Below are positions 1-64,000 of a DNA stretch of 64,000 bases, piece by piece. The notes beneath the pieces are model-generated. The model searched no databases, was not told the DNA's origin, and saw only the letters and a program-made list of their open reading frames with translations. Position numbers and translations under genes: made by a program. Source of the DNA: Nitrospira sp. (GTDB taxonomy: Bacteria > Nitrospirota > Nitrospiria > Nitrospirales > Nitrospiraceae); NCBI GenBank assembly GCA_030123565.1, contig CP126122.1:3238800-3302799 (forward strand), given 5' to 3'. How positions within the stretch are numbered: position 1 is the first letter of the stretch; every line of letters starts with the position of its first letter.

Positions 1-703
1 CCTGGGGATCGAGCACGATGACCGTCTGGATCTGTTCCCCGATCAGACGCCGCAGGATGTCCTCCATCTCGCGGATCAACGTGTTGAGAGGCACCTCCCG
101 TTGTTCCAGCACCTGACGGCGGCTGAACGTCAACAACTTCTTCGTCAGGGCCGCAGCCCTGGAGCCCGCCTGGCCGATCACCTCGATCTCATGGCGGCAA
201 GGGTGCGTCCCCAACTGCTGCATAACCCGCTGCGCATGGCCCGTCACGACCATGAGCAGATTATTGAAGTCATGCGCAATGCCTGCCGCCAGACGCCCGA
301 GCGCCTCCATCTTTTGCGACTGCCGCAACCCCTGTTCGGCCTGTTTGTGTTTCGTCATGTCGACGATCGTTTCAACGACATGGACGCGCCCGTCGGTGGT
401 CGGGGCCTTGGCCCAATGGATCACGAGATGGCGGCCGTTCGGCATCTCCACCTCCTCCGACACCACTCCCTCGCTGGTCACGGCGTCGGGCATGCGGCAA
501 AATTTACAGGGGGCGCTGTTGGCCGCAATCTTCTCGTAACAGTTGGCGCCCGCAATATCGCCGAATGTGTCCAGACAGGTCCGGTTTTGAAACTGCACGG
601 CATGGGTCGCAGGATCGATCACCGACACGATGACCGACTGTGAATTCAGCAACACCTGCGGATCGTACTGAGGGCGGTCGGACAACTGTGCGGAACAGGC
701 CAT
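1..703 (-). CDS. PAS-domain sensor histidine kinase, 3' part cut by window edge
   Basis: Only the first 234 codons are inside the window; the frame is still open at base 1. The start ATG (701-703) has a GAGG 6 nt upstream. An N-terminal PAS-like region (about residues 15-125) carries a Cys cluster (CYEK...PCKFC) and ends in a KHKQAEQ linker. The dimerisation/phosphoacceptor box follows, with GIAHDFNNLL and its His, then the start of the catalytic part (LRRLIGE). The IAHDFNN form is typical of hybrid or NtrB-like kinases. A receiver domain or partner regulator would lie outside the window. The ligand is unknown; the CxxC could bind metal or sense redox. Confidence 0.88.
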   Translation of the reverse strand, partial: MACSAQLSDRPQYDPQVLLNSQSVIVSVIDPATHAVQFQNRTCLDTFGDIAGANCYEKIAANSAPCKFCRMPDAVTSEGVVSEEVEMPNGRHLVIHWAKAPTTDGRVHVVETIVDMTKHKQAEQGLRQSQKMEALGRLAAGIAHDFNNLLMVVTGHAQRVMQQLGTHPCRHEIEVIGQAGSRAAALTKKLLTFSRRQVLEQREVPLNTLIREMEDILRRLIGEQIQTVIVLDPQ

Positions 704-858
704 GGGCGTCCTCGTGCAAATCTCAAGAAAAGAAGAAAAGCCGTACGGATTCCTCCTACTGGTTGTACTACATCACCTTCTACAGTCAAGGAGATGATGG
801 ATTGCAGGGAATGGCGGCACGCCGCTCGATGCCGGCTGATGAACCCCGAGGTCGCTGG

Positions 859-3408
859 TCACCGACCGCCGTTCTCCCCCCTCGCATAGAACCGCCTCTT
901 GGCCAGCTCTGCCGCGACGACATAGGCCGAAAGAATCCCTGCCAGCGCCAGCCAGAAGATCGCCGGCAACGGTTCGAATCCCAAGACCGTTCCAACCGGG
1001 GTCATCGGCAACAGCAGGGTGACAAGTCCCGTCAGGAGGGTCGCGAGCAGCAAGGTGGAAGAAGGCCGGCTGGTATGGCAAGGCCGGCGCGTGCGGATGA
1101 CGAGCACGATCAACGATGCCGAGAGAACGGACTCGACAAACCAGCCGGTACGAAACTGGCCGGTCGTCGAGTGCAGCACCCACAACAACAGGCCGAACGT
1201 GAGGTAGTCGAAGATGGAACTGACGAACCCGAACGTGAGCATGAAGCGTCGAATGAACGGAATGTCCCACCGCCGAGGGCGATCGATCAGTTCATGGTCC
1301 ACCCGGTCGGTCGCGATCGTCATTTCAGGAATGTCCGTCAAGACGTTCGTCAAGAGGATCTGTTTCGGCAGCAACGGAAGAAAGGGCAGAAACAGCGAGG
1401 CGCCGGCCATGCTGAACATGTTGCCGAAATTCGCGCTGGTCGCCATAAACACGTACTTCAGCGTATTGGCGAACGTCATGCGCCCCTCGCGGACTCCCTG
1501 CAGCAGCACGCTCAAGTCGTGCTCCAGCAGGACGAGATCGGCCGCTTCCTTGGCGACATCGACGGCGCTATCCACGGAGATGCCGACATCGGCGGCATGA
1601 AGCGCCGGGGCGTCGTTGATGCCGTCGCCGAGATACCCGACCACGTTCCCGGACGCTCGAAGCGCAAGAATGATACGGTCCTTTTGATTGGGTTCGATTT
1701 CCGCGAAGATGTCCACGTCGCAGGCGCGCTTGCGCAGCGCGTCGTCGCTCATGCCGCGCAGGTCGCTCCCCGTGAGCAGGTGTGGATTCGCCAGCCCGAC
1801 CTGCCGGCCCACAGAAGCCGCCACAAGCGCCTGATCGCCCGTCACCATTTTCAATGAAACCCCCAACCCCTTGAGGGCCGCAATGGTGTCGGCGATGCCT
1901 GTCTTCGGGGGATCGGCAAACACCAGCAACCCCAGAAACGTCATGGCGGTTTCTTGCGCCTTGGAGACAACATCCGTGGCGCCCATGTCCCGGCAGGCGA
2001 GTCCGATGGTGCGGAACCCCTGTTCGCTCAACGTCTGAACCAGTTGACGGACCGCCGCCGTCGCCCGATCGATCGGAACGAGGGTACCGTCCGCCTGTTC
2101 CGCATCCAGACACAACGCCAACAGGCTCTCCACGGCGCCTTTGGTAATCAAGAGATGGGTCTGCGGGGTCGCGACCAGGATCGAAAGCCGCTTGCGCACG
2201 AAGTCATACGGCTCCTCGTCCAGTTTGCGGTAGCCGGTGAGATCGAACGACCGGTGCCGGCGCAGCGCTTCATCCAGCGGATTCGGGAATCCGGTTTCGA
2301 ACGTCGCGTTCAGATGGGCCAGCAGCAAGACCTTCTCGCTCGGCCGGCCGTCGAGATTCAGCGCGGCATGCAGCCGCATAGAGCCTTCCGTCAAGGTGCC
2401 GGTCTTGTCGGAGCACAACACATTCATGCTGCCGAAGTTTTCGATCGAGGCCAGGCGTTTGACGACGACCTTCTGTTGCGCCATCCGTCTGGCGCCGTGT
2501 GAGAGATTGACGCTGATGATGGCCGGCAACAGCTGCGGCGTCAGACCGACCGCCAAGGCCATGGAAAAGAGAAAGGACTCGAGAACCGGCCGCTGCAGGT
2601 ACACGTTGACGGCAAAAATCGAGAACACCAGCAGCAGCGTCACTTCGAGCAACAGGTAGCCGAATCGTCGCACCCCCCGCTCGAAGTCCGTCTCCGGCGG
2701 CCGCGCCTGCAGCCGATGGGCGACAAGGCCGAACTCCGTCTCCTTGCCCACGGAGAGGACCAGCGCGCGCGCCCTGCCGCTCACGACATGGGTTCCTAGA
2801 AAGACGCTGTTCGTTCTCTTCTGCAGGGGAGTGGACGCCGCGAGCGTCGCGGTCGATTTCTCAACCGGATAGCTTTCCCCCGTCAAGGTCGCCTCATCGA
2901 CGAACAGATCCTTCGCCTCCAGCAGACGGGCGTCGCCGGGCAGACTCGATCCGGCGGAAAGTTCCACGACATCCCCCGGCACGATCTCATCGACGGGAAC
3001 GTCACACAGCACTCCATCCCGCCAAACCTGTGCCGTCACCTGAACCATGGCCAGCAACCCGGCCACCGCTTGAGCCGCACTGTACTCCTGCCAGAAACTC
3101 AAGAGTGCACCGGCCAGGATGATGCCGAGAATAATCAGCGCATCACTGCCTTCCGCGAGAAAGAACGACACGCCGGCGGCAAACAGCAGCATGAGGATGA
3201 TGGGGCTTCTGAATTGCCCCAGCAGCAACCTGAGCGGCCGGTTGTCTCGCTGTGGTTTCAGTCTGGCGGGCGCGAAGGCGGCCTGCCGTTGTTCAGCCTC
3301 GACACGGCTCAACCCCTCGCGCGTGGTTCTGAATTCAAGGAGCAGATCATCGACCGGAACAGCCCAGAAGGCTCGTCCATTCACCATCAACGTTCCCATG
3401 CAGCTCAC
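859..3408 (-). CDS. mgtA: Mg2+-importing P-type ATPase (P3B, MgtA/MgtB type)
   Basis: About 849 aa, normal family length. An N-terminal cation-ATPase domain (DLLLEF...GLS) is followed by TM pairs, the actuator TGES loop, the phosphorylation motif DKTGTLTEGSM, the hinge GDGINDAPAL and six C-terminal TM segments. The stretch after the hinge (SAVDVAKEAADLVLLEHDL, then NTLKYVFMATSANFGNMFS) is characteristic of MgtA/MgtB rather than Ca2+ or heavy-metal pumps. The family moves Mg2+ into the cytoplasm with the gradient. GTG at 3408 is preferred because GAAGG sits about 6 nt upstream; GTG at 3414 and ATG at 3399 are alternatives. A 21-bp inverted repeat ends 13 nt upstream of this start. Confidence 0.93.
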   Translation of the reverse strand: MSCMGTLMVNGRAFWAVPVDDLLLEFRTTREGLSRVEAEQRQAAFAPARLKPQRDNRPLRLLLGQFRSPIILMLLFAAGVSFFLAEGSDALIILGIILAGALLSFWQEYSAAQAVAGLLAMVQVTAQVWRDGVLCDVPVDEIVPGDVVELSAGSSLPGDARLLEAKDLFVDEATLTGESYPVEKSTATLAASTPLQKRTNSVFLGTHVVSGRARALVLSVGKETEFGLVAHRLQARPPETDFERGVRRFGYLLLEVTLLLVFSIFAVNVYLQRPVLESFLFSMALAVGLTPQLLPAIISVNLSHGARRMAQQKVVVKRLASIENFGSMNVLCSDKTGTLTEGSMRLHAALNLDGRPSEKVLLLAHLNATFETGFPNPLDEALRRHRSFDLTGYRKLDEEPYDFVRKRLSILVATPQTHLLITKGAVESLLALCLDAEQADGTLVPIDRATAAVRQLVQTLSEQGFRTIGLACRDMGATDVVSKAQETAMTFLGLLVFADPPKTGIADTIAALKGLGVSLKMVTGDQALVAASVGRQVGLANPHLLTGSDLRGMSDDALRKRACDVDIFAEIEPNQKDRIILALRASGNVVGYLGDGINDAPALHAADVGISVDSAVDVAKEAADLVLLEHDLSVLLQGVREGRMTFANTLKYVFMATSANFGNMFSMAGASLFLPFLPLLPKQILLTNVLTDIPEMTIATDRVDHELIDRPRRWDIPFIRRFMLTFGFVSSIFDYLTFGLLLWVLHSTTGQFRTGWFVESVLSASLIVLVIRTRRPCHTSRPSSTLLLATLLTGLVTLLLPMTPVGTVLGFEPLPAIFWLALAGILSAYVVAAELAKRRFYARGENGGR

Positions 3409-3420
3409 TGCCACCCTTCA

Positions 3421-3516
3421 GGAACGACACCGGCGGTGGTCAGACCGCGGCCGTCGAGCGAGGCCCTTCTGAGGACGCGCGCTCCGGGAGCAACGGACCA
3501 CCGCCGGTGTCGTTCC
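3421..3516. repeat. 21-bp perfect inverted repeat with 54-nt loop
   Basis: Arms 3421-3441 and 3496-3516 are exact reverse complements. The element fills nearly the whole gap between the cusA-like stop (3521) and the mgtA start. It is not followed by a T-run on the minus strand, so a simple intrinsic terminator is unlikely. The loop contains a copy (3465-3493) of a dispersed GC-rich repeat also found near 14.9 kb. It could be a MITE/REPIN-like element or an RNA hairpin next to the mgtA ribosome binding site. Confidence 0.85.
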
Positions 3517-3520
3517 ACCA

Positions 3521-6500
3521 TCACACCCACTCCGGTGCATGCTCCTCCACCATCTCCGGCTCGGCAAAACTCCGATACAGGGCCGGGAGCACCACCAACG
3601 TCAACGTAGTCGAGGTGAACAGGCCGCCTACGACGACCGTGGCCAGCGGCCGCTGTACCTCTGCGCCGATCCCTTGAGCCAACGCCAGCGGCAACAGGCC
3701 GAGCAATGTGGTCATCATGGTCATGATCACGGGACGAAGCCGCAACAGGCAGCCAGTCATGATCGCCGCCTCCGTGTGCAGGCCTCCGTTTCGCAACTGA
3801 TTGATGTACGACACGAGCACGATGCCGTTCCCCACGGCCAACCCGAACAACTCGATGAAACCGATGGAGGCCGGAACACTCAGGTACTGGCCGCTGAGCC
3901 ATAGGGACAACACCCCGCCGATCAAGGCGAACGGCAAATTCAACATGATCAAGGTCGCGTACCGCAGGGAATGAAACGCCCAAAACAACAGAAAAAACAC
4001 CAACCCGAGCGTGACCGGCACCACGAACATCAGCCGCGCATTAGCCCGTTCCATATTTTCAAAGGCTCCACCCCAGGTCACCGTGTACCCTTGCGGCAGG
4101 CGAATCCGTTCAGCCAGTTTCCTCCGGCCTTCGTCGACCACGCTGCCGATGTCCCGCCCCACCACGTTGAAACCGATATAGATGCGGCGCTTCGCCTGCT
4201 CGCGGCTGATGCGCGCCGGACCTTCCCGCATGTCGATGGCAGCCAGTTCGCTCAACGGGATCGGCGCGCCGGACGCCGAGCGCACCCGGATGTCCCCGAT
4301 GGCCCCGATGCTGTTGCGCGAGCGCTCCGGAAACCGGAGGATCAACTGAAACCGGCGCTCGCCTTCGTACACCTGCGTCGCAGGCTTGCCGCCCACCGCG
4401 GTCGTGATGATCTCCTGCACATCCGACACGTTGATTCCATATCGGGCGATTTTCTGCCGGTCGATGTCGAGGGTCAGGTAGGGCTGGCCCGCCACCTGTT
4501 CGACCTTGACGTCTTTCACCCCCTCGACGGTCCGCATCAGGTCCGCGATCGCCTCCGCATGCTGAGACAGCAGCTCCAGGTCGTCGCCGAACAGTTTGAC
4601 GGCGCATTCCGTCCGGATCCCGGAAATCAGCTCATCCACCCGTTCTTGAATCGGCTGGCTCATGAGGACGGAAATGCCGGGGATCTCAGCCAATCGCCTC
4701 CTGATGGCATCGACGAGGCCGGATTGGCTGTGTGCGGTGGTCCAGGTGTCGCGCGGTTTCAGCGTGACGATCGGGTCACTCTCGTTCGGTTCCTCCGGGC
4801 CGACGGCGATATCGGGCCGCCCGATCTTGCTCACCGCGAGTCGCACTTCCGGAAACTCCAGCATGGCCCTGTGGGTCTGTTTCTCGATGTCGATCGACTC
4901 CTGCAACGACACGCTCGGCAGCCGCACGATCTGGGGCGTCAACGCCCCTTCCTCCAGGATGGGAATGAATTCCCGTCCCACGAACGGCAGGAGCATCAGG
5001 CTCACCAGCACGACGGCCGTCGATCCCGCCAGCACCGCCAGAGGATGGGAAAGCGTCCATCGCAGCACCGGCTGGTAGCGCGCCTTCATCCAACTGGTGA
5101 GTCTGGTCTCTTCGGGATGGTCGCCGCGCAACACCAGCGATGCGAGCACCGGCGAGAGGGTCAAGGTCACGACGACCGACACCAGCAGCGAGATCACCAG
5201 CGCATAGGCCAGGGGGGCGAACATTTTCCCCTCCATGCCGTGCAGGGTCATCAAGGGCAGGAACACGACGCTGATGATGAGGATGCCGAACAGGATGGGC
5301 CGCCCCACTTCGCTCGTCGCCCGTCGAATCACTTCGAGGCGGGATCGTTGCTGGATCCGATTCTCGGACAGATGGCGATAGATGTTTTCCACCACGACCA
5401 ACGAACCGTCGGCAATTTCACCGATCCCGATCGCCAGCCCGCCCAGCGTCATGAGGTTGGCGGTGAGCCCCACCCGCTGCATGACCAGGAAGGTGATCAA
5501 GGGCGTCACCAACAGCGATGCCGTGACCACGATGGCGCTGCGCACATGGCCGAGGAACAGGAAAAACACCAAGGTCACCAGAACGATTCCCTCGATCAAC
5601 GCGTCACGCACCGTATTGATGGCCGCCGTCACGAGTTCGATGCGGTCGTAGAACGGCACGATCGTCAGGCCCTCCGGCAGCAGCGCGTTCTGCCGGATCG
5701 ACTCCACCCTGCGCTTCACCGCCTGGACGACTTCCCGCGCGTTTCCCCCGCGCAACATCAACACCGTGCCGGTCACCACCTCCCGCTCGCCGTTCAGCAC
5801 CGCAGCCCCGTGACGAACCGCATGTCCGATGCGCACCTCCGCCACATCGCGGACGAACACCGGGGTGCCGCCCGCTTCCTTGACGATGATGCTCTCGATG
5901 TCCGGGACCGCCTTGATGAGCCCCAACCCGCGGACGATGGCGCGCTCCGCATGCCGCTCCAAGACGTTGCCGCCGGCATTGGCATTGTTCTTTTCCACGG
6001 ACTCATAGACCTCGTGCAGGGTGAGTCCGTACTTCCGCAACTTGGCGGGATCGACCAGCACCTGAAACTGCTTCACAAACCCGCCCAGCCCATTCACGTC
6101 GATCACGCCCGGCACGCCCTTGAGCAGAGGACGGAGCACCCAATCCTGCAGCGTCCGCTGATTCGTCAGCTCCGTTTCGACCAGGGCCGGATCGTCCGCC
6201 GCGCCATGCGGTCCCTCGAGATAATACTGATAGATCTCGCCCAGCCCGGTCGTCACCGGCGCCATGACCGGATCGATCCCGGTCGGAAGCCGCTCCTTGA
6301 CCGCCATCATCCGCTCCAGCACCAACTGGCGGGCGAAATACACATCCACATCGTCTTCGAAGACCACCGTCACCTGTGAGAGCGCGAACTTCGAGAGCGA
6401 GCGGATTTCCATCAACCCCGGCAACCCGGTCATCTGAAGTTCGATGGGATAGGTAATGAACCGTTCGACTTCGACCGGGGACAGGCCCGGCGCGTCCGTC

Positions 6501-6649
6501 AGCACCTGCACCTGCACGTTGGTGACGTCGGGATAGGCGTCGATGGGAATGGACTGGAAGGCCACCATGCCGGCGACCGCGCAGAGACAGGCCAGCCCAA
6601 TAATCAAGATCCGTTGGCGTAGGGAGAATTCCAGCAGCGAGACGATCAT
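3521..6649 (-). CDS. cusA: Heavy-metal efflux RND pump (CusA/CzcA family)
   Basis: 1042 aa, full family length. Two RND halves are visible, each with a periplasmic loop flanked by TM segments. TM1 lies at about 10-32 (IIGLACLCAVAGMVAF). TM4 carries the charged DGSLVVVEN motif typical of heavy-metal exporters, and late TM segments include GLAVGNGIVLVSYINQ. It should pump Cu/Ag or Co/Zn/Cd from periplasm or cytoplasm using protons. The start ATG overlaps the stop of the adaptor gene by 4 nt, so the two are translationally coupled. No outer-membrane factor is adjacent. The metal cannot be decided from sequence alone. Confidence 0.92.
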   Translation of the reverse strand: MIVSLLEFSLRQRILIIGLACLCAVAGMVAFQSIPIDAYPDVTNVQVQVLTDAPGLSPVEVERFITYPIELQMTGLPGLMEIRSLSKFALSQVTVVFEDDVDVYFARQLVLERMMAVKERLPTGIDPVMAPVTTGLGEIYQYYLEGPHGAADDPALVETELTNQRTLQDWVLRPLLKGVPGVIDVNGLGGFVKQFQVLVDPAKLRKYGLTLHEVYESVEKNNANAGGNVLERHAERAIVRGLGLIKAVPDIESIIVKEAGGTPVFVRDVAEVRIGHAVRHGAAVLNGEREVVTGTVLMLRGGNAREVVQAVKRRVESIRQNALLPEGLTIVPFYDRIELVTAAINTVRDALIEGIVLVTLVFFLFLGHVRSAIVVTASLLVTPLITFLVMQRVGLTANLMTLGGLAIGIGEIADGSLVVVENIYRHLSENRIQQRSRLEVIRRATSEVGRPILFGILIISVVFLPLMTLHGMEGKMFAPLAYALVISLLVSVVVTLTLSPVLASLVLRGDHPEETRLTSWMKARYQPVLRWTLSHPLAVLAGSTAVVLVSLMLLPFVGREFIPILEEGALTPQIVRLPSVSLQESIDIEKQTHRAMLEFPEVRLAVSKIGRPDIAVGPEEPNESDPIVTLKPRDTWTTAHSQSGLVDAIRRRLAEIPGISVLMSQPIQERVDELISGIRTECAVKLFGDDLELLSQHAEAIADLMRTVEGVKDVKVEQVAGQPYLTLDIDRQKIARYGINVSDVQEIITTAVGGKPATQVYEGERRFQLILRFPERSRNSIGAIGDIRVRSASGAPIPLSELAAIDMREGPARISREQAKRRIYIGFNVVGRDIGSVVDEGRRKLAERIRLPQGYTVTWGGAFENMERANARLMFVVPVTLGLVFFLLFWAFHSLRYATLIMLNLPFALIGGVLSLWLSGQYLSVPASIGFIELFGLAVGNGIVLVSYINQLRNGGLHTEAAIMTGCLLRLRPVIMTMMTTLLGLLPLALAQGIGAEVQRPLATVVVGGLFTSTTLTLVVLPALYRSFAEPEMVEEHAPEWV

Positions 6650-7884
6650 GGCGATGGCTCGAGCTTGTGGATTTCTACCTCCGACTTGAGGGCAAAGGCC
6701 CCCTTCACCACCACCTCCTCCCCCTGCCGCAGTCCCTCCAGTACGGCGATGTTCTCGCCCTGCTCATCTCCCAGCACCACCCGGCGCGGCTCGAATTGAT
6801 CCTCCCCCTTGCGTACAAAGACGATCTTGCCCGCCCCATCGTTTTGCACCGCCGCCAACGGCACCGTCAGCAGCTCCTGAGCCGGCACGGCATAGACATG
6901 CACCGTCGCGAACATCTCGGGCTTCAAAATCCGGTCGGGATTGTTCACCGTGACACGAAGGCGCATCGTCCTGGTCGCAGGGTCGAGCACGTCGCTGATG
7001 TGGGTGATGGTGCCGGAGAAGAGCGCGTGAGGATAGGCCGCAACGACGACTTCGACCGTCTGGTCCGGACGGATAAAACGCACGTCCTTTTCCGGTACAC
7101 TCCCGACGACCCACACATCGGACAGGTCGGCGACGGTGAAACATTTCTGCGAGGTCTCCACCACTTCGCCGCGCGTAATGTTGCGCATGATCACCCGGCC
7201 CGCGAACGGCGCCCGAAGCGCCACGTCGGACCTGATGGTCTGCTCGCGATCGAGTCGTTGGATCTCCTGGGCCGGCACTCCGAGGAGCGCGAGACGATTG
7301 GAAGCCTCCCGCGCGTCCGCCCGCGCGGTTTTCATCTCCGCTTCCCGGCGTTGCACCTCCGCCAGGCTGATCGCCCGGTGTTGATGGAGATCGGTCGCCC
7401 GCTCATAGACGAGTTGCGCCTCATGTTGCTTGGCCGCCGCCTTGAGGTAGGCCCCCTCCGCCACGCCCAAATCGGCGCTGTCGAGCAACGCGAGGCGCTC
7501 CCCCCTTTTCACATCCTTGCCCACATCGACCGACACCTCGACCACCCGCCCCCGGATGAGGGTCGTCACTTCGGCGAGTTCGTTTTCATTGGCTTGAACC
7601 GTGGCGGGAAACTCGCGATGAACGGGAAAGGGCTCTTTCTTGACCGCCCGCACCTCGATGCCGGCCCGGGCGATTTCATGCGCGGCAAGACGCACAATCC
7701 CCTCAGAGGCCCTGGCAGACGGCTTTCCGACCGGAGGCCCTGCCGGCGGATCACGGTCACAGCCCGCACCAGCCAGGAGGATGACCCAGATGAGCAGGTG
7801 AAGCGCCGGGCGACAGCACGAAGGCTTCGCCTGTCGCGGCTCTCCGCAGAGGCCCTCCCTCAGACCAGCCGCTGCCTGTTTCAT
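6646..7884 (-). CDS. cusB: RND efflux periplasmic adaptor lipoprotein (CusB/CzcB type)
   Basis: About 412 aa. From ATG 7882-7884 the N-terminus is a lipoprotein signal with lipobox LAGAGC. Barrel-sandwich/lipoyl segments (VDVGKDVKRGERLALLDS and APFAGRVIMRN) flank an alpha-helical hairpin, followed by beta-barrel and membrane-proximal domains ending in LRQGEEVVVKGAF. These adaptors link the inner-membrane pump to an outer-membrane channel. An ATG at 7938 is in frame but would put 18 residues before the signal; neither start has a strong Shine-Dalgarno. It shares a 4-nt overlap with the downstream pump gene. Confidence 0.9.
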   Translation of the reverse strand: MKQAAAGLREGLCGEPRQAKPSCCRPALHLLIWVILLAGAGCDRDPPAGPPVGKPSARASEGIVRLAAHEIARAGIEVRAVKKEPFPVHREFPATVQANENELAEVTTLIRGRVVEVSVDVGKDVKRGERLALLDSADLGVAEGAYLKAAAKQHEAQLVYERATDLHQHRAISLAEVQRREAEMKTARADAREASNRLALLGVPAQEIQRLDREQTIRSDVALRAPFAGRVIMRNITRGEVVETSQKCFTVADLSDVWVVGSVPEKDVRFIRPDQTVEVVVAAYPHALFSGTITHISDVLDPATRTMRLRVTVNNPDRILKPEMFATVHVYAVPAQELLTVPLAAVQNDGAGKIVFVRKGEDQFEPRRVVLGDEQGENIAVLEGLRQGEEVVVKGAFALKSEVEIHKLEPSP

Positions 7885-8075
7885 GCTCCAGCCATCCGGA
7901 CAGCACCACCAACTGTTCTTAGGAACAGCAGGGACCATGCCGCGCGAGAGCCGTGATTTCGAAAGGAACGAGAAGGCCGTAGCAGCCTTTTGCTACGTTA
8001 CGGAGCCTGAGAGCGGGGTGAAATGCCACAGCGTCATCGATCGGCCCCAGAACCACATCCTTCCACAACCCACCC

Positions 8076-8930
8076 TTACCGAACCACGAGAACCGAGCAG
8101 GCGCTGTGTTGAACCACCTTCGTCGAAATACTCCCGAGCAAAAACCGTGCGACCGCCCCCAGGCCCTTGGCTCCCGTCACAATGAGATCGACCTTCTTTT
8201 TGGACGCCACCTTCAAAATCTCATCGGCCGGTTTCCCGAGCCGGACCACTTCGTCGACCACATAGCCGGCCTTGCCGAGTTTGTTTGCGCATTGCTCGAT
8301 CAGGCTGCTGCCGGCTGCCTTCAATTCCGGATACTTGAGGAAGGGCATGACATGGGTCACCACGACTTCCATCGGCTCCCGGCCGTCGCCCGTCTCCGGA
8401 CGGAGTTTGGTCAAGAGGAATTGCAACGCCTTGTCCGATGCCTTGGAGCCGTCGGTCGCGAACAGAATCCGGCTCAGGGGACGAGACGCTTCCTTCACGA
8501 TGAGGACCGAACAGGGTGCATGCAAGGTCACCTGCGTCGAGACGCTGCCGAGCATGAACCGGTCGAGCGCATCCAACCCCCGGCTGCCGAGCGCCACCAG
8601 TCCATCCCGCCGCGGCGCCAACTTCAGGATCGTCCGGCCGACAGGGCCACGCTCCGAGACCAGCTTGCCCTTCATGTCGAGCGAAGCCATCTGGGCCTTG
8701 GCCGCGGCCATCGTGGCCTTTCCGCGGGCCTCGATGCGTTTGATTTCCTCCTGAATGAACGGCTCATTGCCGATCACCACCGGCTGAAACATGAAGGGGG
8801 CGCGCAGCGCCTCGACATCCGTCACATGCACCAACGTGAACTGCGGCCTGTCCGCGAAGGGCATCCGCGCCGCCCATTCCGTCGCCCACTTCCCGTACTT
8901 CGATCCATCGGTCGCAATCAGCACTTTCAT
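8076..8930 (-). CDS. Tandem universal stress protein (two UspA domains)
   Basis: 284 aa with two UspA folds. The start ATG 8928-8930 follows a GGGGGA ribosome binding site and begins MKVLIATDGS. Both halves carry the ATP-binding glycine pattern: GSRGLDALDRFMLGS in the first, GAKGLGAVARFLLGS in the second, each followed by the end strand (CSVLIV, CSVLVVR). Such proteins bind ATP and support survival under stress. It is apparently monocistronic, divergent from nothing obvious, and paralogous to the protein at 48023-48928. Confidence 0.93.
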   Translation of the reverse strand: MKVLIATDGSKYGKWATEWAARMPFADRPQFTLVHVTDVEALRAPFMFQPVVIGNEPFIQEEIKRIEARGKATMAAAKAQMASLDMKGKLVSERGPVGRTILKLAPRRDGLVALGSRGLDALDRFMLGSVSTQVTLHAPCSVLIVKEASRPLSRILFATDGSKASDKALQFLLTKLRPETGDGREPMEVVVTHVMPFLKYPELKAAGSSLIEQCANKLGKAGYVVDEVVRLGKPADEILKVASKKKVDLIVTGAKGLGAVARFLLGSISTKVVQHSACSVLVVR

Positions 8931-9586
8931 AGACAGTCCCCCATCGGTTGATCGGTTGTAGATGGCAGGTGCAGGCTCCGTGCCACGCCGGCGCATATTC
9001 GCCTCACGCGATCAGTAGGTCAACAGATTCTTTTGAGCTCGGCGCAGGATGTGAGCGGGCAGGATTCGAAGGCTGAACGACTGCTTCCCAGAAATGGCTT
9101 TACGGCTTGGCGAGACTGTTCCTCGGTCGTCGAGGCGGGCAATCAGAACAGAAGGACCGGCAAACGGGCGGGGGGATCAGGCTATACGGCCATAGATTGC
9201 CGAGACTCGGCGGCGCGAGCGGCCGGACTGCCCGTGTCCCCAGTAGGACCGTCGTCCATCGCCACGAGCAATTCTGCGCCCCGTGACCCGACAGAGCAGA
9301 GACCAGATCGTTTGCAACAATTCCCAGCCGAACAGGGCGCGGGAAATTCCTGACTTCCCGTCGGTCCTGTACCAGCAACCGCACGAATCCGACCAGTCGC
9401 TTCGATGCGGAGAAACGATGTCGTGCCCGTCTTCCATTCTCACTGCCTGGCCTCCCGTTGACGGTGGACTGCATCAAGAGCCGCTTCATATCTTGGTATA
9501 CGCGGCTCCTGTGAACCGTACCACGTGACCGCCGAGTCGCCAAAAGAGAAAGCAGTTTGTTGCGAGGCGGTGAAGCAGGAATATAC
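8931..9586. other. Non-coding or decayed stretch
   Basis: No convincing gene. Short open frames occur on both strands but none has a recognisable motif, a ribosome binding site and consistent codon use together. 8931-9000 is likely the promoter region of the universal stress gene. Confidence 0.5.
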
Positions 9587-9931
9587 TTACCCTCGCCTGT
9601 TCGCAACGGCGGCGCCGAGCCGTGCCGCCACGATCGAGGGAACGGCATAGATTCCGAACATGACGAGGCCGAGCACCCAGAGATTGCCGAGCCCCTGAGC
9701 GGCGAACAGCCAGAGGGCCTGCCCCACGAGCGGCATCGCTCCCCAGCGCCAAGGATTGTCCGGTGAGAGGTAACCCAGCAGGCCGGCAACCAGACAGAGG
9801 GACGGAATGCCGAAGGTGAAGTAGAGTCCTGAATCCCACGCCTCTCTCCTCCCCGAGAGGGCTGTGACGACGACCCACACCGCGATGCCGGACAGCAAGG
9901 TAATCCCGTAGAACCAGTGATCACGTTTCAT
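9587..9931 (-). CDS. Small multi-pass membrane protein, unknown
   Basis: 114 aa starting at ATG 9929-9931 (MKRDHWFYG). About four hydrophobic helices are visible (ITLLSGIAVWVVVTAL, LYFTFGIPSLCLVAGLLGYL, MPLVGQALWLFAAQ, GNLWVLGLVMFGIYAVPSIVAARL), with short charged ends. No catalytic motif or family signature was recognised. It stands alone on the minus strand between a gene-poor stretch and the divergent GNAT gene. Confidence 0.7.
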   Translation of the reverse strand: MKRDHWFYGITLLSGIAVWVVVTALSGRREAWDSGLYFTFGIPSLCLVAGLLGYLSPDNPWRWGAMPLVGQALWLFAAQGLGNLWVLGLVMFGIYAVPSIVAARLGAAVANRRG

Positions 9932-10071
9932 CACGGAAACCCTACGCCTGGACCGAAAGACCGTCAAGAAAGCGGCAAGAAACGGACTGTTGTTGCCTTA
10001 CCTGCTTGATTCGCGTGGTGACCGGAGTTAGATGTAGAAACCGGCACAGACCAGAGACCCGAAAAAAATCC

Positions 10072-10536
10072 ATGGCACAACATGACCGAGACCTGCGGGT
10101 GGAACTCGTCGATTGGGGCACGGCGGAAGCGGCCATAAGGGCGGTCCGCGAAACGGTGTTCATCGTCGAGCAGGGAGTGCCGGAAGACTTGGAGTGGGAT
10201 GGACTCGATCCAACCTGTGCCCACGTGCTCGCATGGAATGCTCACGGAGCAGCGATCGGCACGGCGCGCATGCAGGTGAACGGAACGATCGGCAGGATGG
10301 CGGTCCTCAAGAACCGGCGCGGTCGCGGGGTCGGCCGCGCGCTGCTCCAGACGTTACTGGATCTGGCAAAGAGGCAAGGCCTGTCGCGCGTAACCCTGTC
10401 GGCCCAAACCCACGCCCTGGGCTTCTACGAACGAGCCGGATTCCATGTGGTCGGCGAACCCTTCATGGACGCCGGGATACCGCATCGGAAGATGGTGAGG
10501 GAGCTGACTGTGCCGCGAAGCGGTTCGCACGAGTAA
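10072..10536 (+). CDS. GNAT family N-acetyltransferase (YjcF/ElaA-like)
   Basis: 154 aa from ATG 10072. An in-frame upstream start at 10006 would add 22 Arg-rich residues with no ribosome binding site. The N-terminal pattern VRETVFIVEQGVPEDLEWD is typical of YjcF/ElaA-like acetyltransferases. The acetyl-CoA loop is NRRGRGVGRALL (motif A) and the C-terminal motif is LGFYERAGF. The substrate is not predictable. It lies just left of the AT-rich modification island. Confidence 0.88.
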   Translation: MAQHDRDLRVELVDWGTAEAAIRAVRETVFIVEQGVPEDLEWDGLDPTCAHVLAWNAHGAAIGTARMQVNGTIGRMAVLKNRRGRGVGRALLQTLLDLAKRQGLSRVTLSAQTHALGFYERAGFHVVGEPFMDAGIPHRKMVRELTVPRSGSHE

Positions 10537-10643
10537 TGATCCCACCCCTCAGCTGGAGTCGGCGTCTCACTCCCTGCCGAAAGCTGTGATTGAAAATTCG
10601 AGTCTCAATCTTCTGAATTGTTATTTTGAAATTTGTATCGTTT

Positions 10644-11063
10644 CTATTGAAGCAGAAACCGTCGAATCTTATTCTTCAATGCGGGCTTACCCTGGCTTTT
10701 GTTTACTTGACACTGCCACAACACCAAAGAGTCCCACCCCAGTCTTGTAAGTTTACGCCTCACTAAACCATCTCGAATCTTATTCCCACAAATTTTCTTT
10801 GACCAGAAGCTCTTGTTTGAGTCTGGTAATTTAGCTCTTGAGCAGTGAGCGTGCCCGTGCCAGAAACAGCCATGCACAAAGATCACTTTCTTATAGAGCG
10901 GAAAGACAAGGTCTGGCTTTCCCGGCAACCCATTTCCATGCAGACGGAAACGAAATCCCATGCCGTGTATTAGGGACCTCACAAACTTCTCCGGTTTGGT
11001 ATGTTGTCCTTTTATCGCAGCCATGATTTGGCTGCGTTTTTTTGCTGAGAAAACGTCAGTCAA
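10644..11063 (-). CDS. vsr: Very short patch repair endonuclease Vsr
   Basis: 139 aa, family length. It contains the Vsr active-site region: PDLVFP with the metal-binding Asp, then FVHGCFWHGH with the conserved His residues, and the downstream LGWDSLVLWQCQ strand. Vsr nicks 5' of the T in T:G mismatches formed by deamination of 5-methylcytosine. The start is TTG (11061-11063), overlapping the end of the methyltransferase gene by 8 nt, so expression is coupled. AT content is clearly higher than in flanking genes. Confidence 0.93.
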   Translation of the reverse strand: MTDVFSAKKRSQIMAAIKGQHTKPEKFVRSLIHGMGFRFRLHGNGLPGKPDLVFPLYKKVIFVHGCFWHGHAHCSRAKLPDSNKSFWSKKICGNKIRDGLVRRKLTRLGWDSLVLWQCQVNKSQGKPALKNKIRRFLLQ

Positions 11064-12099
11064 CTTTGTTCAAGATACCAGCAATGTACGAGCTGACTTG
11101 TTTTGCAAATCTCGGTGGCAGTGCATTTCCAATCATCTCGGCATTGGGATACCGGCCATATTTAGGAAGAAACTTGTATGTCCTCGGGAATGATTGAAGC
11201 AGAGAAGCCTCGAAAACTGTAATAGCACGGTGTTGTGTCGGGTGAAGAAATCTCCCTTTACTCGGATTAACGCATCCACCTGTAATGGTAGGAGAATAAT
11301 TATCCCAAGTCATCCGTCCATAAACGTCACGGAATCCTGCGAGTCGCTGATGACACTCTAGGGTCATTTCAGTTGGCAAGACACTTCTACTGCCACCATC
11401 TTTTGGAATTTTCCGGATAATCATTTTCACATTATCGCTATAATCAGCGACCAGGCGATGAAGCGGGCGTTTACTCTTTCGAGGATGCTCGATCGTTCCT
11501 ATTGTCTGCCGGACAGTCTTTGGATCTAAGGTTGCAATCTCGTCTACGATCGGCCTCTTAGCTTTGCAAGCCAAAACAACGAGACGCCGCCGCCTCTGAG
11601 GAACCCCAAAGTTACAGGCATCGAGGATTTTCCACGAGAACTTGTATCCGTGTCTCCTAAGCGTGCCCAACAGCTTTGAAAATCGTCGATCTTTTTCCAA
11701 GCCCGGAACATTTTCCAGCATGACTGCCTTTGGCGACGTTTCAGCAATCAGTTTTGTGAACTTAAGCACTAGATCATTCCTATGGTCCTTACTTATTCTC
11801 CTCCTATTGCGACGTCGTATTCTTGAGAATCCTTGGCATGGCGGACAACCTGCAAGGAGATCAAGATCCCCCATCTTGATACCTAAACGCTCAAGGAGAT
11901 CCTTTCCTCCAATGGTTAGAACATCCTGCTGAAAAACCTTCACTTCCGGATGATTCTTGCCGTATGTTTCTACAGCGCGCTTGTCGAGTTCAACAGCTCC
12001 AATCACACTGAATCCTGCTTTTTTTAGCCCAAGGGTAAGTCCTCCACATCCAGAAAACAGATCAATCGCATTAAGAACAGGTTTTCTGTTATTGCTCAT
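11056..12099 (-). CDS. dcm: C5 cytosine-specific DNA methyltransferase
   Basis: 347 aa with the conserved C5 motifs in order: I (DLFSGCGGLTLGL), IV with catalytic Cys (GCPPCQGFS), VI (MLENVPGL), VIII (QRRRRLVVLA), IX (FEASLLQSFP) and X (GNALPPRFAKQV). The target recognition segment between VIII and IX (about residues 190-280) gives no readable specificity. The enzyme should be active. It sits between the Z1 ATPase (49-nt gap upstream) and vsr (overlapping downstream). Confidence 0.95.
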   Translation of the reverse strand: MSNNRKPVLNAIDLFSGCGGLTLGLKKAGFSVIGAVELDKRAVETYGKNHPEVKVFQQDVLTIGGKDLLERLGIKMGDLDLLAGCPPCQGFSRIRRRNRRRISKDHRNDLVLKFTKLIAETSPKAVMLENVPGLEKDRRFSKLLGTLRRHGYKFSWKILDACNFGVPQRRRRLVVLACKAKRPIVDEIATLDPKTVRQTIGTIEHPRKSKRPLHRLVADYSDNVKMIIRKIPKDGGSRSVLPTEMTLECHQRLAGFRDVYGRMTWDNYSPTITGGCVNPSKGRFLHPTQHRAITVFEASLLQSFPRTYKFLPKYGRYPNAEMIGNALPPRFAKQVSSYIAGILNKVD

Positions 12100-12148
12100 C
12101 TCAACTCCAACTCAATGAACCTGAATATGTTCGATCCATCCGGCCAAA

Positions 12149-14095
12149 CTATAGTGAAAAAGCGAATGCATAGCTTCCGTCTGGGAACCTAATCTGGGGC
12201 CACCATGCAGCGTTTTTCTGTCGGTTGGCCTTTGTCCGAAGAATGTACAGCGCAACATTATCACTGGGAACGTTGGCAAACTCCCCGCCAGCCAAAATAC
12301 CCGCGGTTTCACGACGTGTTGCATCAAGATCACGATCCCGGTCCACCCATACGTATCCGGTCGTATGTTTATGCAATTTCGCGAATTGCGCGAGCGATTC
12401 AGCAACTGCTGCAGGATTCCAGACATGCTCGGATTGCGTTTGATCTGGCATCGTCATGCGAATGAGTGTTTGCATATCCTCAATAGCCATTTCAGCATAG
12501 CTCTTACTCGCTATACCCTCCAACTTTTTGTCTATCTTTTCTGTCGATGACTTAACAGTTTCATCACGCAAGATCTGTGCGGGGTTGTAATTGCTGCCGC
12601 CGGAGTATACTCCAATGGAACCTGGAACCAGGATATTTCTCCGGGTAGGATTGAGTCCGCTCTCCACATAGACGCCACGGAATTCCTCAGTCGGATTCCG
12701 AGCAATTAGATCTCGGAGTCCGCGCTCCATCTTGTTGATGGCCTTGAAGACAACGTGAAGTTCGTGTGGAAGAAATAACCTCAAAAGGCCGATGTCCTTC
12801 CTGCGATAGCCGTACATCCTGGCGTGCTGGAGGACAGTGTCGGCTTGAGGTTTCTTCGGATGGCGTCCATAATAGCTGACGAGCAGATTTTTTATAGTAA
12901 CCCCCCGTCCAAGTTTGTTTCCGCCAACAAACAGATTATATGGTGACTTGACCGCCACATCCTCATCTGTCTCGCCATTGACCAACTTCACTGTAATGCC
13001 AGGCGAGAAGAATCCAATAGCTTCCACCAATTCCTCAAAGCTATGCCCCCTCAGTCCTTCATGTGTCGACGCTAAATCGTCATAGGCGGATTTGAGCCTC
13101 TTAAGCATCACCTGATTCTTGGCCCTCACCCCGGCGGCCAAGTCTGTCTTGTACTTCCGCAGAAGATCTACGATGTGTTTATGATCGTCCGTGCGGGTAC
13201 TCACATGACAGAGAAAAGCACAATTCTGGTCGGCATCTTTTATCCTCTTGAAGGTCGCTCCGATCATGAAGGTATCTAAAGCTCTCAGGAGGGACCTCGG
13301 AATCTCCAGCGTTGGAGTTGGCTGCGGGCCTGGCGCCAGGATTGCAATGTCATTCAAATCAAACTCCCTAACAAGCCCAGAATCATCTCCGAAGAAATCT
13401 TCCCCGCCCACATAATCTGAACCGGGGTGACTCAAAACGGTAAATTTTGGCCTGAAATCGTGATCGGGAGTTTGAAGAAACAATGCCTGCGGAGTGGCTG
13501 TAACCTGCAAATAGGTGTTCTTCTCGAAGAAGCCGCGTAACTCTCCGATCCGGTCGTTGATTACACTCCTCGTACCGTCAACACGACTTGCACGCGTGTT
13601 AAGACTGGCCTGATCCGCCTCGTCGTCAATGATTAAGCAACTGAGGCCTCGAACTTTCCCCATCTTAAAGTTTTCAATCAAGGTATTCAGCAGACCTGAG
13701 TTCTTTGTGGTGACGATGGCACAAGTCCCGCCCTTGATTCGCTGAAGGAAGGCTTCGGCATTTTTGAACTCCTTCTTGCCTATAATGTCGATCCCTGGGA
13801 AAGCCTCTCCCGCCCGTCCAAGAGTCTGTTCATAAAGGGGGTCGTTGTCGGAAGTTAGGATGATAATAGTCCGGTATCCCTCGTCAGCTCCCATAGCTCC
13901 GGTGACAGTTAAGACACCGGTCTTTCCGCTCTGAACCAATCCGTAGATGAGACCGTTGGTTTCCTCCTTCCCTCCGCTCAGCGGATTGATCCATTTTCCA
14001 GCCACGTTCGTGGCAGTATCCTTTATGTCTTTGACCTCTGTGGCGTTGCCGATCTGTTTCTGGAGTAGCCTCAAGACCTGATCGCAATGTTTCAT
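12149..14095 (-). CDS. Z1-domain P-loop ATPase of a restriction-modification-type cassette
   Basis: About 648 aa. Numbering from the first of three tandem ATGs (14101), a Walker A motif GLVQSGKT lies at residues 54-61 and a Walker B/DEAD-like motif LIIDDEAD at 156-163. VTATPQALFL and GGNKLGRGVTIKNL resemble helicase motifs III and V/VI. This matches the Z1 family, superfamily-2-like ATPases known to sit beside C5 methyltransferases in predicted restriction systems. The third ATG (14095) is preferred because GAGGTG then has 6-nt spacing. It follows the 140-aa gene by a few bases and precedes dcm. It probably powers DNA translocation or target remodelling (inference). Confidence 0.88.
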   Translation of the reverse strand: MKHCDQVLRLLQKQIGNATEVKDIKDTATNVAGKWINPLSGGKEETNGLIYGLVQSGKTGVLTVTGAMGADEGYRTIIILTSDNDPLYEQTLGRAGEAFPGIDIIGKKEFKNAEAFLQRIKGGTCAIVTTKNSGLLNTLIENFKMGKVRGLSCLIIDDEADQASLNTRASRVDGTRSVINDRIGELRGFFEKNTYLQVTATPQALFLQTPDHDFRPKFTVLSHPGSDYVGGEDFFGDDSGLVREFDLNDIAILAPGPQPTPTLEIPRSLLRALDTFMIGATFKRIKDADQNCAFLCHVSTRTDDHKHIVDLLRKYKTDLAAGVRAKNQVMLKRLKSAYDDLASTHEGLRGHSFEELVEAIGFFSPGITVKLVNGETDEDVAVKSPYNLFVGGNKLGRGVTIKNLLVSYYGRHPKKPQADTVLQHARMYGYRRKDIGLLRLFLPHELHVVFKAINKMERGLRDLIARNPTEEFRGVYVESGLNPTRRNILVPGSIGVYSGGSNYNPAQILRDETVKSSTEKIDKKLEGIASKSYAEMAIEDMQTLIRMTMPDQTQSEHVWNPAAVAESLAQFAKLHKHTTGYVWVDRDRDLDATRRETAGILAGGEFANVPSDNVALYILRTKANRQKNAAWWPQIRFPDGSYAFAFSL

Positions 14096-14102
14096 CATCA
14101 CC

Positions 14103-14525
14103 TCAATTATCTAAAATTTTCTGCCAATTCGACGGTGGCACTTTCCTGTCTAGCTTTCCATCTGGACCGTTCACCTCATAATGCTCACCATGTTTGCGAT
14201 AACAAGCTATATGGATCGCAGATTGCCTTGGGGCAGCAACTTTCAGGTATACATCATAAGTGATGGCCGCCACGCCATCCGCCCCACAGATGAGCCCGAT
14301 AACAACCTTGGATTCGGCAGCCAAACTTTGTAAAAGTACCTGCTCATCTGGCACGAACGTGAATCCCCACGGACTCCGACCCTTCGTGCAGTATTTCAGG
14401 AGAACCAACAGTCGGTTGTTTACAACAAAGAGTGGGGGCTCGTATCGTATACTCGTAATCGCCCCGCTTCGCGCTAGAAGATGAAGTGCCGCGCCCTCAT
14501 AAAACTCCTGCTTCTTTATCGCCAT
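14103..14525 (-). CDS. Uncharacterised 140-aa protein, first gene of the Z1/Dcm/Vsr operon
   Basis: 140 aa from ATG 14523-14525, which has GGAG about 9 nt upstream. No family recognised with certainty. An N-terminal helix (KKQEFYEGAALHLLARSG) is followed by strand-rich segments (PPLFVVNNRLLVLLKYCTK, SPWGFTFVP, VVIGLICGADGVAAITYDVYL) and a C-terminal YRKHGEHYEVNGPDG. The arrangement of an acidic residue in the first helix and later polar strand residues ending in Lys could suit a small PD-(D/E)XK-like fold, but no canonical motif is present. It is the only candidate effector in the operon besides Vsr. Confidence 0.75.
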   Translation of the reverse strand: MAIKKQEFYEGAALHLLARSGAITSIRYEPPLFVVNNRLLVLLKYCTKGRSPWGFTFVPDEQVLLQSLAAESKVVIGLICGADGVAAITYDVYLKVAAPRQSAIHIACYRKHGEHYEVNGPDGKLDRKVPPSNWQKILDN

Positions 14526-14627
14526 TTTTACGCTCCGAAAGTTGAGAACCAGATCCGGCACCCACAGATTTCAACCACGCCGGTCTTCTCTTTTTGAGAT
14601 CCTCGCAACAAGCGTAAGAGACTATTT

Positions 14628-14661
14628 TGTAGGTGTATTACTGTCTACATTGCCACCTACA
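14628..14661 (-). promoter_or_regulatory. Possible operator upstream of the modification operon
   Basis: An 8-bp inverted repeat (14628-14635 and 14654-14661, tgtaggtg/cacctaca) with an 18-nt spacer lies about 100 nt upstream of the first operon gene in AT-rich DNA. Position and symmetry suit an operator or control box. No regulator gene is adjacent. Confidence 0.35.
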
Positions 14662-14880
14662 CAGAATGGCTTAATTTTACGGTGACCGGAAACGCTAATC
14701 CACAGCAATGTGAGGGGAGGTTAAAACAAATGGCTTATAGCCGACGGCTGCCGGAAGGAGCTGATGGCAGGACTTTAGAATGGAACTCTGAATTGCTCGA
14801 TCCGAGCTAGCTCGCTTTTCCATCGAGGCGGGTGGCCTGATTGGTTTCCCATTGCGCGCATCGAGCGACCACCGTTTTAT

Positions 14881-15010
14881 CGTGGGGGCTCTGCGAGCAA
14901 GAAGGATTGTCCGGTGGCTCCCTTCTTTCCTTCTGAGGGCGCGCGTTCCGCGAGCAAGAGGACGATCAGGCTGCCCGAGGCACTCTTTCGTGCGCGTTCT
15001 GCGAGGTGCC
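14881..15010. repeat. Cluster of degenerate GC-rich intergenic repeats
   Basis: Several copies of a unit resembling gcgcgttccgcgagcaag lie here: 14881-14907, 14929-14957 and 14989-15009. The central 29-nt copy matches 3465-3493 at 26 of 29 positions, and a related copy lies at 25532-25560. No gene is present between 14526 and 15082; the right edge of the AT-rich island falls near 14.7 kb. Confidence 0.6.
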
Positions 15011-15082
15011 CGCCGCGAAACGTGATCTGGCATTGTTCTGTGAAATTGCTGGTCACCGAAGGATGGCGCGGCTGCTTCCGTC

Positions 15083-15625
15083 TCATTCATTCGTCTCGCC
15101 GCTTTCGGCGCCGCGCAGGCGATATCCGGCTCTCTCCAGTGCTCGACGCACGGCATTCATCACGGCAGGACTGTCGGAGTGCGGCATGACCAAGACTTCC
15201 GGTGCCGCCTGGAGGTTGGCCAGGAGTGGTTCCGCTTCCGAGCCGGCCAGGTCGTCACAGATTTCATACAACCCGGCCGGGCCCTCCTCCAGAGCATTGT
15301 GGTCCGCGAGCATGTCTCGGATCGTCGCCACGATGTCGGCGGTCGGCGTCGGCATGAGCAACGAGGCCAGGGCTCCATGGTCGAGCCGGAGCTTGGCGGC
15401 GAGGGGAAGCGGCTCCCCGCCGCGCAGCCGCTGGACCGCAGGCAGGAGGATTTTCTCTTCCATCCCGATGTGGCGAAGGAGCCCGGCGCGAAATTGATCG
15501 TAGGCTCCCTGCTCGACAAAACCGGCATGGGCCGTTGCCTTTTGCAGCAGCCCATCGAGCCGCCGGTGGTCTTCCGCAAGAAATCGCGTGAGGGGTCCTG
15601 TGATTCTGTCCTCTCGCTGGCTCAT
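15083..15625 (-). CDS. Hemerythrin HHE-domain protein
   Basis: 180 aa. The first about 140 residues are helical with the spaced His/Glu pattern of hemerythrin-like domains: EDHRRLD, LLRHIGMEEKILLPAV, LDHGAL and DHNALEE. These ligate a di-iron site that binds O2 or handles oxidative or nitrosative stress. The C-terminal tail (VLVMPHSDSPAVMNAVRRAL) is outside the core fold. Start is ATG 15623-15625; a TGA-terminated single gene. Confidence 0.87.
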   Translation of the reverse strand: MSQREDRITGPLTRFLAEDHRRLDGLLQKATAHAGFVEQGAYDQFRAGLLRHIGMEEKILLPAVQRLRGGEPLPLAAKLRLDHGALASLLMPTPTADIVATIRDMLADHNALEEGPAGLYEICDDLAGSEAEPLLANLQAAPEVLVMPHSDSPAVMNAVRRALERAGYRLRGAESGETNE

Positions 15626-15670
15626 CCGCCGGTTCCGATCATACCCTGCTCAAGGCGCCATTCAATCCAT

Positions 15671-16693
15671 CTACCTATACGATACGAGCACCTGCTCGAT
15701 CGAGCCGGCCACCGGGTGCAGCTCGGTGCGGGCAAACCCTGCGGCGCGAAACATCTGTTCGTATTCCTTGAACGTATAGGCGTCCCCTTCCGGTGTCGTG
15801 GCGAGCATGATCAGGCAGAATTCAGCCACCGGGGGCGGCGTGACGCGGTCGTCGTTGGGGACGAACTCCAGGGTGATGACTCGGCCGCCGGGGGTGAGCG
15901 CGCGATGGACCTTACGGAGCAGCGTCTCGCAGGTGGCCATGGAAAAGTGATGGAGAAAATTGGTGAGCAGCACCAGGTCGTAGCCCGTGCCGAAATCCTG
16001 CTGAAACGCGTCCCCGGCGATCGTCCGGTAGCGAGCCTGAATGCCGGCCTGCTGCGCCAGACCCTGTGCGACGGTCAAGACGTTCGGCCAGTCGAGCGCG
16101 ACGATGTCGGCCTGCGGACAGCGTTTGGCGATTTCGACCCCGAAGAGCCCATGTCCCGCCGCAATGTCCAGGACCTTTTTGACGTCCGGCTGGGTCTGCC
16201 GCACGAAGATCCCGATCTCTTCAGCCGGTCTGGCCATCATGGGAATCATCGATTTCGCAAATTCGACCCACAGGGGATGTTCAGGAGCGACGGTGCCGGC
16301 CTCGCCCGCCACGGTGCCTCCCTTTCGCACCGCCTCGGTGAGGTGCTGGAACGATTCGGTGAACTTCGGCGCATGCAGGAAGCCCAAGACCGACCCCATG
16401 TAGGCCGGTGACCGCCGATCGAGAAACAGTGCGGAATCCGGCGTCAACTTGTACCGGTTTCCCTCCTTCGTGAGGAAACCCTGGATGGTCAAGTAGTCCG
16501 CCAATATCCGCACGCCCCGCTCCGCCGCGCCGCAACGTTGTGCGAGCGTGTCCACCGTGTCCTTGCCCAGCCCGATGGCGGTGAACAGATCCAGTTCGAC
16601 CGCCGCCTTCAGCGCCTGGGTCCGTTGGTAGGCATTGGCGGTTTGAAAAAACAATTGGGGCGTGGGCCCTCCGGCCTGATCCTGAGTCGGCAT
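15671..16693 (-). CDS. SAM-dependent O-methyltransferase (acetylserotonin O-methyltransferase-like)
   Basis: 340 aa. An N-terminal winged-helix dimerisation region (LFTAIGLG...LAQRCGAAERGVRILADYL) precedes a Rossmann methyltransferase fold with SAM motif VLDIAAGHGLFGVEIA, acidic strand end IVALDW and LLTNFLHHF. The C-terminal VEPDD-like region is represented by LEFVPNDD. The start ATG has AGGAGG about 8 nt upstream. It is paralogous to the gene at 59834-60847. The substrate is unknown; in this family it is usually a small phenolic or polyketide-like molecule. Confidence 0.88.
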   Translation of the reverse strand: MPTQDQAGGPTPQLFFQTANAYQRTQALKAAVELDLFTAIGLGKDTVDTLAQRCGAAERGVRILADYLTIQGFLTKEGNRYKLTPDSALFLDRRSPAYMGSVLGFLHAPKFTESFQHLTEAVRKGGTVAGEAGTVAPEHPLWVEFAKSMIPMMARPAEEIGIFVRQTQPDVKKVLDIAAGHGLFGVEIAKRCPQADIVALDWPNVLTVAQGLAQQAGIQARYRTIAGDAFQQDFGTGYDLVLLTNFLHHFSMATCETLLRKVHRALTPGGRVITLEFVPNDDRVTPPPVAEFCLIMLATTPEGDAYTFKEYEQMFRAAGFARTELHPVAGSIEQVLVSYR

Positions 16694-16895
16694 GAGTGCG
16701 TCCTCCTGGTTGGGGCGTGAGGCAGAGAAACAGGCACAAACCTACTGTTCGGGTGGGATGCTGTCAACTGCCAGGCTGAGGGAAGGGAAGCTGCGCCGGG
16801 GTTGGGAAGTCCGGGGCAGAGTTTGCCTCTTGATTTCAGTATGGCGCGAAGTACAATGACTAGGCTCGACGATCATTCACCACCCTGTCCGTACG

Positions 16896-17465
16896 ATGAA
16901 CACAACGCTGTTTGCAGGGATGCTTGTTCTGGCGCTGGCGGAAACGGTGCCAGGATTGGCCGAAGAGTCGCTGTTATTCGACACGTGGGTTTCCTCGTAC
17001 TTCACTCCCAACCGGCTTGATGAGTTCAGACAGGCGCACGAGGCCCAGTACGACGACGACTATTTTCGATGCTCTCAAGAGGCCCAGCGTCTGATCCGCG
17101 AGGAAGTCAACGTATACGACCGGCGGTGCGATTTTTCGCCCGGTTCCGGCGTGCGCGATCAGTGCAGGAGGGATAACCACTTCCGTGGGGTGGACAGGCA
17201 TCTGGCGGAGTTGGATCAGGCGTTGCGGACTCACAGGGCCTGGCTCGATTTCGAGTCCGGGCGAAATGCCGCGACCGCCGCCCAAGCGGCGGCAGATTTC
17301 GAACGATCCTGCACCGCACCGGCCTGCGACATCGCCAAAAGAAAAAAGAACGAACTCCTGCGCGACCTCAAGCCCTATCTCCAATGCCCCCCGCTCGCTG
17401 ATCGACCCAGCGACATCGACCCGACCTTCAAAACATTCGAGCTGCCTCGCGACCCAGGCGGGTGA
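16896..17465 (+). CDS. Secreted protein of unknown function, Cys-containing
   Basis: 189 aa with an N-terminal signal (MNTTLFAGMLVLALAETVPGLAEE). The mature part is charged, helical and has several Cys residues (YFRCSQ, DRRCDFSPGSGVRDQCRR, RSCTAPACDIA, YLQCPP), suggesting disulfides in the periplasm. No known domain recognised. It converges on the lipase gene. Confidence 0.72.
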   Translation: MNTTLFAGMLVLALAETVPGLAEESLLFDTWVSSYFTPNRLDEFRQAHEAQYDDDYFRCSQEAQRLIREEVNVYDRRCDFSPGSGVRDQCRRDNHFRGVDRHLAELDQALRTHRAWLDFESGRNAATAAQAAADFERSCTAPACDIAKRKKNELLRDLKPYLQCPPLADRPSDIDPTFKTFELPRDPGG

Positions 17466-17536
17466 GGCTTGCATGGCGGTTTCCGCCGCGAGCCGACGGC
17501 GCCCATCGCGACTCTCGTGCAGGGCGGACTCCGGCG

Positions 17537-18430
17537 TCAGCGACCGGGAGGAACGGCGGGGAGCTTCTGGCGGATGCGTGCGAGGTAGGTAGACATGAAA
17601 TGCTCCGGCACGTCCTGCAGGCTGAGGTTCTTCAAATTATTCCAGAACGACAGCACCGACATCCGTTGCCCCTGATGGTCGGAATAGTAGCGGTACTTGG
17701 GACCGTCCTCCAACACGACTTCCGGGCCGAAGTGTTGAAACGGGCCCTCGTCCAGCACGGCAAACAGCTCGAACGGCGGCAGCAGGGGCACCGGATCCTT
17801 GTCGTTCACGAACCGGAGCAGGGGTAACGCGCGATATTTCCTGGCCCCGTCCCGATTCGTCACCTTCGGTTGGCCGAACGTGATCGCCTGGCCGAGCTTG
17901 AACCCATCCTCCTTCAACAGCATGAGGACGATCACTGCAGCGGCCCCGCCGAGGCTATGGCCGGTGATGCGGGTCTCATAGTCCGGTTTCAACAGCGGCT
18001 TCGCGAACTGGTAGATCTGAAGGGCGGAGTCGGCAAATCCTTTATGGAGCGGGATCTGCAATCGGCTCTCCACCACCTTGTTGTAATCAACATCCAATTG
18101 AATGTTGATCAGGTTTGACGTCCCGCGCACCACGATCCACTGCACCCGCTTGGCATCGTCCAACTCCACATAGGCCTTGATGCCGGATGAAAGGGGCGCG
18201 CTGACGCTGACCCGCACTCCCGGACCGCTCTGTTGCTGAATGGCGGCGTCCTGCTCATAGGCGAGCGAGGCCCGCTGGGCATACTGGAGTGCCTGGGCGA
18301 AGTCCAGCGGCATGGGAGGCGTGGAGGGAGGCGGCGGTTTGGTGCCGCAAGAAGCGAGGCTCACCATTGCCAGCGCGAAGAGGACCGGCATCAGCATCGA
18401 TCGAACGGCGGCGGATCGAACGGTCGGCAT
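17537..18430 (-). CDS. Class 3 lipase-like lipoprotein
   Basis: 297 aa. The start ATG 18428-18430 has GGAG about 10 nt upstream, giving signal MPTVRSAAVRSMLMPVLFALAM with lipobox SLASC, then a Pro-rich linker. The alpha/beta-hydrolase core shows the oxyanion strand (IVVRGTSN), nucleophile elbow GHSLGGAAAV, an Asp in FVNDKDPVPLLPP and a later His (HFG or DHQG). This suits the fungal-type class 3 lipase family. It is likely anchored to the cell envelope and 86 nt downstream of another lipoprotein gene. Confidence 0.88.
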   Translation of the reverse strand: MPTVRSAAVRSMLMPVLFALAMVSLASCGTKPPPPSTPPMPLDFAQALQYAQRASLAYEQDAAIQQQSGPGVRVSVSAPLSSGIKAYVELDDAKRVQWIVVRGTSNLINIQLDVDYNKVVESRLQIPLHKGFADSALQIYQFAKPLLKPDYETRITGHSLGGAAAVIVLMLLKEDGFKLGQAITFGQPKVTNRDGARKYRALPLLRFVNDKDPVPLLPPFELFAVLDEGPFQHFGPEVVLEDGPKYRYYSDHQGQRMSVLSFWNNLKNLSLQDVPEHFMSTYLARIRQKLPAVPPGR

Positions 18431-18516
18431 CACGAGAGCACTCCTTTGGAGGAGCGTACAGTACCGCCCCGTCCTTCTACCCTCGTTATAGAAGGAAGTC
18501 AACCTCCGGGCCGCTG

Positions 18517-19164
18517 TCACCGGCCATCATCGCCGCGCGCCTGCATCGGTACGTTCACGACATCCTTGGTCAATTCGGCATGCTGCCTGGACACCTGCGC
18601 CAGGATCGGCTCGCGTGCGTTTTCGACGGTGAAGCGATAGTCTTTCCCCCTGGACATCCGCTGAGGAATTTTCACGAGCAGGCGGCCGATGTACCGAACT
18701 TCACCGGCCATGCTGGAAAAGACCAACTCCAGCTCGCCGCCGAGCCCCGTCAGCCCTTCCTCGTCGAACCTCTTGATGAGGTACTGCCCCGAACGCAAGC
18801 GAGCGATGAACATCCGCTCCTCTCCCGCCTTCACCTCGAGCCGATAGCGTTTCGCGTAGGGATCTTCGCCGTTGGGGTCGCCCGGCTGAATCTGCACGAT
18901 GTCGAATTCATAGGACGAGCCGGAAACGTCTCGTCCTGTGGCATCTTTGCCCGACGCTACCCTCTCCGGTTGCACCAGCACCGAGCCGATCACCACGCCC
19001 CATTCCGGTCCAAGCGGGGTCATGCGCTCACCGGACATGTCGAACGACGTGGTACAGGAGACCAAGCCGAAGAGCGCCGCGACGATTCCCACAGGCGCAA
19101 AGAATGACTTGGCCTTAGCGATATTTCTAACGATCGTTGCGAAGTAGTTAAGCTGCATGGTCAT
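18517..19164 (-). CDS. Lipoprotein of unknown function
   Basis: 215 aa. Lipoprotein signal with lipobox GLVSC (Cys37), preceded by a long n-region; an internal start may be used. The mature part is beta-rich (WGVVIGSVLVQPE, YRLEVKAGEERMFIARLRSGQYLIKRFD, VRYIGRLLVKIP). No family recognised. It lies upstream of the lipase in the same direction. A 70-bp stretch spanning the lipobox-proximal codons (18985-19054) is duplicated at 19763-19832. Confidence 0.72.
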   Translation of the reverse strand: MTMQLNYFATIVRNIAKAKSFFAPVGIVAALFGLVSCTTSFDMSGERMTPLGPEWGVVIGSVLVQPERVASGKDATGRDVSGSSYEFDIVQIQPGDPNGEDPYAKRYRLEVKAGEERMFIARLRSGQYLIKRFDEEGLTGLGGELELVFSSMAGEVRYIGRLLVKIPQRMSRGKDYRFTVENAREPILAQVSRQHAELTKDVVNVPMQARGDDGR

Positions 19165-19243
19165 GGGGCAATGGGCACAGAGGAGACTTTTCGATCAGGG
19201 CTCCGACCTCTCTGTTTCCTGCAGACTGTAATGTGTCACCGGC

Positions 19244-19513
19244 CTAGGAAAGCCGTCGATACACCTCGCGCCGATGACGAACATATTGGACGATGATCTG
19301 CATCACCTCTCTGTTCACCTCGTAGACGATTCGATAATCCCCGACTCGTAAGCGGTATAACCGCTCGGCTCCTTGCAACTTGGCTGATTGAGGAGGAAAT
19401 GGATCAGATAACAAGCCTTCAATGCGCTCGACAATGCGACCAACGATTGAGCGAGGAATAGGCTGCAGATCTTTTTCGACAGACGGTTTATAGCTGAGAC
19501 TATAAGATGCCAC
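19244..19513 (-). CDS. RelE/ParE-type toxin
   Basis: 89 aa with the full RelE fold pattern: YSLSYKPSVEKDLQPIP, the helix RIVERIEGLLSDPFPP, the strand LQGAERLYRLRVGDYRIVYEV and the C-terminal VQYVRHRREVYR. These toxins cleave ribosome-bound mRNA (RelE) or poison gyrase (ParE). Start GTG 19511-19513 overlaps the antitoxin gene by 14 nt. All expected motifs are present, so it looks intact. Confidence 0.9.
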   Translation of the reverse strand: MASYSLSYKPSVEKDLQPIPRSIVGRIVERIEGLLSDPFPPQSAKLQGAERLYRLRVGDYRIVYEVNREVMQIIVQYVRHRREVYRRLS

Positions 19514-19715
19514 GCTTGTGAAGCCGCTTCTTCAAGTCTTCGGCAGGAATCGGCTTCTCGTCGCGGCGCTCGGCGACAATGGCGAGATCGTGCAGATCTT
19601 CCATCAGCCGTGAATACCGTTTTAGGGAGAGAACGATCCCGGTTCTCTTGCCCTTTCGATCAGTCACGTACCGTGCTCTTGGTCCCGGAGTTTTGCCGGA
19701 TCGTTTGGGAAACAT
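19500..19715 (-). CDS. Antitoxin of the RelE/ParE-type pair
   Basis: 71 aa from ATG 19713-19715, with AGGGG 6 nt upstream (a GTG 6 nt earlier is less well placed). The central YVTDRKGKRTGIVLSLKRYSRLMEDLHDLAIV is a Phd/RelB-like DNA-binding and dimerisation region; the C-terminal tail (PIPAEDLKKRLHKRGIL) would wrap the toxin. The gene order antitoxin-toxin with overlap is standard, and autoregulation of the promoter is expected for the family. Confidence 0.87.
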   Translation of the reverse strand: MFPKRSGKTPGPRARYVTDRKGKRTGIVLSLKRYSRLMEDLHDLAIVAERRDEKPIPAEDLKKRLHKRGIL

Positions 19716-19762
19716 ACTCACCCCTTATAACGCATCCGTTCGCATGCTGTCGATATATACAA

Positions 19763-19832
19763 GCCGATCACCACGCCCCATTCCGGTCCAAGTGGAGTCA
19801 TGCGCTCGCCGGACATGTCGAACGGCGAGGTA
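19763..19832 (-). pseudogene. Duplicated 70-bp fragment of the lipoprotein gene
   Basis: About 64 of 70 positions match 18985-19054 inside the lipoprotein gene, on the same strand. It carries no start or stop of its own. It lies just upstream of the antitoxin gene and so may now form part of that promoter region. Confidence 0.75.
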
Positions 19833-19941
19833 TATCCGAACGGATACACCTCCTAAAAATTGGATACACATGAGCGCGTACGCTCTTTGACAACACTCCA
19901 GCCTTCCGGTCAATCAGCGCATAGATATCAATGACGTATGA

Positions 19942-20139
19942 CTAGGCTCGACCCGAGACAACTGGCCCATCAACAAGGCACTTCCTTTGCTCCTCTTTGC
20001 CACAGGATTCAATCTCAAGCTATTGGTCGGCCCGGCAGCATCAGCGATTTGGTTTCCTCAAGGAGGCAAGGCGACTATTACTGAGAGAGTTCAGGATGGT
20101 TCACTTGGCATCCACTCTTTTCTAAAAAGTCATCACTAG
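19942..20139 (+). pseudogene. Start-less open frame, possible gene remnant
   Basis: 65 codons are open between stops at 19939-19941 and 20137-20139. The reading looks protein-like (KALPLLLFATGFNLKL, then GPAASAIWFPQGGKA, then TERVQDGSLGIHSFLKS) but has no ATG or ribosome binding site. It may be the 3' remnant of a gene, or a short gene with a TTG start near 19985. The rest of 19833-20203 shows nothing recognisable. Confidence 0.35.
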
Positions 20140-20203
20140 ACGAAGCGCTGTTCGGGACTTTGTGAGGAGAAGTTCTTTTCGTGTGTATGCATCGAGGTGG
20201 ACG

Positions 20204-23200
20204 ATGCGACTCCTGCAGAAACAAGACGACAAACCCTTAGCGCCAAGCAGCCGATTATTCATAGTCACCTTCAGCGCTGTTCTTCTATTTCTCAGCGCCT
20301 GCGGAGTTCTGTACTGGCAGTATGTCTCCTCACAAACTCTATATTTGAAAGAGCGCAATTTTCGGGCACTGGCAACGACCAGCCAAGCCCTTGCCCAACT
20401 GATTGCCAATTATGAGAAGGTGTTCAAATCCATCGTCGAGGGGGATCCGACCCTAGAAAATCAAGTCCCAAGCGATGATCAGTTACTTTGCCTCAAAGAT
20501 CCACCAACTCCTCTTCAACCATCAATACCACTAACCCCACCCCAAAAAAAGAAGCGCGCTTTTGCAGCCGCCTTGTGCGCCATTCATGACCTCAGAAATG
20601 TCACGCTCACTGCCAATCCTAAAAATTATCTGATTGATCCTAAAAATAATGTAATTGAAGGCTTGCTTGTCAAATTCGAACGGGACGGTACAGCATCAAG
20701 AATCAAGCTAGACTATACACATAAAGACATTAAAGCGAACGAGCTGGACTGGAACATCGAGGCAGAGCTGGATATTACTCATGTCTTGCAGCAACTGATG
20801 GTCGAGGAAATCTTCTCGGACCTGTTGCTCGCAAACGACCAAGGCAATGTCTTCTATCACCAACGGTCACAACGCGATGCCTCTGGCCTCGAATTTACAA
20901 ATCTGGCGTCTATTTTTGAGGAGCCCCAAAAATCGGACCAGAAGGATGAGGTCAAGAAAGATGACCATTCAAAATCGAGAACAGATCGCCTGGTCACAAA
21001 GCTTCCCTTATTTAAAGACGTGAAGCTTGGAGAGATAAAATACAAGGTCTTTGCTCAGGCCGGTATCCTGCCCAGCCAGAAGATGGCATTGAAGCCAAAT
21101 GACTTGCCCGAAAAAGAAAGGAAAGAAGAATTCATTCTGGCCGGCATCGTCCCGGCCGGCAAGTTTGAAGCTGAAGCGCAAGCGATTTCCACGAACATCC
21201 TGCTCCTGCTGATTGGCATCATTCTCGCCATATTTTTTGGCATGCCGTATGTGAAACTCAGATCGACACAATCCACAGACCGCCTAAGCCCGAGTGACGT
21301 TGCAATCCTTATGTTCTTCTCTCTTATGGGAACCGGCCTGCTGACGCTCGGCATCTTCGACTTCTTGACCTACCAGAATCTCCAAAAAGGGTTCGATGAG
21401 AAACTAGAGCTAGCGGCGACGGCGATAGCGAAAAATTTTCAAGCTGATCTGGGTAAAACGAGAGAGCAGCTCAACCACTTTGATGGATCTTTCAATGAGA
21501 AGGAACGACGCCATGAGAACTTCAACGACAACCTAACCAAACAGAATCCCTCTTCTCCAGACGTGCACGAGATGCTGTGGATCTCGTCCGATGGGTCGAT
21601 CAAGGCATTGTGGACTCGTGATGAGGCTCCATGGAAGGATTTGCGACTCGATGAAAGAACGTATGTGCAAAGAATCTGGGATAAGACAGCCTTCGGATCC
21701 CTGGAAGATCCCTTCTGGCTTGAGCCGATCTATTCTTGGACTACGGGCGAAAACTACGCAATCGTCTCTCAAAAAAGCACGGTGGGGCCGAGCAACGACA
21801 GTGAAAATGGGCATAGCGGCCGCCCCATTGTCGCAGCATTAGAAGTCAAAATGCCCTCGGTCATGGACCCGGTGATTCCTCCAGGTTTTGGTTTCGCGAT
21901 CATTGATCATTCTGGACTTGTGCTGTTTCATGCAGACTCGCGCCGGAATCTCCGCGAGAATCTCTTTGAAGAAACCGATCAGAATGCGAGGCTACGCGCA
22001 GCCGTATTTGCTCAAACCCCTGACCGCTTTGATGGCAAATACTGGGGAAAAGACCGTCGCTTCTTCGTCACTCCCCTTCCAGATGTCCGACGTCACGATG
22101 CCTATTGGTCCTTGGTCACCTATTGGGACAAAGATCTCCTTCGCATGACAAATCTCCAGGCTCTCTTTTTTGGCGGGTCACTGTTCTCGATCTATTCGAC
22201 CGTGGTCCTGGGCATCGGCGTCCTGGGTTTTCTGGTTTATCCAAGCTTGAAACAAGGCTGTAGCGCATGGATGTGGCCGCAGCATCAACGCCAACGTCAT
22301 TACCAATTAGTCAGTCTGCTGAACCTTTCCTCGCTTCTCCTGGTGGGAGTCTGGTCGTTCCGGCCAGCACCCAGCCTGGGCATGCTTTTGTGGGCATTGT
22401 GTCTCCCTTTGCTCGCATTGGCTGCAACGAAGATCCTCCTAAGGTCCCGCCCAATCGCCGATGATGGTTCGAAGGGTTTCTTTCCTCTAGACTATCGTCA
22501 GAGTTATGTCTTCATGGTAGCGACAATTCTCTTGGCGAACGCGATGGCGCCGGCCTTCGGGTTCCTTAAGCTCGCCTTTGATGCCGAGATGAGGACACTG
22601 GTCAAGTATTCCCAATACGATCTTTTCCTCGACCTCGAACGACGGGAACAGCGAATACAGCATTTCTATCGAGATGCACCAAGTAACTTCATTAAAAACC
22701 GGCTCAGCCTAGGTAGCAAAGGGAACCGAAGAGACATTTACGAAAATTTTCCATTTGAAGTTAAAGAACTTACTGTGAGTCCATCAAGCCCTACAAGCTC
22801 TGAACAAAACTCCCAGACCTCTCATCCCAATCCAGTCCACAGATTCTTCAGCCATTTGTTTGACGATCAGCCCCGGACGCTCCACAAGCTTCAGACTTTC
22901 TTTAGGGTACGCCTCAATAGCGACTCACTAGACACGGAGGGCTTCATTGAAACCAACGGTCGATGGAGGGAAATACATCCAGAAAAGCTTTCCCTCCAGG
23001 CCAAGTCCGAAAACGGAACCGTGGTCAGGATAACCTCACTGATTCCTGAAACAATCCCGTGTTGGCCCTACTGGGGCTTAGCATTTGGCTGGCCGTTCCT
23101 GGTGGTATGTCCCGCGTTGTTCATGACAATGACAGCCCGTGTCGCATCGAGTAGGCAGATCGTCACGATCGGTGTCCTTGCAGCATGTCTCGTCATACTG

Positions 23201-24010
23201 GGTTGGCTTACATGTCCGGAGTCCATAGTCTATGTCTTAACCCTCACGACAGGATTGGGACTCTTTTGCTGGTCACTCTATTCACTGCCAGGATTTGTGG
23301 CTCGTCGTGTGTTCTTCCTGGATTTTCCTTATCCCTTCTCCCCGAACAGCCCAAAAAAGCAGAGCACGAATGGCAGCCACTCAGAGGATAAGAAATTAGG
23401 GTCCAGGACTCACAAAAAACTAAAAACGGACTTCATGAGCGAAATATGCCCCAATGAACAACTTCGCAAGATTGGCAAGGAGCTATTGAAGAACAAGCCG
23501 CTCATTGAGACGATCCGGAAAGCTGACGACTACGAGGTGGCCAAAGAACAAATCATTCGAGAAGTCTTGGAAGCTGCTGGGCCATGTTACGAAGACCTGT
23601 GGGTATCTTGCTCTGAGTCACAGATGCTTGCGTTGTTCCACATAGCCAGAGATCGCTTTCTCCACGCCAGGAATCCTGAAATTCGACCATTGCTGCAAAA
23701 GGGGCTGATCGTCCTAAATCCGGATTTGCGACTTATGAATGAGAGCTTCCGCCGATTCGTTGTGGCAACTGGGGCAAAACAGCGCCTCACCGAAATGGAA
23801 ACCGAGGGATCGAGAAGCACTTGGACGCAGGTATGGCGACCGATGGGTGTGGGAGTCGCCTTGATTGCAGTATTCCTCATTTTCACGCAGGAGCAATATC
23901 GGCAGATTACCAGCGCATTCCTTGGGGCGCTCCCGGGCCTATTGGGGACATTCTCTCAGTTGCTTAACACGGCAAAAAAAGAGAAGCCTGGAGTTGTCGT
24001 TCCAGGGTAG
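20204..24010 (+). CDS. Large multi-pass membrane protein with double-Cache-like sensor region
   Basis: About 1268 aa from ATG 20204, with GAGGTGG 4 nt upstream. TM1 at about 20-42 precedes a first extracytoplasmic region (45-325). Two TMs (about 330-388) lead to a region (about 395-650) with dCache-like features: ERTYVQRIWDK, SWTTGENYAIVSQKS and a second half with IIDHSGLVLFHAD. Several TM segments follow, a third soluble loop (about 790-950), more TMs, a cytosolic winged-helix-like segment near LNPDLRLMNESFRRFVV and two final hydrophobic helices. No kinase, cyclase, methyl-accepting or NTPase output motif is visible. The sequence is AT-richer than its neighbours, suggesting transfer. Function unknown; ligand sensing is inferred. 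Confidence 0.82.
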   Translation: MRLLQKQDDKPLAPSSRLFIVTFSAVLLFLSACGVLYWQYVSSQTLYLKERNFRALATTSQALAQLIANYEKVFKSIVEGDPTLENQVPSDDQLLCLKDPPTPLQPSIPLTPPQKKKRAFAAALCAIHDLRNVTLTANPKNYLIDPKNNVIEGLLVKFERDGTASRIKLDYTHKDIKANELDWNIEAELDITHVLQQLMVEEIFSDLLLANDQGNVFYHQRSQRDASGLEFTNLASIFEEPQKSDQKDEVKKDDHSKSRTDRLVTKLPLFKDVKLGEIKYKVFAQAGILPSQKMALKPNDLPEKERKEEFILAGIVPAGKFEAEAQAISTNILLLLIGIILAIFFGMPYVKLRSTQSTDRLSPSDVAILMFFSLMGTGLLTLGIFDFLTYQNLQKGFDEKLELAATAIAKNFQADLGKTREQLNHFDGSFNEKERRHENFNDNLTKQNPSSPDVHEMLWISSDGSIKALWTRDEAPWKDLRLDERTYVQRIWDKTAFGSLEDPFWLEPIYSWTTGENYAIVSQKSTVGPSNDSENGHSGRPIVAALEVKMPSVMDPVIPPGFGFAIIDHSGLVLFHADSRRNLRENLFEETDQNARLRAAVFAQTPDRFDGKYWGKDRRFFVTPLPDVRRHDAYWSLVTYWDKDLLRMTNLQALFFGGSLFSIYSTVVLGIGVLGFLVYPSLKQGCSAWMWPQHQRQRHYQLVSLLNLSSLLLVGVWSFRPAPSLGMLLWALCLPLLALAATKILLRSRPIADDGSKGFFPLDYRQSYVFMVATILLANAMAPAFGFLKLAFDAEMRTLVKYSQYDLFLDLERREQRIQHFYRDAPSNFIKNRLSLGSKGNRRDIYENFPFEVKELTVSPSSPTSSEQNSQTSHPNPVHRFFSHLFDDQPRTLHKLQTFFRVRLNSDSLDTEGFIETNGRWREIHPEKLSLQAKSENGTVVRITSLIPETIPCWPYWGLAFGWPFLVVCPALFMTMTARVASSRQIVTIGVLAACLVILGWLTCPESIVYVLTLTTGLGLFCWSLYSLPGFVARRVFFLDFPYPFSPNSPKKQSTNGSHSEDKKLGSRTHKKLKTDFMSEICPNEQLRKIGKELLKNKPLIETIRKADDYEVAKEQIIREVLEAAGPCYEDLWVSCSESQMLALFHIARDRFLHARNPEIRPLLQKGLIVLNPDLRLMNESFRRFVVATGAKQRLTEMETEGSRSTWTQVWRPMGVGVALIAVFLIFTQEQYRQITSAFLGALPGLLGTFSQLLNTAKKEKPGVVVPG

Positions 24011-24118
24011 AGTCGTCTATGAAATTCACGGAATAAGTTGTGAGCAAGGATATGAGAAGAGCAGTTCAGGCAATCACACATGCATGAGACCGGACTAGGT
24101 CAGCAACTGTCTTGAAAG

Positions 24119-24234
24119 TCAAGTGGGCTGACTGTCGGCCACCCGCCACCATGTGCCACTTTTCAGCATGGCGTTGAGAATGGTGTGCAACATGCGCATG
24201 CACGCCGTTAACGCCAGCTTCTTCGCCTTCCCGT
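24119..24234 (-). mobile_element. IS110-family transposase C-terminal remnant
   Basis: The minus strand reads 38 codons including KAKKLALTACMRMLHTILNA, then MLKSGTWW and a TGA stop (24119-24121). This is the typical C-terminus of IS110-type DEDD transposases. The frame is closed by a TAG immediately upstream and no other part of the element is present, so it is a fossil end. No clear terminal repeats are seen. Confidence 0.75.
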
Positions 24235-24377
24235 CCTAACAGAGTAAAGACCAATGAAGGGGAGGTCATGCACTCACACATTTTGCAACACCGAACCACG
24301 GACGGCGAACGGCAGGGACCGCAGACGACCTACACTTCTCGCGCGACGAGAACGAGAAGGAACAAGCACAGGTGCGG

Positions 24378-24828
24378 TTAGATCACATCACCGACAATGA
24401 CACATTCAAGCTCTTTCACCCGCCGCAGAGCTCGATCATTCCCATAAAAGCGCGTGGCCTTGTGGCCGATGGCGGTGGCGACTTGTATGGCGTCGGGTGC
24501 GCTGAGGCGATACCGACCTCGCAACTCGGCCGCTCGATCCGCCACGTTCATGGTCACCGGTACCCACTCAAGCTTCGGGTATGAACTCGCAAGAGCAAAA
24601 ATCTTCTGTGCCAATTCCTCTTTCCGGTCGCGATAGGGCTGGACCAACAGTTCCAACAGCGTGACGGTCGATGTCACCGCCGAATTATGTCCCTGTTCGA
24701 TCAGGTCGAACAGGGACGCACACCATGTCCCGTACCGTGGATGGTCTTCAATGAAATAGATGAAGAGGTTGGATCGATGCCGATGCGTTCACGTTCGGTG
24801 GGAAGGCCAGGCGTGAAGCCTCTACCAT
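24378..24828 (-). pseudogene. Frameshifted VapC-type PIN toxin
   Basis: The PIN-domain sequence is recognisable in pieces: NLFIYFIEDHPRYGTW, then TSTVTLLELLVQPYRDR with the conserved Glu, then LSAPDAIQVATAI with Asp, then FYGNDRAL. The start expected at ATG 24826-24828 overlaps the antitoxin end, but the frame changes at least twice before the PIN core (around 24765 and 24800), leaving an open frame of only 99 codons (24378-24677). The first catalytic Asp (IGID) is out of frame with the rest. Either decay or homopolymer indels in the assembly explain this. Confidence 0.75.
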
Positions 24829-25041
24829 GAGCGGCGCTCTCGCTTCAGGTAACCTGACGGATACAGGCCCTTGGCAAGTCCTTTCAGCGTGCGGGTGTAT
24901 CGCTTGGGCTTGGGCATTACGAGTGTCAGGTCGTCCTTTACGACGACGAGCAGTTCATCGCCCCCCCTTCACGCCCATCGCCTGCCGCGCTTCCTTTGGA
25001 ATGACGATCTGATTTTTGCTGCTGAGCCTCTGGACAGCCAT
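24822..25041 (-). pseudogene. Frameshifted AbrB/SpoVT-type antitoxin
   Basis: Start ATG 25039-25041 follows GGGAGG. The N-terminus (MAVQRLSSKNQIVIPKEAR) is a swapped-hairpin AbrB domain. A run of seven G (24961-24967, C on the plus strand) shifts the frame and gives a stop after 28 residues; with six G it would read on through ELLVVVKDDLTLVMPKPKRY to a stop at 24822-24824. The end overlaps the toxin start as in a normal pair. Confidence 0.78.
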
Positions 25042-25733
25042 ACGAATACCTCCCGCCCCCTTTACGTTATCATGAAAAGGTAAAGCTCCTCAATGGAATG
25101 CAGTACCAAGGGCACCCCCGAGTTGCGGCCCGACACTACTATCAAATGTTTGGGATCCCAACGCCCGCAGCCCGCTTCTCGCCGGCGATACCGACAACTT
25201 TCTCTCTCAGGTGAATACACGTACCATATGACGATGGAAGCGTATGGCACGTGGCCCGTAGCACATGGCAGAATGACCAGCGAAGTGAATCCCACCGGAG
25301 CGTCGTTCATGACTCACATCCGACCAGCCGCCGAAGCCGATTTCGAGGCGATCCTCCAGGTACAGCAGGCCGCCTTCCTTGTAGAATGGCTCAATTGTTC
25401 CCCAGGTGTGCACTTCAGACTTCAAATCCTCCTTCCAATCTTGCTCATTTCTCCCGCAAGGAGGCCTCGTCATCCTCAACTGCGCGCGTCGAACGAGCGT
25501 ATCGTTTGCCTCCGGTAGAATCTGGTGATCAGATGCGCGCGTGCCGCGAGGACGAGGACCGAGCAGGCTAGCCCTTCGCTGCGCGATCACCCGGCGGCCC
25601 TCCGGACCTGGAAGCTCGACCATGTGGAACGCGTCGGGCGCTCGCTCCCTGCGACCTGGCGCCTGGTACAGGCTGGAGGAAGTCTTACCCCATGGTGTGG
25701 TATGCTGAGTGTGCCAAGAGACGGGGGATCACC
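25042..25733. other. Gene-poor stretch with truncated GNAT copy and GC-rich repeat
   Basis: Only two recognisable items lie here: a truncated GNAT gene start (25283-25378) and a copy of the dispersed GC-rich repeat (25532-25560). Other open frames lack motifs and ribosome binding sites. Confidence 0.55.
25283..25378 (+). pseudogene. Truncated 5' copy of the GNAT gene at 27149
   Basis: The leader and first 23 codons (MTHIRPAAEADFEAILQVQQ AAF after ATG 25309) nearly match those of the intact gene at 27149-27217. Similarity ends sharply after the codons for QQAAF. The downstream sequence is unrelated, so this is a broken duplicate, not a functional acetyltransferase. Confidence 0.82.
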
Positions 25734-27032
25734 ATGGACCTCTCCCGCAGGGCGCTTATATTATTATCGGTGCTATCCCTCCTCTGGCTCGTTGCTCCAG
25801 CCATTACCGCTTCTCTCAGCTTCGCTTCCACTCCTATCTACACCTATATCGACGATGCCGGCATCCAGACCTTTACCACGGAATTCGACTCCATCCCGGA
25901 GAAATATCGAAGCCGGCTCGCTCAGCGCGAGCACGACGCCTCTCCTGCGCCTCCGGCCGTTCCTGCATCTCCGGCGCCTCCTCTCTTCCTTGAACCACCG
26001 GTTTCCTCGGCAGACGTCCGGATCGTCACAGCCGGCGGCGAATACCGCATGGGCGATCACGACACTCGCGCCGATGCCGTGCGCCTGGCGGTCGAAGCCG
26101 CGAAAAGAGATGCGCTCGAACAGGTCGCGACCTACTTGGAGCACGTGACCGAGGTGAGGAATATGGATGTCACAAGAGACGACATCCGGTCCTATACGGC
26201 AGGCATCGTCAAGGTTTTGGATCAGACGATCACGACGCGCCTGGAAGATGAGACGGTGGTGATCCGTGCCGACCTCACGGCGCAGATCGACCCGCACGAA
26301 GTCGCCCAAGCCATTGCGGCCCTGCGAGAGAACGAGAGCGCCAAGAGCGAACTCACGGCGCTTCGAGCGGAGACGGACCACTTGCAGCAACAGCTCGATG
26401 CCGCGAACCAGGCCCTGGCCGCCGCAGCGTCGCCGGAACAGGTTCAAGCGTTGAGTCAGCAACGTGAGGACATGTTGAACGAACTGCAGGCCAATGCCCT
26501 CGTGTCGCAAGCCTGGACCAATTGGGCCTATCCGACACCGGGGTTCTCTGGCTATCCGTTGATCGGACTGCAGGGAATCAACGGCTTGCTGCTGCAGGCC
26601 CAACGCCTCTCCCCACGGCACCGTCATCTCCCCCTCGCGCAACAGATCATCACGGCACAACAGGGCCGGGTGCCGGCCGCACCGCCGGGGATCTCCTTGC
26701 CGATGCCGCGCCAGTCATTGCTGATGCCATCGCCGCATTATCGGCATCTGTCGTCACCACCGCCGCAAGCGGTTGTGCCGGGATCGGTCGGTGCAGCACC
26801 CAGTGCCCCGACGCCGAGGGCCGTCCCACCGGTGACGTATCAATTCTCAGGTCCATCCACTCTGCATCGGTTCCATCCATCCCATCATGCGCAACCGAAC
26901 CCACCGGTCCTTCAGGCTCCCTTTTCGGTCCCTCATCAGAATTCGTCCGTGAGTCCACGACATTTTGGCGGACATGGACATTCCGGCGGTGGGGGTCGCT
27001 TCCATGGCAGTGGCGGCCATCGCGGCCGCTAG
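25734..27032 (+). CDS. Secreted protein with DUF4124-like N-terminus and Pro/His-rich tail
   Basis: 432 aa from ATG 25734, with GGGGGA about 6 nt upstream (an in-frame start at 25692 is less likely). Signal/TM LILLSVLSLLWLVAPAITASL, then IYTYIDDAGIQTFTTEFDSIPEKYR, which resembles the DUF4124 motif of periplasmic proteins. An LPP20/FlgT-like region (ADAVRLAVEAAKRDALEQVATYLEHVTEV) follows, then a coiled coil (about 205-260). The last about 130 residues are rich in Pro, Ser and His and end in a Gly/His segment that could bind metal. Function unknown. Confidence 0.78.
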   Translation: MDLSRRALILLSVLSLLWLVAPAITASLSFASTPIYTYIDDAGIQTFTTEFDSIPEKYRSRLAQREHDASPAPPAVPASPAPPLFLEPPVSSADVRIVTAGGEYRMGDHDTRADAVRLAVEAAKRDALEQVATYLEHVTEVRNMDVTRDDIRSYTAGIVKVLDQTITTRLEDETVVIRADLTAQIDPHEVAQAIAALRENESAKSELTALRAETDHLQQQLDAANQALAAAASPEQVQALSQQREDMLNELQANALVSQAWTNWAYPTPGFSGYPLIGLQGINGLLLQAQRLSPRHRHLPLAQQIITAQQGRVPAAPPGISLPMPRQSLLMPSPHYRHLSSPPPQAVVPGSVGAAPSAPTPRAVPPVTYQFSGPSTLHRFHPSHHAQPNPPVLQAPFSVPHQNSSVSPRHFGGHGHSGGGGRFHGSGGHRGR

Positions 27033-27148
27033 GCGGAGTAACCGGATCGCCCTTCACTGCGCGCCTCTGCGCCTCTGATGGAACACAGGCATCACGCTCA
27101 CTGTCTTCACCTTCGCAAGGTGAGGTGAATCCAAGCGGAGTACCGTTC

Positions 27149-27634
27149 ATGATTCACATCAGACCAGCCACCGAAACCGATTTCGAGGCGATCCTCCAGG
27201 TGCAGCAGGCCGCCTTCGGCGAATATGCGGATGTTTATGAAGTGAGCGCCTGGACCACAGAAACCCTCGATAGCCTCCGGCACGATGCCAAGGAGAAACG
27301 GATTTTCGTAGCGGAGGAGGATGGCCTCATTGTCGGATCGGTGCGCTGTTGGACCGTGGCCGGGGTCTGCGTGATCAGGCTGTTATCGGTGAATCCCGCC
27401 CATCAGAAACATGGAGTGGGAACAGCGCTGATGCGGGAAGTCGAACGGGTCACGGCCGACGCCCACAAGTTCTATGCCTGCACCATGCTGCACACAGCCA
27501 GGAACGTTCAGTTTTTCCTCAATCTCGGCTACAAGGCTGAAACCCTGCTGCCCAACCACTACCACCACCTGGATCTCATCTGCTTCGCTAAATATCGCGA
27601 ATCGGCGAAGACCGCGACGCCCCCTGCAGCCTAA
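27149..27634 (+). CDS. GNAT family N-acetyltransferase
   Basis: 161 aa. ATG 27149 has GGAG about 8 nt upstream; the frame is open further upstream, but that part overlaps the preceding gene and is not protein-like. The fold begins IHIRPATETDFEAILQVQQAAF, motif A is LLSVNPAHQKHGVGTALM, and the C-terminus has ARNVQFFLNLGYKAE. The substrate is unknown. A truncated copy of its start lies 1.8 kb upstream. Confidence 0.88.
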   Translation: MIHIRPATETDFEAILQVQQAAFGEYADVYEVSAWTTETLDSLRHDAKEKRIFVAEEDGLIVGSVRCWTVAGVCVIRLLSVNPAHQKHGVGTALMREVERVTADAHKFYACTMLHTARNVQFFLNLGYKAETLLPNHYHHLDLICFAKYRESAKTATPPAA

Positions 27635-27689
27635 ATCGACCGAGCATCGCCAACGGCCCGCCTGATCTTTTTTGGGTTATAGTGGGGAT

Positions 27690-28586
27690 ATGCCCTCCCG
27701 CTCCCATGCACGCGCTCACGAAGCCGCCGGCATGAAAGGCCGCCGACCTCGAATCGCCCTTGCGACCGTCCGGCGACGCACACGCTCATGGCGGCGTCGG
27801 TTCCGTGCAATGTGGGTCGCCTTGCGAGCCTTGCCGTTCGCGTTGCGGCTGTTGGTCGGCACGACCACCCTCCTGTTGCTGGGTGCCGGTATCAATTGGG
27901 CATACCACGCGATCCACAAACCGACGGAAGTGTTTTTCCCGCTGGACAACACACTCGACAAACGCCCGTTTGAAACATGGCGGGAGTACGGCCCCTTGTT
28001 CCGCGAACATGCGACCGCCGTCATCACACCCGAGTTGTTGGCTGCGCTGGCCCAGGTCGAGGGAGCGGGCAACCCGGTGGCGCGGACTTACTGGCGATGG
28101 CACCTGACCTGGAATCCCCTGGAGTGGTACCGACCGGCCTCGAGCGCAGCCGGCATGTATCAGATGACCGATGGAACATTCCAAGAAGCCAAGCGCTACT
28201 GCATCCACGATCACCGGGTGGTCCAGGACGGCCCCTGGCACGACGTGAACTCCTGTTGGTTCAACAGCCTCTACAGCCGCGTCCTGCCGAGCCATGCCAT
28301 CGAGTTGACGGCGGCCCTGCTCGATCATGCTGTGGCAAGCGCGATCAGGCGACGGACTGTGGCCAAACCCACCAACCAACACAAACAGGATCTCGCCGCC
28401 GTGATCCACCTCTGCGGAATCGGGGCGGGCCGCGCCTATGTCGCACACGGCTTCCGACTGCTCCCCCGCCAACGATGCGGCGACCATGACGCCAGAAGGT
28501 ATCTCGATCAGGTCAACGGCATGAAGCGGCAGTTCGCCAGGCTGGCCGCCGGTGGAAGCCTGCTTCAAATCGCCAACCCTCGCTGA
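27690..28586 (+). CDS. Membrane-anchored SLT-type lytic transglycosylase
   Basis: 298 aa. An Arg-rich cytoplasmic N-terminus is followed by one TM (LPFALRLLVGTTTLLLLGAGINWAY). The periplasmic domain has the SLT pattern: ALAQVEGAGNPVAR with the likely catalytic Glu, SSAAGMYQMTDGTFQEAK, and a later HLCGIGAGRAYV. These enzymes cleave peptidoglycan between MurNAc and GlcNAc. ATG 27690 is chosen; ATG 27732 is an alternative and neither has a strong ribosome binding site. Confidence 0.85.
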   Translation: MPSRSHARAHEAAGMKGRRPRIALATVRRRTRSWRRRFRAMWVALRALPFALRLLVGTTTLLLLGAGINWAYHAIHKPTEVFFPLDNTLDKRPFETWREYGPLFREHATAVITPELLAALAQVEGAGNPVARTYWRWHLTWNPLEWYRPASSAAGMYQMTDGTFQEAKRYCIHDHRVVQDGPWHDVNSCWFNSLYSRVLPSHAIELTAALLDHAVASAIRRRTVAKPTNQHKQDLAAVIHLCGIGAGRAYVAHGFRLLPRQRCGDHDARRYLDQVNGMKRQFARLAAGGSLLQIANPR

Positions 28587-28897
28587 TCGCACTCTCTCCC
28601 GGCCAGCCACCTCGCCCTCTCCCTCCCCTGTATCTCTTTCAATACCGCCGGTTATTCTTTTGGATACAGTTTTCGTGTGCGGGCGCCGCCTCGTAAAAAT
28701 ACTTCCAATCCTATCATCCTCAAAAATAAGCGAAGCGCTCTGCTCGCTCCTATCGGCACAAGCCTTGCTCATTCACCGATGCATCGGTAACTGAACCACC
28801 CCGACAATTTCTGTTCGCGAACCGCATCCGAAAGGATCGCGTCGCGAACCTGTCGAACGTTCCGAACGAACAGGCTCGCCTAACCGAGGAGGTATCT
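28587..28897. other. Intergenic region upstream of the M6 protease operon
   Basis: No gene seen. It holds a 14-bp perfect palindrome at 28775-28788 (accgat/gcatcggt) and a gttcgcgaac palindrome near 28810, both possible protein-binding sites, and ends in the strong ribosome binding site GAGGAGG of the downstream gene. Confidence 0.45.
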
Positions 28898-30697
28898 ATG
28901 GAATCGAGGAAGATCGTGCGCTGTTACTCCGAACGCTGTCTGGTGGCTCCCCATCCAGATCTGAAGAAGAAGCTGATGGCCGACCTGGCGAAGGCCAAAG
29001 GCCGGGCCAGGACCGCGTTTTCCAACATGCTCCGTATTTCCCGCAGCAAACCAGTCGGCATGGATGACGGCTTGATCTTCCCCGGCGACCTGTATCCCCT
29101 CGGGACATCGGCCCGCACGGTCCGGAACGGCGCGCTCGACCGTGCCCCGCTCCGCGGGACCGTCCGCGTTATCGTCGTGCTGGTCGATTTTTCCGACAAG
29201 CCCATGACCAAGACGAAGAAGCATTTCGAGGATCTGTTCTTTTCGATCGGCGTCCTGCCGAACGGCAGCGTGCGTGACTACTACAAAGAAGTCACCCACG
29301 GCCTGATCGATATGGTCGGCGAAGTCGTCGGGCCCTTCCGCATGCCCAAGAAGCTCAGCGAATATGCGCACGGCGACTCCGGCACGGGCAATGTCGAACC
29401 CAATGCCCGCACCATGGCGAAAGACGCCGCCGACGCGGCCAATCCCACCGTCAATTTCGCGCAATACGACAACGACGGCAACGGGTTCGTGGATGCCTTC
29501 GTGGTCCTGCATGCCGGCGGGGGCGCGGAACAAACGGGAAACGTCAACGATATCTGGTCCCACAAATGGGTCCTGTCCGGCGGTGCGTACAACGCCGATG
29601 GGACGAAGATCTATGCTTATCTGACCGTGCCTGAAGACTGCAAGATCGGGGTCTGCTGCCACGAACTCGGGCACTTGATCTTCGGATGGCCGGACCTCTA
29701 CGACACCGACTACTCGTCCGAGGGCCTGGGCAACTGGTGCCTCATGGCGGGCGGCAGCTGGAACGGCGGCGGCGACATCCCGGCGCATCCCTCCGCCTGG
29801 TGCAAGGTCAACCAGGGCTGGGTCTCCGTGGTGAACCAGACGACCAACCAAACCGTCTCGATCACCGACGTGAAGACCGGGTATACCGTCTACCGGCTCT
29901 GGAAGGATGGGACGCCGGGCAGCGAGTATTTTCTCGTCGAGAACCGCCAGAAAACGGCCTATGACAAGATGCTCCCAGGCCCAGGCCTGCTCGTCTACCA
30001 TGTCGACGAAGCCGTCAGCGGCAACTCGAACGAGAACCATCCGCAGGTCGCATTGATGCAGGCGGACGGGTTGAAGCACCTCACCACCGGCGCCAACCGC
30101 GGCGATGCCGGCGATCCCTATCCTGGATCGGCCAACAACGTGACCTTCAACGCCACCTCCAACCCGAACTCGAAGTCCTACGGCAACGTGGACACCTGCG
30201 TCTCCATCACCAATATCGGCGCGTCCGGCGCCACGATGACGGCGCGCCTGGCCGTCAAGTGCAAGATCAAAGAGATCAAGGAAAAGGAACGGAAAGAATT
30301 CATCAAGGAGAAGGAACGCAAGGAGTTCATCAAAGAGAAGGACCGGAAAGAGGGGTTCAAAGAGATCAAAGAAAAAGAGATCAAGGAACGGAAGGAATCC
30401 CTTAAGGAGAAGGAGAAAGACTTCAAGGAGATCAAGGAAAAGGACAAGGACCTCGTCGAGGGACGGCCGCCCGGTGGGTTGAGGACAGCCGGGGCCGAAC
30501 CGAACCTGGAGGACCGTGTCTCCCGCCTCGAATCCATGATGCAGGGCATCGAGCCCTACATCACGGGCGACCTTCGCCCGGATCTACGGGAAAGCGCGCT
30601 GGCCTCGGAATCCGATTGCGAGGAAATGCAGGCACGCATGCGGGAAGGCGCGGCGGAGGCTAAACGGCTCTACGACAGTAAGATGCGGGAGGGCTGA
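28898..30697 (+). CDS. M6-family metalloprotease with Lys/Glu-rich tail
   Basis: 599 aa. Start ATG 28898 has GAGGAGG 6 nt upstream. The catalytic zinc motif is HELGH at residues 255-259 followed by GWPDLYD, the M6 (immune inhibitor A) pattern HExxHxxGxxD. Upstream RVIVVLVDFSDKP and later GSWNGGGD and YFLVENRQ also match M6. Residues about 455-520 are an almost pure K/E/I/R/D/F repeat (units like IKEKERKEF), then a coiled-coil-like end (DRVSRLESMM). No signal peptide is evident, unusual for a family that is normally secreted. It heads an operon with two ATP-grasp-like genes. Confidence 0.88.
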   Translation: MESRKIVRCYSERCLVAPHPDLKKKLMADLAKAKGRARTAFSNMLRISRSKPVGMDDGLIFPGDLYPLGTSARTVRNGALDRAPLRGTVRVIVVLVDFSDKPMTKTKKHFEDLFFSIGVLPNGSVRDYYKEVTHGLIDMVGEVVGPFRMPKKLSEYAHGDSGTGNVEPNARTMAKDAADAANPTVNFAQYDNDGNGFVDAFVVLHAGGGAEQTGNVNDIWSHKWVLSGGAYNADGTKIYAYLTVPEDCKIGVCCHELGHLIFGWPDLYDTDYSSEGLGNWCLMAGGSWNGGGDIPAHPSAWCKVNQGWVSVVNQTTNQTVSITDVKTGYTVYRLWKDGTPGSEYFLVENRQKTAYDKMLPGPGLLVYHVDEAVSGNSNENHPQVALMQADGLKHLTTGANRGDAGDPYPGSANNVTFNATSNPNSKSYGNVDTCVSITNIGASGATMTARLAVKCKIKEIKEKERKEFIKEKERKEFIKEKDRKEGFKEIKEKEIKERKESLKEKEKDFKEIKEKDKDLVEGRPPGGLRTAGAEPNLEDRVSRLESMMQGIEPYITGDLRPDLRESALASESDCEEMQARMREGAAEAKRLYDSKMREG

Positions 30698-30702
30698 GCC
30701 TT

Positions 30703-31539
30703 ATGCAGGCGCCTTGCCTCGTCCTGTGTCCCATCCACGACCGGTCCGCCGTGCGGGTCTACTGTGCCCTGCGCAAGCGACTCGGAACGGACGCGGTCGA
30801 GTTGGTCTCCGGCGAGGAGCTGGCCCTGGCTCCTCGCTGGAGCCACGCCCTGGACTCCGGTAGCGTCGGCACGGAGTTGACGCTGGCCGACGGCAGACAA
30901 ATAGAGAGCGACCGGGTGGGGGTGGTCTTCCAGCGCATCCAACAACTCGACATGCCCCAGTTCGAAGGATCGAAGCCAGACGATCGCGAGTACGCCGTCA
31001 CGGAGATGCAGGCCTTGCTGTTGAGCTGGCTCGCCGGCCTGTCCTGCCCGGTCGTGAACCGGACCGGTCCGCGCGGCCTCTGCGGGGCCGACCGCAGCCG
31101 ATTGGAATGGATGAAACTGGCGGCAGCCGCCGGCCTGCCGACCAGGGGATTCGAGCTGGTCAGCGAGGCCCGTCGATTCCATCGCCCGGAGTTCGTGCCG
31201 CATCTGGCGGTCAACAACGGAACTGGGGCGGATGATCCGCCGCCGATCCTGCGGCCGGAACTCCTGGGGCGGGCTCCCGCACAGTACCTAGAGCCGGTGA
31301 ATGGACCGCAGCGCCGCGTCCTCATCGCCGGCGGACGTTGCCTCGGCCTTCCGCCCGGCGCAAGTGCGGAGGCCTGCGCGAGGCTGGCGGACCTGAGCGG
31401 AGACCATCTCCTGGAGATCCATCTGGGAATGGTGCGAGGGGCGTGGCGGTTCTGCGGCGCTACGCCCCTGCCGGAAATTCCGCCGGAGGCGGCGGACTTC
31501 GTGGCGGATTCGCTGGCAGAGATGAGGGTGGCGGCATGA
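30703..31539 (+). CDS. Unknown protein, probable ATP-grasp partner
   Basis: 278 aa starting 5 nt after the protease gene, with GGGAGG upstream. The N-terminal part (LVLCPIHDRSAVRVYCALRKRL, VVFQRIQQLD, DREYAVTEMQALLLSWLAGL, VVNRTGPRGLCG) resembles the pre-ATP-grasp domain of peptide-ligase-like proteins; the C-terminal half (YLEPVNGPQRRVLIAGG, LLEIHLGM) looks like a reduced ATP-grasp core lacking the clear Lys and ExN metal ligands. Its stop overlaps the next gene start (ATGA). It may be a scaffold or regulatory subunit (inference). Confidence 0.78.
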   Translation: MQAPCLVLCPIHDRSAVRVYCALRKRLGTDAVELVSGEELALAPRWSHALDSGSVGTELTLADGRQIESDRVGVVFQRIQQLDMPQFEGSKPDDREYAVTEMQALLLSWLAGLSCPVVNRTGPRGLCGADRSRLEWMKLAAAAGLPTRGFELVSEARRFHRPEFVPHLAVNNGTGADDPPPILRPELLGRAPAQYLEPVNGPQRRVLIAGGRCLGLPPGASAEACARLADLSGDHLLEIHLGMVRGAWRFCGATPLPEIPPEAADFVADSLAEMRVAA

Positions 31540-32663
31540 TCCTGTTCTGCGGGGTCCCATCGGAAGAGCCCCTCCGGCTCGCGATCGAGGCGGCGGAGAA
31601 ACGAGGGCTGCCGTTTCTGTTGCTCAACCAGCGGGAGTCGCACTACCTCGGCCTGCGGCTGACCGTCACCAACGAGGTCTTCGACGGTACGTTGGCCGTC
31701 GGCGAGGCGACCTATCGCCTGTCGGACATTCAAGGGATCTACTCCCGGATGATCGACAGCACCGTGCTTCCGGAAAACCGGACATTCCGCCATCGGACGC
31801 CGGACCAGGCCGCAGTCGAACGTTCACGGGTCTTTCACGAGGCGTTCTGTCAATGGCTGGAGTTGGCGGACTGCCGCGTGCTCAACCGTCCCGGACCGAT
31901 GGCGTCCAACATGTCGAAGCCCTACCAATGCCGGTTGATCAGCCGTTGCGGATTCGAGATTCCGACCACGTTGGTGACGAACGACCCCGATGAAGCAGTG
32001 GCGTTCCACCGGAAGCACGGCCGGATCATTTTCAAGAGCATCAGCTCGATTCGCTCCATCGTGCGCGAGTTCGATCCGAACGATCGGCGGGCGTTGCAGA
32101 GGCTGCGGCACCTCCCGACTCAATTCCAGGCCTTCGTGCCCGGCGTCAACCTACGCGTGCACACGGCCGGAACGCGCCTCTTCGCCACGGAGATCGTGAC
32201 CGGCGCCACCGACTATCGCTATGCGGCGCGGGACGGCCAGGACCTGACCATGAGGCCGATCGAGCTGCCGGACGACATCGCCGCCCGTTGCCTCCGCCTC
32301 TCGCAGGAGTTGAACCTTCCCCTCTGCGGCATCGACCTCAAACGGACTCCGGACGGCGCCTATTATTGTTTCGAGGTGAACCCTTCTCCCGCCTACAGTT
32401 TCTATGAGGAACAGACCGGCCAGCCTATCGCCGAGGCCATTGTGGATTACCTCCTCGCGCCCTACAATGAGAGCCATGGCAGCTCCGATCGTCGAAAATT
32501 GGACGGATTTGGAAGGGCTGGTGCAGTCGGTTTCGCCGGCAGCGGACGTGGCCCAGCACGTCGTCGTGGAGATTCGCGTGCGCCGCGCCCAAGCGGTGGA
32601 AGGATTTGCGAACCTGCTCGCGGACGCGGCGGGAACGGTCGTGCGGGTGTACGTGGCGAATGA
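31536..32663 (+). CDS. ATP-grasp ligase (RimK-like)
   Basis: 375 aa from ATG 31536, 4-nt overlap with the preceding stop. Pre-ATP-grasp N-terminus, then ATP-binding Lys in IIFKSISSIRSIV, hinge FQAFVPGVNLRVHTAG, DLK and the metal-binding FEVNPSP motif. Such enzymes form amide bonds through acyl-phosphates, on peptides or small molecules. The core ends at about residue 312 (YLLAPYN); the remaining about 63 residues are Gly/Arg-rich and read through the next gene in another frame, a 188-nt overlap that is probably non-functional or the result of a frameshift. Confidence 0.87.
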   Translation: MILFCGVPSEEPLRLAIEAAEKRGLPFLLLNQRESHYLGLRLTVTNEVFDGTLAVGEATYRLSDIQGIYSRMIDSTVLPENRTFRHRTPDQAAVERSRVFHEAFCQWLELADCRVLNRPGPMASNMSKPYQCRLISRCGFEIPTTLVTNDPDEAVAFHRKHGRIIFKSISSIRSIVREFDPNDRRALQRLRHLPTQFQAFVPGVNLRVHTAGTRLFATEIVTGATDYRYAARDGQDLTMRPIELPDDIAARCLRLSQELNLPLCGIDLKRTPDGAYYCFEVNPSPAYSFYEEQTGQPIAEAIVDYLLAPYNESHGSSDRRKLDGFGRAGAVGFAGSGRGPARRRGDSRAPRPSGGRICEPARGRGGNGRAGVRGE

Positions 32664-32772
32664 GTCGGCCAAGCAGGCGGGGCTGGCTGCCGGAGCACAG
32701 GTCCGTTGCCGGGTCCGGCGCGGGGGTCCGCACAGGATCTTCGCCCACCCCACCGAGATCCGCGTCGGCTAG
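32476..32772 (+). CDS. Small protein of unknown function, end of the ATP-grasp operon
   Basis: 98 aa from ATG 32476, starting inside the 3' end of the ATP-grasp frame. A beta-rich C-terminus (TVVRVYVANESAKQAGLAAGAQVRCRVRRGG) follows a helix (AQAVEGFANLLADAA). The GLAAGAQVRCRVR segment looks like a small beta-barrel or OB-like edge. No family recognised. Codon use is normal for the region, supporting a real gene rather than a shadow. Confidence 0.68.
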   Translation: MAAPIVENWTDLEGLVQSVSPAADVAQHVVVEIRVRRAQAVEGFANLLADAAGTVVRVYVANESAKQAGLAAGAQVRCRVRRGGPHRIFAHPTEIRVG

Positions 32773-32795
32773 CACCTGCGTCGCCGACCGTTTCC

Positions 32796-34706
32796 TCACC
32801 TCGCAAACACCATCAGGCTGTTCGCGGGCAACACGACCGCCGCCGACGCGTTGAAGCCGTGCAACGGCTGCAGATCGGCGACCACGCGCCCCCCGTTCCC
32901 CATCACCCCGGCATTGACCCAATTCTCATAGACATCGCTGTTGAACACCTCCCGCCAGTCACCGCCGCCCGGAAATCCGATGCGATAGCCGACGCGGGTG
33001 AAATTGGCCAGGTGCGCCACCACGATCACATCGTGTCCTTCGCCCTCCACCCACCGATGGAAGGCCAGCACGCGATTCTGATCATGCACGTGCACCACGC
33101 GAAATCCCTGCCCGCGCAGGGCAGGAGACCGGCGGCGCAGATCGAGCAACTCCCTTGTGAACCGCAGGTGGTCGAGCATCTGCTTGTCGCCTTGATCGAG
33201 TCCCGCCCAGTAGAGGAGCAGATCGTGATGGGCGACGAAGTCGTCCGACCACTGCTTGTCTTCCAAAAATTCCTGCCCCATGAAGAACATCGGAATTCCT
33301 GGTGCGGTCAGGCTCAGGCCCGTCGCGACGCGCGCCCGGCTGCGGGCGAACCAGGAGCGCGGATGGTCCGGATCGCCGACCCTGGCGATCCGTAGCTCCC
33401 GGCCGTTGTAGACGATGTCGTGATTTTCCGGTCCCTGCACGAACCGCCACTGCTCGCCGAATCCCTCCGGCCAGAGGCTCCTCGCCAGACCGGTCATGTT
33501 GAGCGGACGCTCGTCCGGCGCGCTCGCGTTCCCGATGACATCACGAACGGCAATGCGCAGACCGTCGGTCAGGGTCGTGTCGAATCCGGCTCCCTCCGGC
33601 GGCGGCTTCACGACGTAGGGGTTCACGTTCCAATATTCGGCATGGTTCAGCGCTTCCGGCCTCTGCCCATGCAGGGTGGAGGTGAGGTCCTGGCAGAACC
33701 GCCAGCCCTGCGGCGCGCCATCGTGGTCGATCACGCTCACCTGGTCGTACCGGAATCCGTCCACGCGATATTCGTCCAGAAAAAATTTCGCGTTGTGAAT
33801 CAGGAAGTCACGCAGCTCCGGCTTCGCGAAGTCGAACACGAGGCCGCCTGCATGGCCCTTGTCCGTAAAGTACAGCGAATTCCGCTGGCCGCCTGCCGGA
33901 TCTTGCCGATCGAAGAAGTAGAGGCTCTGGTCGCCGAAATCCCCGCCCGCATGGTTGTAGACCACGTCGAGCAGCACCGCCATCCCGTGCAGGTGGCAGA
34001 GATCCACCAGCGCCTTGAGTTGATTCATTTCGCCGCGCAGCTCTTTCACCTGGTACCGGCGCTGGCCCTTCGCATCGAGTAGGTCGTTCACGTCCGCGAC
34101 ATAGGGAGCCAGATCCTCATCCGCCACGGCGAAATCCATCTCGGGAGAAAAGTAGTCGGTGCCGTTGTACCCAAGGCTGAAGGCGGTCTGGAATTCCTGA
34201 ATGGGCATGAGCTGCAACGCGGTCACGCCCAGGTCGGAGAGATGGGGCAGCTTGCGGGCCACGTCGAGAAACGTGCCGCCCTTGTGCGGCAGGTTCGGCG
34301 TGAAGAAGGTGCCGACGTGGAGTTGATAGATCACGAACTCATGAAAGGGCGGCGTGACATAGCCGCTTTGGTGCCAGGGAAAATCGGTGCGGCGGACGAC
34401 GCACCGGCTGGGAAAGGGCGACTCCAGCTCACGCGCATAGGGGTCGCGCTTCAGCCCCTCACCTCCCAAACCAACCACGTAGAACATGTAGCGCTGGCGA
34501 TCCTTCACAGCGGGGATGAAGCCCCACCAATGGCCCTGCTCGTTTCGCGTGAGGAGCGAGGCGTCGTCGCGCCGCCGGTTGTTGAAGTCGCCGACCACAT
34601 GCACGGATGTGGCGTGCGGAGCCCAACAGCGAAAGGTGGCGCCGTCTGCAATGAGGTTGGCCCCCATCGGGGTATCGGAATGGATATGGTCGAGCGAGGC
34701 AGGCAT
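32796..34706 (-). CDS. GH13 alpha-amylase-family enzyme with CBM48-like domain
   Basis: 636 aa. An N-terminal CBM48/isoamylase-N-like domain (FRCWAPHATSVHVVGDFNNR) precedes the GH13 barrel: LLDVVYNHAGGDFG (region I), DGFRYDQVSVI with the nucleophile Asp (region II), LNHAEYW with the candidate Glu (region III) and GPENHD (region IV), then a C-terminal beta domain ending NSLMVFAR. This resembles branching enzymes or maltooligosyltrehalose trehalohydrolases; which of these cannot be settled. It follows the APS-kinase-like gene on the same strand. Confidence 0.87.
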   Translation of the reverse strand: MPASLDHIHSDTPMGANLIADGATFRCWAPHATSVHVVGDFNNRRRDDASLLTRNEQGHWWGFIPAVKDRQRYMFYVVGLGGEGLKRDPYARELESPFPSRCVVRRTDFPWHQSGYVTPPFHEFVIYQLHVGTFFTPNLPHKGGTFLDVARKLPHLSDLGVTALQLMPIQEFQTAFSLGYNGTDYFSPEMDFAVADEDLAPYVADVNDLLDAKGQRRYQVKELRGEMNQLKALVDLCHLHGMAVLLDVVYNHAGGDFGDQSLYFFDRQDPAGGQRNSLYFTDKGHAGGLVFDFAKPELRDFLIHNAKFFLDEYRVDGFRYDQVSVIDHDGAPQGWRFCQDLTSTLHGQRPEALNHAEYWNVNPYVVKPPPEGAGFDTTLTDGLRIAVRDVIGNASAPDERPLNMTGLARSLWPEGFGEQWRFVQGPENHDIVYNGRELRIARVGDPDHPRSWFARSRARVATGLSLTAPGIPMFFMGQEFLEDKQWSDDFVAHHDLLLYWAGLDQGDKQMLDHLRFTRELLDLRRRSPALRGQGFRVVHVHDQNRVLAFHRWVEGEGHDVIVVAHLANFTRVGYRIGFPGGGDWREVFNSDVYENWVNAGVMGNGGRVVADLQPLHGFNASAAVVLPANSLMVFAR

Positions 34707-34742
34707 GGGAATCCCCCATTTTGTGAAGCACTGCGGTCCATC

Positions 34743-35297
34743 CTATAGAAGGGTGCCGGGCTGAGCAAGGGGACGGTCGAGGCGTGAACGAATGAGGGCC
34801 AGGATCTGCTCTGCTGCGACATCCGGAGACACGACCGTCGTATCGATCCTCAAGTCCGGTGAGAGCGGCGCTTCATAGGTTTCTTGCAGACCAGGCACTG
34901 TAGAAGACTCGCCTCGCAGACCTCGCCGGTACGTACCCTTCTTGTCGCGTTCCATGCAGACCTGGAGCGGACATTCGATCGACACCTCCAGCAACTGCGG
35001 GATCAACGAGCGGGCGAACTCACGATAGGCGCGCCGGCTCGCCGTGGCGTCGAAGATCACATTGACCCCATGGGCCACCAATCGCGAGCCCATGAAGGCC
35101 AGAGCGCGGTAGAACAGATCCCGTTCCTCCGGCCGGTAGCTGGGCGCCGGCGTGAGGATGAGACGGACCGCGTCGGATTCCAGCACGTCCGCTTGCAGGC
35201 CCAGGGATTCAAGCTTCGGCACGAGCCGCGCCACGATCGAGCTTTTCCCCGACGCAGGAAGGCCGGTGAGCCAGAGGGCGAAGGGAGATTTATCCAT
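34743..35297 (-). CDS. cysC: Adenylylsulfate kinase-like P-loop kinase
   Basis: 184 aa from ATG 35295-35297. Walker A GLPASGKS, then ESDAVR, FDATASRRAYREFAR and the CysC-typical VCMERDKKGTYRRG and TYEAPLSPDL. The family phosphorylates adenylylsulfate to PAPS. No other sulfate-assimilation gene is adjacent. A GTG at 35327 overlaps the stop of the preceding kinase gene (GTGA), so a longer coupled form is possible; AGGAG lies between the two candidate starts. Given its neighbours (APH kinase, GH13) a sugar or nucleotide substrate other than adenylylsulfate remains possible. Confidence 0.85.
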   Translation of the reverse strand: MDKSPFALWLTGLPASGKSSIVARLVPKLESLGLQADVLESDAVRLILTPAPSYRPEERDLFYRALAFMGSRLVAHGVNVIFDATASRRAYREFARSLIPQLLEVSIECPLQVCMERDKKGTYRRGLRGESSTVPGLQETYEAPLSPDLRIDTTVVSPDVAAEQILALIRSRLDRPLAQPGTLL

Positions 35298-35323
35298 TGC
35301 ACCACTGGGCAATCCTTCACTCC

Positions 35324-36409
35324 TCACTCACAATACCGGTTCACATCGGCCGGATCGAACCGTGGCACTGCCAGCACGTTTTCGATGAACCGGAAAATCT
35401 TCCGCCGCACGGTAACGGTCAACTTCGGATACCAGAGCGGACTGGCGAGCACCAGACCCCGGAAGGCAAAGAACGGTGCCGTGGTGTCCAGCACCCCATG
35501 GTCGCTGCTGCGCGCCAGGTACCGGTCCCAGAACGATCGAAACAGCACTTCGAGCGGCCCCTTCAAGGTCCCATGTCGGCAGAGGGAGAAGAACAGATAG
35601 TTGATCGACATCGAGGTGACGTCGTCGGCCGGTTCTCCCCACTCGCCGCGCGACCGGTCGAGGACGGAAAAGTCGGCCCCCTTGCGAAAGAGCACGTTCC
35701 AGGGGTGGAAATCCCCGTGCACCTGCGACAGGCGAGCGTGCTTGCCGCGCAACCGCCAACGCCATTCGTTGCAGGCCGTCTCGATCGCTTGCAACAAGCC
35801 TTCCGAGATGAACTCGAACCGATCGGGATAACTGTCTGTCAGCCCCATGATGCACTCGCCGTGACCGAGCAACTCCCGCAGGCGCCGCCGATAGAGCTGC
35901 GGATCACGATGCTTCACCCGATGGATGGTCGCCAGATAATCTGCCAGCGCCTCCACCCGCTTCCGGTCGAGCACTGTCGGCCTGGTCGCTCTCTTGAGCC
36001 GCTCCAGATCGTTGTTGTAGGTGACGCCCTCCGACCATTGCGTGAGTAGGAAAAATTCTTTCGCCGCCGCCACGGACATCAACTCGCCACGCTCGGTAAA
36101 GGCACCCACGTCCAGCGAGGCGATATGCCGCGGCAGACGGCCATAGCAATCATAGTCCCACAACATCGCCTGCGCCCGGTCGGCGGGATGTTCATGGCCG
36201 AAAGGACCGGGGCTCATGGTGCCCAACACCGCCCGGCGGACCCTGCCCTCCACCCGGAAGGTCAACCGTACCGGAGCACCGTATCCATACTGTTTGTACT
36301 TGGCGCCGGTGGTCTCCTTGCCGATCGGACCGTAGGCGACCAACGAAGCGGTGGGACCGAACCGGGCCTTGAGGTAGGCATCGAGCGCAGATTTCTTCAG
36401 GACCGGCAT
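35324..36409 (-). CDS. APH-fold phosphotransferase
   Basis: 361 aa. The kinase catalytic loop is VHGDFHPWNVLF, followed by a DFG-like VLDRSRGEWGEPADD. This is the aminoglycoside/choline kinase-like fold. The N-terminal lobe has YGYGAPVRLTFRV and a conserved HPADRAQAMLWDYDCY segment. There is no evidence that the substrate is an antibiotic; in an operon with an APS-kinase-like protein and a GH13 enzyme a sugar or polyol is as likely. Confidence 0.83.
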   Translation of the reverse strand: MPVLKKSALDAYLKARFGPTASLVAYGPIGKETTGAKYKQYGYGAPVRLTFRVEGRVRRAVLGTMSPGPFGHEHPADRAQAMLWDYDCYGRLPRHIASLDVGAFTERGELMSVAAAKEFFLLTQWSEGVTYNNDLERLKRATRPTVLDRKRVEALADYLATIHRVKHRDPQLYRRRLRELLGHGECIMGLTDSYPDRFEFISEGLLQAIETACNEWRWRLRGKHARLSQVHGDFHPWNVLFRKGADFSVLDRSRGEWGEPADDVTSMSINYLFFSLCRHGTLKGPLEVLFRSFWDRYLARSSDHGVLDTTAPFFAFRGLVLASPLWYPKLTVTVRRKIFRFIENVLAVPRFDPADVNRYCE

Positions 36410-36691
36410 GCCGCGTCAAGAGGCAAGACACGTTCCCACGAAAATCCCCTTCTTCACCGACAAGTGAATCGCCGGCTGGTGCATTGAGCTTCAGCGGCCG
36501 CTGCGCCACTGAGGAATTATGCGCCAGCGCCAAGTCCTGTGAGGTCGCCCTTCCCCGTCGAGGTCGGCAAATACCCCGGTTTTCGCCGATTCAGCTGATT
36601 CCGGTCGGCCGATGGTCACTTCGTCGGAGGCATGTGCATTGCTGAGACAGCTGGTGAAGCCGGTCTCTACCCTGAGCAGAGAGGAGGACGA

Positions 36692-37237
36692 ATGAGCCTG
36701 GAAATCGAGAGCCGCAATATCGCCATGACCCCCCGTTGGAAAACTGAAATCGAGGACCGCATGGCCGACCTGCAGCGTGGCCACGACGATATCATTCACG
36801 GCCGCGTCACCCTCACCAAGAATCGACACCATAAGAAACGGGCCAACGTCGCCGAGGCGCTGGTCCTGGTCACGGTCCCGAGCCGCCACACGATGACGGC
36901 CCGCAAGGAGGACAAGACGTTCGAGGAGGCGATCCGAGCCGCCTTCGACGCGGTGGCGATCGAACTGCGAAAGTTCCGGGAGAAACGAGCCGACAAGGTC
37001 GTGCGGACCGAACCGCTCCCGCCGCTCCGCGGTGTGGTGAGCAAGCTGTTCCCGCGGCTGGGGTATGGCTTTATCCTCAAAGACGGCGGTGGAGAAGTCT
37101 ATTTCCACAAAAACTCGGTCAAGGGTATCCCGTTCAAAGAACTGGAAGACGGACTGGAAGTCATCTTCGAGGCCGAACCAGGCGAGAAGGGCCTGCAAGC
37201 CACCATTGTTCAACCACCCCACGTATTGGAACAGTAG
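36692..37237 (+). CDS. RaiA/HPF ribosome-associated domain fused to a cold-shock domain
   Basis: 181 aa. ATG 36692 has AGGAGG about 6 nt upstream. Residues 1-105 match the HPF/RaiA fold (LEIESRNIAMTP, NVAEALVLVTVP, DKTFEEAIRAAFDAVAIELRKF). Residues 110-178 match a cold-shock domain (GVVSKLFPRLGYGFI and EVYFHKNSV with RNP-like aromatics). It should bind the ribosome and RNA, probably under stress or slow growth. Three small genes follow in the same direction. Confidence 0.9.
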   Translation: MSLEIESRNIAMTPRWKTEIEDRMADLQRGHDDIIHGRVTLTKNRHHKKRANVAEALVLVTVPSRHTMTARKEDKTFEEAIRAAFDAVAIELRKFREKRADKVVRTEPLPPLRGVVSKLFPRLGYGFILKDGGGEVYFHKNSVKGIPFKELEDGLEVIFEAEPGEKGLQATIVQPPHVLEQ

Positions 37238-37248
37238 GAGCAGGGCTG

Positions 37249-37395
37249 ATGTCCGACAAACACAAACTCCCGGTCGGTCTGCCGGCGCCGACCGGAGACC
37301 CCGGATTCGAGGATGCCGGAGAAATTGACTCCCCCGATAAAACGATCGACCCGGAACGCAAAGCCGAGCAAGGCCTGTATCACCTCGACTGGTAG
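37249..37395 (+). CDS. Small hypothetical protein, 48 aa
   Basis: ATG 37249 with GGAGCAGGG just upstream; 48 aa, acidic and Pro-rich (GLPAPTGDPGFEDAGEID, ending LYHLDW). It lies 11 nt after the RaiA-cold-shock gene, so the two are likely co-transcribed. No domain recognised. Confidence 0.6.
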   Translation: MSDKHKLPVGLPAPTGDPGFEDAGEIDSPDKTIDPERKAEQGLYHLDW

Positions 37396-37452
37396 ATCGT
37401 CGCCGCTGGGGAGAGGGCAAAGACGAGAAGGTACGGAGTTGAGAGGTGCCCC

Positions 37453-37617
37453 ATGCCCATGTACGACTACACCTGTCTGGATTGCGGGAAAGAATCGTTG
37501 ATCGTCGTGACGCTGAAGCAACATGAGAAGGGTGAGGTGCAATGTCCGGCCTGCGGCAGCACAAAACTGCAGCAACATTTTTCACCGTTCATCGCCCACA
37601 CGACCAAGAAAAGTTGA
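37453..37617 (+). CDS. FmdB-type zinc ribbon protein
   Basis: 54 aa from ATG 37453. The start MPMYDYTCLDCGKE and the second knuckle CPACGSTKL give a CxxC-CxxC zinc ribbon, as in FmdB regulatory proteins. The role in this operon is unknown. It is 12 nt upstream of the cytochrome gene. Confidence 0.85.
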   Translation: MPMYDYTCLDCGKESLIVVTLKQHEKGEVQCPACGSTKLQQHFSPFIAHTTKKS

Positions 37618-37629
37618 GGGAGCGAGCCC

Positions 37630-38019
37630 ATGCGGCCTCTCACAAACACCGGCGTTGGTTTCGCTGTCGGCGCGGCCTGCCTTGCCGTGACCATGGCGGT
37701 TGTGCTCGCCCCTGCCTCCTCCCAGGCCCAGGACTTTCCGGCGGACGTCACCAAGGGGAAGATCGTCTACGAACGCCATTGCCTCGCCTGCCATGGAACC
37801 GGCGGATGGGGAGACGGACCGGAAGCGGCCGCGCTGAAGGTGCCGCCGGCGAACTTCCACCGGTTCAGCTCCTACCTCAAGTCCGACGAAGAACTGCTCC
37901 GGACGATCGAGCACGGCGTCGTCTTCAGTCCGATGCATGCCTGGCAAGGGCAACTGACCGAGACGGAGAGGCAGGATGTCCTGGCCTACATCCGCCTCCT
38001 GGTCCAGCAAGGAAGATGA
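37630..38019 (+). CDS. Small c-type cytochrome
   Basis: 129 aa with a signal peptide (VGAACLAVTMAVVLAPASSQAQ) and one haem motif CLACH, followed by GTGGWGDGPEA and later M (SPMH) as a possible sixth ligand. Class I monohaem cytochrome acting in the periplasm. GAGGGAG precedes the ATG. Confidence 0.9.
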   Translation: MRPLTNTGVGFAVGAACLAVTMAVVLAPASSQAQDFPADVTKGKIVYERHCLACHGTGGWGDGPEAAALKVPPANFHRFSSYLKSDEELLRTIEHGVVFSPMHAWQGQLTETERQDVLAYIRLLVQQGR

Positions 38020-38070
38020 CGCAGTCCCCCGGCAACTGGGAGCCGATGTCGTATGGGCAGGACAGGCTCA

Positions 38071-38652
38071 ATGACCGACCTCACCCCTCATGACGCCTTA
38101 GTGGTGGTCGATGTACAACGGGATTTCCTTCCGGGCGGTGCATTGGGCATAGGGGATGGCGACAGGATCGTTCCGATCCTGACCGCCTACATGGCACGAT
38201 TTCACGCTCGAGGATTGCCGATTTTCGTGACTCGTGACTGGCATCCGCCGAACCACTGTTCGTTTCGGGAGCAAGGCGGGCCTTGGCCGGCCCACTGTGT
38301 CGCAGGATCGCTCGGCTCCTTGCCGCCGCCGAATTTCCAGCCTCCCGTCTCTGCGGTCATGATCTACAAGGCGATCGATCAGAACACAGAAGCCTACTCC
38401 ACATTGCAGGACACGCCCCTCGACCGCCATTTGCGCGCCCTGAAGGTCCGCCGCCTGTTCATCGGAGGGTTGGCCACCGATTACTGCGTGCTGAACACGG
38501 TGAAGGACGCAAGGACGCTCGGCTACGATGTATGCCTGCTCATGGACGGGATCAAGGCCGTGAACCTCCATCCCGACGACGGACGCAAGGCCGAGGAAGC
38601 GATGTTACGTCTCGGTGCCCGGCCGGTCCGCCTCGAAAGTCTTGCCGCATGA
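38071..38652 (+). CDS. pncA: Nicotinamidase
   Basis: 193 aa from ATG 38071 (MTDLTPHDALVVVDVQRDF). Catalytic Asp in VVDVQRDF, Lys in IYKAIDQ, Cys in GLATDYCVLNT, and metal ligands Asp/His/His in TRDWHPPNHCSF are all present. It converts nicotinamide to nicotinate. Its stop overlaps the start of the next gene by 4 nt, forming a two-gene NAD salvage operon. Confidence 0.93.
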   Translation: MTDLTPHDALVVVDVQRDFLPGGALGIGDGDRIVPILTAYMARFHARGLPIFVTRDWHPPNHCSFREQGGPWPAHCVAGSLGSLPPPNFQPPVSAVMIYKAIDQNTEAYSTLQDTPLDRHLRALKVRRLFIGGLATDYCVLNTVKDARTLGYDVCLLMDGIKAVNLHPDDGRKAEEAMLRLGARPVRLESLAA

Positions 38653-39983
38653 TTCCCACGGCCACCGCATTGCTCACCGACCTCTACGAACTGACCATGG
38701 CACAGGCCTATCTTGCCCAAGGCATGACGGGCAAGGCCGTCTTCGAGTTTTTCGTGCGCAAGCTGCCTCCCCGCAGAAACTTTTTCATGGCCGCAGGATT
38801 GGAACAGGTCCTGGATTATCTGGAAGCCCTTCGTTTCTCTCCCGAGGACATCGCATGGCTCGAACAGACCGGCGGGTTTTCCCCTGCTTTTCTGGCATCA
38901 CTCCGCGAGATGTGCTTCACGGGGGCTGTCCATGCAATCCCGGAGGGCACGATCTTTTTTCCCCATGAACCGATCCTTCGGGTGACCGCTCCCCTCCCAC
39001 AGGCTCAGCTCGTCGAAACTCGCGTCATGAACCTCTTACATTTCCAAACGATGATTGCCTCCAAGGCCTGCCGGTCCGTCCTGGCCGCAGGTCACCGTCC
39101 CTTGATCGACTTTGGTTTGCGGCGATCCCATGGAGCAGAGGCCGGGCTGTTGTCCGCCCGTGCCGCCTATCTGGCCGGCTTCACCGGCACATCCAATATG
39201 CTGGCGGGAGCCTGCTTCGACATCCCGGTCTACGGCACGATGGCCCATTCGTTCGTCCAGGCGTTCGCAGACGAAGCGAGCGCCTTTGAACAGTTCGCAC
39301 GAACGCACCCGAACAACGTCCTGTTGCTCATCGATACCTACGACACGGAAGCGGCGGCGGAAAAGGTAGTGGCCTTGGCCGCTCGTCTGAAGGAACAGGG
39401 CATCACGATCCATGGAGTCCGGCTCGACAGCGGAGACCTGGCAGACCATGCGCGTAAGGTCCGAGCCATTCTGGATCGCGGCTGCCTCACGGAAACCAAG
39501 ATCCTCGCCAGCGGAAATCTCGACGAGGACCGCATCCAGGCGCTGGTAGTCGGCAAGGCGCCGATCGACAGTTTTGCCGTCGGCACGGCCATGACCACCT
39601 CGGCCGATGCCCCGTTCCTGGACTGCGCCTATAAACTCCAGGAATATGTCGGCAGGCCCTGCCGGAAACGCTCCGAAGGCAAGGCCACCTGGCCTGGCAG
39701 AAAACAGGTGTACCGTCACTATGGAACGGACGGACGGCTGGGCCACGATATCGTCACGATCGAGGGCGATCCACAGCAGGGTCATCCACTGCTGGTTCAG
39801 GTCATGCGGGAAGGGCGACGTCTCGCCCCTTCTCCGTCGCTCACAGAGGTGCGCAAGCAAGCCGGCTCATCATTGGCGCAGCTTCCGGAGCCGTTGCGAC
39901 GCTTGGACGAAGCCGCACCATATGAAACTCGTATCGCGCCGGCCCTCAGGGATCTGGCACAGAAGGTCGATCTGGGAAAATGA
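38649..39983 (+). CDS. pncB: Nicotinate phosphoribosyltransferase
   Basis: 444 aa. It begins LLTDLYELTMAQAY and contains IDFGLRRSHGAEAG with the catalytic His, GFTGTSN and GVRLDSGDL, all typical of the family. It makes nicotinate mononucleotide from nicotinate and PRPP with ATP. The ATG overlaps the pncA stop, so the two steps of the salvage route are co-expressed. Confidence 0.94.
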   Translation: MIPTATALLTDLYELTMAQAYLAQGMTGKAVFEFFVRKLPPRRNFFMAAGLEQVLDYLEALRFSPEDIAWLEQTGGFSPAFLASLREMCFTGAVHAIPEGTIFFPHEPILRVTAPLPQAQLVETRVMNLLHFQTMIASKACRSVLAAGHRPLIDFGLRRSHGAEAGLLSARAAYLAGFTGTSNMLAGACFDIPVYGTMAHSFVQAFADEASAFEQFARTHPNNVLLLIDTYDTEAAAEKVVALAARLKEQGITIHGVRLDSGDLADHARKVRAILDRGCLTETKILASGNLDEDRIQALVVGKAPIDSFAVGTAMTTSADAPFLDCAYKLQEYVGRPCRKRSEGKATWPGRKQVYRHYGTDGRLGHDIVTIEGDPQQGHPLLVQVMREGRRLAPSPSLTEVRKQAGSSLAQLPEPLRRLDEAAPYETRIAPALRDLAQKVDLGK

Positions 39984-40074
39984 ACGTCCATCACAATCCT
40001 GCAGCACGAGGAGGGACAGATTCACGCATGCCTGTCCCCTGTGCCACCCATGTTATTTTGAAGGAGGCCGACCG

Positions 40075-41502
40075 ATGACTATGCATTCCTTGTTCGTCAT
40101 TCTCGCAACGAGTTGGACGGCAGCTGTCCTTCTCATCTCTCCTACAGGCGCCGACGCCGCAGGGAAGCCAGCCCCTAAAGCCGCTCCCATCAACACCTGC
40201 GAGAGCACTTACAAACACACCCGTCCTGCCTCCAAGGTGTTGGAAACCGCGCTGCAATCTCACGCGCATTGGCTGGAGGACCGAGAATCCCCCAAAGGAA
40301 AACGAGCCAACCTCTGCCAGACGGACCTGCGGGGGCTTCGCCTGGTGGGGGCCAACCTCGAACGCATCAACCTCGAAGGGGCCCTCCTGAAGGGCGCGAA
40401 TCTGCGGACCGCGAGCTTGGTTCAAGCCCACCTGAAAGGCGCCGACCTCTCCCAGGCCATGCTCGACGACGCGAATCTGGAGGGGATCGACCTGCGCAAG
40501 GCACTCCTGGTCAAGACCCATCTCAACCGAGCCGCCGCCGACGAGGCCGCATTCTACGGCGCCAATCTCCAAGGAGCGATCGTGCGGGAAGCGACATTGG
40601 AACGGGCCCATTTCGAGGATGCAGATTTGCAACTCGCAGATCTCAGCAATGCCACCGTGACGGATGGCTACTTCTATGGAGCGAATCTGTACAGGGCCAA
40701 CCTGGCGGATGCCGACTTGGCCGGCACGGACCTGCGTCGCACCAATCTCCGGCAGGCCAATCTACGCCGGGCCGATCTGCAGGGCGCCCTGTTGGATAGC
40801 GCCAACCTCGATGGAGCCTCCCTGGTCGAAGCGGAATTGGACAGCGCCTACCTGGATGAAGCTTCGCTTGCGAAAGCCGACCTCCGCGAAGCCAGCCTCC
40901 GGGGCGCAGATCTCCGCTACACGCATCTCGGCGGCGCCACCCTGCAGCGAGCCAATCTGGAAAGCGCGAACATGGAAGGAGCCGATCTCGTCAAGGCCCG
41001 ACTAGGCTCGGCCACGCTGACGATGACCGTGCTGTACAAGGCCAACCTATCAGACGCCGATCTCCACGGGGCGAGACTGCACCATGCCGTGCTCATCGGC
41101 ACGCAACTCGTTCGCGCCGATCTTCGGAAAGCCGACCTCTCCGAAGCCTACGCCCCGAAGACCCATCTCCGGCAGGCCCGGCTTAGCGAAGCGACGCTGG
41201 AGTCGGCCAACCTGGTGGCAGCCGACTTGAGTCAGGCCGACCTCAACCAGGCCATCCTGGTCCAGGCCAACCTGCAGGAAGCCAACCTGCGCAAGGCAAA
41301 TCTAAGCGCGTCGGATTTGACGGGAGCCCAACTGAACAACGCCGACCTGCAGCAGGCCGATTTACGAGGAGCAAACCTGAGCGCTGCCCTAGGCCTGGTC
41401 CAGGCCCAACTCGATGTGGCCTGTCTGGACGACACCACCAAGCTTCCGTCCGACCTCCAGAGGCCTAACCCCTGCCCGGAACATCAACAGCAGCGACGAT
41501 AG
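40075..41502 (+). CDS. Secreted pentapeptide-repeat protein
   Basis: 475 aa from ATG 40075, with AAGGAGG 7 nt upstream. A signal peptide (LATSWTAAVLLISPTGADA) is followed by about 65 tandem A(D/N)LxxA-type pentapeptides from residue 85 to 455, predicted to form a right-handed quadrilateral beta-helix. The C-terminus has a short tail with one Cys. The function is unknown; cytoplasmic members can mimic DNA but this one should be exported. Confidence 0.9.
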   Translation: MTMHSLFVILATSWTAAVLLISPTGADAAGKPAPKAAPINTCESTYKHTRPASKVLETALQSHAHWLEDRESPKGKRANLCQTDLRGLRLVGANLERINLEGALLKGANLRTASLVQAHLKGADLSQAMLDDANLEGIDLRKALLVKTHLNRAAADEAAFYGANLQGAIVREATLERAHFEDADLQLADLSNATVTDGYFYGANLYRANLADADLAGTDLRRTNLRQANLRRADLQGALLDSANLDGASLVEAELDSAYLDEASLAKADLREASLRGADLRYTHLGGATLQRANLESANMEGADLVKARLGSATLTMTVLYKANLSDADLHGARLHHAVLIGTQLVRADLRKADLSEAYAPKTHLRQARLSEATLESANLVAADLSQADLNQAILVQANLQEANLRKANLSASDLTGAQLNNADLQQADLRGANLSAALGLVQAQLDVACLDDTTKLPSDLQRPNPCPEHQQQRR

Positions 41503-41532
41503 CCTGCTACCAGGAGGACCGCCACTCACCAG

Positions 41533-42738
41533 CTACCCCTCATCGCTCAGGCCGTTCAGCCGACGGACCGGCTTACCGGGAAGGGCCGATTCCGGCAGAA
41601 GCTGTGTCGGCATGAAGAACAGCCCCGCAATGGCTGTCGGTACCACTGCGCTCGCGATGACGGCTGAGACCAAAAATGAATACTGGCCCTCTGTCACGAT
41701 ATCGTGTGTCAGCCCATAGAGGGCTGAAATGGTCCCGAAGGTCAGGCCGGTGGACATCAGCAAGGTGTAATACCAACGTTCGGTTCGCTCGCGGCGAAAG
41801 AGGCCGATCACGGGATAGAGGCCGAAAATCTTGCAGGCGACCTTGCTCATGAGGAGGACGAGGAAGACGAGGGGAGCTGCCAGTAATGCCGGCAGCGAGA
41901 CCAACGTCCCGGCTCGAATGAAATAAAACGGGGTGAGAAACCCCACCGTCATGGTCCGCAACCGGCGAATCCAATGGCTATCCCTTGCCGCACTGCCGGC
42001 CAGCACCATGCCCGCGAGGTAGGCCGGGAGAACCGCTTCGCTTCCCGACCAGAGGGCGAGGGCGCCCAATCCAAACAAGATCAGCATGACCCATTTGGTC
42101 CGGATCGCGGCTGTGCGAAACGCATAGAGTCTGGTCAGCCGTTCCGTCAGTGCCGGCAGAGCCGCAAGGACTGCCGTTCCTGCCGCAAGAAAGACCAGGG
42201 TCCTGTAGGTGAACGGGGCGAACAACAGACCAAGGGCGATCACCGTTCCCAGGTCATTGATGAAGCAGGACGCGAGAATGCCCTTGCCGAACTCGGTCTT
42301 ATTCAAGCCGGTTTCCAACATCACCGCGTAGACCACGGCCATCGATGTCGTCGATAGGGCGACGCCGCACAACGCACTCGCCGGCCAATTCCATCCGAGT
42401 CCGTAGAACGCGATGGCGGCGCAGCCCAGGAAGGGGGCCAGAAACCCCACCAGTCCCACGACAGTGACTTCCGTCAATTTCATCCGGATCACGTCCGGGT
42501 CCAATTCCGCCCCGGCGAGAAAGGTCAGGACCACGGCTCCGGCAGAGGCGAGGAACTTCACCCACTCGGCATGCAATGCCAACGCTCCACCGATGTCCAG
42601 CCATCCACTGAAGGCCGCCATGCCGACCCCGACACAGATTTCGACCAAGGCGATCGACAGGCGAAGTTGCGCGGCGAGCAGGGCGGAGAGAAGGGCGAGG
42701 GCGAACCACAGGGCGGCAGTCGCAAAGAGCTGTTCCAT
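41533..42738 (-). CDS. Cation:proton antiporter (CPA2/KefB-like)
   Basis: 401 aa from ATG 42736-42738, with GGAGGA 6 nt upstream. About 12 hydrophobic segments. Na+/H+ exchanger-type features include FLAGAELDPDV, GVALSTTSMAVVYAVMLETG and ILASCFINDLGTVIALG with an Asp in the membrane. No TrkA-N nucleotide-binding domain is present at the C-terminus. Probably exchanges Na+ or K+ for H+. Confidence 0.88.
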   Translation of the reverse strand: MEQLFATAALWFALALLSALLAAQLRLSIALVEICVGVGMAAFSGWLDIGGALALHAEWVKFLASAGAVVLTFLAGAELDPDVIRMKLTEVTVVGLVGFLAPFLGCAAIAFYGLGWNWPASALCGVALSTTSMAVVYAVMLETGLNKTEFGKGILASCFINDLGTVIALGLLFAPFTYRTLVFLAAGTAVLAALPALTERLTRLYAFRTAAIRTKWVMLILFGLGALALWSGSEAVLPAYLAGMVLAGSAARDSHWIRRLRTMTVGFLTPFYFIRAGTLVSLPALLAAPLVFLVLLMSKVACKIFGLYPVIGLFRRERTERWYYTLLMSTGLTFGTISALYGLTHDIVTEGQYSFLVSAVIASAVVPTAIAGLFFMPTQLLPESALPGKPVRRLNGLSDEG

Positions 42739-43132
42739 CGAGGAGTCCTCCGTTTCGGGCAAAAAACAACCGCCTGACAGCTCTGTCGTCCATTAGGGCG
42801 ACAGCTCCGGCGCTACGATCGTCGTAGCGTAGGAGTCATCAGCCTGGCGAGGCGGTTATACGGGGGACTCCATCCCCTGTGTATCGTTCTGTATACGGGA
42901 ATTCTCCTCACGGAGCAAGAAATGGATTCGTCTGAGCAGGTCACCTATTCCCTGATTTGAAAAAGCCGATCGGCCCATTCCCATAGAAGACTGCCACAGG
43001 AATGGCATGGTCCCGGGATTGGACAACGCTGTTCCAGATGGTTTATCAACACATGGATGAAGACGTTTCCGATCGCAGGATTTCATGAACCGGAACCATC
43101 CCTAGGCGATGGTTATCCCATGGGAGTGCAAT
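42739..43132. other. Intergenic region between divergent genes
   Basis: No gene seen. It contains an 8-bp perfect hairpin with 3-nt loop at 42811-42829 (cgctacga/tcgtagcg), which lies in the leader of the antiporter gene, and presumably promoters for both flanking genes. Confidence 0.45.
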
Positions 43133-43666
43133 GTGAATCGAAAGCCCCTGACCCGTTTCATCCTTGCCGGGCTGGCAGCTCTATTGGTGGTGCTGTTTCT
43201 TGTGTGGTGTCCGCCGGACCTCTGTCGAGTTCTGAATATACAAACCCATACGATTTCGAGGCTGGAGGAGTATCGACAGTTTTTGGCGGACGAGGCGGCC
43301 TTTAAGGCCCTGCACCATGTCCGTGCAGTTCGGTTCGATTGTCCAGCCCTGCGCGAGGATGTGGTGGAGGCGCTGGAAACCGGACGCCTGACATTGGGAA
43401 CCGGCGAATCGAACGGAACCAGAAGCAGCAAAGCCCCAGTCGGCCCCGTCAAGGCCTGGCAACAGGGGCGATTGTTACATCTGATGAACGGGACGTCCGA
43501 GGATCAGCAGGGACCGGACGCCTGGGCGGTGAGGGTTCGAAACATTGTCGCCGAGCAACAGCGGCAGGAGCTGTCATTCCTTCCGCGATTGTTCGGCGGC
43601 GTGATTCTCCATGTTCATCACAAGGAACTTCCCATCACACTGTTCTCTCGCAACCCCTGTATCTAA
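43133..43666 (+). CDS. Membrane-anchored protein of unknown function
   Basis: 177 aa from GTG 43133, with GGGAG about 8 nt upstream. One N-terminal TM ([17 protein letters not shown]) then a soluble, probably periplasmic, domain with two early Cys (CPPDLC) and one later (FDCPAL). No family recognised. Confidence 0.65.
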
Positions 43667-43713
43667 AAACAGGTGCGCCGTCGAAACAGAAAAGGCGGCG
43701 TGAGGAGGCAGCG

Positions 43714-44049
43714 ATGTCATTCCCCCTGTCGATCGGTCTGTTCGTCATCGCCGGACTCTGCGAAATCGGCGGCGGCTACCTCGTCTGGCTTTGGTTTCGC
43801 GAAGGCAAGTCCCTCGGTTATGCCGCGGCAGGAGCGATGCTCCTGATTCTCTATGGGATTGTTCCAACCTTGCAACCTGCTCATTTTGGACGGGTCTACG
43901 CGGCCTATGGCGGCATGTTCATCATCCTCTCGTTGCTCTGGGGATGGGGCGCGGACGGTACCAGACCGGACCGATTCGATCTCATTGGAGCCGTCATCTG
44001 CCTGATCGGCATGGCGGTCATCATGTATACCCCCCGCTCAACGATGTAG
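43714..44049 (+). CDS. ynfA: YnfA-family small membrane protein
   Basis: 111 aa with four TM helices and the YnfA/UPF0060 signature [14 protein letters not shown] and [14 protein letters not shown] 43714 has GAGGAGG about 6 nt upstream. Related to small multidrug resistance transporters by size and topology; the substrate is unknown. Confidence 0.93.
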
Positions 44050-44077
44050 ACAGCCGTCGTCCTCTTCGCAGGATCCC

Positions 44078-45283
44078 ATGCCAAATCTGCAGCCAAACAG
44101 TTCCCTTCGCCAGATGCCGTCCGGCATCTGGGTGCTGGGCTTTGTCAGTCTGCTGATGGATATCTCGTCGGAAATGATCCACAGCCTGCTGCCGTTGTTC
44201 ATGGTCACGACCCTCGGAGCAAGCACGATCGCAGTCGGTATCGTGGAAGGGCTGGCCGAGTCCCTGGCGCTCGCGGTCAAGGTCTTTTCAGGAACCTTGA
44301 GCGACTATCTCGGCAGACGGAAGGGACTGGCTTTGTTCGGTTACGCCTTGGGAGCCCTGACCAAACCCCTCTTCGCGGTGGCTCCGGATATCGGCATCCT
44401 GCTGACCGCCCGCCTGTTGGATCGAGTGGGCAAGGGCGTGCGAGGCGCGCCGCGCGATGCGTTGGTGGCGGACATCGCGCCGCCGCAGCTCCGTGGCGCA
44501 GCCTTCGGTTTGCGGCAATCGCTCGATACGGTGGGAGCCTTTCTCGGTCCCCTGCTCGCGGTGGGGTTGATGCTGCTCTGGACCGACGATTTCCGGGCGG
44601 TCTTCTGGGTGGCCGTCGTACCGGGCATGATGGCCGTGGCACTCCTGCTGGTCGGCATTCGGGAACCTGCGCCTCGTCAAGCCGATCAGAGAATGAACCC
44701 CCTCAGCCGGAACAATTTCATACGCTTAGGATCTGTCTATTGGTGGGTGGTGGGAATCGGGGCCGTCTTCACGCTGGCTCGATTCAGCGAAGCCTTCCTC
44801 GTCCTCCGCGCGCAGCAGGGCGGAATCCCTGTCGCCCTGATTCCCCTCGTCATGGTCGCGATGAATCTGGTCTACGCGGCGTCGGCCTATCCGTTCGGCA
44901 GGCTTTCCGACCGCATGAGCCACAGGAAGCTTCTCACGCTCGGCCTGGTGGTGTTGATTGCGGCGGATCTGGTTTTGGCCACGGACGATCACTGGAGCAC
45001 AGTGCTGGGAGGTGTCACCCTCTGGGGCATCCACATGGGGATGACGCAGGGTCTGCTGGCCACCATGGTGGCGGATACGGCACCGGCCGATCTGCGAGGG
45101 ACTGCGTACGGCTGCTTCAACCTTGTCTCAGGGCTCGCAATGCTGCTCGCCAGTGTCTTAGCCGGACTGTTATGGGATGGACTCGGCGCCCCATTCACAT
45201 TCTATGCGGGAGCCCTGTTCTGCGTCCTCACGATCATCGGCATCACCCTCTCTCCTGCCGCCCAGAAACAGCCTCTCCGCTAA
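44078..45283 (+). CDS. Major facilitator superfamily transporter
   Basis: 401 aa with 12 predicted TMs. The loop 2-3 motif is GTLSDYLGRRKGLALFGY and ARLLDRVGKGVRGAPRDALVAD follows; the second half has GRLSDRMSHRKLL. It resembles the MFS group often annotated as drug or glyphosate-like exporters; the substrate cannot be inferred. It converges on the L,D-transpeptidase gene with a 4-nt overlap. Confidence 0.9.
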   Translation: MPNLQPNSSLRQMPSGIWVLGFVSLLMDISSEMIHSLLPLFMVTTLGASTIAVGIVEGLAESLALAVKVFSGTLSDYLGRRKGLALFGYALGALTKPLFAVAPDIGILLTARLLDRVGKGVRGAPRDALVADIAPPQLRGAAFGLRQSLDTVGAFLGPLLAVGLMLLWTDDFRAVFWVAVVPGMMAVALLLVGIREPAPRQADQRMNPLSRNNFIRLGSVYWWVVGIGAVFTLARFSEAFLVLRAQQGGIPVALIPLVMVAMNLVYAASAYPFGRLSDRMSHRKLLTLGLVVLIAADLVLATDDHWSTVLGGVTLWGIHMGMTQGLLATMVADTAPADLRGTAYGCFNLVSGLAMLLASVLAGLLWDGLGAPFTFYAGALFCVLTIIGITLSPAAQKQPLR

Positions 45284-46107
45284 GGAACAGCGCGTCCCGT
45301 CCGATTTCCCTTCGGAGTGGTTCCTTGAATGACCACGCGTGGCCCGTTCGATAGGGTTTGCACAGCCCCCACATCTGTCAGATTTCCCACTACCCATTCA
45401 TACAGTCGTTTGGCATCGTTCAACCTCGGCTGGAACGGCACACCGTAATACTGCAATTGCATCTGCTCGTCGGACAGACCGATACAGCCGTGAGACGCGG
45501 GATACCCCGGCAAGTCACGACCGTGAATCCAATAACTGACCCCCTCGGGATTGATATAGAACCGTAACGCGTACTGCATCGGATAGGGCACATCCGTTCC
45601 TTCGATGGTATAGAGGCAGGATTGGTGCGCACGGTGGGCAGCCGTGATGCGAAAGTCACCGGCAGGGGTCGGATTGTCCGGCTCCCCGGACGCGATCGGG
45701 AATGAAAACCGCAGCACTCCCTCTTCGTAGGCCCCGAGGAACTGCTCCGTCAGGTCGACGACAATGAGCCTGGCCTCTGGCGAGCCGGCGGAATATCGTT
45801 GCGGCAGCGGAGTGAAGTCCACCACATCATCGAGCCGGCTCGGAATTTTGATTTCCCGCCCCGGCTGCGCATGCCTGCGATCGATCCGATTGAACCGTGC
45901 GACATCAACCCACCGTTGACCGAATAGTTTCTCCAGGGTTTCCCCCTTCTGAAGGCGCCGACAATTCCAGGCAATCCATTGATCGCTCGGATGGTAGACG
46001 GCGCAGGGTGAGGGCACTTCGGTCGCCCAACCGGCCTGGCGCCATTCACCGAACAGGAGCACGACAGCAACGACCAGCATCCACAGGACGCACCGCCGGA
46101 ACGTCAT
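45280..46107 (-). CDS. LysM and YkuD L,D-transpeptidase
   Basis: 275 aa. Signal/TM (VLWMLVVAVVLLFGEW), a LysM-like domain (LQKGETLEKLFGQRWVDVARFN), then the YkuD domain with active site HGRDLPGYPASHGCIGL (catalytic Cys). It crosslinks peptidoglycan stems or attaches proteins to it in the periplasm. Confidence 0.92.
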   Translation of the reverse strand: MTFRRCVLWMLVVAVVLLFGEWRQAGWATEVPSPCAVYHPSDQWIAWNCRRLQKGETLEKLFGQRWVDVARFNRIDRRHAQPGREIKIPSRLDDVVDFTPLPQRYSAGSPEARLIVVDLTEQFLGAYEEGVLRFSFPIASGEPDNPTPAGDFRITAAHRAHQSCLYTIEGTDVPYPMQYALRFYINPEGVSYWIHGRDLPGYPASHGCIGLSDEQMQLQYYGVPFQPRLNDAKRLYEWVVGNLTDVGAVQTLSNGPRVVIQGTTPKGNRTGRAVP

Positions 46108-46149
46108 ACGGCACGCCGCACGGTACGGCCCATTGTTGTGCCCATGGGG

Positions 46150-46584
46150 TTACGACCAGTACTCCGACGCCTTCATGTATCCATGCAGCAGATCACGCCG
46201 CGCCACGATGCCCACGAGTTTGTTCTCTCGCACCACCGGCAGACGCGTCACGTACCGATCCTGAAACAGGTTGGCGACCTCCTCCAGTGTCATGGTTTCT
46301 CGGGCCGTCAGCGGTCGTGTCGTCATGATCTCCGATGCCGGCACCTTCCGCAAATCTCGCCCTTCGATCATGGCTTGCAGCAGGTCGTACTCCGTCACGA
46401 GCCCGACCAGCGTGCCGTCCTCTCCCACGACTGGTAATCCGCCGAAATTCTGCTTCGTCATCAGACGACCGATCGTGAGCGCATCAGTACGGGCCGTGCA
46501 GGTGAACGGAGCATCCTGCATGAGTTGCCCGACCGTAAGCGTCTTCGGGTCACAGGCCTTGGTGAGCAAGTCGATTCGGCGCAT
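46150..46584 (-). CDS. Two-CBS-domain protein
   Basis: 144 aa from ATG 46582-46584 (GGGAGA upstream). CBS1 (VGQLMQDAPFTCTARTDAL ... GGLPVVGEDGTLVGLVTEYDLL) and CBS2 (ASEIMTTRPLTARE ... TRLPVVRENKLVGIVARRDLL). A Bateman module probably binding adenosine nucleotides. Close paralogue of the gene at 63232-63669, including the CDPKTL N-terminus and the LRKV linker. Confidence 0.92.
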   Translation of the reverse strand: MRRIDLLTKACDPKTLTVGQLMQDAPFTCTARTDALTIGRLMTKQNFGGLPVVGEDGTLVGLVTEYDLLQAMIEGRDLRKVPASEIMTTRPLTARETMTLEEVANLFQDRYVTRLPVVRENKLVGIVARRDLLHGYMKASEYWS

Positions 46585-46645
46585 AGGATCTCCCTTCTCT
46601 TCACGACGACACATATCGATCCACCGCCGGCCGCTGGTCGATGGA

Positions 46646-47110
46646 TCATCTTGACCGCCCCTTTCTCTGCCGAAGCGCAGCCTGCACGACATCGCGCCGT
46701 GTCACCACCCCCACGAATCGATTCTGCGCGTTCACGACCGGCACCGACATGAGATCACTCTCCGTCAACACATGCACCAGGGTAGACAGGTTGGTCTCGG
46801 TCCTCGCGGAATAGGGGTTCCCGCTCATGATGTCTTTCGCCTGCCGGGTATTCCACGCCTGTCCTTCGTCGAGCGACAGCAACAGATCATGTTCGCTCAC
46901 CACCCCCAGCAGCTGTTTCGTCTTGTCCACGACCGGCACAGCCCCGCCCCCCTTCAACAGCAACGCCGCCACTTGGTCGGCCCGCATGTCGAGGCGGGCC
47001 ACCGGCACACCTCTGTTTACAATGTCGCCCACCGTGAGATCTTCGAACGCCACGCCTCTGGTTGTCGTGCTTGTGGATCGTCTCCTCGATACCTTACCGG
47101 CCTTCACCAT
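46646..47110 (-). CDS. Two-CBS-domain protein
   Basis: 154 aa, with GAGGGAGG before ATG 47110. A basic Ser/Thr-rich N-terminus precedes CBS1 (VGDIVNRGVPVARL ... VPVVDKTKQLLGVVSEHDLL) and CBS2 (KDIMSGNPYSART ... VPVVNAQNRFVGVVTRRDVV). Likely cotranscribed with the CBS gene 62 nt downstream. Confidence 0.9.
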   Translation of the reverse strand: MVKAGKVSRRRSTSTTTRGVAFEDLTVGDIVNRGVPVARLDMRADQVAALLLKGGGAVPVVDKTKQLLGVVSEHDLLLSLDEGQAWNTRQAKDIMSGNPYSARTETNLSTLVHVLTESDLMSVPVVNAQNRFVGVVTRRDVVQAALRQRKGRSR

Positions 47111-47153
47111 AGATCCTCCCTCGACCTATTCGATACCTGTCGTTCGCACGCCC

Positions 47154-47702
47154 TCACTCCGCCGTCGCTGCCAGGGGCGGACTCCTGTCCTCCGCCCAAC
47201 GCACATGTTGGGTGGTCACACGGCCCCGCTTGATGGTAATGCCCTTCACCTGCTGCTGCTGACCGCCCAAGGTCGCCGTCACCTCATAGGTGCCTTCCGG
47301 CAAGTCGACGAACAGCCAGGGTCCGGCGACCTGATCACCGGGAACGGTCAAGAGCGTGGTGCCCTTCGCATTGCGGAGAGACAGGGCCACCCCCGTCACA
47401 AATGGTTTCCCGCCCGCCGTAAAGACCAGCTTCAACGAAAACGGCGGGTAGATTGCCTCGCGCTCGACCTGGCCGATGCCTGCGCTGAAGTACCGGATCT
47501 TCCCGCTGTGATAGAGCGGAATCGTCTCCCTTTGCGGACCGATGTCGGTGGGAATCTCCAGCTCAATGGCGTCATCGCTCGGCAACACACGAGTCACGAC
47601 GCCGGCTGCAACGACCTCCGCCCCGGCGAACCACAGCGTCACACCAAGAACCCCGCTCACGAACGGAGATGTGAACTTGTGTGCCACGCCATGTCTTTCC
47701 AT
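47154..47702 (-). CDS. Secreted protein of unknown function
   Basis: 182 aa from ATG 47702 (AAGGAGG upstream). Signal VSGVLGVTLWFAGAEVVA, then two beta-rich parts; the second (FVDLPEGTYEVTATLGGQQQQVKGITIKRG) looks like a carboxypeptidase-regulatory or PEGA-like fold. It heads the two CBS genes. Confidence 0.72.
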   Translation of the reverse strand: MERHGVAHKFTSPFVSGVLGVTLWFAGAEVVAAGVVTRVLPSDDAIELEIPTDIGPQRETIPLYHSGKIRYFSAGIGQVEREAIYPPFSLKLVFTAGGKPFVTGVALSLRNAKGTTLLTVPGDQVAGPWLFVDLPEGTYEVTATLGGQQQQVKGITIKRGRVTTQHVRWAEDRSPPLAATAE

Positions 47703-48022
47703 AAATCCCTCCTTCCACAATAGTTCAACGCAATCATGATGCCGTCACCGCCGATCGGCCTTCACGGCTCGCCTGCTGCATGATTCGCCCACCTGCTTCA
47801 TGATCTCCTCTGCGCATCAGATTCGACTGACGCCAATTACCCCAATGAAGGGGCTTTTACTGCTGCAAAACGCCGCAGCCGGGCTGCGGCGGAAGTACCG
47901 GCCGGCCTGGCCAACCGCCGGGCATCGCACGAGATCTCTCTTTGGACCGGTTCCGCTTCGCAGGCATATCCGATGCAGACCCCATTCCAGGACACCGGAC
48001 CCTTTCCCTAGGAGAACAGCCC
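47703..48022. other. Divergent intergenic region
   Basis: No gene seen. A 9-bp perfect hairpin with 3-nt loop lies at 47872-47892 (cgccgcagc/gctgcggcg), in the leader of the universal stress gene; it lacks a following T-run. Promoters for the two divergent operons must lie here. Confidence 0.45.
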
Positions 48023-48928
48023 ATGAAGATGATGATGGCAGTGGACGGATCGGAATTCGCCGAGTGGAGCGTGCAGATGCTGTCGGCCATCGCCGACCGT
48101 CCGCCGGAAACTGTGACCTTGCTCCACGTCGTCGACAACACTTCGTTGAAATCCGCCGCCCGCAAACAGGCCGCCGTTTCCAAGCAAGCGATCGCCGCCT
48201 TGACCAAGGCCGGTGATCATATCCTGCGCCGCTTTGAAGGCCTTGCACGAATCGCCTTGCAACAGGCCACCACGAAACCCCATACCACCATCGAAACGGT
48301 CCTCGCCCAAGGACGGGTGGCCGATACGATCACCACACAGGCCAAACGGAAGAAGGTCGACCTCCTTGTGCTCGGGTCGCGGGGGTTGAGCGACGTGGAA
48401 AGTTATCTCCTGGGCAGCGTCTCCCGCAAGGTCAGCGCACTGGCTTCCTGCCCGGTCCTGGTGGTCAAGCGGCCGCTCACGGCACTTTCCCAGGTGCTCT
48501 TCGCAGCCGATGCTTCCAAACACACGCAGGGCGCCTGCAGTTTCCTCTGTAAGCAATTCCTGCCGGAGTCCGCCAAGCTTACCGTCTGCTCGGTCGTCGA
48601 ACCGGTGGTGACGGAACTCGCCGAGAAATACCTGTCGAAGGACCAGGTGGAACAGCTCTCCGCCCCGAAACGACAGGCCGCCGAACAGACGGTAGAGAAA
48701 CTGCGCGACCGGTTTCTGCGCGAAGGCTATGCCGTCACGACGCAGGTGCGGATCGACCATGTCACTGACTCGCTCCTCCAGCAAGCCGCCTTGGCCAAGG
48801 TGGATCTGCTGGTAGCCGGATCACGAGGATTGACGGGATCGGAGCGGCTCCGGTTGGGAAGTGTGTCGGAAACGTTGCTGAAATATGCCCCCTGTTCCGT
48901 GCTGATCGTACGAGGATGGCGTGCCTGA
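48023..48928 (+). CDS. Tandem universal stress protein
   Basis: 301 aa from ATG 48023 (GGAG upstream). Two UspA domains: MKMMMAVDGSEFAEW ... GSRGLSDVESYLLGS ... CPVLVVK and VLFAADASKHTQG ... GSRGLTGSERLRLGS ... CSVLIVR, both with the ATP-binding glycine pattern. Its end overlaps the P-type ATPase start by 8 nt, so stress sensing and ion pumping are co-expressed. Confidence 0.93.
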   Translation: MKMMMAVDGSEFAEWSVQMLSAIADRPPETVTLLHVVDNTSLKSAARKQAAVSKQAIAALTKAGDHILRRFEGLARIALQQATTKPHTTIETVLAQGRVADTITTQAKRKKVDLLVLGSRGLSDVESYLLGSVSRKVSALASCPVLVVKRPLTALSQVLFAADASKHTQGACSFLCKQFLPESAKLTVCSVVEPVVTELAEKYLSKDQVEQLSAPKRQAAEQTVEKLRDRFLREGYAVTTQVRIDHVTDSLLQQAALAKVDLLVAGSRGLTGSERLRLGSVSETLLKYAPCSVLIVRGWRA

Positions 48929-51725
48929 ATTGACTGCGCTGGAGATCTGTCGCCTGGCGCCCAGCCAGGTCTATCGCGCGCTCGTCACCTCGCCGCAGGG
49001 CCTCTCGCCGGACGACGTGCGGCGGCGGGCCCTCCGCTATGGGCCGAACAGCCTGCAGGACCTGCGCGGGGTTCCGCTCCTCAGCCGGTTCGCCCGTCAG
49101 TTCACGCACTTCTTGGCGCTCCTCCTTTGGTTTGCGGCGGGCCTCGCCTTCCTTGCCGACAGGCTGCACCCAGGCGAAGGCATGGCCATGCTCGGCTGGG
49201 CGATCCTCGGCGTCATCCTCATCAACGCCGTCTTCGCTTTTCTACAAGAATACCGGGCTGAACGCGCGGTCCAGGCCCTGCGCGGCCTGTTGCCGGCCAA
49301 GGCCTGGGTCCTGCGTGAGGGGCAGCATCAACAGGTGCCTCGCAGCGAGCTGGTGCCGGGCGACGTCCTCGTGCTGGAAGAAGGCGAGCAGATTCCCGCC
49401 GACGCCAGACTCATCGAAGCCGTCGGGCTTCGCGTCGACAATTCATCCCTCACCGGAGAATCGAAACCCCAACGGCGTTCGGCCGAACCGATCACCGAAG
49501 GCCACCCCCTCGACATCGCCAATCTGGTCTTCGCCGGCACGACGGTCCTCTCGGGCCACGGCCAGGCGGTCGTCTTCGCCACCGGCCTTCAGACGGAGTT
49601 CGGCAAAATCGCTCACCTCGCGACGACGGTACGGACAGGCCTGAGTCCCTTGCAGCAGGAGATCGTAAAGGTCACCCACGTGGTCGCCGGGCTTTCCCTC
49701 CTGATGGGAGTGGTCTTTTTCACCATCGGAGTGGGCATAGGTCTGGGTTTCTGGACCAGTGCGATTTTCGGCATCGGCATCATCGTGGCCAACGTGCCCG
49801 AGGGCCTTCTGCCGACCGTTACCCTCGCCCTCGCGATGGGGAGCCAGCGCATGGCCAAGCGCAAGGCACTCATCAAGCACCTCGCCTCCGTCGAAACATT
49901 GGGCTGCACGACCGTCATCTGCACGGACAAGACCGGCACGCTGACGGAGAACCGCATGCGGCTCGATAAGCTGTACGTGGATGACCTCATCGTCGAATCC
50001 CGAGAGGGCTATCTGTTCACGAGGAACCGCCTCATCAGCGCCGCCGAAGCCGAACGCTGGCGCCTCCTCTTCGACGCCATGATCCACTGCAACAACGCCA
50101 AACGCACGCGCCGCCCCGACGGCCGCATCCTTGTCACCGGTGACCCTACCGAGACGGCATTGCTGGAATTCGTCGCGGAGCACGGGCTCCTCCACCGTCC
50201 GCCCCTGCGACGCATGGGCGAATTGCCCTTCGATGCGGATCGCAAACGCATGACGACCCTGCACTGGAGCGAGGGCCGATTGCTGGCCTTCACCAAAGGC
50301 GCGCCTGAATCGGTGCTGCCGCTCTGCGACAAACAACAGGGGTCGGGGTCGGAGGCGCCGGTGGCCCTCACGCCCGACGAACGCAAGAGGGTGCTGGCAC
50401 AGAGCCAGGCCTTGGCGCAGCAAGCCTATCGGGTGTTGGCCCTGGCCATGCGGGAAGTGGAGCGCGGGGTGGAGCGGCTGGAGATCGAAACGGTGGAACA
50501 GAGGTTGACGTTTCTCGGGCTCGTGGCCATGATGGACCCGCCGCACCGTGAGGTGCCGGACGCGATTCAGAAGTGCCGGCGGGCCGGGGTCCGCGTCATC
50601 ATGATTACCGGCGACCATCCCTTGACGGCCCTGGCGATCGCGCGCCGGATCGGTCTGGCTCCGGACCAGCCGCCGCCGGCGGCCGGCCGCTTCGTGCCGG
50701 TGATCGAAGGGGCGCAAGTCGATAAGCTCGGTGACGAGCAACTACGCCAATTACTTACCCCCACCGCCCCCGGCGAACCGGACCCGGTGTTCGCCCGCAT
50801 GGCGCCGCGGCATAAAATGCGCATCGTCTCGGTGCTGAAGGCCATGCACGAAGTCGTCGCCGTCACCGGCGACGGGGTGAACGATGCGCCGGCGTTGAAG
50901 ACGGCGGACATCGGCATCGCCATGGGAGTGGCCGGCACCGACGTCGCCAAGGAAACCGCCTCGATGATCCTGCTCGACGACAATTTCGCCACCATCGTCA
51001 ATGCCATCGAAGAGGGCCGAACCGTCTATCAAAACATCCGGAAGTTCGTGACCTATGTGCTGGCGAGCAACGTGCCGGAGATCGTGCCCTACCTGGGGTT
51101 CGGACTGTCGTCCATGCCGCTGGCCCTGACCGTGCCGCAGATTCTCGCCGTCGATTTGGGAACGGACATGGTACCGGCCTTGGCGCTGGCGGCGGAACAG
51201 CCGCAGCACGGCGCCATGGACGAACCGCCACGACCGCGAACGGAACGACTCCTGAGTCGGGATCTGTTGCTGAGGGCTTACGGATTTTTGGGCTTGATCG
51301 AAGCGGGCATTGCGATGGGGGGGTTTTTTCTCTATCTTTTTCACCAAGGTTGGACCTGGGGAACTCCGCTCGATTGGAAATCCTCTTTGTACAAGGAGGC
51401 GACCACGGTCACCTTTGCGGGCATCGTGGCGGCCCAGGTCGCCAACGTGTTCGCCTGCCGATCCGACCGGCTCTCGGCCTTCCGGCTCGGCTGGTTCAGC
51501 AATCCCCTGATCCTTGTCGGCATAGCAGTCGAACTGACCATCTTGCTCGTCCTGACCTACAGCCCGCTCGGACACCTGGTCTTCGGCACCGCCTCGCTCC
51601 CAGCCTGGGTCTTCGGGCCGCTGGCCCTCGGGGCGATCGGACTCCTGCTGGCCGAAGAACTCCGCAAATTCGCCGGCAGGCGATTACAAGCGGGGCACCG
51701 GTTGAACTTGCAAGAAGGATCATGA
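48921..51725 (+). CDS. Na,K-ATPase-like (P2-type) cation-transporting ATPase
   Basis: 934 aa from GTG 48921, overlapping the preceding gene by 8 nt. Cation-ATPase N domain (YRALVTSPQGLS), actuator SLTGES, membrane motif ANVPEGLLPTVT, phosphorylation site CTDKTGTLTENRM, KGAPE, and hinge TGDGVNDAPALKTADIGIAMG. NVPEGLL rather than the PEGLP of Ca2+ pumps resembles Na,K/H,K-ATPase alpha subunits (P2C). Six C-terminal TMs follow. Ion specificity is not proved. Confidence 0.9.
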   Translation: MPELTALEICRLAPSQVYRALVTSPQGLSPDDVRRRALRYGPNSLQDLRGVPLLSRFARQFTHFLALLLWFAAGLAFLADRLHPGEGMAMLGWAILGVILINAVFAFLQEYRAERAVQALRGLLPAKAWVLREGQHQQVPRSELVPGDVLVLEEGEQIPADARLIEAVGLRVDNSSLTGESKPQRRSAEPITEGHPLDIANLVFAGTTVLSGHGQAVVFATGLQTEFGKIAHLATTVRTGLSPLQQEIVKVTHVVAGLSLLMGVVFFTIGVGIGLGFWTSAIFGIGIIVANVPEGLLPTVTLALAMGSQRMAKRKALIKHLASVETLGCTTVICTDKTGTLTENRMRLDKLYVDDLIVESREGYLFTRNRLISAAEAERWRLLFDAMIHCNNAKRTRRPDGRILVTGDPTETALLEFVAEHGLLHRPPLRRMGELPFDADRKRMTTLHWSEGRLLAFTKGAPESVLPLCDKQQGSGSEAPVALTPDERKRVLAQSQALAQQAYRVLALAMREVERGVERLEIETVEQRLTFLGLVAMMDPPHREVPDAIQKCRRAGVRVIMITGDHPLTALAIARRIGLAPDQPPPAAGRFVPVIEGAQVDKLGDEQLRQLLTPTAPGEPDPVFARMAPRHKMRIVSVLKAMHEVVAVTGDGVNDAPALKTADIGIAMGVAGTDVAKETASMILLDDNFATIVNAIEEGRTVYQNIRKFVTYVLASNVPEIVPYLGFGLSSMPLALTVPQILAVDLGTDMVPALALAAEQPQHGAMDEPPRPRTERLLSRDLLLRAYGFLGLIEAGIAMGGFFLYLFHQGWTWGTPLDWKSSLYKEATTVTFAGIVAAQVANVFACRSDRLSAFRLGWFSNPLILVGIAVELTILLVLTYSPLGHLVFGTASLPAWVFGPLALGAIGLLLAEELRKFAGRRLQAGHRLNLQEGS

Positions 51726-51762
51726 CACAGAGCCATTCCAGTCGACCAAGAAGGGAGCAACC

Positions 51763-52617
51763 ATGACGACCGTATCGGGCCAACGGGTCAGTGATTACAT
51801 GCACCGCCAGTTGGAGGTGGTTCCACAGGATGCCTCCGTCGTGGTCGTCGCAGCCAGAATGCGCACACGCGGCATCGGCTCCGTGCTGATCGAAACCTTC
51901 GATCGTCCGCACAACGATTGCCGGATCAACGGCATCGTCACCGAGACCGACCTCGTCGGCAAGGTGCTGGCACCGGGCCTGGTCCCTTCGCGGACTTGCG
52001 TGGCGGACATCATGAGCAGCCCGGTCATCACCATCGCTCCCGACCGTCCCATGGTCGATGCAGGTCAATTGATGGAAACCAAGAACGTGCGGCACCTCAT
52101 GGTCGCCGAGGGCAGCGATGTGCTCGGAGTGATTTCGGTGCGCGATTTGGTACGGCACTTCGTCGCAGCGGACAGCGGGCCGGTGCAGTCCCTCAACGAT
52201 GTCTACCGACCCTTGAGCGTCCTCATGAAGACCGCCGTCGAAACCATCACGAGCGATGAAACGGCCTTCGCGGCGGCGCAGCGTATGGCGGCCAAACACA
52301 TCGGGGCGTTGTTCGTGATGGAGGCGGAAGAATTGGTCGGCATCGTGACCGAAACAGATCTGGTGCGGAAGCTGCTGGCCTATCAGCTCGACCCGGAGAC
52401 GATTCGTGTCGGTGCCTTGATGAATGCGCCGCTGCTGGACATCGACATCAACCGGACCATCCGCGATGCCAGCGAACGCATGGCGGCGAACCGGATCCGC
52501 CACCTGGCCGTCACCGAGAACGAGAAGGTGCTCGGCGTGCTGTCGATCCGCGACCTGGTGAAGATGGTGGCGATCCGTGACCGCCCGGCGTTTCTGAAAC
52601 GGGGATCGGCTTCTTAG
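51763..52617 (+). CDS. Four-CBS-domain protein
   Basis: 284 aa with four CBS repeats in two Bateman pairs: VSDYMHRQLEVVPQDA, VADIMSSPVITIAPDR, LSVLMKTAVETITSDE and VGALMNAPLLDIDINR each start a repeat; each ends in a strand such as VLGVISVRDLV. AAGGGAG precedes the ATG. It follows the P-type ATPase by 37 nt and may regulate it by nucleotide binding (inference). Confidence 0.92.
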   Translation: MTTVSGQRVSDYMHRQLEVVPQDASVVVVAARMRTRGIGSVLIETFDRPHNDCRINGIVTETDLVGKVLAPGLVPSRTCVADIMSSPVITIAPDRPMVDAGQLMETKNVRHLMVAEGSDVLGVISVRDLVRHFVAADSGPVQSLNDVYRPLSVLMKTAVETITSDETAFAAAQRMAAKHIGALFVMEAEELVGIVTETDLVRKLLAYQLDPETIRVGALMNAPLLDIDINRTIRDASERMAANRIRHLAVTENEKVLGVLSIRDLVKMVAIRDRPAFLKRGSAS

Positions 52618-52820
52618 CGCAACAGCTCCGGCGCCATGCGTGGTACCGCTCGACTCCTGCCTGTCAGGGATCCTGCGAACCTCAGGACCGATCCCCCTCT
52701 CTTCCTCAGCAAAAATTCATCCGCCCTTCATCCGCACTTCATATTCTTTTCATGTTTCCCCTCTAGCATTGGTCCAGGGAATGTTGCGCCCTTTCCACAT
52801 TCCATCACGCGAACATTGTC

Positions 52821-53870
52821 GTGCCAGGGGAAACGTCTCAGCGAGCCAACACCTATCCAAGAATCCTCACCTGCTGTCTGCTGATTGCATTCCTGCAGGG
52901 TTGCGTCAGCGGACTTCACGTCAGGGACGCGAGCGACGATGAGGATGAGATCACCGAAAGCCATTGTGTGCCCGCGACCAACCAGCCGACTGAGGTGGTG
53001 ACCCTGCCGGCAGTCGTCACAGCCTCTCGAATCGATACGGCTTCAAGACCCACAGTCACCGAACCGATCGAGCCCTCGCGATTCTCGCCAAGGGCCAGGG
53101 AAATTGCCGCCATTATCGGTGTGCAAGGCCTCCTCGCCGAGTTCCAGTTACTCGAAGAGGAGATGGCACGGGGATTGGACGGTGCGTCGCTGCGCTCCCT
53201 GGCGGTCCGGCAAGAACTGTCCGACCGCCTGCTCCTCGCTCTGTTCGAAGCGAACAGCATCTCCGCAGAACTCGAATGTGAGAAGGCACGGGCCGAAGAC
53301 CTGGCGTCCCGCTTGGAGGAGATCAGAAATGACGTCCAGCAAGGCAGAACCGTGATGGCCATTCTGGCAGACTCCATTTCCGGTGTCTTTGCCGGGACGT
53401 TTCTGTTGCTCGGATCGGAGATTCTTTCCGGCCTGATCGATCTTTCCGGAAGCGTGGCCGCGTTGGGATTCGGCGTAGCAGCGTTGGACGGCGATCAGGC
53501 GTACGAATTCACGCATGGTCGGAATCTCATGGCCGATGTGTGGTACGGAAACGAATCCAGCCGGCAGTTTCCCCATCCGGTCTGGCGCTATCTGAACGGG
53601 CCAGTGCGCCCAAACGGCAAGCGGAGCCGTCGCGACAATATCATCGGAAGCTGGCGAGCCAGACTGGGAAAACCAGGCTCGAAGGAGGAGCGTCGCCTAG
53701 TCGACCTGTTTTTCGGCAAGGGAGGCGTCTACCGGATCAACGAACTGCGGTATCGCAGTGAGATGCTGGGCCTGCTCAAGACGCACGTCAACTTGATGAC
53801 TCAGGACTTGAACCTGCTCTTCCTTGAAACCCTGCATCACCGCCCTTCCCGTCTTGAGGAGCCGGTCTAG
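52821..53870 (+). CDS. Lipoprotein of unknown function
   Basis: 349 aa from GTG 52821 (GCCAGGGG follows, ribosome binding site weak). Signal ILTCCLLIAFLQGC gives a lipobox LQGC. A long helical, coiled-coil-like segment (ISAELECEKARAEDLASRLEEI) is followed by a hydrophobic Gly/Ala stretch (GVFAGTFLLLGSEILSGLIDLSGSVAALGFGVAAL), then a basic C-terminal part. No family recognised. Confidence 0.72.
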   Translation: MPGETSQRANTYPRILTCCLLIAFLQGCVSGLHVRDASDDEDEITESHCVPATNQPTEVVTLPAVVTASRIDTASRPTVTEPIEPSRFSPRAREIAAIIGVQGLLAEFQLLEEEMARGLDGASLRSLAVRQELSDRLLLALFEANSISAELECEKARAEDLASRLEEIRNDVQQGRTVMAILADSISGVFAGTFLLLGSEILSGLIDLSGSVAALGFGVAALDGDQAYEFTHGRNLMADVWYGNESSRQFPHPVWRYLNGPVRPNGKRSRRDNIIGSWRARLGKPGSKEERRLVDLFFGKGGVYRINELRYRSEMLGLLKTHVNLMTQDLNLLFLETLHHRPSRLEEPV

Positions 53871-54018
53871 CATCTACTGTGTCCTTGCTCATCTTCCCCA
53901 TGTTTTGATTGCGCCGAATTGCTCGGAACGATAGACTTTCCGGCACCCCTCTTATGGTTGTACACCCGCTCATGACAGATCGACTCGCTCGTCCTGTCTT
54001 TCACGAATGGAGTCCCTG

Positions 54019-54783
54019 ATGTCGGAATGGCTTGCCGATCCGGAAACATGGATCGCCCTAGGAACCCTCACCGCACTGGAAATCGTGCTGGGGATCGACA
54101 ACATTATTTTTCTCTCCGTGCTCGTCGGCCGACTCCCGGAGACCCAACGTGCATTCGCGCGCAGGGTCGGACTCGGCCTGGCGATGATGGCCCGCCTGGC
54201 GCTGCTGTTTTCTATCTCCTGGGTGATGGGGCTCACCCACCCCTGGGTGACGGTCTTCGGGCAGGGCATTTCCGGGCGCGACCTGATCCTGATCGGGGGC
54301 GGGTTGTTTCTCATGGCCAAGGCGACGCACGAAATCCATAACAGCCTGGAAGGGATCGAGGGACAGGATGCTCCTGCCGCAGCCGCCGGCCTGGGCATGG
54401 TCTTGGTGCAGATTGCGCTGCTGGACATCGTCTTTTCTCTGGATTCGGTGATCACGGCGGTCGGGCTGGTCGAACATGTGTCGGTCATGGCGGTCGCGAT
54501 CATCCTGGCGGTGGTGGTGATGTTGATGGCGGCCAAGGCCATCGGGGACTTCGTGGATGCGCACCCGACGATCAAAATGCTGGCCCTGTCGTTCCTGATT
54601 CTGGTGGGTGTCACCCTGATGGTCGAAGGCTTCGACGTGCACGTGCCGAAGGGCTACATCTACTTCTCCATGGCCTTTTCCGTCACCGTGGAAATGCTGA
54701 ATATCCGCATGCGTCGCAAACGGGCTGCGGCACCGGTCAAGCTCCACAGCCGCTACGCTGGTGACCGGAAGCAGGAAGGGTAG
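54019..54783 (+). CDS. TerC-family membrane protein
   Basis: 254 aa from ATG 54019 (GGAG 6 nt upstream; ATG 54007 is an alternative). Seven to eight TMs with the TerC signatures ALEIVLGIDNIIFL and ALLDIVFSLDSVITAVG, whose Asp residues lie in the membrane. TerC proteins are linked to tellurite resistance and Mn2+ export. Confidence 0.93.
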   Translation: MSEWLADPETWIALGTLTALEIVLGIDNIIFLSVLVGRLPETQRAFARRVGLGLAMMARLALLFSISWVMGLTHPWVTVFGQGISGRDLILIGGGLFLMAKATHEIHNSLEGIEGQDAPAAAAGLGMVLVQIALLDIVFSLDSVITAVGLVEHVSVMAVAIILAVVVMLMAAKAIGDFVDAHPTIKMLALSFLILVGVTLMVEGFDVHVPKGYIYFSMAFSVTVEMLNIRMRRKRAAAPVKLHSRYAGDRKQEG

Positions 54784-54810
54784 CCGAACGGAATTGCCAC
54801 GGGCGCGCGG

Positions 54811-55350
54811 TCATTCGCCATGCAGGCCTTCGGGCACGGACATGAGGTAATTCGCATCGACTGATTCCTCCCATACCCCCCGTTGAGCCTGGCCCATCGT
54901 CCACCCCCGTATGAACGACAGGGTGAGAATCGGCTCCGTGGACGAACCGCCCGGAGCCTGGACCTGCTTCGGATCCAAGACTGTCCCCACCACCGTCACA
55001 CGGGCCCATTGCTTCCATTTCGGGGGCAGGGCCGACGCATTCGATGCCAGGACCCAATAGTATCCCGACTCCGGCCCCTCCTTCACGGTCGGGCGATGGG
55101 GACGGTACTCCTTGTCCAGCGGCCGATTTTTCAGATGCAGCCAGAGCCCGCGCCCATCCTGCTTCTGATTGACGACCACCCCGCCCAGAATGACGGTCCT
55201 GCCTTGATAGGCCTCCGGCGATGCCGTCAATGACGTCAACGTCACACCCGATTCGGCTTGGCGGATGTACTGGGACGGTAGCGGGCTGCACCCCATGACC
55301 ATTACGACCCCCGCGACCCAGACCAGACCCCGACCGATGCGATTGTTCAC
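54811..55350 (-). CDS. Slp-family outer-membrane lipoprotein
   Basis: 179 aa from GTG 55348-55350, which has GGAGG 5 nt upstream. Signal GLVWVAGVVMVMGC provides the lipobox. The mature part (VTLTSLTASPEAYQGRTVILGGVVVNQKQD and ARVTVVGTVLD) matches the Slp family of starvation-inducible lipoproteins. An upstream ATG at 55362 has almost no spacing to a ribosome binding site. Confidence 0.85.
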   Translation of the reverse strand: MNNRIGRGLVWVAGVVMVMGCSPLPSQYIRQAESGVTLTSLTASPEAYQGRTVILGGVVVNQKQDGRGLWLHLKNRPLDKEYRPHRPTVKEGPESGYYWVLASNASALPPKWKQWARVTVVGTVLDPKQVQAPGGSSTEPILTLSFIRGWTMGQAQRGVWEESVDANYLMSVPEGLHGE

Positions 55351-55393
55351 CCCGTCCTCCATTCCTTTCGCCCGTCGCGCAGACCGGTGCTTC

Positions 55394-56203
55394 TCAATTC
55401 GTGATCGTTTTCCACCCGCAGAGGACACAACGTTGCGCAAGCAACGGCCTCATGCTTTCCAGATCTTCCGACACCTGCGCCATCACCTCTTCCGCGAGAT
55501 GCGGATCGTCGAAACATTCATAGGCGTCGTCGAGAAACCCGCCTCGCAGGAGCGGATGCTCCAGAAACTGCCGGCCCGGCCCGCTCACGACTTCGAGCGG
55601 CCGTTCCAGCACCGTAATCCGCTCCATCATCAACTGTTCCAGCCATCCACGCGCCTCCGTCGCCGAGGGTCGCTCCTCCACATGGGCCGCCAGCCGGCGT
55701 CGTTCGGTGGTCAGTCCGTACCGGCTCATTTCCCGATCGATCCGTTGCCAGAGGGAGTCAAAGGTGCCGAGGGAGGGAAAGGTCAAGACCAATTGACCGC
55801 CTGGCTGGAGATGTTCGACCAAGCCCCGGACCACCTCGAACCGATGGGGCCGAAAGAACATGACTGAGAGATTACCGGTAATGCGCTGGAAGGTCGGGAA
55901 TGTTGTGGGCAGAGCCCGCATGTCGAGACATTCGAACCGCAGCCAGGGCAGCAAGTCGCCTTGGATGGTTCGCGCGCGCGCCACTTGGTGCCGGCTGACA
56001 TCGATGCCGACGACGGTCCCGGTCGGGCCGACCTGTTCAGCCAGATAGAAGGCCGGGATACCGTGGCCCGAGGCGATGTCGAGGATGGTGAGGCCGGGCC
56101 TCAGATCCAAGTGCTGGAGCAACAGCTCGGCAAAGGGGGTGGACCAGTCATCCTGTGCGGGAAGGGGCCAGCGCGGGGAAACGTGCGGAGACGGTTTATT
56201 CAA
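55394..56203 (-). CDS. Class I SAM-dependent methyltransferase
   Basis: 269 aa from TTG 56203, with GAAGGA upstream. SAM motif LDIASGHGIPAFYLAEQ, acidic strand end VVGIDVSRHQV, then CLDMRALP and a LQPGGQLVLTFPS strand. A generic small-molecule methyltransferase with a Cys-containing end (CVLCGW). The substrate is unknown. Confidence 0.85.
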   Translation of the reverse strand: MNKPSPHVSPRWPLPAQDDWSTPFAELLLQHLDLRPGLTILDIASGHGIPAFYLAEQVGPTGTVVGIDVSRHQVARARTIQGDLLPWLRFECLDMRALPTTFPTFQRITGNLSVMFFRPHRFEVVRGLVEHLQPGGQLVLTFPSLGTFDSLWQRIDREMSRYGLTTERRRLAAHVEERPSATEARGWLEQLMMERITVLERPLEVVSGPGRQFLEHPLLRGGFLDDAYECFDDPHLAEEVMAQVSEDLESMRPLLAQRCVLCGWKTITN

Positions 56204-56327
56204 GAAAATCCTTCTGCCTCAGAGCCATTCGGTCCCGCATCTTACCCGAATCTCGTCGGAGAAGTCAGTCTGGTGATGAGGTGCATCCTAGCGCCGAGCG
56301 CCCCTGTCGGCAGATAGGGCGCCTCAC

Positions 56328-57161
56328 TCACAGTCGATCGAGGAGTTGTTGTTTTTTCGTTCGGTAGTCTTCCTCCGTAATCAACCCCTGCTCATAGAGA
56401 CGCTTGAGTTGTCCCAGTCTATCTTCCAACGACGAGGAAGGCGTTGAAGGAACGGTCTCCACCGAGGGCATGGAGGCAGGCTGCGATCCCTGGCCGGTCA
56501 AGGTGCCGTACTCGATGGCGAGTTCGGCCGGCTCCGGTCGAAACGGATTACCCCCTCCCTCGGCCGCCTGCACCATTTCCTGGTGATCACCGGGCACGGG
56601 CTCGTAGAAAGCTCCAGCCTGCGCAAACAAGGGATCGTTCCAGATCTGCTTCCGTATCGACGGCATGGTCACCGTGACCCGATAGTTGGCCAATTGCAGA
56701 TGGATCCGGCCTTGCTCGACAAACCAAGCTCCGGAAGTGAGCTGTGACAACCCCGCCTCGCTCGCCCTCGCCAATGCGAAGAGGACGCGCTGCTGAGCCG
56801 TCGCTTCCTGAAATGCGCGCTGCAATGCCGCTCCCAAATAGAGAACTTCTTCGTCGGTAAAGGCCGACTCCGTCGCGCCGTGATAGGAGGCGCCGAGCAT
56901 GGGCCGGTGGATGCTTCGCACCTTCACGCTCCGCAGGACCGTTTCCCATTGTTTCGTCTCCAATGAGAGCGGGTGATCGAATCGGCGACTCCGGCCGGAC
57001 GCTGCCTGCTCCTCCATAGGAACGATCCTCACCAACCGATGGTCGTCGCAGGACAGGCAGGTCCCTTCGCTCCGCGGTGCCGCTGCTGAACAGCCGGCCG
57101 TCAGCAGAGACAACAGCAGCAGACCTGCGGCTTTGCGACATCGAATGGACCGGCTCTTCAC
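56328..57161 (-). CDS. SHOCT-domain lipoprotein
   Basis: 277 aa from GTG 57159-57161, chosen because GGAGGGAAGG lies upstream and the signal then begins MKSRSIRC. Lipobox LTAGC, then CLSCDD. A helical middle and a C-terminal SHOCT motif (LGQLKRLYEQGLITEEDYRTKKQQLL). A TTG at 57197 overlaps the stop of the upstream porin gene (TTGA) and could start a coupled longer form. It is the last gene of the cupredoxin/cytochrome-porin operon. Confidence 0.8.
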   Translation of the reverse strand: MKSRSIRCRKAAGLLLLSLLTAGCSAAAPRSEGTCLSCDDHRLVRIVPMEEQAASGRSRRFDHPLSLETKQWETVLRSVKVRSIHRPMLGASYHGATESAFTDEEVLYLGAALQRAFQEATAQQRVLFALARASEAGLSQLTSGAWFVEQGRIHLQLANYRVTVTMPSIRKQIWNDPLFAQAGAFYEPVPGDHQEMVQAAEGGGNPFRPEPAELAIEYGTLTGQGSQPASMPSVETVPSTPSSSLEDRLGQLKRLYEQGLITEEDYRTKKQQLLDRL

Positions 57162-57193
57162 GTTGGATCGGCCTTCCCTCCCGGCGCGGACGT

Positions 57194-58660
57194 TCAATAG
57201 GCGAAATCGAAGCCGACCAACATGGTTTGGCCCATGAGATCGCCGCCGTTGGTCCCCACGCCGGTCGTGCGGTAGGTATTGTACTCGGCGTGCAGCGCCA
57301 GGTCGGTCCTTGTGGAATGGTGGATAAAATACCGCACCAGGAACGTATGTGAATCGACGTTGTTATAGTTTTTGGCAAATGTCGGGTCGCCCTGCCGGTT
57401 GTTCCGAATGAGATCATATCGATAGGCAAAAAACCAGTCCGGCATGTTGAAGAACGGCAAGAGGGTTGGATAGTAGTCGAGTTCGATGAACGCGCCGTTC
57501 CATGACGCATTTTGTGCGTCGACGATGCCTTGCGAGGCGAACATGTTCTTACTGTCGTTTCCCATCATCCACGCGCCGAACAGGTTCCATTCTCCGTTCA
57601 ATGTCAGACTGACATCCACACCGAAACGGCTGAACGGTTGCCCGTTGCCGGCGATGGCCTGGCAGGTGGGGCAGGTCGGGTTGACCAGGGTCGGTGCGGC
57701 ACCGTACGCACCGAAGAGCCCGATCCGCTGACCAGTCACGATGCCATAGCCGCCGAACGATTGGGTGAGGTGGCCGTAAAAATTGACGTTCTTTCCACCG
57801 GTTCCACAGGTGGTGCCCGACGGGCAACCGCTCAGCGGGCCGGAAAACGTATTCGTGGCCAACGCGGAGAAGGCATAGCGGAAATAGCCGTCGGTCGCCG
57901 CAGTCTTCTTGATACCGGAGAGTTCTGCTCCCGGTTGATTCTCCCCGATCGCAAAGGTATTGGGATTGAGATAGGAGCTGGTGGATGTGCCTCCGATGGT
58001 CGCGGTATAGGGCGTCCCCGGCATGTAATGATACATGGCGAAGGTGGTATTCAAGGTCGGACTCCGCTTTTCGCTGAACGGCAGGTCGAGTTCGAATTTG
58101 CCGACTTTCAGGTTCAACAAGTAATCGCCGCTCGCGCTCTTCACCCCCAGGAACCGCTCGAGCCTCATGAGTCGCACGAAGGCGCTTTCCAGATCGCTGT
58201 CCGACGCGCCGGTACCGAAGCCCGCGCTGCCCAATCCCGGTGTGAACACGACGCCGAACGCCAGGTTTCGGTCCAGCGTACCGAAACTCAGCAGATCCAG
58301 GCCGGTGAAGCCGAATCCGCCGGTCGTGACGCCGCTGCCGTCGGTCCGTACGCTTGCGGCCTGATAGCCGACCGTCGTCCGGATGGAGACGGGCCAGAAC
58401 CCCATGCCGATCCCCTCATAGGTCGGCACATCCGCATCCGATCCCAATTGATAGCCGCGATCCCTGAAGAGATTGCCGAAGTCATTGAGTTTCGGAAAGC
58501 CCGGCACGTGGCAGACATTGCATTTGAAATCGTACTTGCGGGCGAAGGCCGGAATCGCGTCGGCCTTTTGCACCAGGCCGCTCAGCTCATAACTTAGCAG
58601 CGCGAAGAGGACGAGCAGGGATGCGATCGCCGCTCTGGCGTGAAATTGTTTGGTTTTCAT
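57194..58660 (-). CDS. Fused c-type cytochrome and outer-membrane porin
   Basis: 488 aa from ATG 58660. A signal sequence (AIASLLVLFALLSYEL) is followed by one haem motif CNVCH (Cys47, Cys50, His51), then PGFPKLNDFGNLFRDRGYQL, and about 400 residues of amphipathic beta strands with aromatic ends, finishing with LVGFDFAY (C-terminal aromatic, as in outer-membrane barrels). Layout resembles Cyc2-type cytochrome-porins that move electrons across the outer membrane, but the sequence family may differ. Gly/Ser/Thr-rich loops with Cys pairs (CPSGTTC, CPTC) are notable. Confidence 0.82.
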   Translation of the reverse strand: MKTKQFHARAAIASLLVLFALLSYELSGLVQKADAIPAFARKYDFKCNVCHVPGFPKLNDFGNLFRDRGYQLGSDADVPTYEGIGMGFWPVSIRTTVGYQAASVRTDGSGVTTGGFGFTGLDLLSFGTLDRNLAFGVVFTPGLGSAGFGTGASDSDLESAFVRLMRLERFLGVKSASGDYLLNLKVGKFELDLPFSEKRSPTLNTTFAMYHYMPGTPYTATIGGTSTSSYLNPNTFAIGENQPGAELSGIKKTAATDGYFRYAFSALATNTFSGPLSGCPSGTTCGTGGKNVNFYGHLTQSFGGYGIVTGQRIGLFGAYGAAPTLVNPTCPTCQAIAGNGQPFSRFGVDVSLTLNGEWNLFGAWMMGNDSKNMFASQGIVDAQNASWNGAFIELDYYPTLLPFFNMPDWFFAYRYDLIRNNRQGDPTFAKNYNNVDSHTFLVRYFIHHSTRTDLALHAEYNTYRTTGVGTNGGDLMGQTMLVGFDFAY

Positions 58661-58742
58661 AGGGTGGCTCTCCGATGTGATCACTCACCGTCGATGGCCC
58701 ATCGACCTTCAGCGGGCCCCGGTCGTGGACGGCATCCATCAT

Positions 58743-59609
58743 TCACTCAGACTGAAGCTCACCGTCGCCGCCGGCGATTTTCCACTCGACCTCCACCGGT
58801 CGAACGGGAAACTCGAACCGCTGCTCGAGCTGGCCCTTCGGAACGACATCGACCTGTTGTCGTATGACGTGAGGGTCGTCGTACACTGGACGAGAGGAGG
58901 CGAATTTGACGATGTTGTACCCCGCATGCCAGGCCACGAGCGTATAGGCTCCCGGCGGGATGCCGCTGATTTCAAAGCGGCCCTGCTCATCGGTGACGGC
59001 GAAATAGGGATGGTCCAGCGCTGCGGCCCAGGCGTTCATGTGCACATGGACATCACACTGCAACCGCAACCCGACGCCGCGGGCACGGACCAGCTTCGTC
59101 GCGATTTCGCGGTTGGCCGTCGGCATGGCGATATTGAAGAGACTCGCCTGCTTGTCGTTGAAGAGATGTGGATTGTGAAGGATGGGCTCGAAGTTGATCA
59201 GCGCGACTTCGGCGGTGCGGACAAAGGGAAAGACCTGTTCCTGAAACTGACAGAGACGAGTGGCGGGGTCTCCCTCGCTCTTCCCCATGTGCAGGCGATA
59301 TCTCGGCTCGGCCGCCTTGCCCCGCTCCACCCGTTCGAGATAGACGAGGACATGCTGGATCCCGTTCGTGGCCGGATCGATCCGCAGGGCCGGCGATGAC
59401 ACCTCTGTCCCGCACCGGTCCAAATCCGCGAAGACCTTGAGCGGCGGAACTTTCGGGATCGCGCCCTTCCAAACCGCCTGGCCCTTAATCGTTCCCCCGT
59501 CGGGAACCTCGATGACTTCGTACTCCGCATATCCAGGGGTCACGTTGACGAGAAGCGCGAAGCAACAGGCGAGCAACAGGGAATAACCGCGGTGGCGCTG
59601 TCGAGACAT
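58743..59609 (-). CDS. Cupredoxin-like secreted copper-binding protein
   Basis: 288 aa from ATG 59609 (GAGG 7 nt upstream). Signal LLLACCFALLVNVTPGYA. HNPHLFND (about 145-151) and CDVHVHM (Cys185, His188/190, Met191) supply a His-Cys-His-Met type-1-like copper site, as in plastocyanin-like methylamine-utilisation proteins. A carboxypeptidase-regulatory-like beta domain follows (GRFEISGIPPGAYTLVAWHAGY). It is first in the operon with the cytochrome-porin and so may pass electrons to it (inference). Confidence 0.8.
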   Translation of the reverse strand: MSRQRHRGYSLLLACCFALLVNVTPGYAEYEVIEVPDGGTIKGQAVWKGAIPKVPPLKVFADLDRCGTEVSSPALRIDPATNGIQHVLVYLERVERGKAAEPRYRLHMGKSEGDPATRLCQFQEQVFPFVRTAEVALINFEPILHNPHLFNDKQASLFNIAMPTANREIATKLVRARGVGLRLQCDVHVHMNAWAAALDHPYFAVTDEQGRFEISGIPPGAYTLVAWHAGYNIVKFASSRPVYDDPHVIRQQVDVVPKGQLEQRFEFPVRPVEVEWKIAGGDGELQSE

Positions 59610-59661
59610 GGAGGACCTCATCGAGGCGCATGGGACTGGATCGCCCATGGCGGTGAACAAT

Positions 59662-59700
59662 AAAAAAGCCCGAACGACCCACCAAGGGATCGTCCGGGCT
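59662..59700 (-). terminator. Intrinsic terminator
   Basis: On the minus strand agcccg pairs with cgggct, the stem continues imperfectly, and it is followed by a T-run (A62-A67 on the plus strand). It ends the transcript of the methyltransferase gene at 59834-60847. Confidence 0.8.
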
Positions 59701-59833
59701 CTGGAGCGGAACGCTCGTTGGCCTCTTGTTCTGTTGAAACGGCAGTGACCCTATCCCTATCGGCCCTCGCTTGTCAAGGCGTCCGATGGGAAGGGACCGA
59801 AGCGCGCAGAAGACTTCGCGGCCGGCCGCCGCC

Positions 59834-60847
59834 CTATTTAATACCGATCACCATCGAGTCCGGCCCCGCCAACTTTTCCACCTTCGTCCGCTTGAAACCG
59901 GCCTTCTTCATCCATTGCCTGCAATCGGCGCCGGTGAAATCGAACCCCCCCGGCGTTTCGATGAGCATGTTCAGGCTCATCAACAACCCGAAGGCGTTCT
60001 GTTTCCGCGCATTGTCGATGAGGGCCTCATGGACGATCAGGGCCCCGCCGGCCGGCAGCGCCTCGTAGGCCTTGCGCAGCAACAGCATCTTCTCATCGAG
60101 ATTCCAGTCATGCAGGATGTGCCCCATGATCAGGACATCGGTGGACGGCAGAGGATCTTTGAAAAAATCCCCGGAATGAAACGTCACCCGCTTCTCGACC
60201 TTCCTGAGTCGCGCATAGGCCTCGAAGATCGGTCCCACAACCGGCAGGTCCATCCCCTGTCCGGCGAGGTGTTTATGCGCGAGGGCGATCTCGACCGCCA
60301 CGCCGCCCTGGGCACAGCCGATGTCGGCGAAGGAGCGGTACCGCTTCCACGGAAACTTCCGGGCGATGGCCCGCGCCGTTCCCTGGCTGAGGCCGGTCAT
60401 GGCCTTGAGAAACCCCTCCAGCCGTTGTTGGTCGGCGTAGAGCGTGCCGAAGAAATCTTCGCCCGTCTTCGCCTCGTTCTGCGGCCGGCCTGTACGGAGC
60501 CCCTCCGTGAGCGACCCCCAAAAACGATAGAGCCTGGCATTGGCCATTTCGAGGATGCCGCCGACATAGGAGGGGTTGGCGCGGTCCAGAAACAAACCCG
60601 TCTCGGAGGTATTGGCATAGCGCGCACCGGTTCGTTTCAACAGGCCCAACGCAACCAGCGCGTCGAAAAAATCGCGAGCGCTTCGCTGGTGGAGTTCAAG
60701 CCGCTTGGCGAGGGAGTCGGCATTGAGCGGTCGCTTGGCCAACTCCGTGAACAGGCCCAGTTCGACGGCGGTAAGCAGGGTCTTCGATCCCCAAAATCCG
60801 AACCCGAGTTGCATGATCCGATCAGGAGTCAATCGTCTGGTGGCCAT
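59834..60847 (-). CDS. SAM-dependent O-methyltransferase
   Basis: 337 aa. A winged-helix N-terminal domain ([22 protein letters not shown]) precedes a Rossmann fold with [17 protein letters not shown], and the typical [22 protein letters not shown]. Same family as the gene at 15671-16693 (acetylserotonin O-methyltransferase-like). It begins [12 protein letters not shown] and stands alone with its own terminator. Confidence 0.88.
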
Positions 60848-61118
60848 GTGGCGTTCCTTTCCGAGAGGAGAAAAATCGATGAGAGGCTACGCGGCAGAAG
60901 AGGCTGTGTCAACCGTGAAACATGCTTGTCACCTCTGAACCGTATCTTTTTCTTCAGGCGCCGTATCGAGAGAGATACGTGTTGCGGACCGGTTCGACGA
61001 TGGGCGGCAAGGAGACACACAATTCCTTCGCATTTCCCATGTCCGGCCCTTTGCTTCCTCTTGGACCATCAAGCAACCACGACCCAGACCTGCGCCCCTC
61101 ACTCACGGAGGAAACACC

Positions 61119-61862
61119 ATGGGTACCATCGACCGGCCCAAGACATTCTTCGTCGCGACGTTCCTGCTCGGAGCAATGACCACGTTCGGCTACGCAGAAC
61201 AATGGAACGGCCCGGGCAATCCGAACGGGACTGTTTGGAGGCCGGGCCATGTGGCGCTCGGATTGGAACCGGCGACCGGCGGCGACCCACCGGCATTGCT
61301 GGACATCAGACGTCCCCTCTCCGGATCGGACGAACTCCTGTTCAGCGTGAAGAGTGTCTTTAAGGAGGCGACGAGCGACCGATTTGAAGTCGATACGAAA
61401 CATGCCTATGCCGGAGGGGCCAGGAGCAAGGCCGGCGTCTTGCCGTCCGACTTTGACTTCGCCGTGCACCGCAGCGCAGCGATCGGGACGGTCAACATCA
61501 ACGAGAACATTCCAAGCGGGTATAAACTCGTGGTCGGCGGGAAAATCCTGGCCGAAGAGGTGCGGATCAAGCTGATCAAGGACTGGGCGGATTACGTGTT
61601 CGCTCCCGACTATCGATTGAACCAGCTGCCGGAGATCGAAAGGTTCATCCAAGCCAACCACCACCTCCCCGGCATCCCCAGCGCCGCGGAGGTGGAGCAG
61701 GGCGGAATCGGTCTCGGCGAGATGCAATCGAAGCTGCTCATGAAGATCGAGGAGTTGACGCTCCATCTGATTGAACAACACAAGACCATCGAGGCTCTGC
61801 GGCAGAAGCTCGCGCAATTCGAACAGGATCGTCGACTTCCACCATCTACGGCCCGCCGGTAG
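61119..61862 (+). CDS. Secreted protein with tail-fibre-like C-terminus
   Basis: 247 aa from ATG 61119 (ACGGAGG upstream). Signal FFVATFLLGAMTTFGYA. After a beta-rich middle comes a segment seen at the end of Bacteroidetes-type surface proteins: VVGGKILAEEVRIKL, PEIERFIQANHHLPGIPSA, then GIGLGEMQSKLLMKIEELTLHLIEQ forming a trimeric coiled coil. It resembles an intramolecular-chaperone or fibre tip. The gene precedes another secreted protein by 36 nt. Confidence 0.75.
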   Translation: MGTIDRPKTFFVATFLLGAMTTFGYAEQWNGPGNPNGTVWRPGHVALGLEPATGGDPPALLDIRRPLSGSDELLFSVKSVFKEATSDRFEVDTKHAYAGGARSKAGVLPSDFDFAVHRSAAIGTVNINENIPSGYKLVVGGKILAEEVRIKLIKDWADYVFAPDYRLNQLPEIERFIQANHHLPGIPSAAEVEQGGIGLGEMQSKLLMKIEELTLHLIEQHKTIEALRQKLAQFEQDRRLPPSTARR

Positions 61863-61898
61863 TCTGGCTCCTGCGGGCCGGTTGAGGAGGACCTCCCC

Positions 61899-62819
61899 AT
61901 GAAGCGATCACTCGCGACTTTCAGCGTGATAATTCTTGTTGCAACCCCGGCATCCCCTGCGCGTGCGGCATCGGAACTCCTCCTCAACCATGTGCTGACG
62001 GAGGGTCCCGTTCGATACTACGACCACCCTCAAGGTCTGGTGCTCGCGGACGGATTCTGGGCACAGGCCGGTTCGGACGTCACCGTCACCATCAATCAGA
62101 CGCCGGGCTTCTATCTCGACAAGAGCCCGCTCGATACCAAGGACCAACAGTACACGTCGAATGAAGGCCGCACCTTCGTCGTGGCAGGCTGTGTGCCCCA
62201 TAAACTGGTGGTCAAATTCATCGGATCGCACTGGGTGGCCTGCAATGATCTCGATGAGGCGACGGACAGGGTCGTGGAAAGCAAATTCATCTCCTGTCTC
62301 GATCTATTCAAGAACGGGGTTGTCTCGGGGGCCTCCATCAAGGAGATCAACAATAGGACATGGGAATCGTTCCGATTCTCCTGCCGCGACCTGGCTGGAG
62401 ACGGGCATATGGTCTCACCGCCTCAAAAATCGGACTTCCTGTTCAATTTCGAAAGGGAAGGAAAACTTTACGAGACGACGGTCCCGAGCGACCACCTGTC
62501 GTTCGGGATTCTGGAAATGTACAACCAGCTCCAACTCATGCCGCGGGAGAATCTGTTGCAGATCGCGATCGAGCACGCGAGCGCGACGGCCATTCACGAC
62601 GCCGGAGAAAAGGGTCGTCGGGTCGATGACTTCAACTTCAGCGACAAGGTACCGAAGGCGTTCGGGTTGGGTGGATTGATCGGCACCAGCCATTGGCAAT
62701 GTCCTCCCGGCATGGTCGCGACCGGCGCGGCCATCGGACATGTTCCAGACAAAAAGGGCAAGGACACGAGGCCGGTGTATATCCTGGTGGAATGCCGGAA
62801 ACTCCTGCACAACCCCTGA
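61899..62819 (+). CDS. Secreted protein of unknown function
   Basis: 306 aa from ATG 61899 (GAGGAGG upstream). Signal LATFSVIILVATPASPARA, then a beta-rich start (HPQGLVLADGFWAQAGSDVTVTI) that recalls adhesin-like repeats, and a C-terminal part with paired Cys (CPPGM ... VECRKLL). It probably forms a two-gene operon with the preceding fibre-like gene. No family recognised. Confidence 0.72.
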   Translation: MKRSLATFSVIILVATPASPARAASELLLNHVLTEGPVRYYDHPQGLVLADGFWAQAGSDVTVTINQTPGFYLDKSPLDTKDQQYTSNEGRTFVVAGCVPHKLVVKFIGSHWVACNDLDEATDRVVESKFISCLDLFKNGVVSGASIKEINNRTWESFRFSCRDLAGDGHMVSPPQKSDFLFNFEREGKLYETTVPSDHLSFGILEMYNQLQLMPRENLLQIAIEHASATAIHDAGEKGRRVDDFNFSDKVPKAFGLGGLIGTSHWQCPPGMVATGAAIGHVPDKKGKDTRPVYILVECRKLLHNP

Positions 62820-63231
62820 AGGAGGAACGTCCCGTGAATCCTTTCGTCCTCCCACCATGAAATGCACCTTTCACAAGAACCTGTGCGGCAACATCGTCCT
62901 GGAACAGGGGTGCGGTAGATTTCCGCAACACCTGCATCTGGTCCTGGCGCAAATGTCTACAGCAACGGTTGCCGGACAGCCAGCGAAATGATTGCGCCAT
63001 CGACAGGGTTCAGGGGTCATAGCGGAGCGCTCCCCTCACGACCTCCATTCTTTTCCAGCGGTTCCCTCACGGTCTCGCCTCCAGTCTCCCGCCGTCTCCC
63101 TGCCCACCAGGCCTCCAGAGAGCGAGAGGGCATTGGCACCGGGATTGCTCCTATCTGATACAGACCAGGCTGCGAATGAGGCGGATTGTCCTGATGCGTC
63201 ACCCTTGTGGAGGCCGAGGAAGGAGGGCCCT
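62820..63231. other. Intergenic region without a convincing gene
   Basis: A strong AAGGAGG (62818-62826) precedes a GTG mini-frame of eight codons and then an ATG frame of 44 codons (62858-62992) starting MKCTFHKNLCGN, both unsupported by any family. The rest is GC-rich with no motif and ends at the ribosome binding site of the CBS gene. Confidence 0.4.
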
Positions 63232-63669
63232 ATGAGAGCCACAGAATTTTTCGTGCACGCCTGTGACCCCAAGACATTGGTCGTGCGCCAGATCATGGAG
63301 GATGCCGTCGTCAAGGTCAGCCCGACGTCAAGCGCGATGGCCGTCGCCGAACTCTTGAGCGAGCACAACTTCGGGAGCCTGCCGGTGGTCGGGGCGGACG
63401 GAACGTTGCAGGGGCTGGTGACGGAATTCGACCTCCTGAAGGCCGTCGAGCAGGACAAGGATCTCCGAAAGGTATCGGTGTCGGAGATCATGACGCGCGA
63501 CGTGGTCACCGCCACGGAAGAGATGCCGCTGATGAGCCTGATCCACTTGTTACAGGAGCGACATCTCATTCGTGTCCCAGTTGTAAAGGACCACAAACTC
63601 GTCGGCGTGGTCGCACGACGCGATGTCGTGTTCGGATATGTAAAGGCTCGAGCGACCTATTGGCCGTAG
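63232..63669 (+). CDS. Two-CBS-domain protein
   Basis: 145 aa from ATG 63232 (GGAGGG upstream). CBS1 (VRQIMEDAVVKVSPTS ... GSLPVVGADGTLQGLVTEFDLL) and CBS2 (VSEIMTRDVVTATEE ... IRVPVVKDHKLVGVVARRDVV). Close paralogue of the gene at 46150-46584, sharing the CDPKTL start and the DLRKVSVSEIM linker. Confidence 0.92.
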   Translation: MRATEFFVHACDPKTLVVRQIMEDAVVKVSPTSSAMAVAELLSEHNFGSLPVVGADGTLQGLVTEFDLLKAVEQDKDLRKVSVSEIMTRDVVTATEEMPLMSLIHLLQERHLIRVPVVKDHKLVGVVARRDVVFGYVKARATYWP

Positions 63670-63723
63670 GTGTGGGTGTGACGGCAGTTCTCCCGTCGCG
63701 GGTACGGGGAGAGACGCGAGAGT

Positions 63724-63897
63724 CTACTGCACAGAAGAAGGTGTGTGGTCGACGATGACTTCGCCGCATTCCAAACAACGAACCTTGCCGGTCTCTTTTC
63801 CATTGTCTGTGAGGATGCGATCGACGAGTCGCTTATGGCGACAGGTGGGAGAAGAGGACGGAGGGGTTGGTGTCGGATCGAGCTGTGGAGTCTGCAT
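63724..63897 (-). CDS. Small zinc-ribbon-like protein, 57 aa
   Basis: ATG 63895-63897 has GGAGG 6 nt upstream. A Pro/Ser/Thr-rich N-terminus precedes CRHKRLVDRIL and RCLECGEVIVDH. One Cys-x-His and one CxxC could form a zinc knuckle. It converges on the CBS gene. No family is assigned with confidence. Confidence 0.55.
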   Translation of the reverse strand: MQTPQLDPTPTPPSSSPTCRHKRLVDRILTDNGKETGKVRCLECGEVIVDHTPSSVQ

Positions 63898-64000
63898 CGC
63901 AACCTCCATTGTTGGCATTCAGCCTATCGTGACCCGGCTCAGTATGCCGCGGCATCATAGCAGAACAGTGTAGGTGTTTCCATGGGGAAAGGATTGAAAC

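Follow-up and report, generated by a model that had tools for sequence, protein, structure and literature searches.

A lysine- and acid-rich tail as the probable multicore substrate of a two-subunit, graspetide-type ATP-grasp enzyme in Nitrospira

The K/E-rich tail of an M6 metalloprotease encoded by Nitrospira is very probably the substrate of the two adjoining ATP-grasp proteins, as an earlier note on this DNA had guessed, because what is conserved alongside the ATP-grasp pair is the tail and a short motif behind it, and not the protease. Judging from sequence, we think it probable that the ribosome makes this tail as a multicore substrate and that a two-subunit ATP-grasp enzyme cross-links its lysines to acidic residues. 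The system is real, widespread, and coherent, with an enzyme of a known type and a substrate of an apparently new type.

A four-gene operon with a tailed M6 protease

The window (the whole stretch of 64,000 nucleotides analyzed here, from a 4.6 Mb genome whose close relatives are Nitrospira) contains a four-gene operon at 28898-32772 on the forward strand, encoding an M6 protease, two ATP-grasp proteins, and an OB-fold protein. It lies between a lytic-transglycosylase-like gene on one side and a glycoside-hydrolase-like gene on the other, both named from their translations. Its features are:

28886-28892, forward strand: likely ribosome-binding site GAGGAGG before the M6 gene, from direct reading of the sequence
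28898-30697, forward strand: M6 metalloprotease with a C-terminal K/E-rich tail, 599 aa (TIGR03296, PF05547); proposed substrate
29174-30001, forward strand: M6 catalytic domain, residues 93-368 as matched by TIGR03296, with HELGH at about 29660-29674
30257-30460, forward strand: K-[E/D] dyad repeat region, from composition; proposed cross-linked core
30554-30586, forward strand: recognition motif PYITGDLRPDL, C-terminal to the core (motif family, motif profile)
30703-31539, forward strand: degenerate, shortened ATP-grasp, 278 aa (P0002; hhalign); proposed partner subunit
31536-32663, forward strand: active ATP-grasp of the graspetide-synthetase type (P0003), conserved domain 31536-32468, the remainder being a lineage-specific extension
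32476-32772, forward strand: OB-fold protein, 98 aa, tied to the M6 variant (AF2, fold matches)

All four genes described in the earlier note (the tailed M6 protease, two ATP-grasp proteins, and a small protein) are present. Its picture of tight packing, with a few bases of gap or overlap, is right for the conserved domains and wrong for the whole ORF 31536-32663: gene 4 begins at 32476, and the P0003 ORF runs into that region in another frame with its last ~64 codons (32469-32663). An extension past the conserved end is also found in genome G006 and is absent from loci L014 and L147; the run-on in the window and G006 looks like the loss of a stop codon. Upstream of the operon, a 96-nt direct repeat (89%; 25282-25377 and 27122-27217) spans the start of an acetyltransferase-like (GNAT) gene, and its upstream copy looks like a truncated duplicate.

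The first gene product matches TIGR03296 at E=1.7e-77 and the Pfam M6 model PF05547 at 2.5e-25, and its zinc motif, HExxH in M6 peptidases, is intact as HELGH, which is invariant across 10 M6 relatives. Neither a signal peptide nor a hydrophobic stretch was found in this protein, and an M6 paralogue in a Thioploca genome differs from it in this respect. The tail holds 24 Lys and 23 Asp or Glu in 88 residues; an acid adjoins 92% of the lysines, and Ser and Thr are nearly absent.

An active ATP-grasp near graspetide synthetases and its degenerate paralogue

P0003 is, on the evidence of its sequence, an intact ATP-grasp nearest to graspetide synthetases and not to RimK. All 26 relatives have the same residue at each of nine catalytic or substrate-site positions (K, K, R, H, D, R, D, E, N), and a profile built from them and searched against the PDB gave PsnB at 4.6e-43, CdnC at 8.4e-39, MdnC at 3.1e-35, and RimK at 3.3e-14, the solved graspetide synthetases (PsnB, CdnC, MdnC, MdnB) together spanning ~5e-43 to 3e-30. 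The earlier description as a complete RimK-like ATP-grasp was thus right about the intact enzyme and too loose in calling it RimK-like, because graspetide synthetases outscore RimK by far. All 26 relatives also match the TIGR04187, MvdC, and MvdD models; P0003 itself falls below their curated cut-offs (133.6 of 350 bits for TIGR04187, 93.2 of 425 for MvdC, TIGR04185, and 83.4 of 475 for MvdD, TIGR04184), as it does for the RimK-family model TIGR00768 (46.2 against 143.4 bits). A DxR motif accompanies the ATP-grasp catalytic residues and is not exclusive to graspetide enzymes.

An enzyme of this fold could instead add amino acids such as glutamates to the tail, in the manner of RimK on ribosomal protein S6, with no cross-linking. 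RimK-family models match every member too, the fold is common to both, and DxR alone does not discriminate, as DFR also occurs in a RimK-type protein of the set. RimK extends a C-terminal Glu. The wide lead of graspetide synthetases in the profile scores, and K-acid dyads that repeat along the core, unlike such a C-terminal extension, make amino-acid addition unlikely and leave lysine-acid cross-linking as the reading we prefer.

P0002 on its own gave no family match in profile searches. Its family aligns to the active ATP-grasp family with an hhalign probability of 99.9% (E=1.6e-33) and lacks the catalytic residues in that alignment, so that the protein previously noted as ATP-grasp-like with no clear catalytic residues is a degenerate paralogue of the active family. 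The two genes stand in tandem in most loci. The graspetide rosaritide needs a partner protein, MirC (PMC13097080), and by analogy the dead ATP-grasp may play a similar partner role.

The tail is conserved and the protease is not

A scan of 84,980 species genomes returned 43 further loci, in Nitrospirota, Proteobacteria, Verrucomicrobia, Bacteroidota, Actinobacteria, Chloroflexi, cyanobacteria, Methanomicrobiales, and others. Across these loci, conservation extends to the ATP-grasp pair and not to the protease. The constant partner of the pair bears K-[D/E] repeats, the motif F[IV]xxx[LE]RP[DE], or both. Among the 43 loci, the tail is joined to an M6 protease in 11, to an S8 protease in 1, and to a trypsin-like (NAL1-like) protease in 5; it stands alone in four alphaproteobacteria, where the motif follows the core, and in other loci, where the motif comes first. 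Sphingopyxis sp. H073 (L023) has a natural stand-alone form. The view of the system as a protease plus a ligase is therefore not supported. The earlier note would count it as refuted if the ATP-grasp genes occurred mostly without the protease, and M6 occurs in 14 of the 66 loci examined; elsewhere the tail stands alone or is fused to S8, trypsin-like, or non-protease proteins.

In locus L146 (genome G234), adjacent genes encode a tailed subtilase (S8) and a tailed B-lectin protein, whose post-core segments match each other at E=4e-22; those of M6 and B-lectin proteins match at 3e-7, and in both comparisons the N-terminal parts give no match. Further Nitrospirota carriers are Kelch, DUF6519, esterase-like, and contractile-injection (CIS13) proteins and an unassigned protein. 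Tailed DUF6519 proteins occur in L160 and L164, with a similar one in L159, and in L163 (4639-6564) a CIS13-family protein with a K/E tail and a FIRPGERPD motif adjoins the ATP-grasp pair. The best explanation of these fusions is that the protease domain is cargo of the tail. We rejected contractile-injection cargo as a general role, as a phage-type sheath is found in 18 of 30 tailed genomes and archaeal and other genomes lack one.

The tail might only recruit the enzyme, its K/E stretch being a charged helical spacer, while the modified site lies in the catalytic domain or in a different molecule. K/E stretches can form single helices, and a low-confidence AF2 model of the M6 protein (pLDDT 44) draws the tail as helical. 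Yet stand-alone substrates consist of core and motif and nothing else, the N-terminal domains of the carriers otherwise have nothing in common, and the Pro/Gly-rich tails of L048, L053, and L039 cannot be one helix, which also rules out the simpler idea that the K/E tail is just a helix. A recruiting tail thus seems quite improbable next to one that is itself modified.

Related loci vary the arrangement. In a further clade, the motif is joined to a PqqD domain, with transglutaminase-like and HPr-kinase-like neighbors; because these PqqD-fused relatives have the motif and no K/E core, the core is not universal. Five loci initially had no recognized motif protein, and one of them, in Nostoc, has the motif fused to the enzyme. 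Sister graspetide-type loci with no degenerate partner (L008:7482-8984, L149:3968-5356, and L152:4339-5673, each adjacent to an ATP-grasp) encode an M43 protease and a tyrosinase with C-terminal TLKFRDD-type repeats, and the M43, tyrosinase, and astacin proteins carry PF[IS]L[AS]TPHH near the C-terminus; these loci speak for the principle as well, with a core and motif of their own.

Two other sets of neighbors were seen. Unassigned proteins sharing a PL..L....F..LLNH-like stretch lie directly before ATP-grasp pairs that have no recognized tail (L046:7536-8261 and L151:4260-4625) and are possibly another type of substrate. Stand-alone 137-aa proteins with an N-terminal PFITLFAE and TKTxxxRESDD repeats precede the ATP-grasp in L153 (3191-3604) and L154 (3482-3895) and are candidate multicore graspetide precursors.

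Tail and motif are tied to the ATP-grasp

The 44 loci contain 1444 ORFs of 120 aa or longer; a K/E-rich 40-aa segment occurs in 26 of them, and each of these is the substrate neighbor. The motif F[IV]xxx[LEQ..]RP is found in 33 of 1781 locus ORFs, 32 of which adjoin the ATP-grasp or, in Nostoc, lie within it (L033:3567-4928, a single ORF made up of ATP-grasp, recognition motif, and PqqD domain). Among 395 Nitrospirota genomes, 31 of which carry the ATP-grasp, there are 7 motif matches, none of them more than about 3 kb from an ATP-grasp. Five M6 paralogues encoded at other places in locus-bearing genomes have neither tail nor motif nor an ATP-grasp. A cofactor pathway, the other possibility raised at the outset, found no counterpart in family profile searches: none of the operon genes matched a known cofactor family.

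In 20 genomes with a tail and C-terminal motif, a motif profile gives exactly one strong match per genome, at the ATP-grasp locus; the window genome likewise gives one. This bears on the view, held for branches 7/8 in PMC8939145 and group 32 in PMC13097080, that the protease matures or releases a separate graspetide precursor encoded elsewhere. RiPP leaders are indeed processed by proteases, but the tail persists while the protease family changes or disappears, the same tail sits on non-protease fusions, and the motif matches once per genome at this locus; a separate precursor is accordingly very unlikely, and the tail itself remains the preferred substrate.

In a tree of the ATP-grasp, the 21 loci whose motif lies C-terminal to the core group in a single supported clade. 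The P[FY]I motif is C-terminal in the window clade and N-terminal in the sister loci, so the window clade departs from the N-terminal leader with a Phhx(1,2)h motif that about half of known graspetide precursors have. A C-terminal recognition motif is plausible by analogy: in an engineered graspetide, the leader remains functional after transfer to the C-terminus (PMC13003496).

Tail composition and a proposed mechanism

Overall, the tails have Lys and acids at ~1:1 and few Ser or Thr, and some are Pro/Gly-rich. K[DE] dyads number 253 against 125 expected, and KK pairs 14 against 123 expected, with acid pairs likewise almost absent, the expectations coming from within-tail shuffles that disregard repeat structure and so inflate z-scores. 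From the ~1:1 ratio, the dyad excess, and the scarcity of Ser and Thr, we infer Lys as donor and Glu/Asp as acceptor, forming isopeptide rings of the kind shown for corallotide (PMC13097080), the exact topology of which is beyond what core spacing can tell.

In the mechanism we propose, the active ATP-grasp, aided by its dead paralogue, would bind P[FY]IxxxLRPDL behind the core; Glu/Asp side chains, activated with ATP, would then form isopeptide bonds (macrolactams) with the side chains of nearby lysines, and a flexible K-[E/D] repeat would become a cross-linked and probably protease-resistant tail. In other genomes, the same would happen to tails on other enzymes, lectins, or injection-system proteins, or to tails alone. 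The finished tail could serve for protection or display. A bolder variant, in which the ATP-grasp pair links tails between molecules and builds covalent multi-enzyme assemblies of proteases, lectins, and injection-system parts through ATP-costing isopeptide bonds, is in our judgment a long shot.

A small OB-fold protein accompanies the M6 variant

Gene 4 is present in 14 of 14 M6 loci and in 0 of 52 others, and therefore belongs with the M6 domain and not with the tail chemistry. An OB fold is predicted (AF2 pLDDT 92). A Foldseek search gave no match at E<=0.001, and the best match in a VIA search, to RecO/CusF, had a Z of 9.4. The fold would suit a TIMP/NTR-type metalloprotease inhibitor, whose NTR module is related to the OB fold, but many unrelated OB folds match equally well. 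Our guess is that the protein works for the M6 domain, perhaps inhibiting it or acting as its chaperone.

Relation to known systems and implications

The window system has in common with PsnB (7drm), CdnC (7mgv), and MdnC/MdnB (5ig9, 5ig8) the ATP-grasp fold and catalytic residues and, if the tail is the substrate as proposed, multicore substrates with a conserved recognition motif. It differs in that a full-size enzyme would carry the substrate as its tail, the motif is C-terminal to the core in this clade, the core consists of K-[D/E] with few Ser or Thr, a degenerate ATP-grasp partner is encoded, and the enzyme lies under the curated cut-offs of that class. Corallotide (group 15), with KxxxD Lys-to-Asp isopeptides in five repeats (PMC13097080), resembles it in having a large precursor with several repeats, the Lys-acid linkage here being a proposed one; corallotide differs in its N-terminal leader and added hydroxylase, and a fused enzyme is not reported (PMC13097080).

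The earlier note called the system possibly undescribed, which stands for the tail as precursor and not for the loci, since such loci were described, with no precursor identified, by Makarova et al. 2022 (PMC8939145). Their branches 7/8 have peptidases of unrelated families, proposed to cut peptides from other proteins, and branch 8 additionally has a truncated ATP-grasp. The window locus likewise combines a peptidase with a truncated ATP-grasp that lacks catalytic residues and, compared by description, likely is branch 8; the peptidases thought there to supply peptides look here like the precursors themselves. In a 2026 survey, the diverse proteases neighboring group 32 are assigned to maturation or resistance, and groups 34 and 35 have long repeat precursors (PMC13097080). 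The likeness of these three groups to the window system is again one of description, and our reading of the tailed proteases suggests that the proteins beside such ATP-grasps are the precursors and not maturation factors. Our searches of the open-access literature turned up nothing on tailed enzymes serving as graspetide substrates.

If this is true, graspetide-type enzymes also modify full-size enzymes post-translationally, beyond small natural products, and they do so with a natural C-terminal recognition motif, of which the open-access literature has only an engineered rearrangement. The tail would then be a portable tag for protein cross-linking. Found together with its motif on enzymes of unrelated kinds across many bacteria and archaea, it would supply the precursors of one graspetide-enzyme branch and, with them, those missing from ATP-grasp branches that published surveys have left open.
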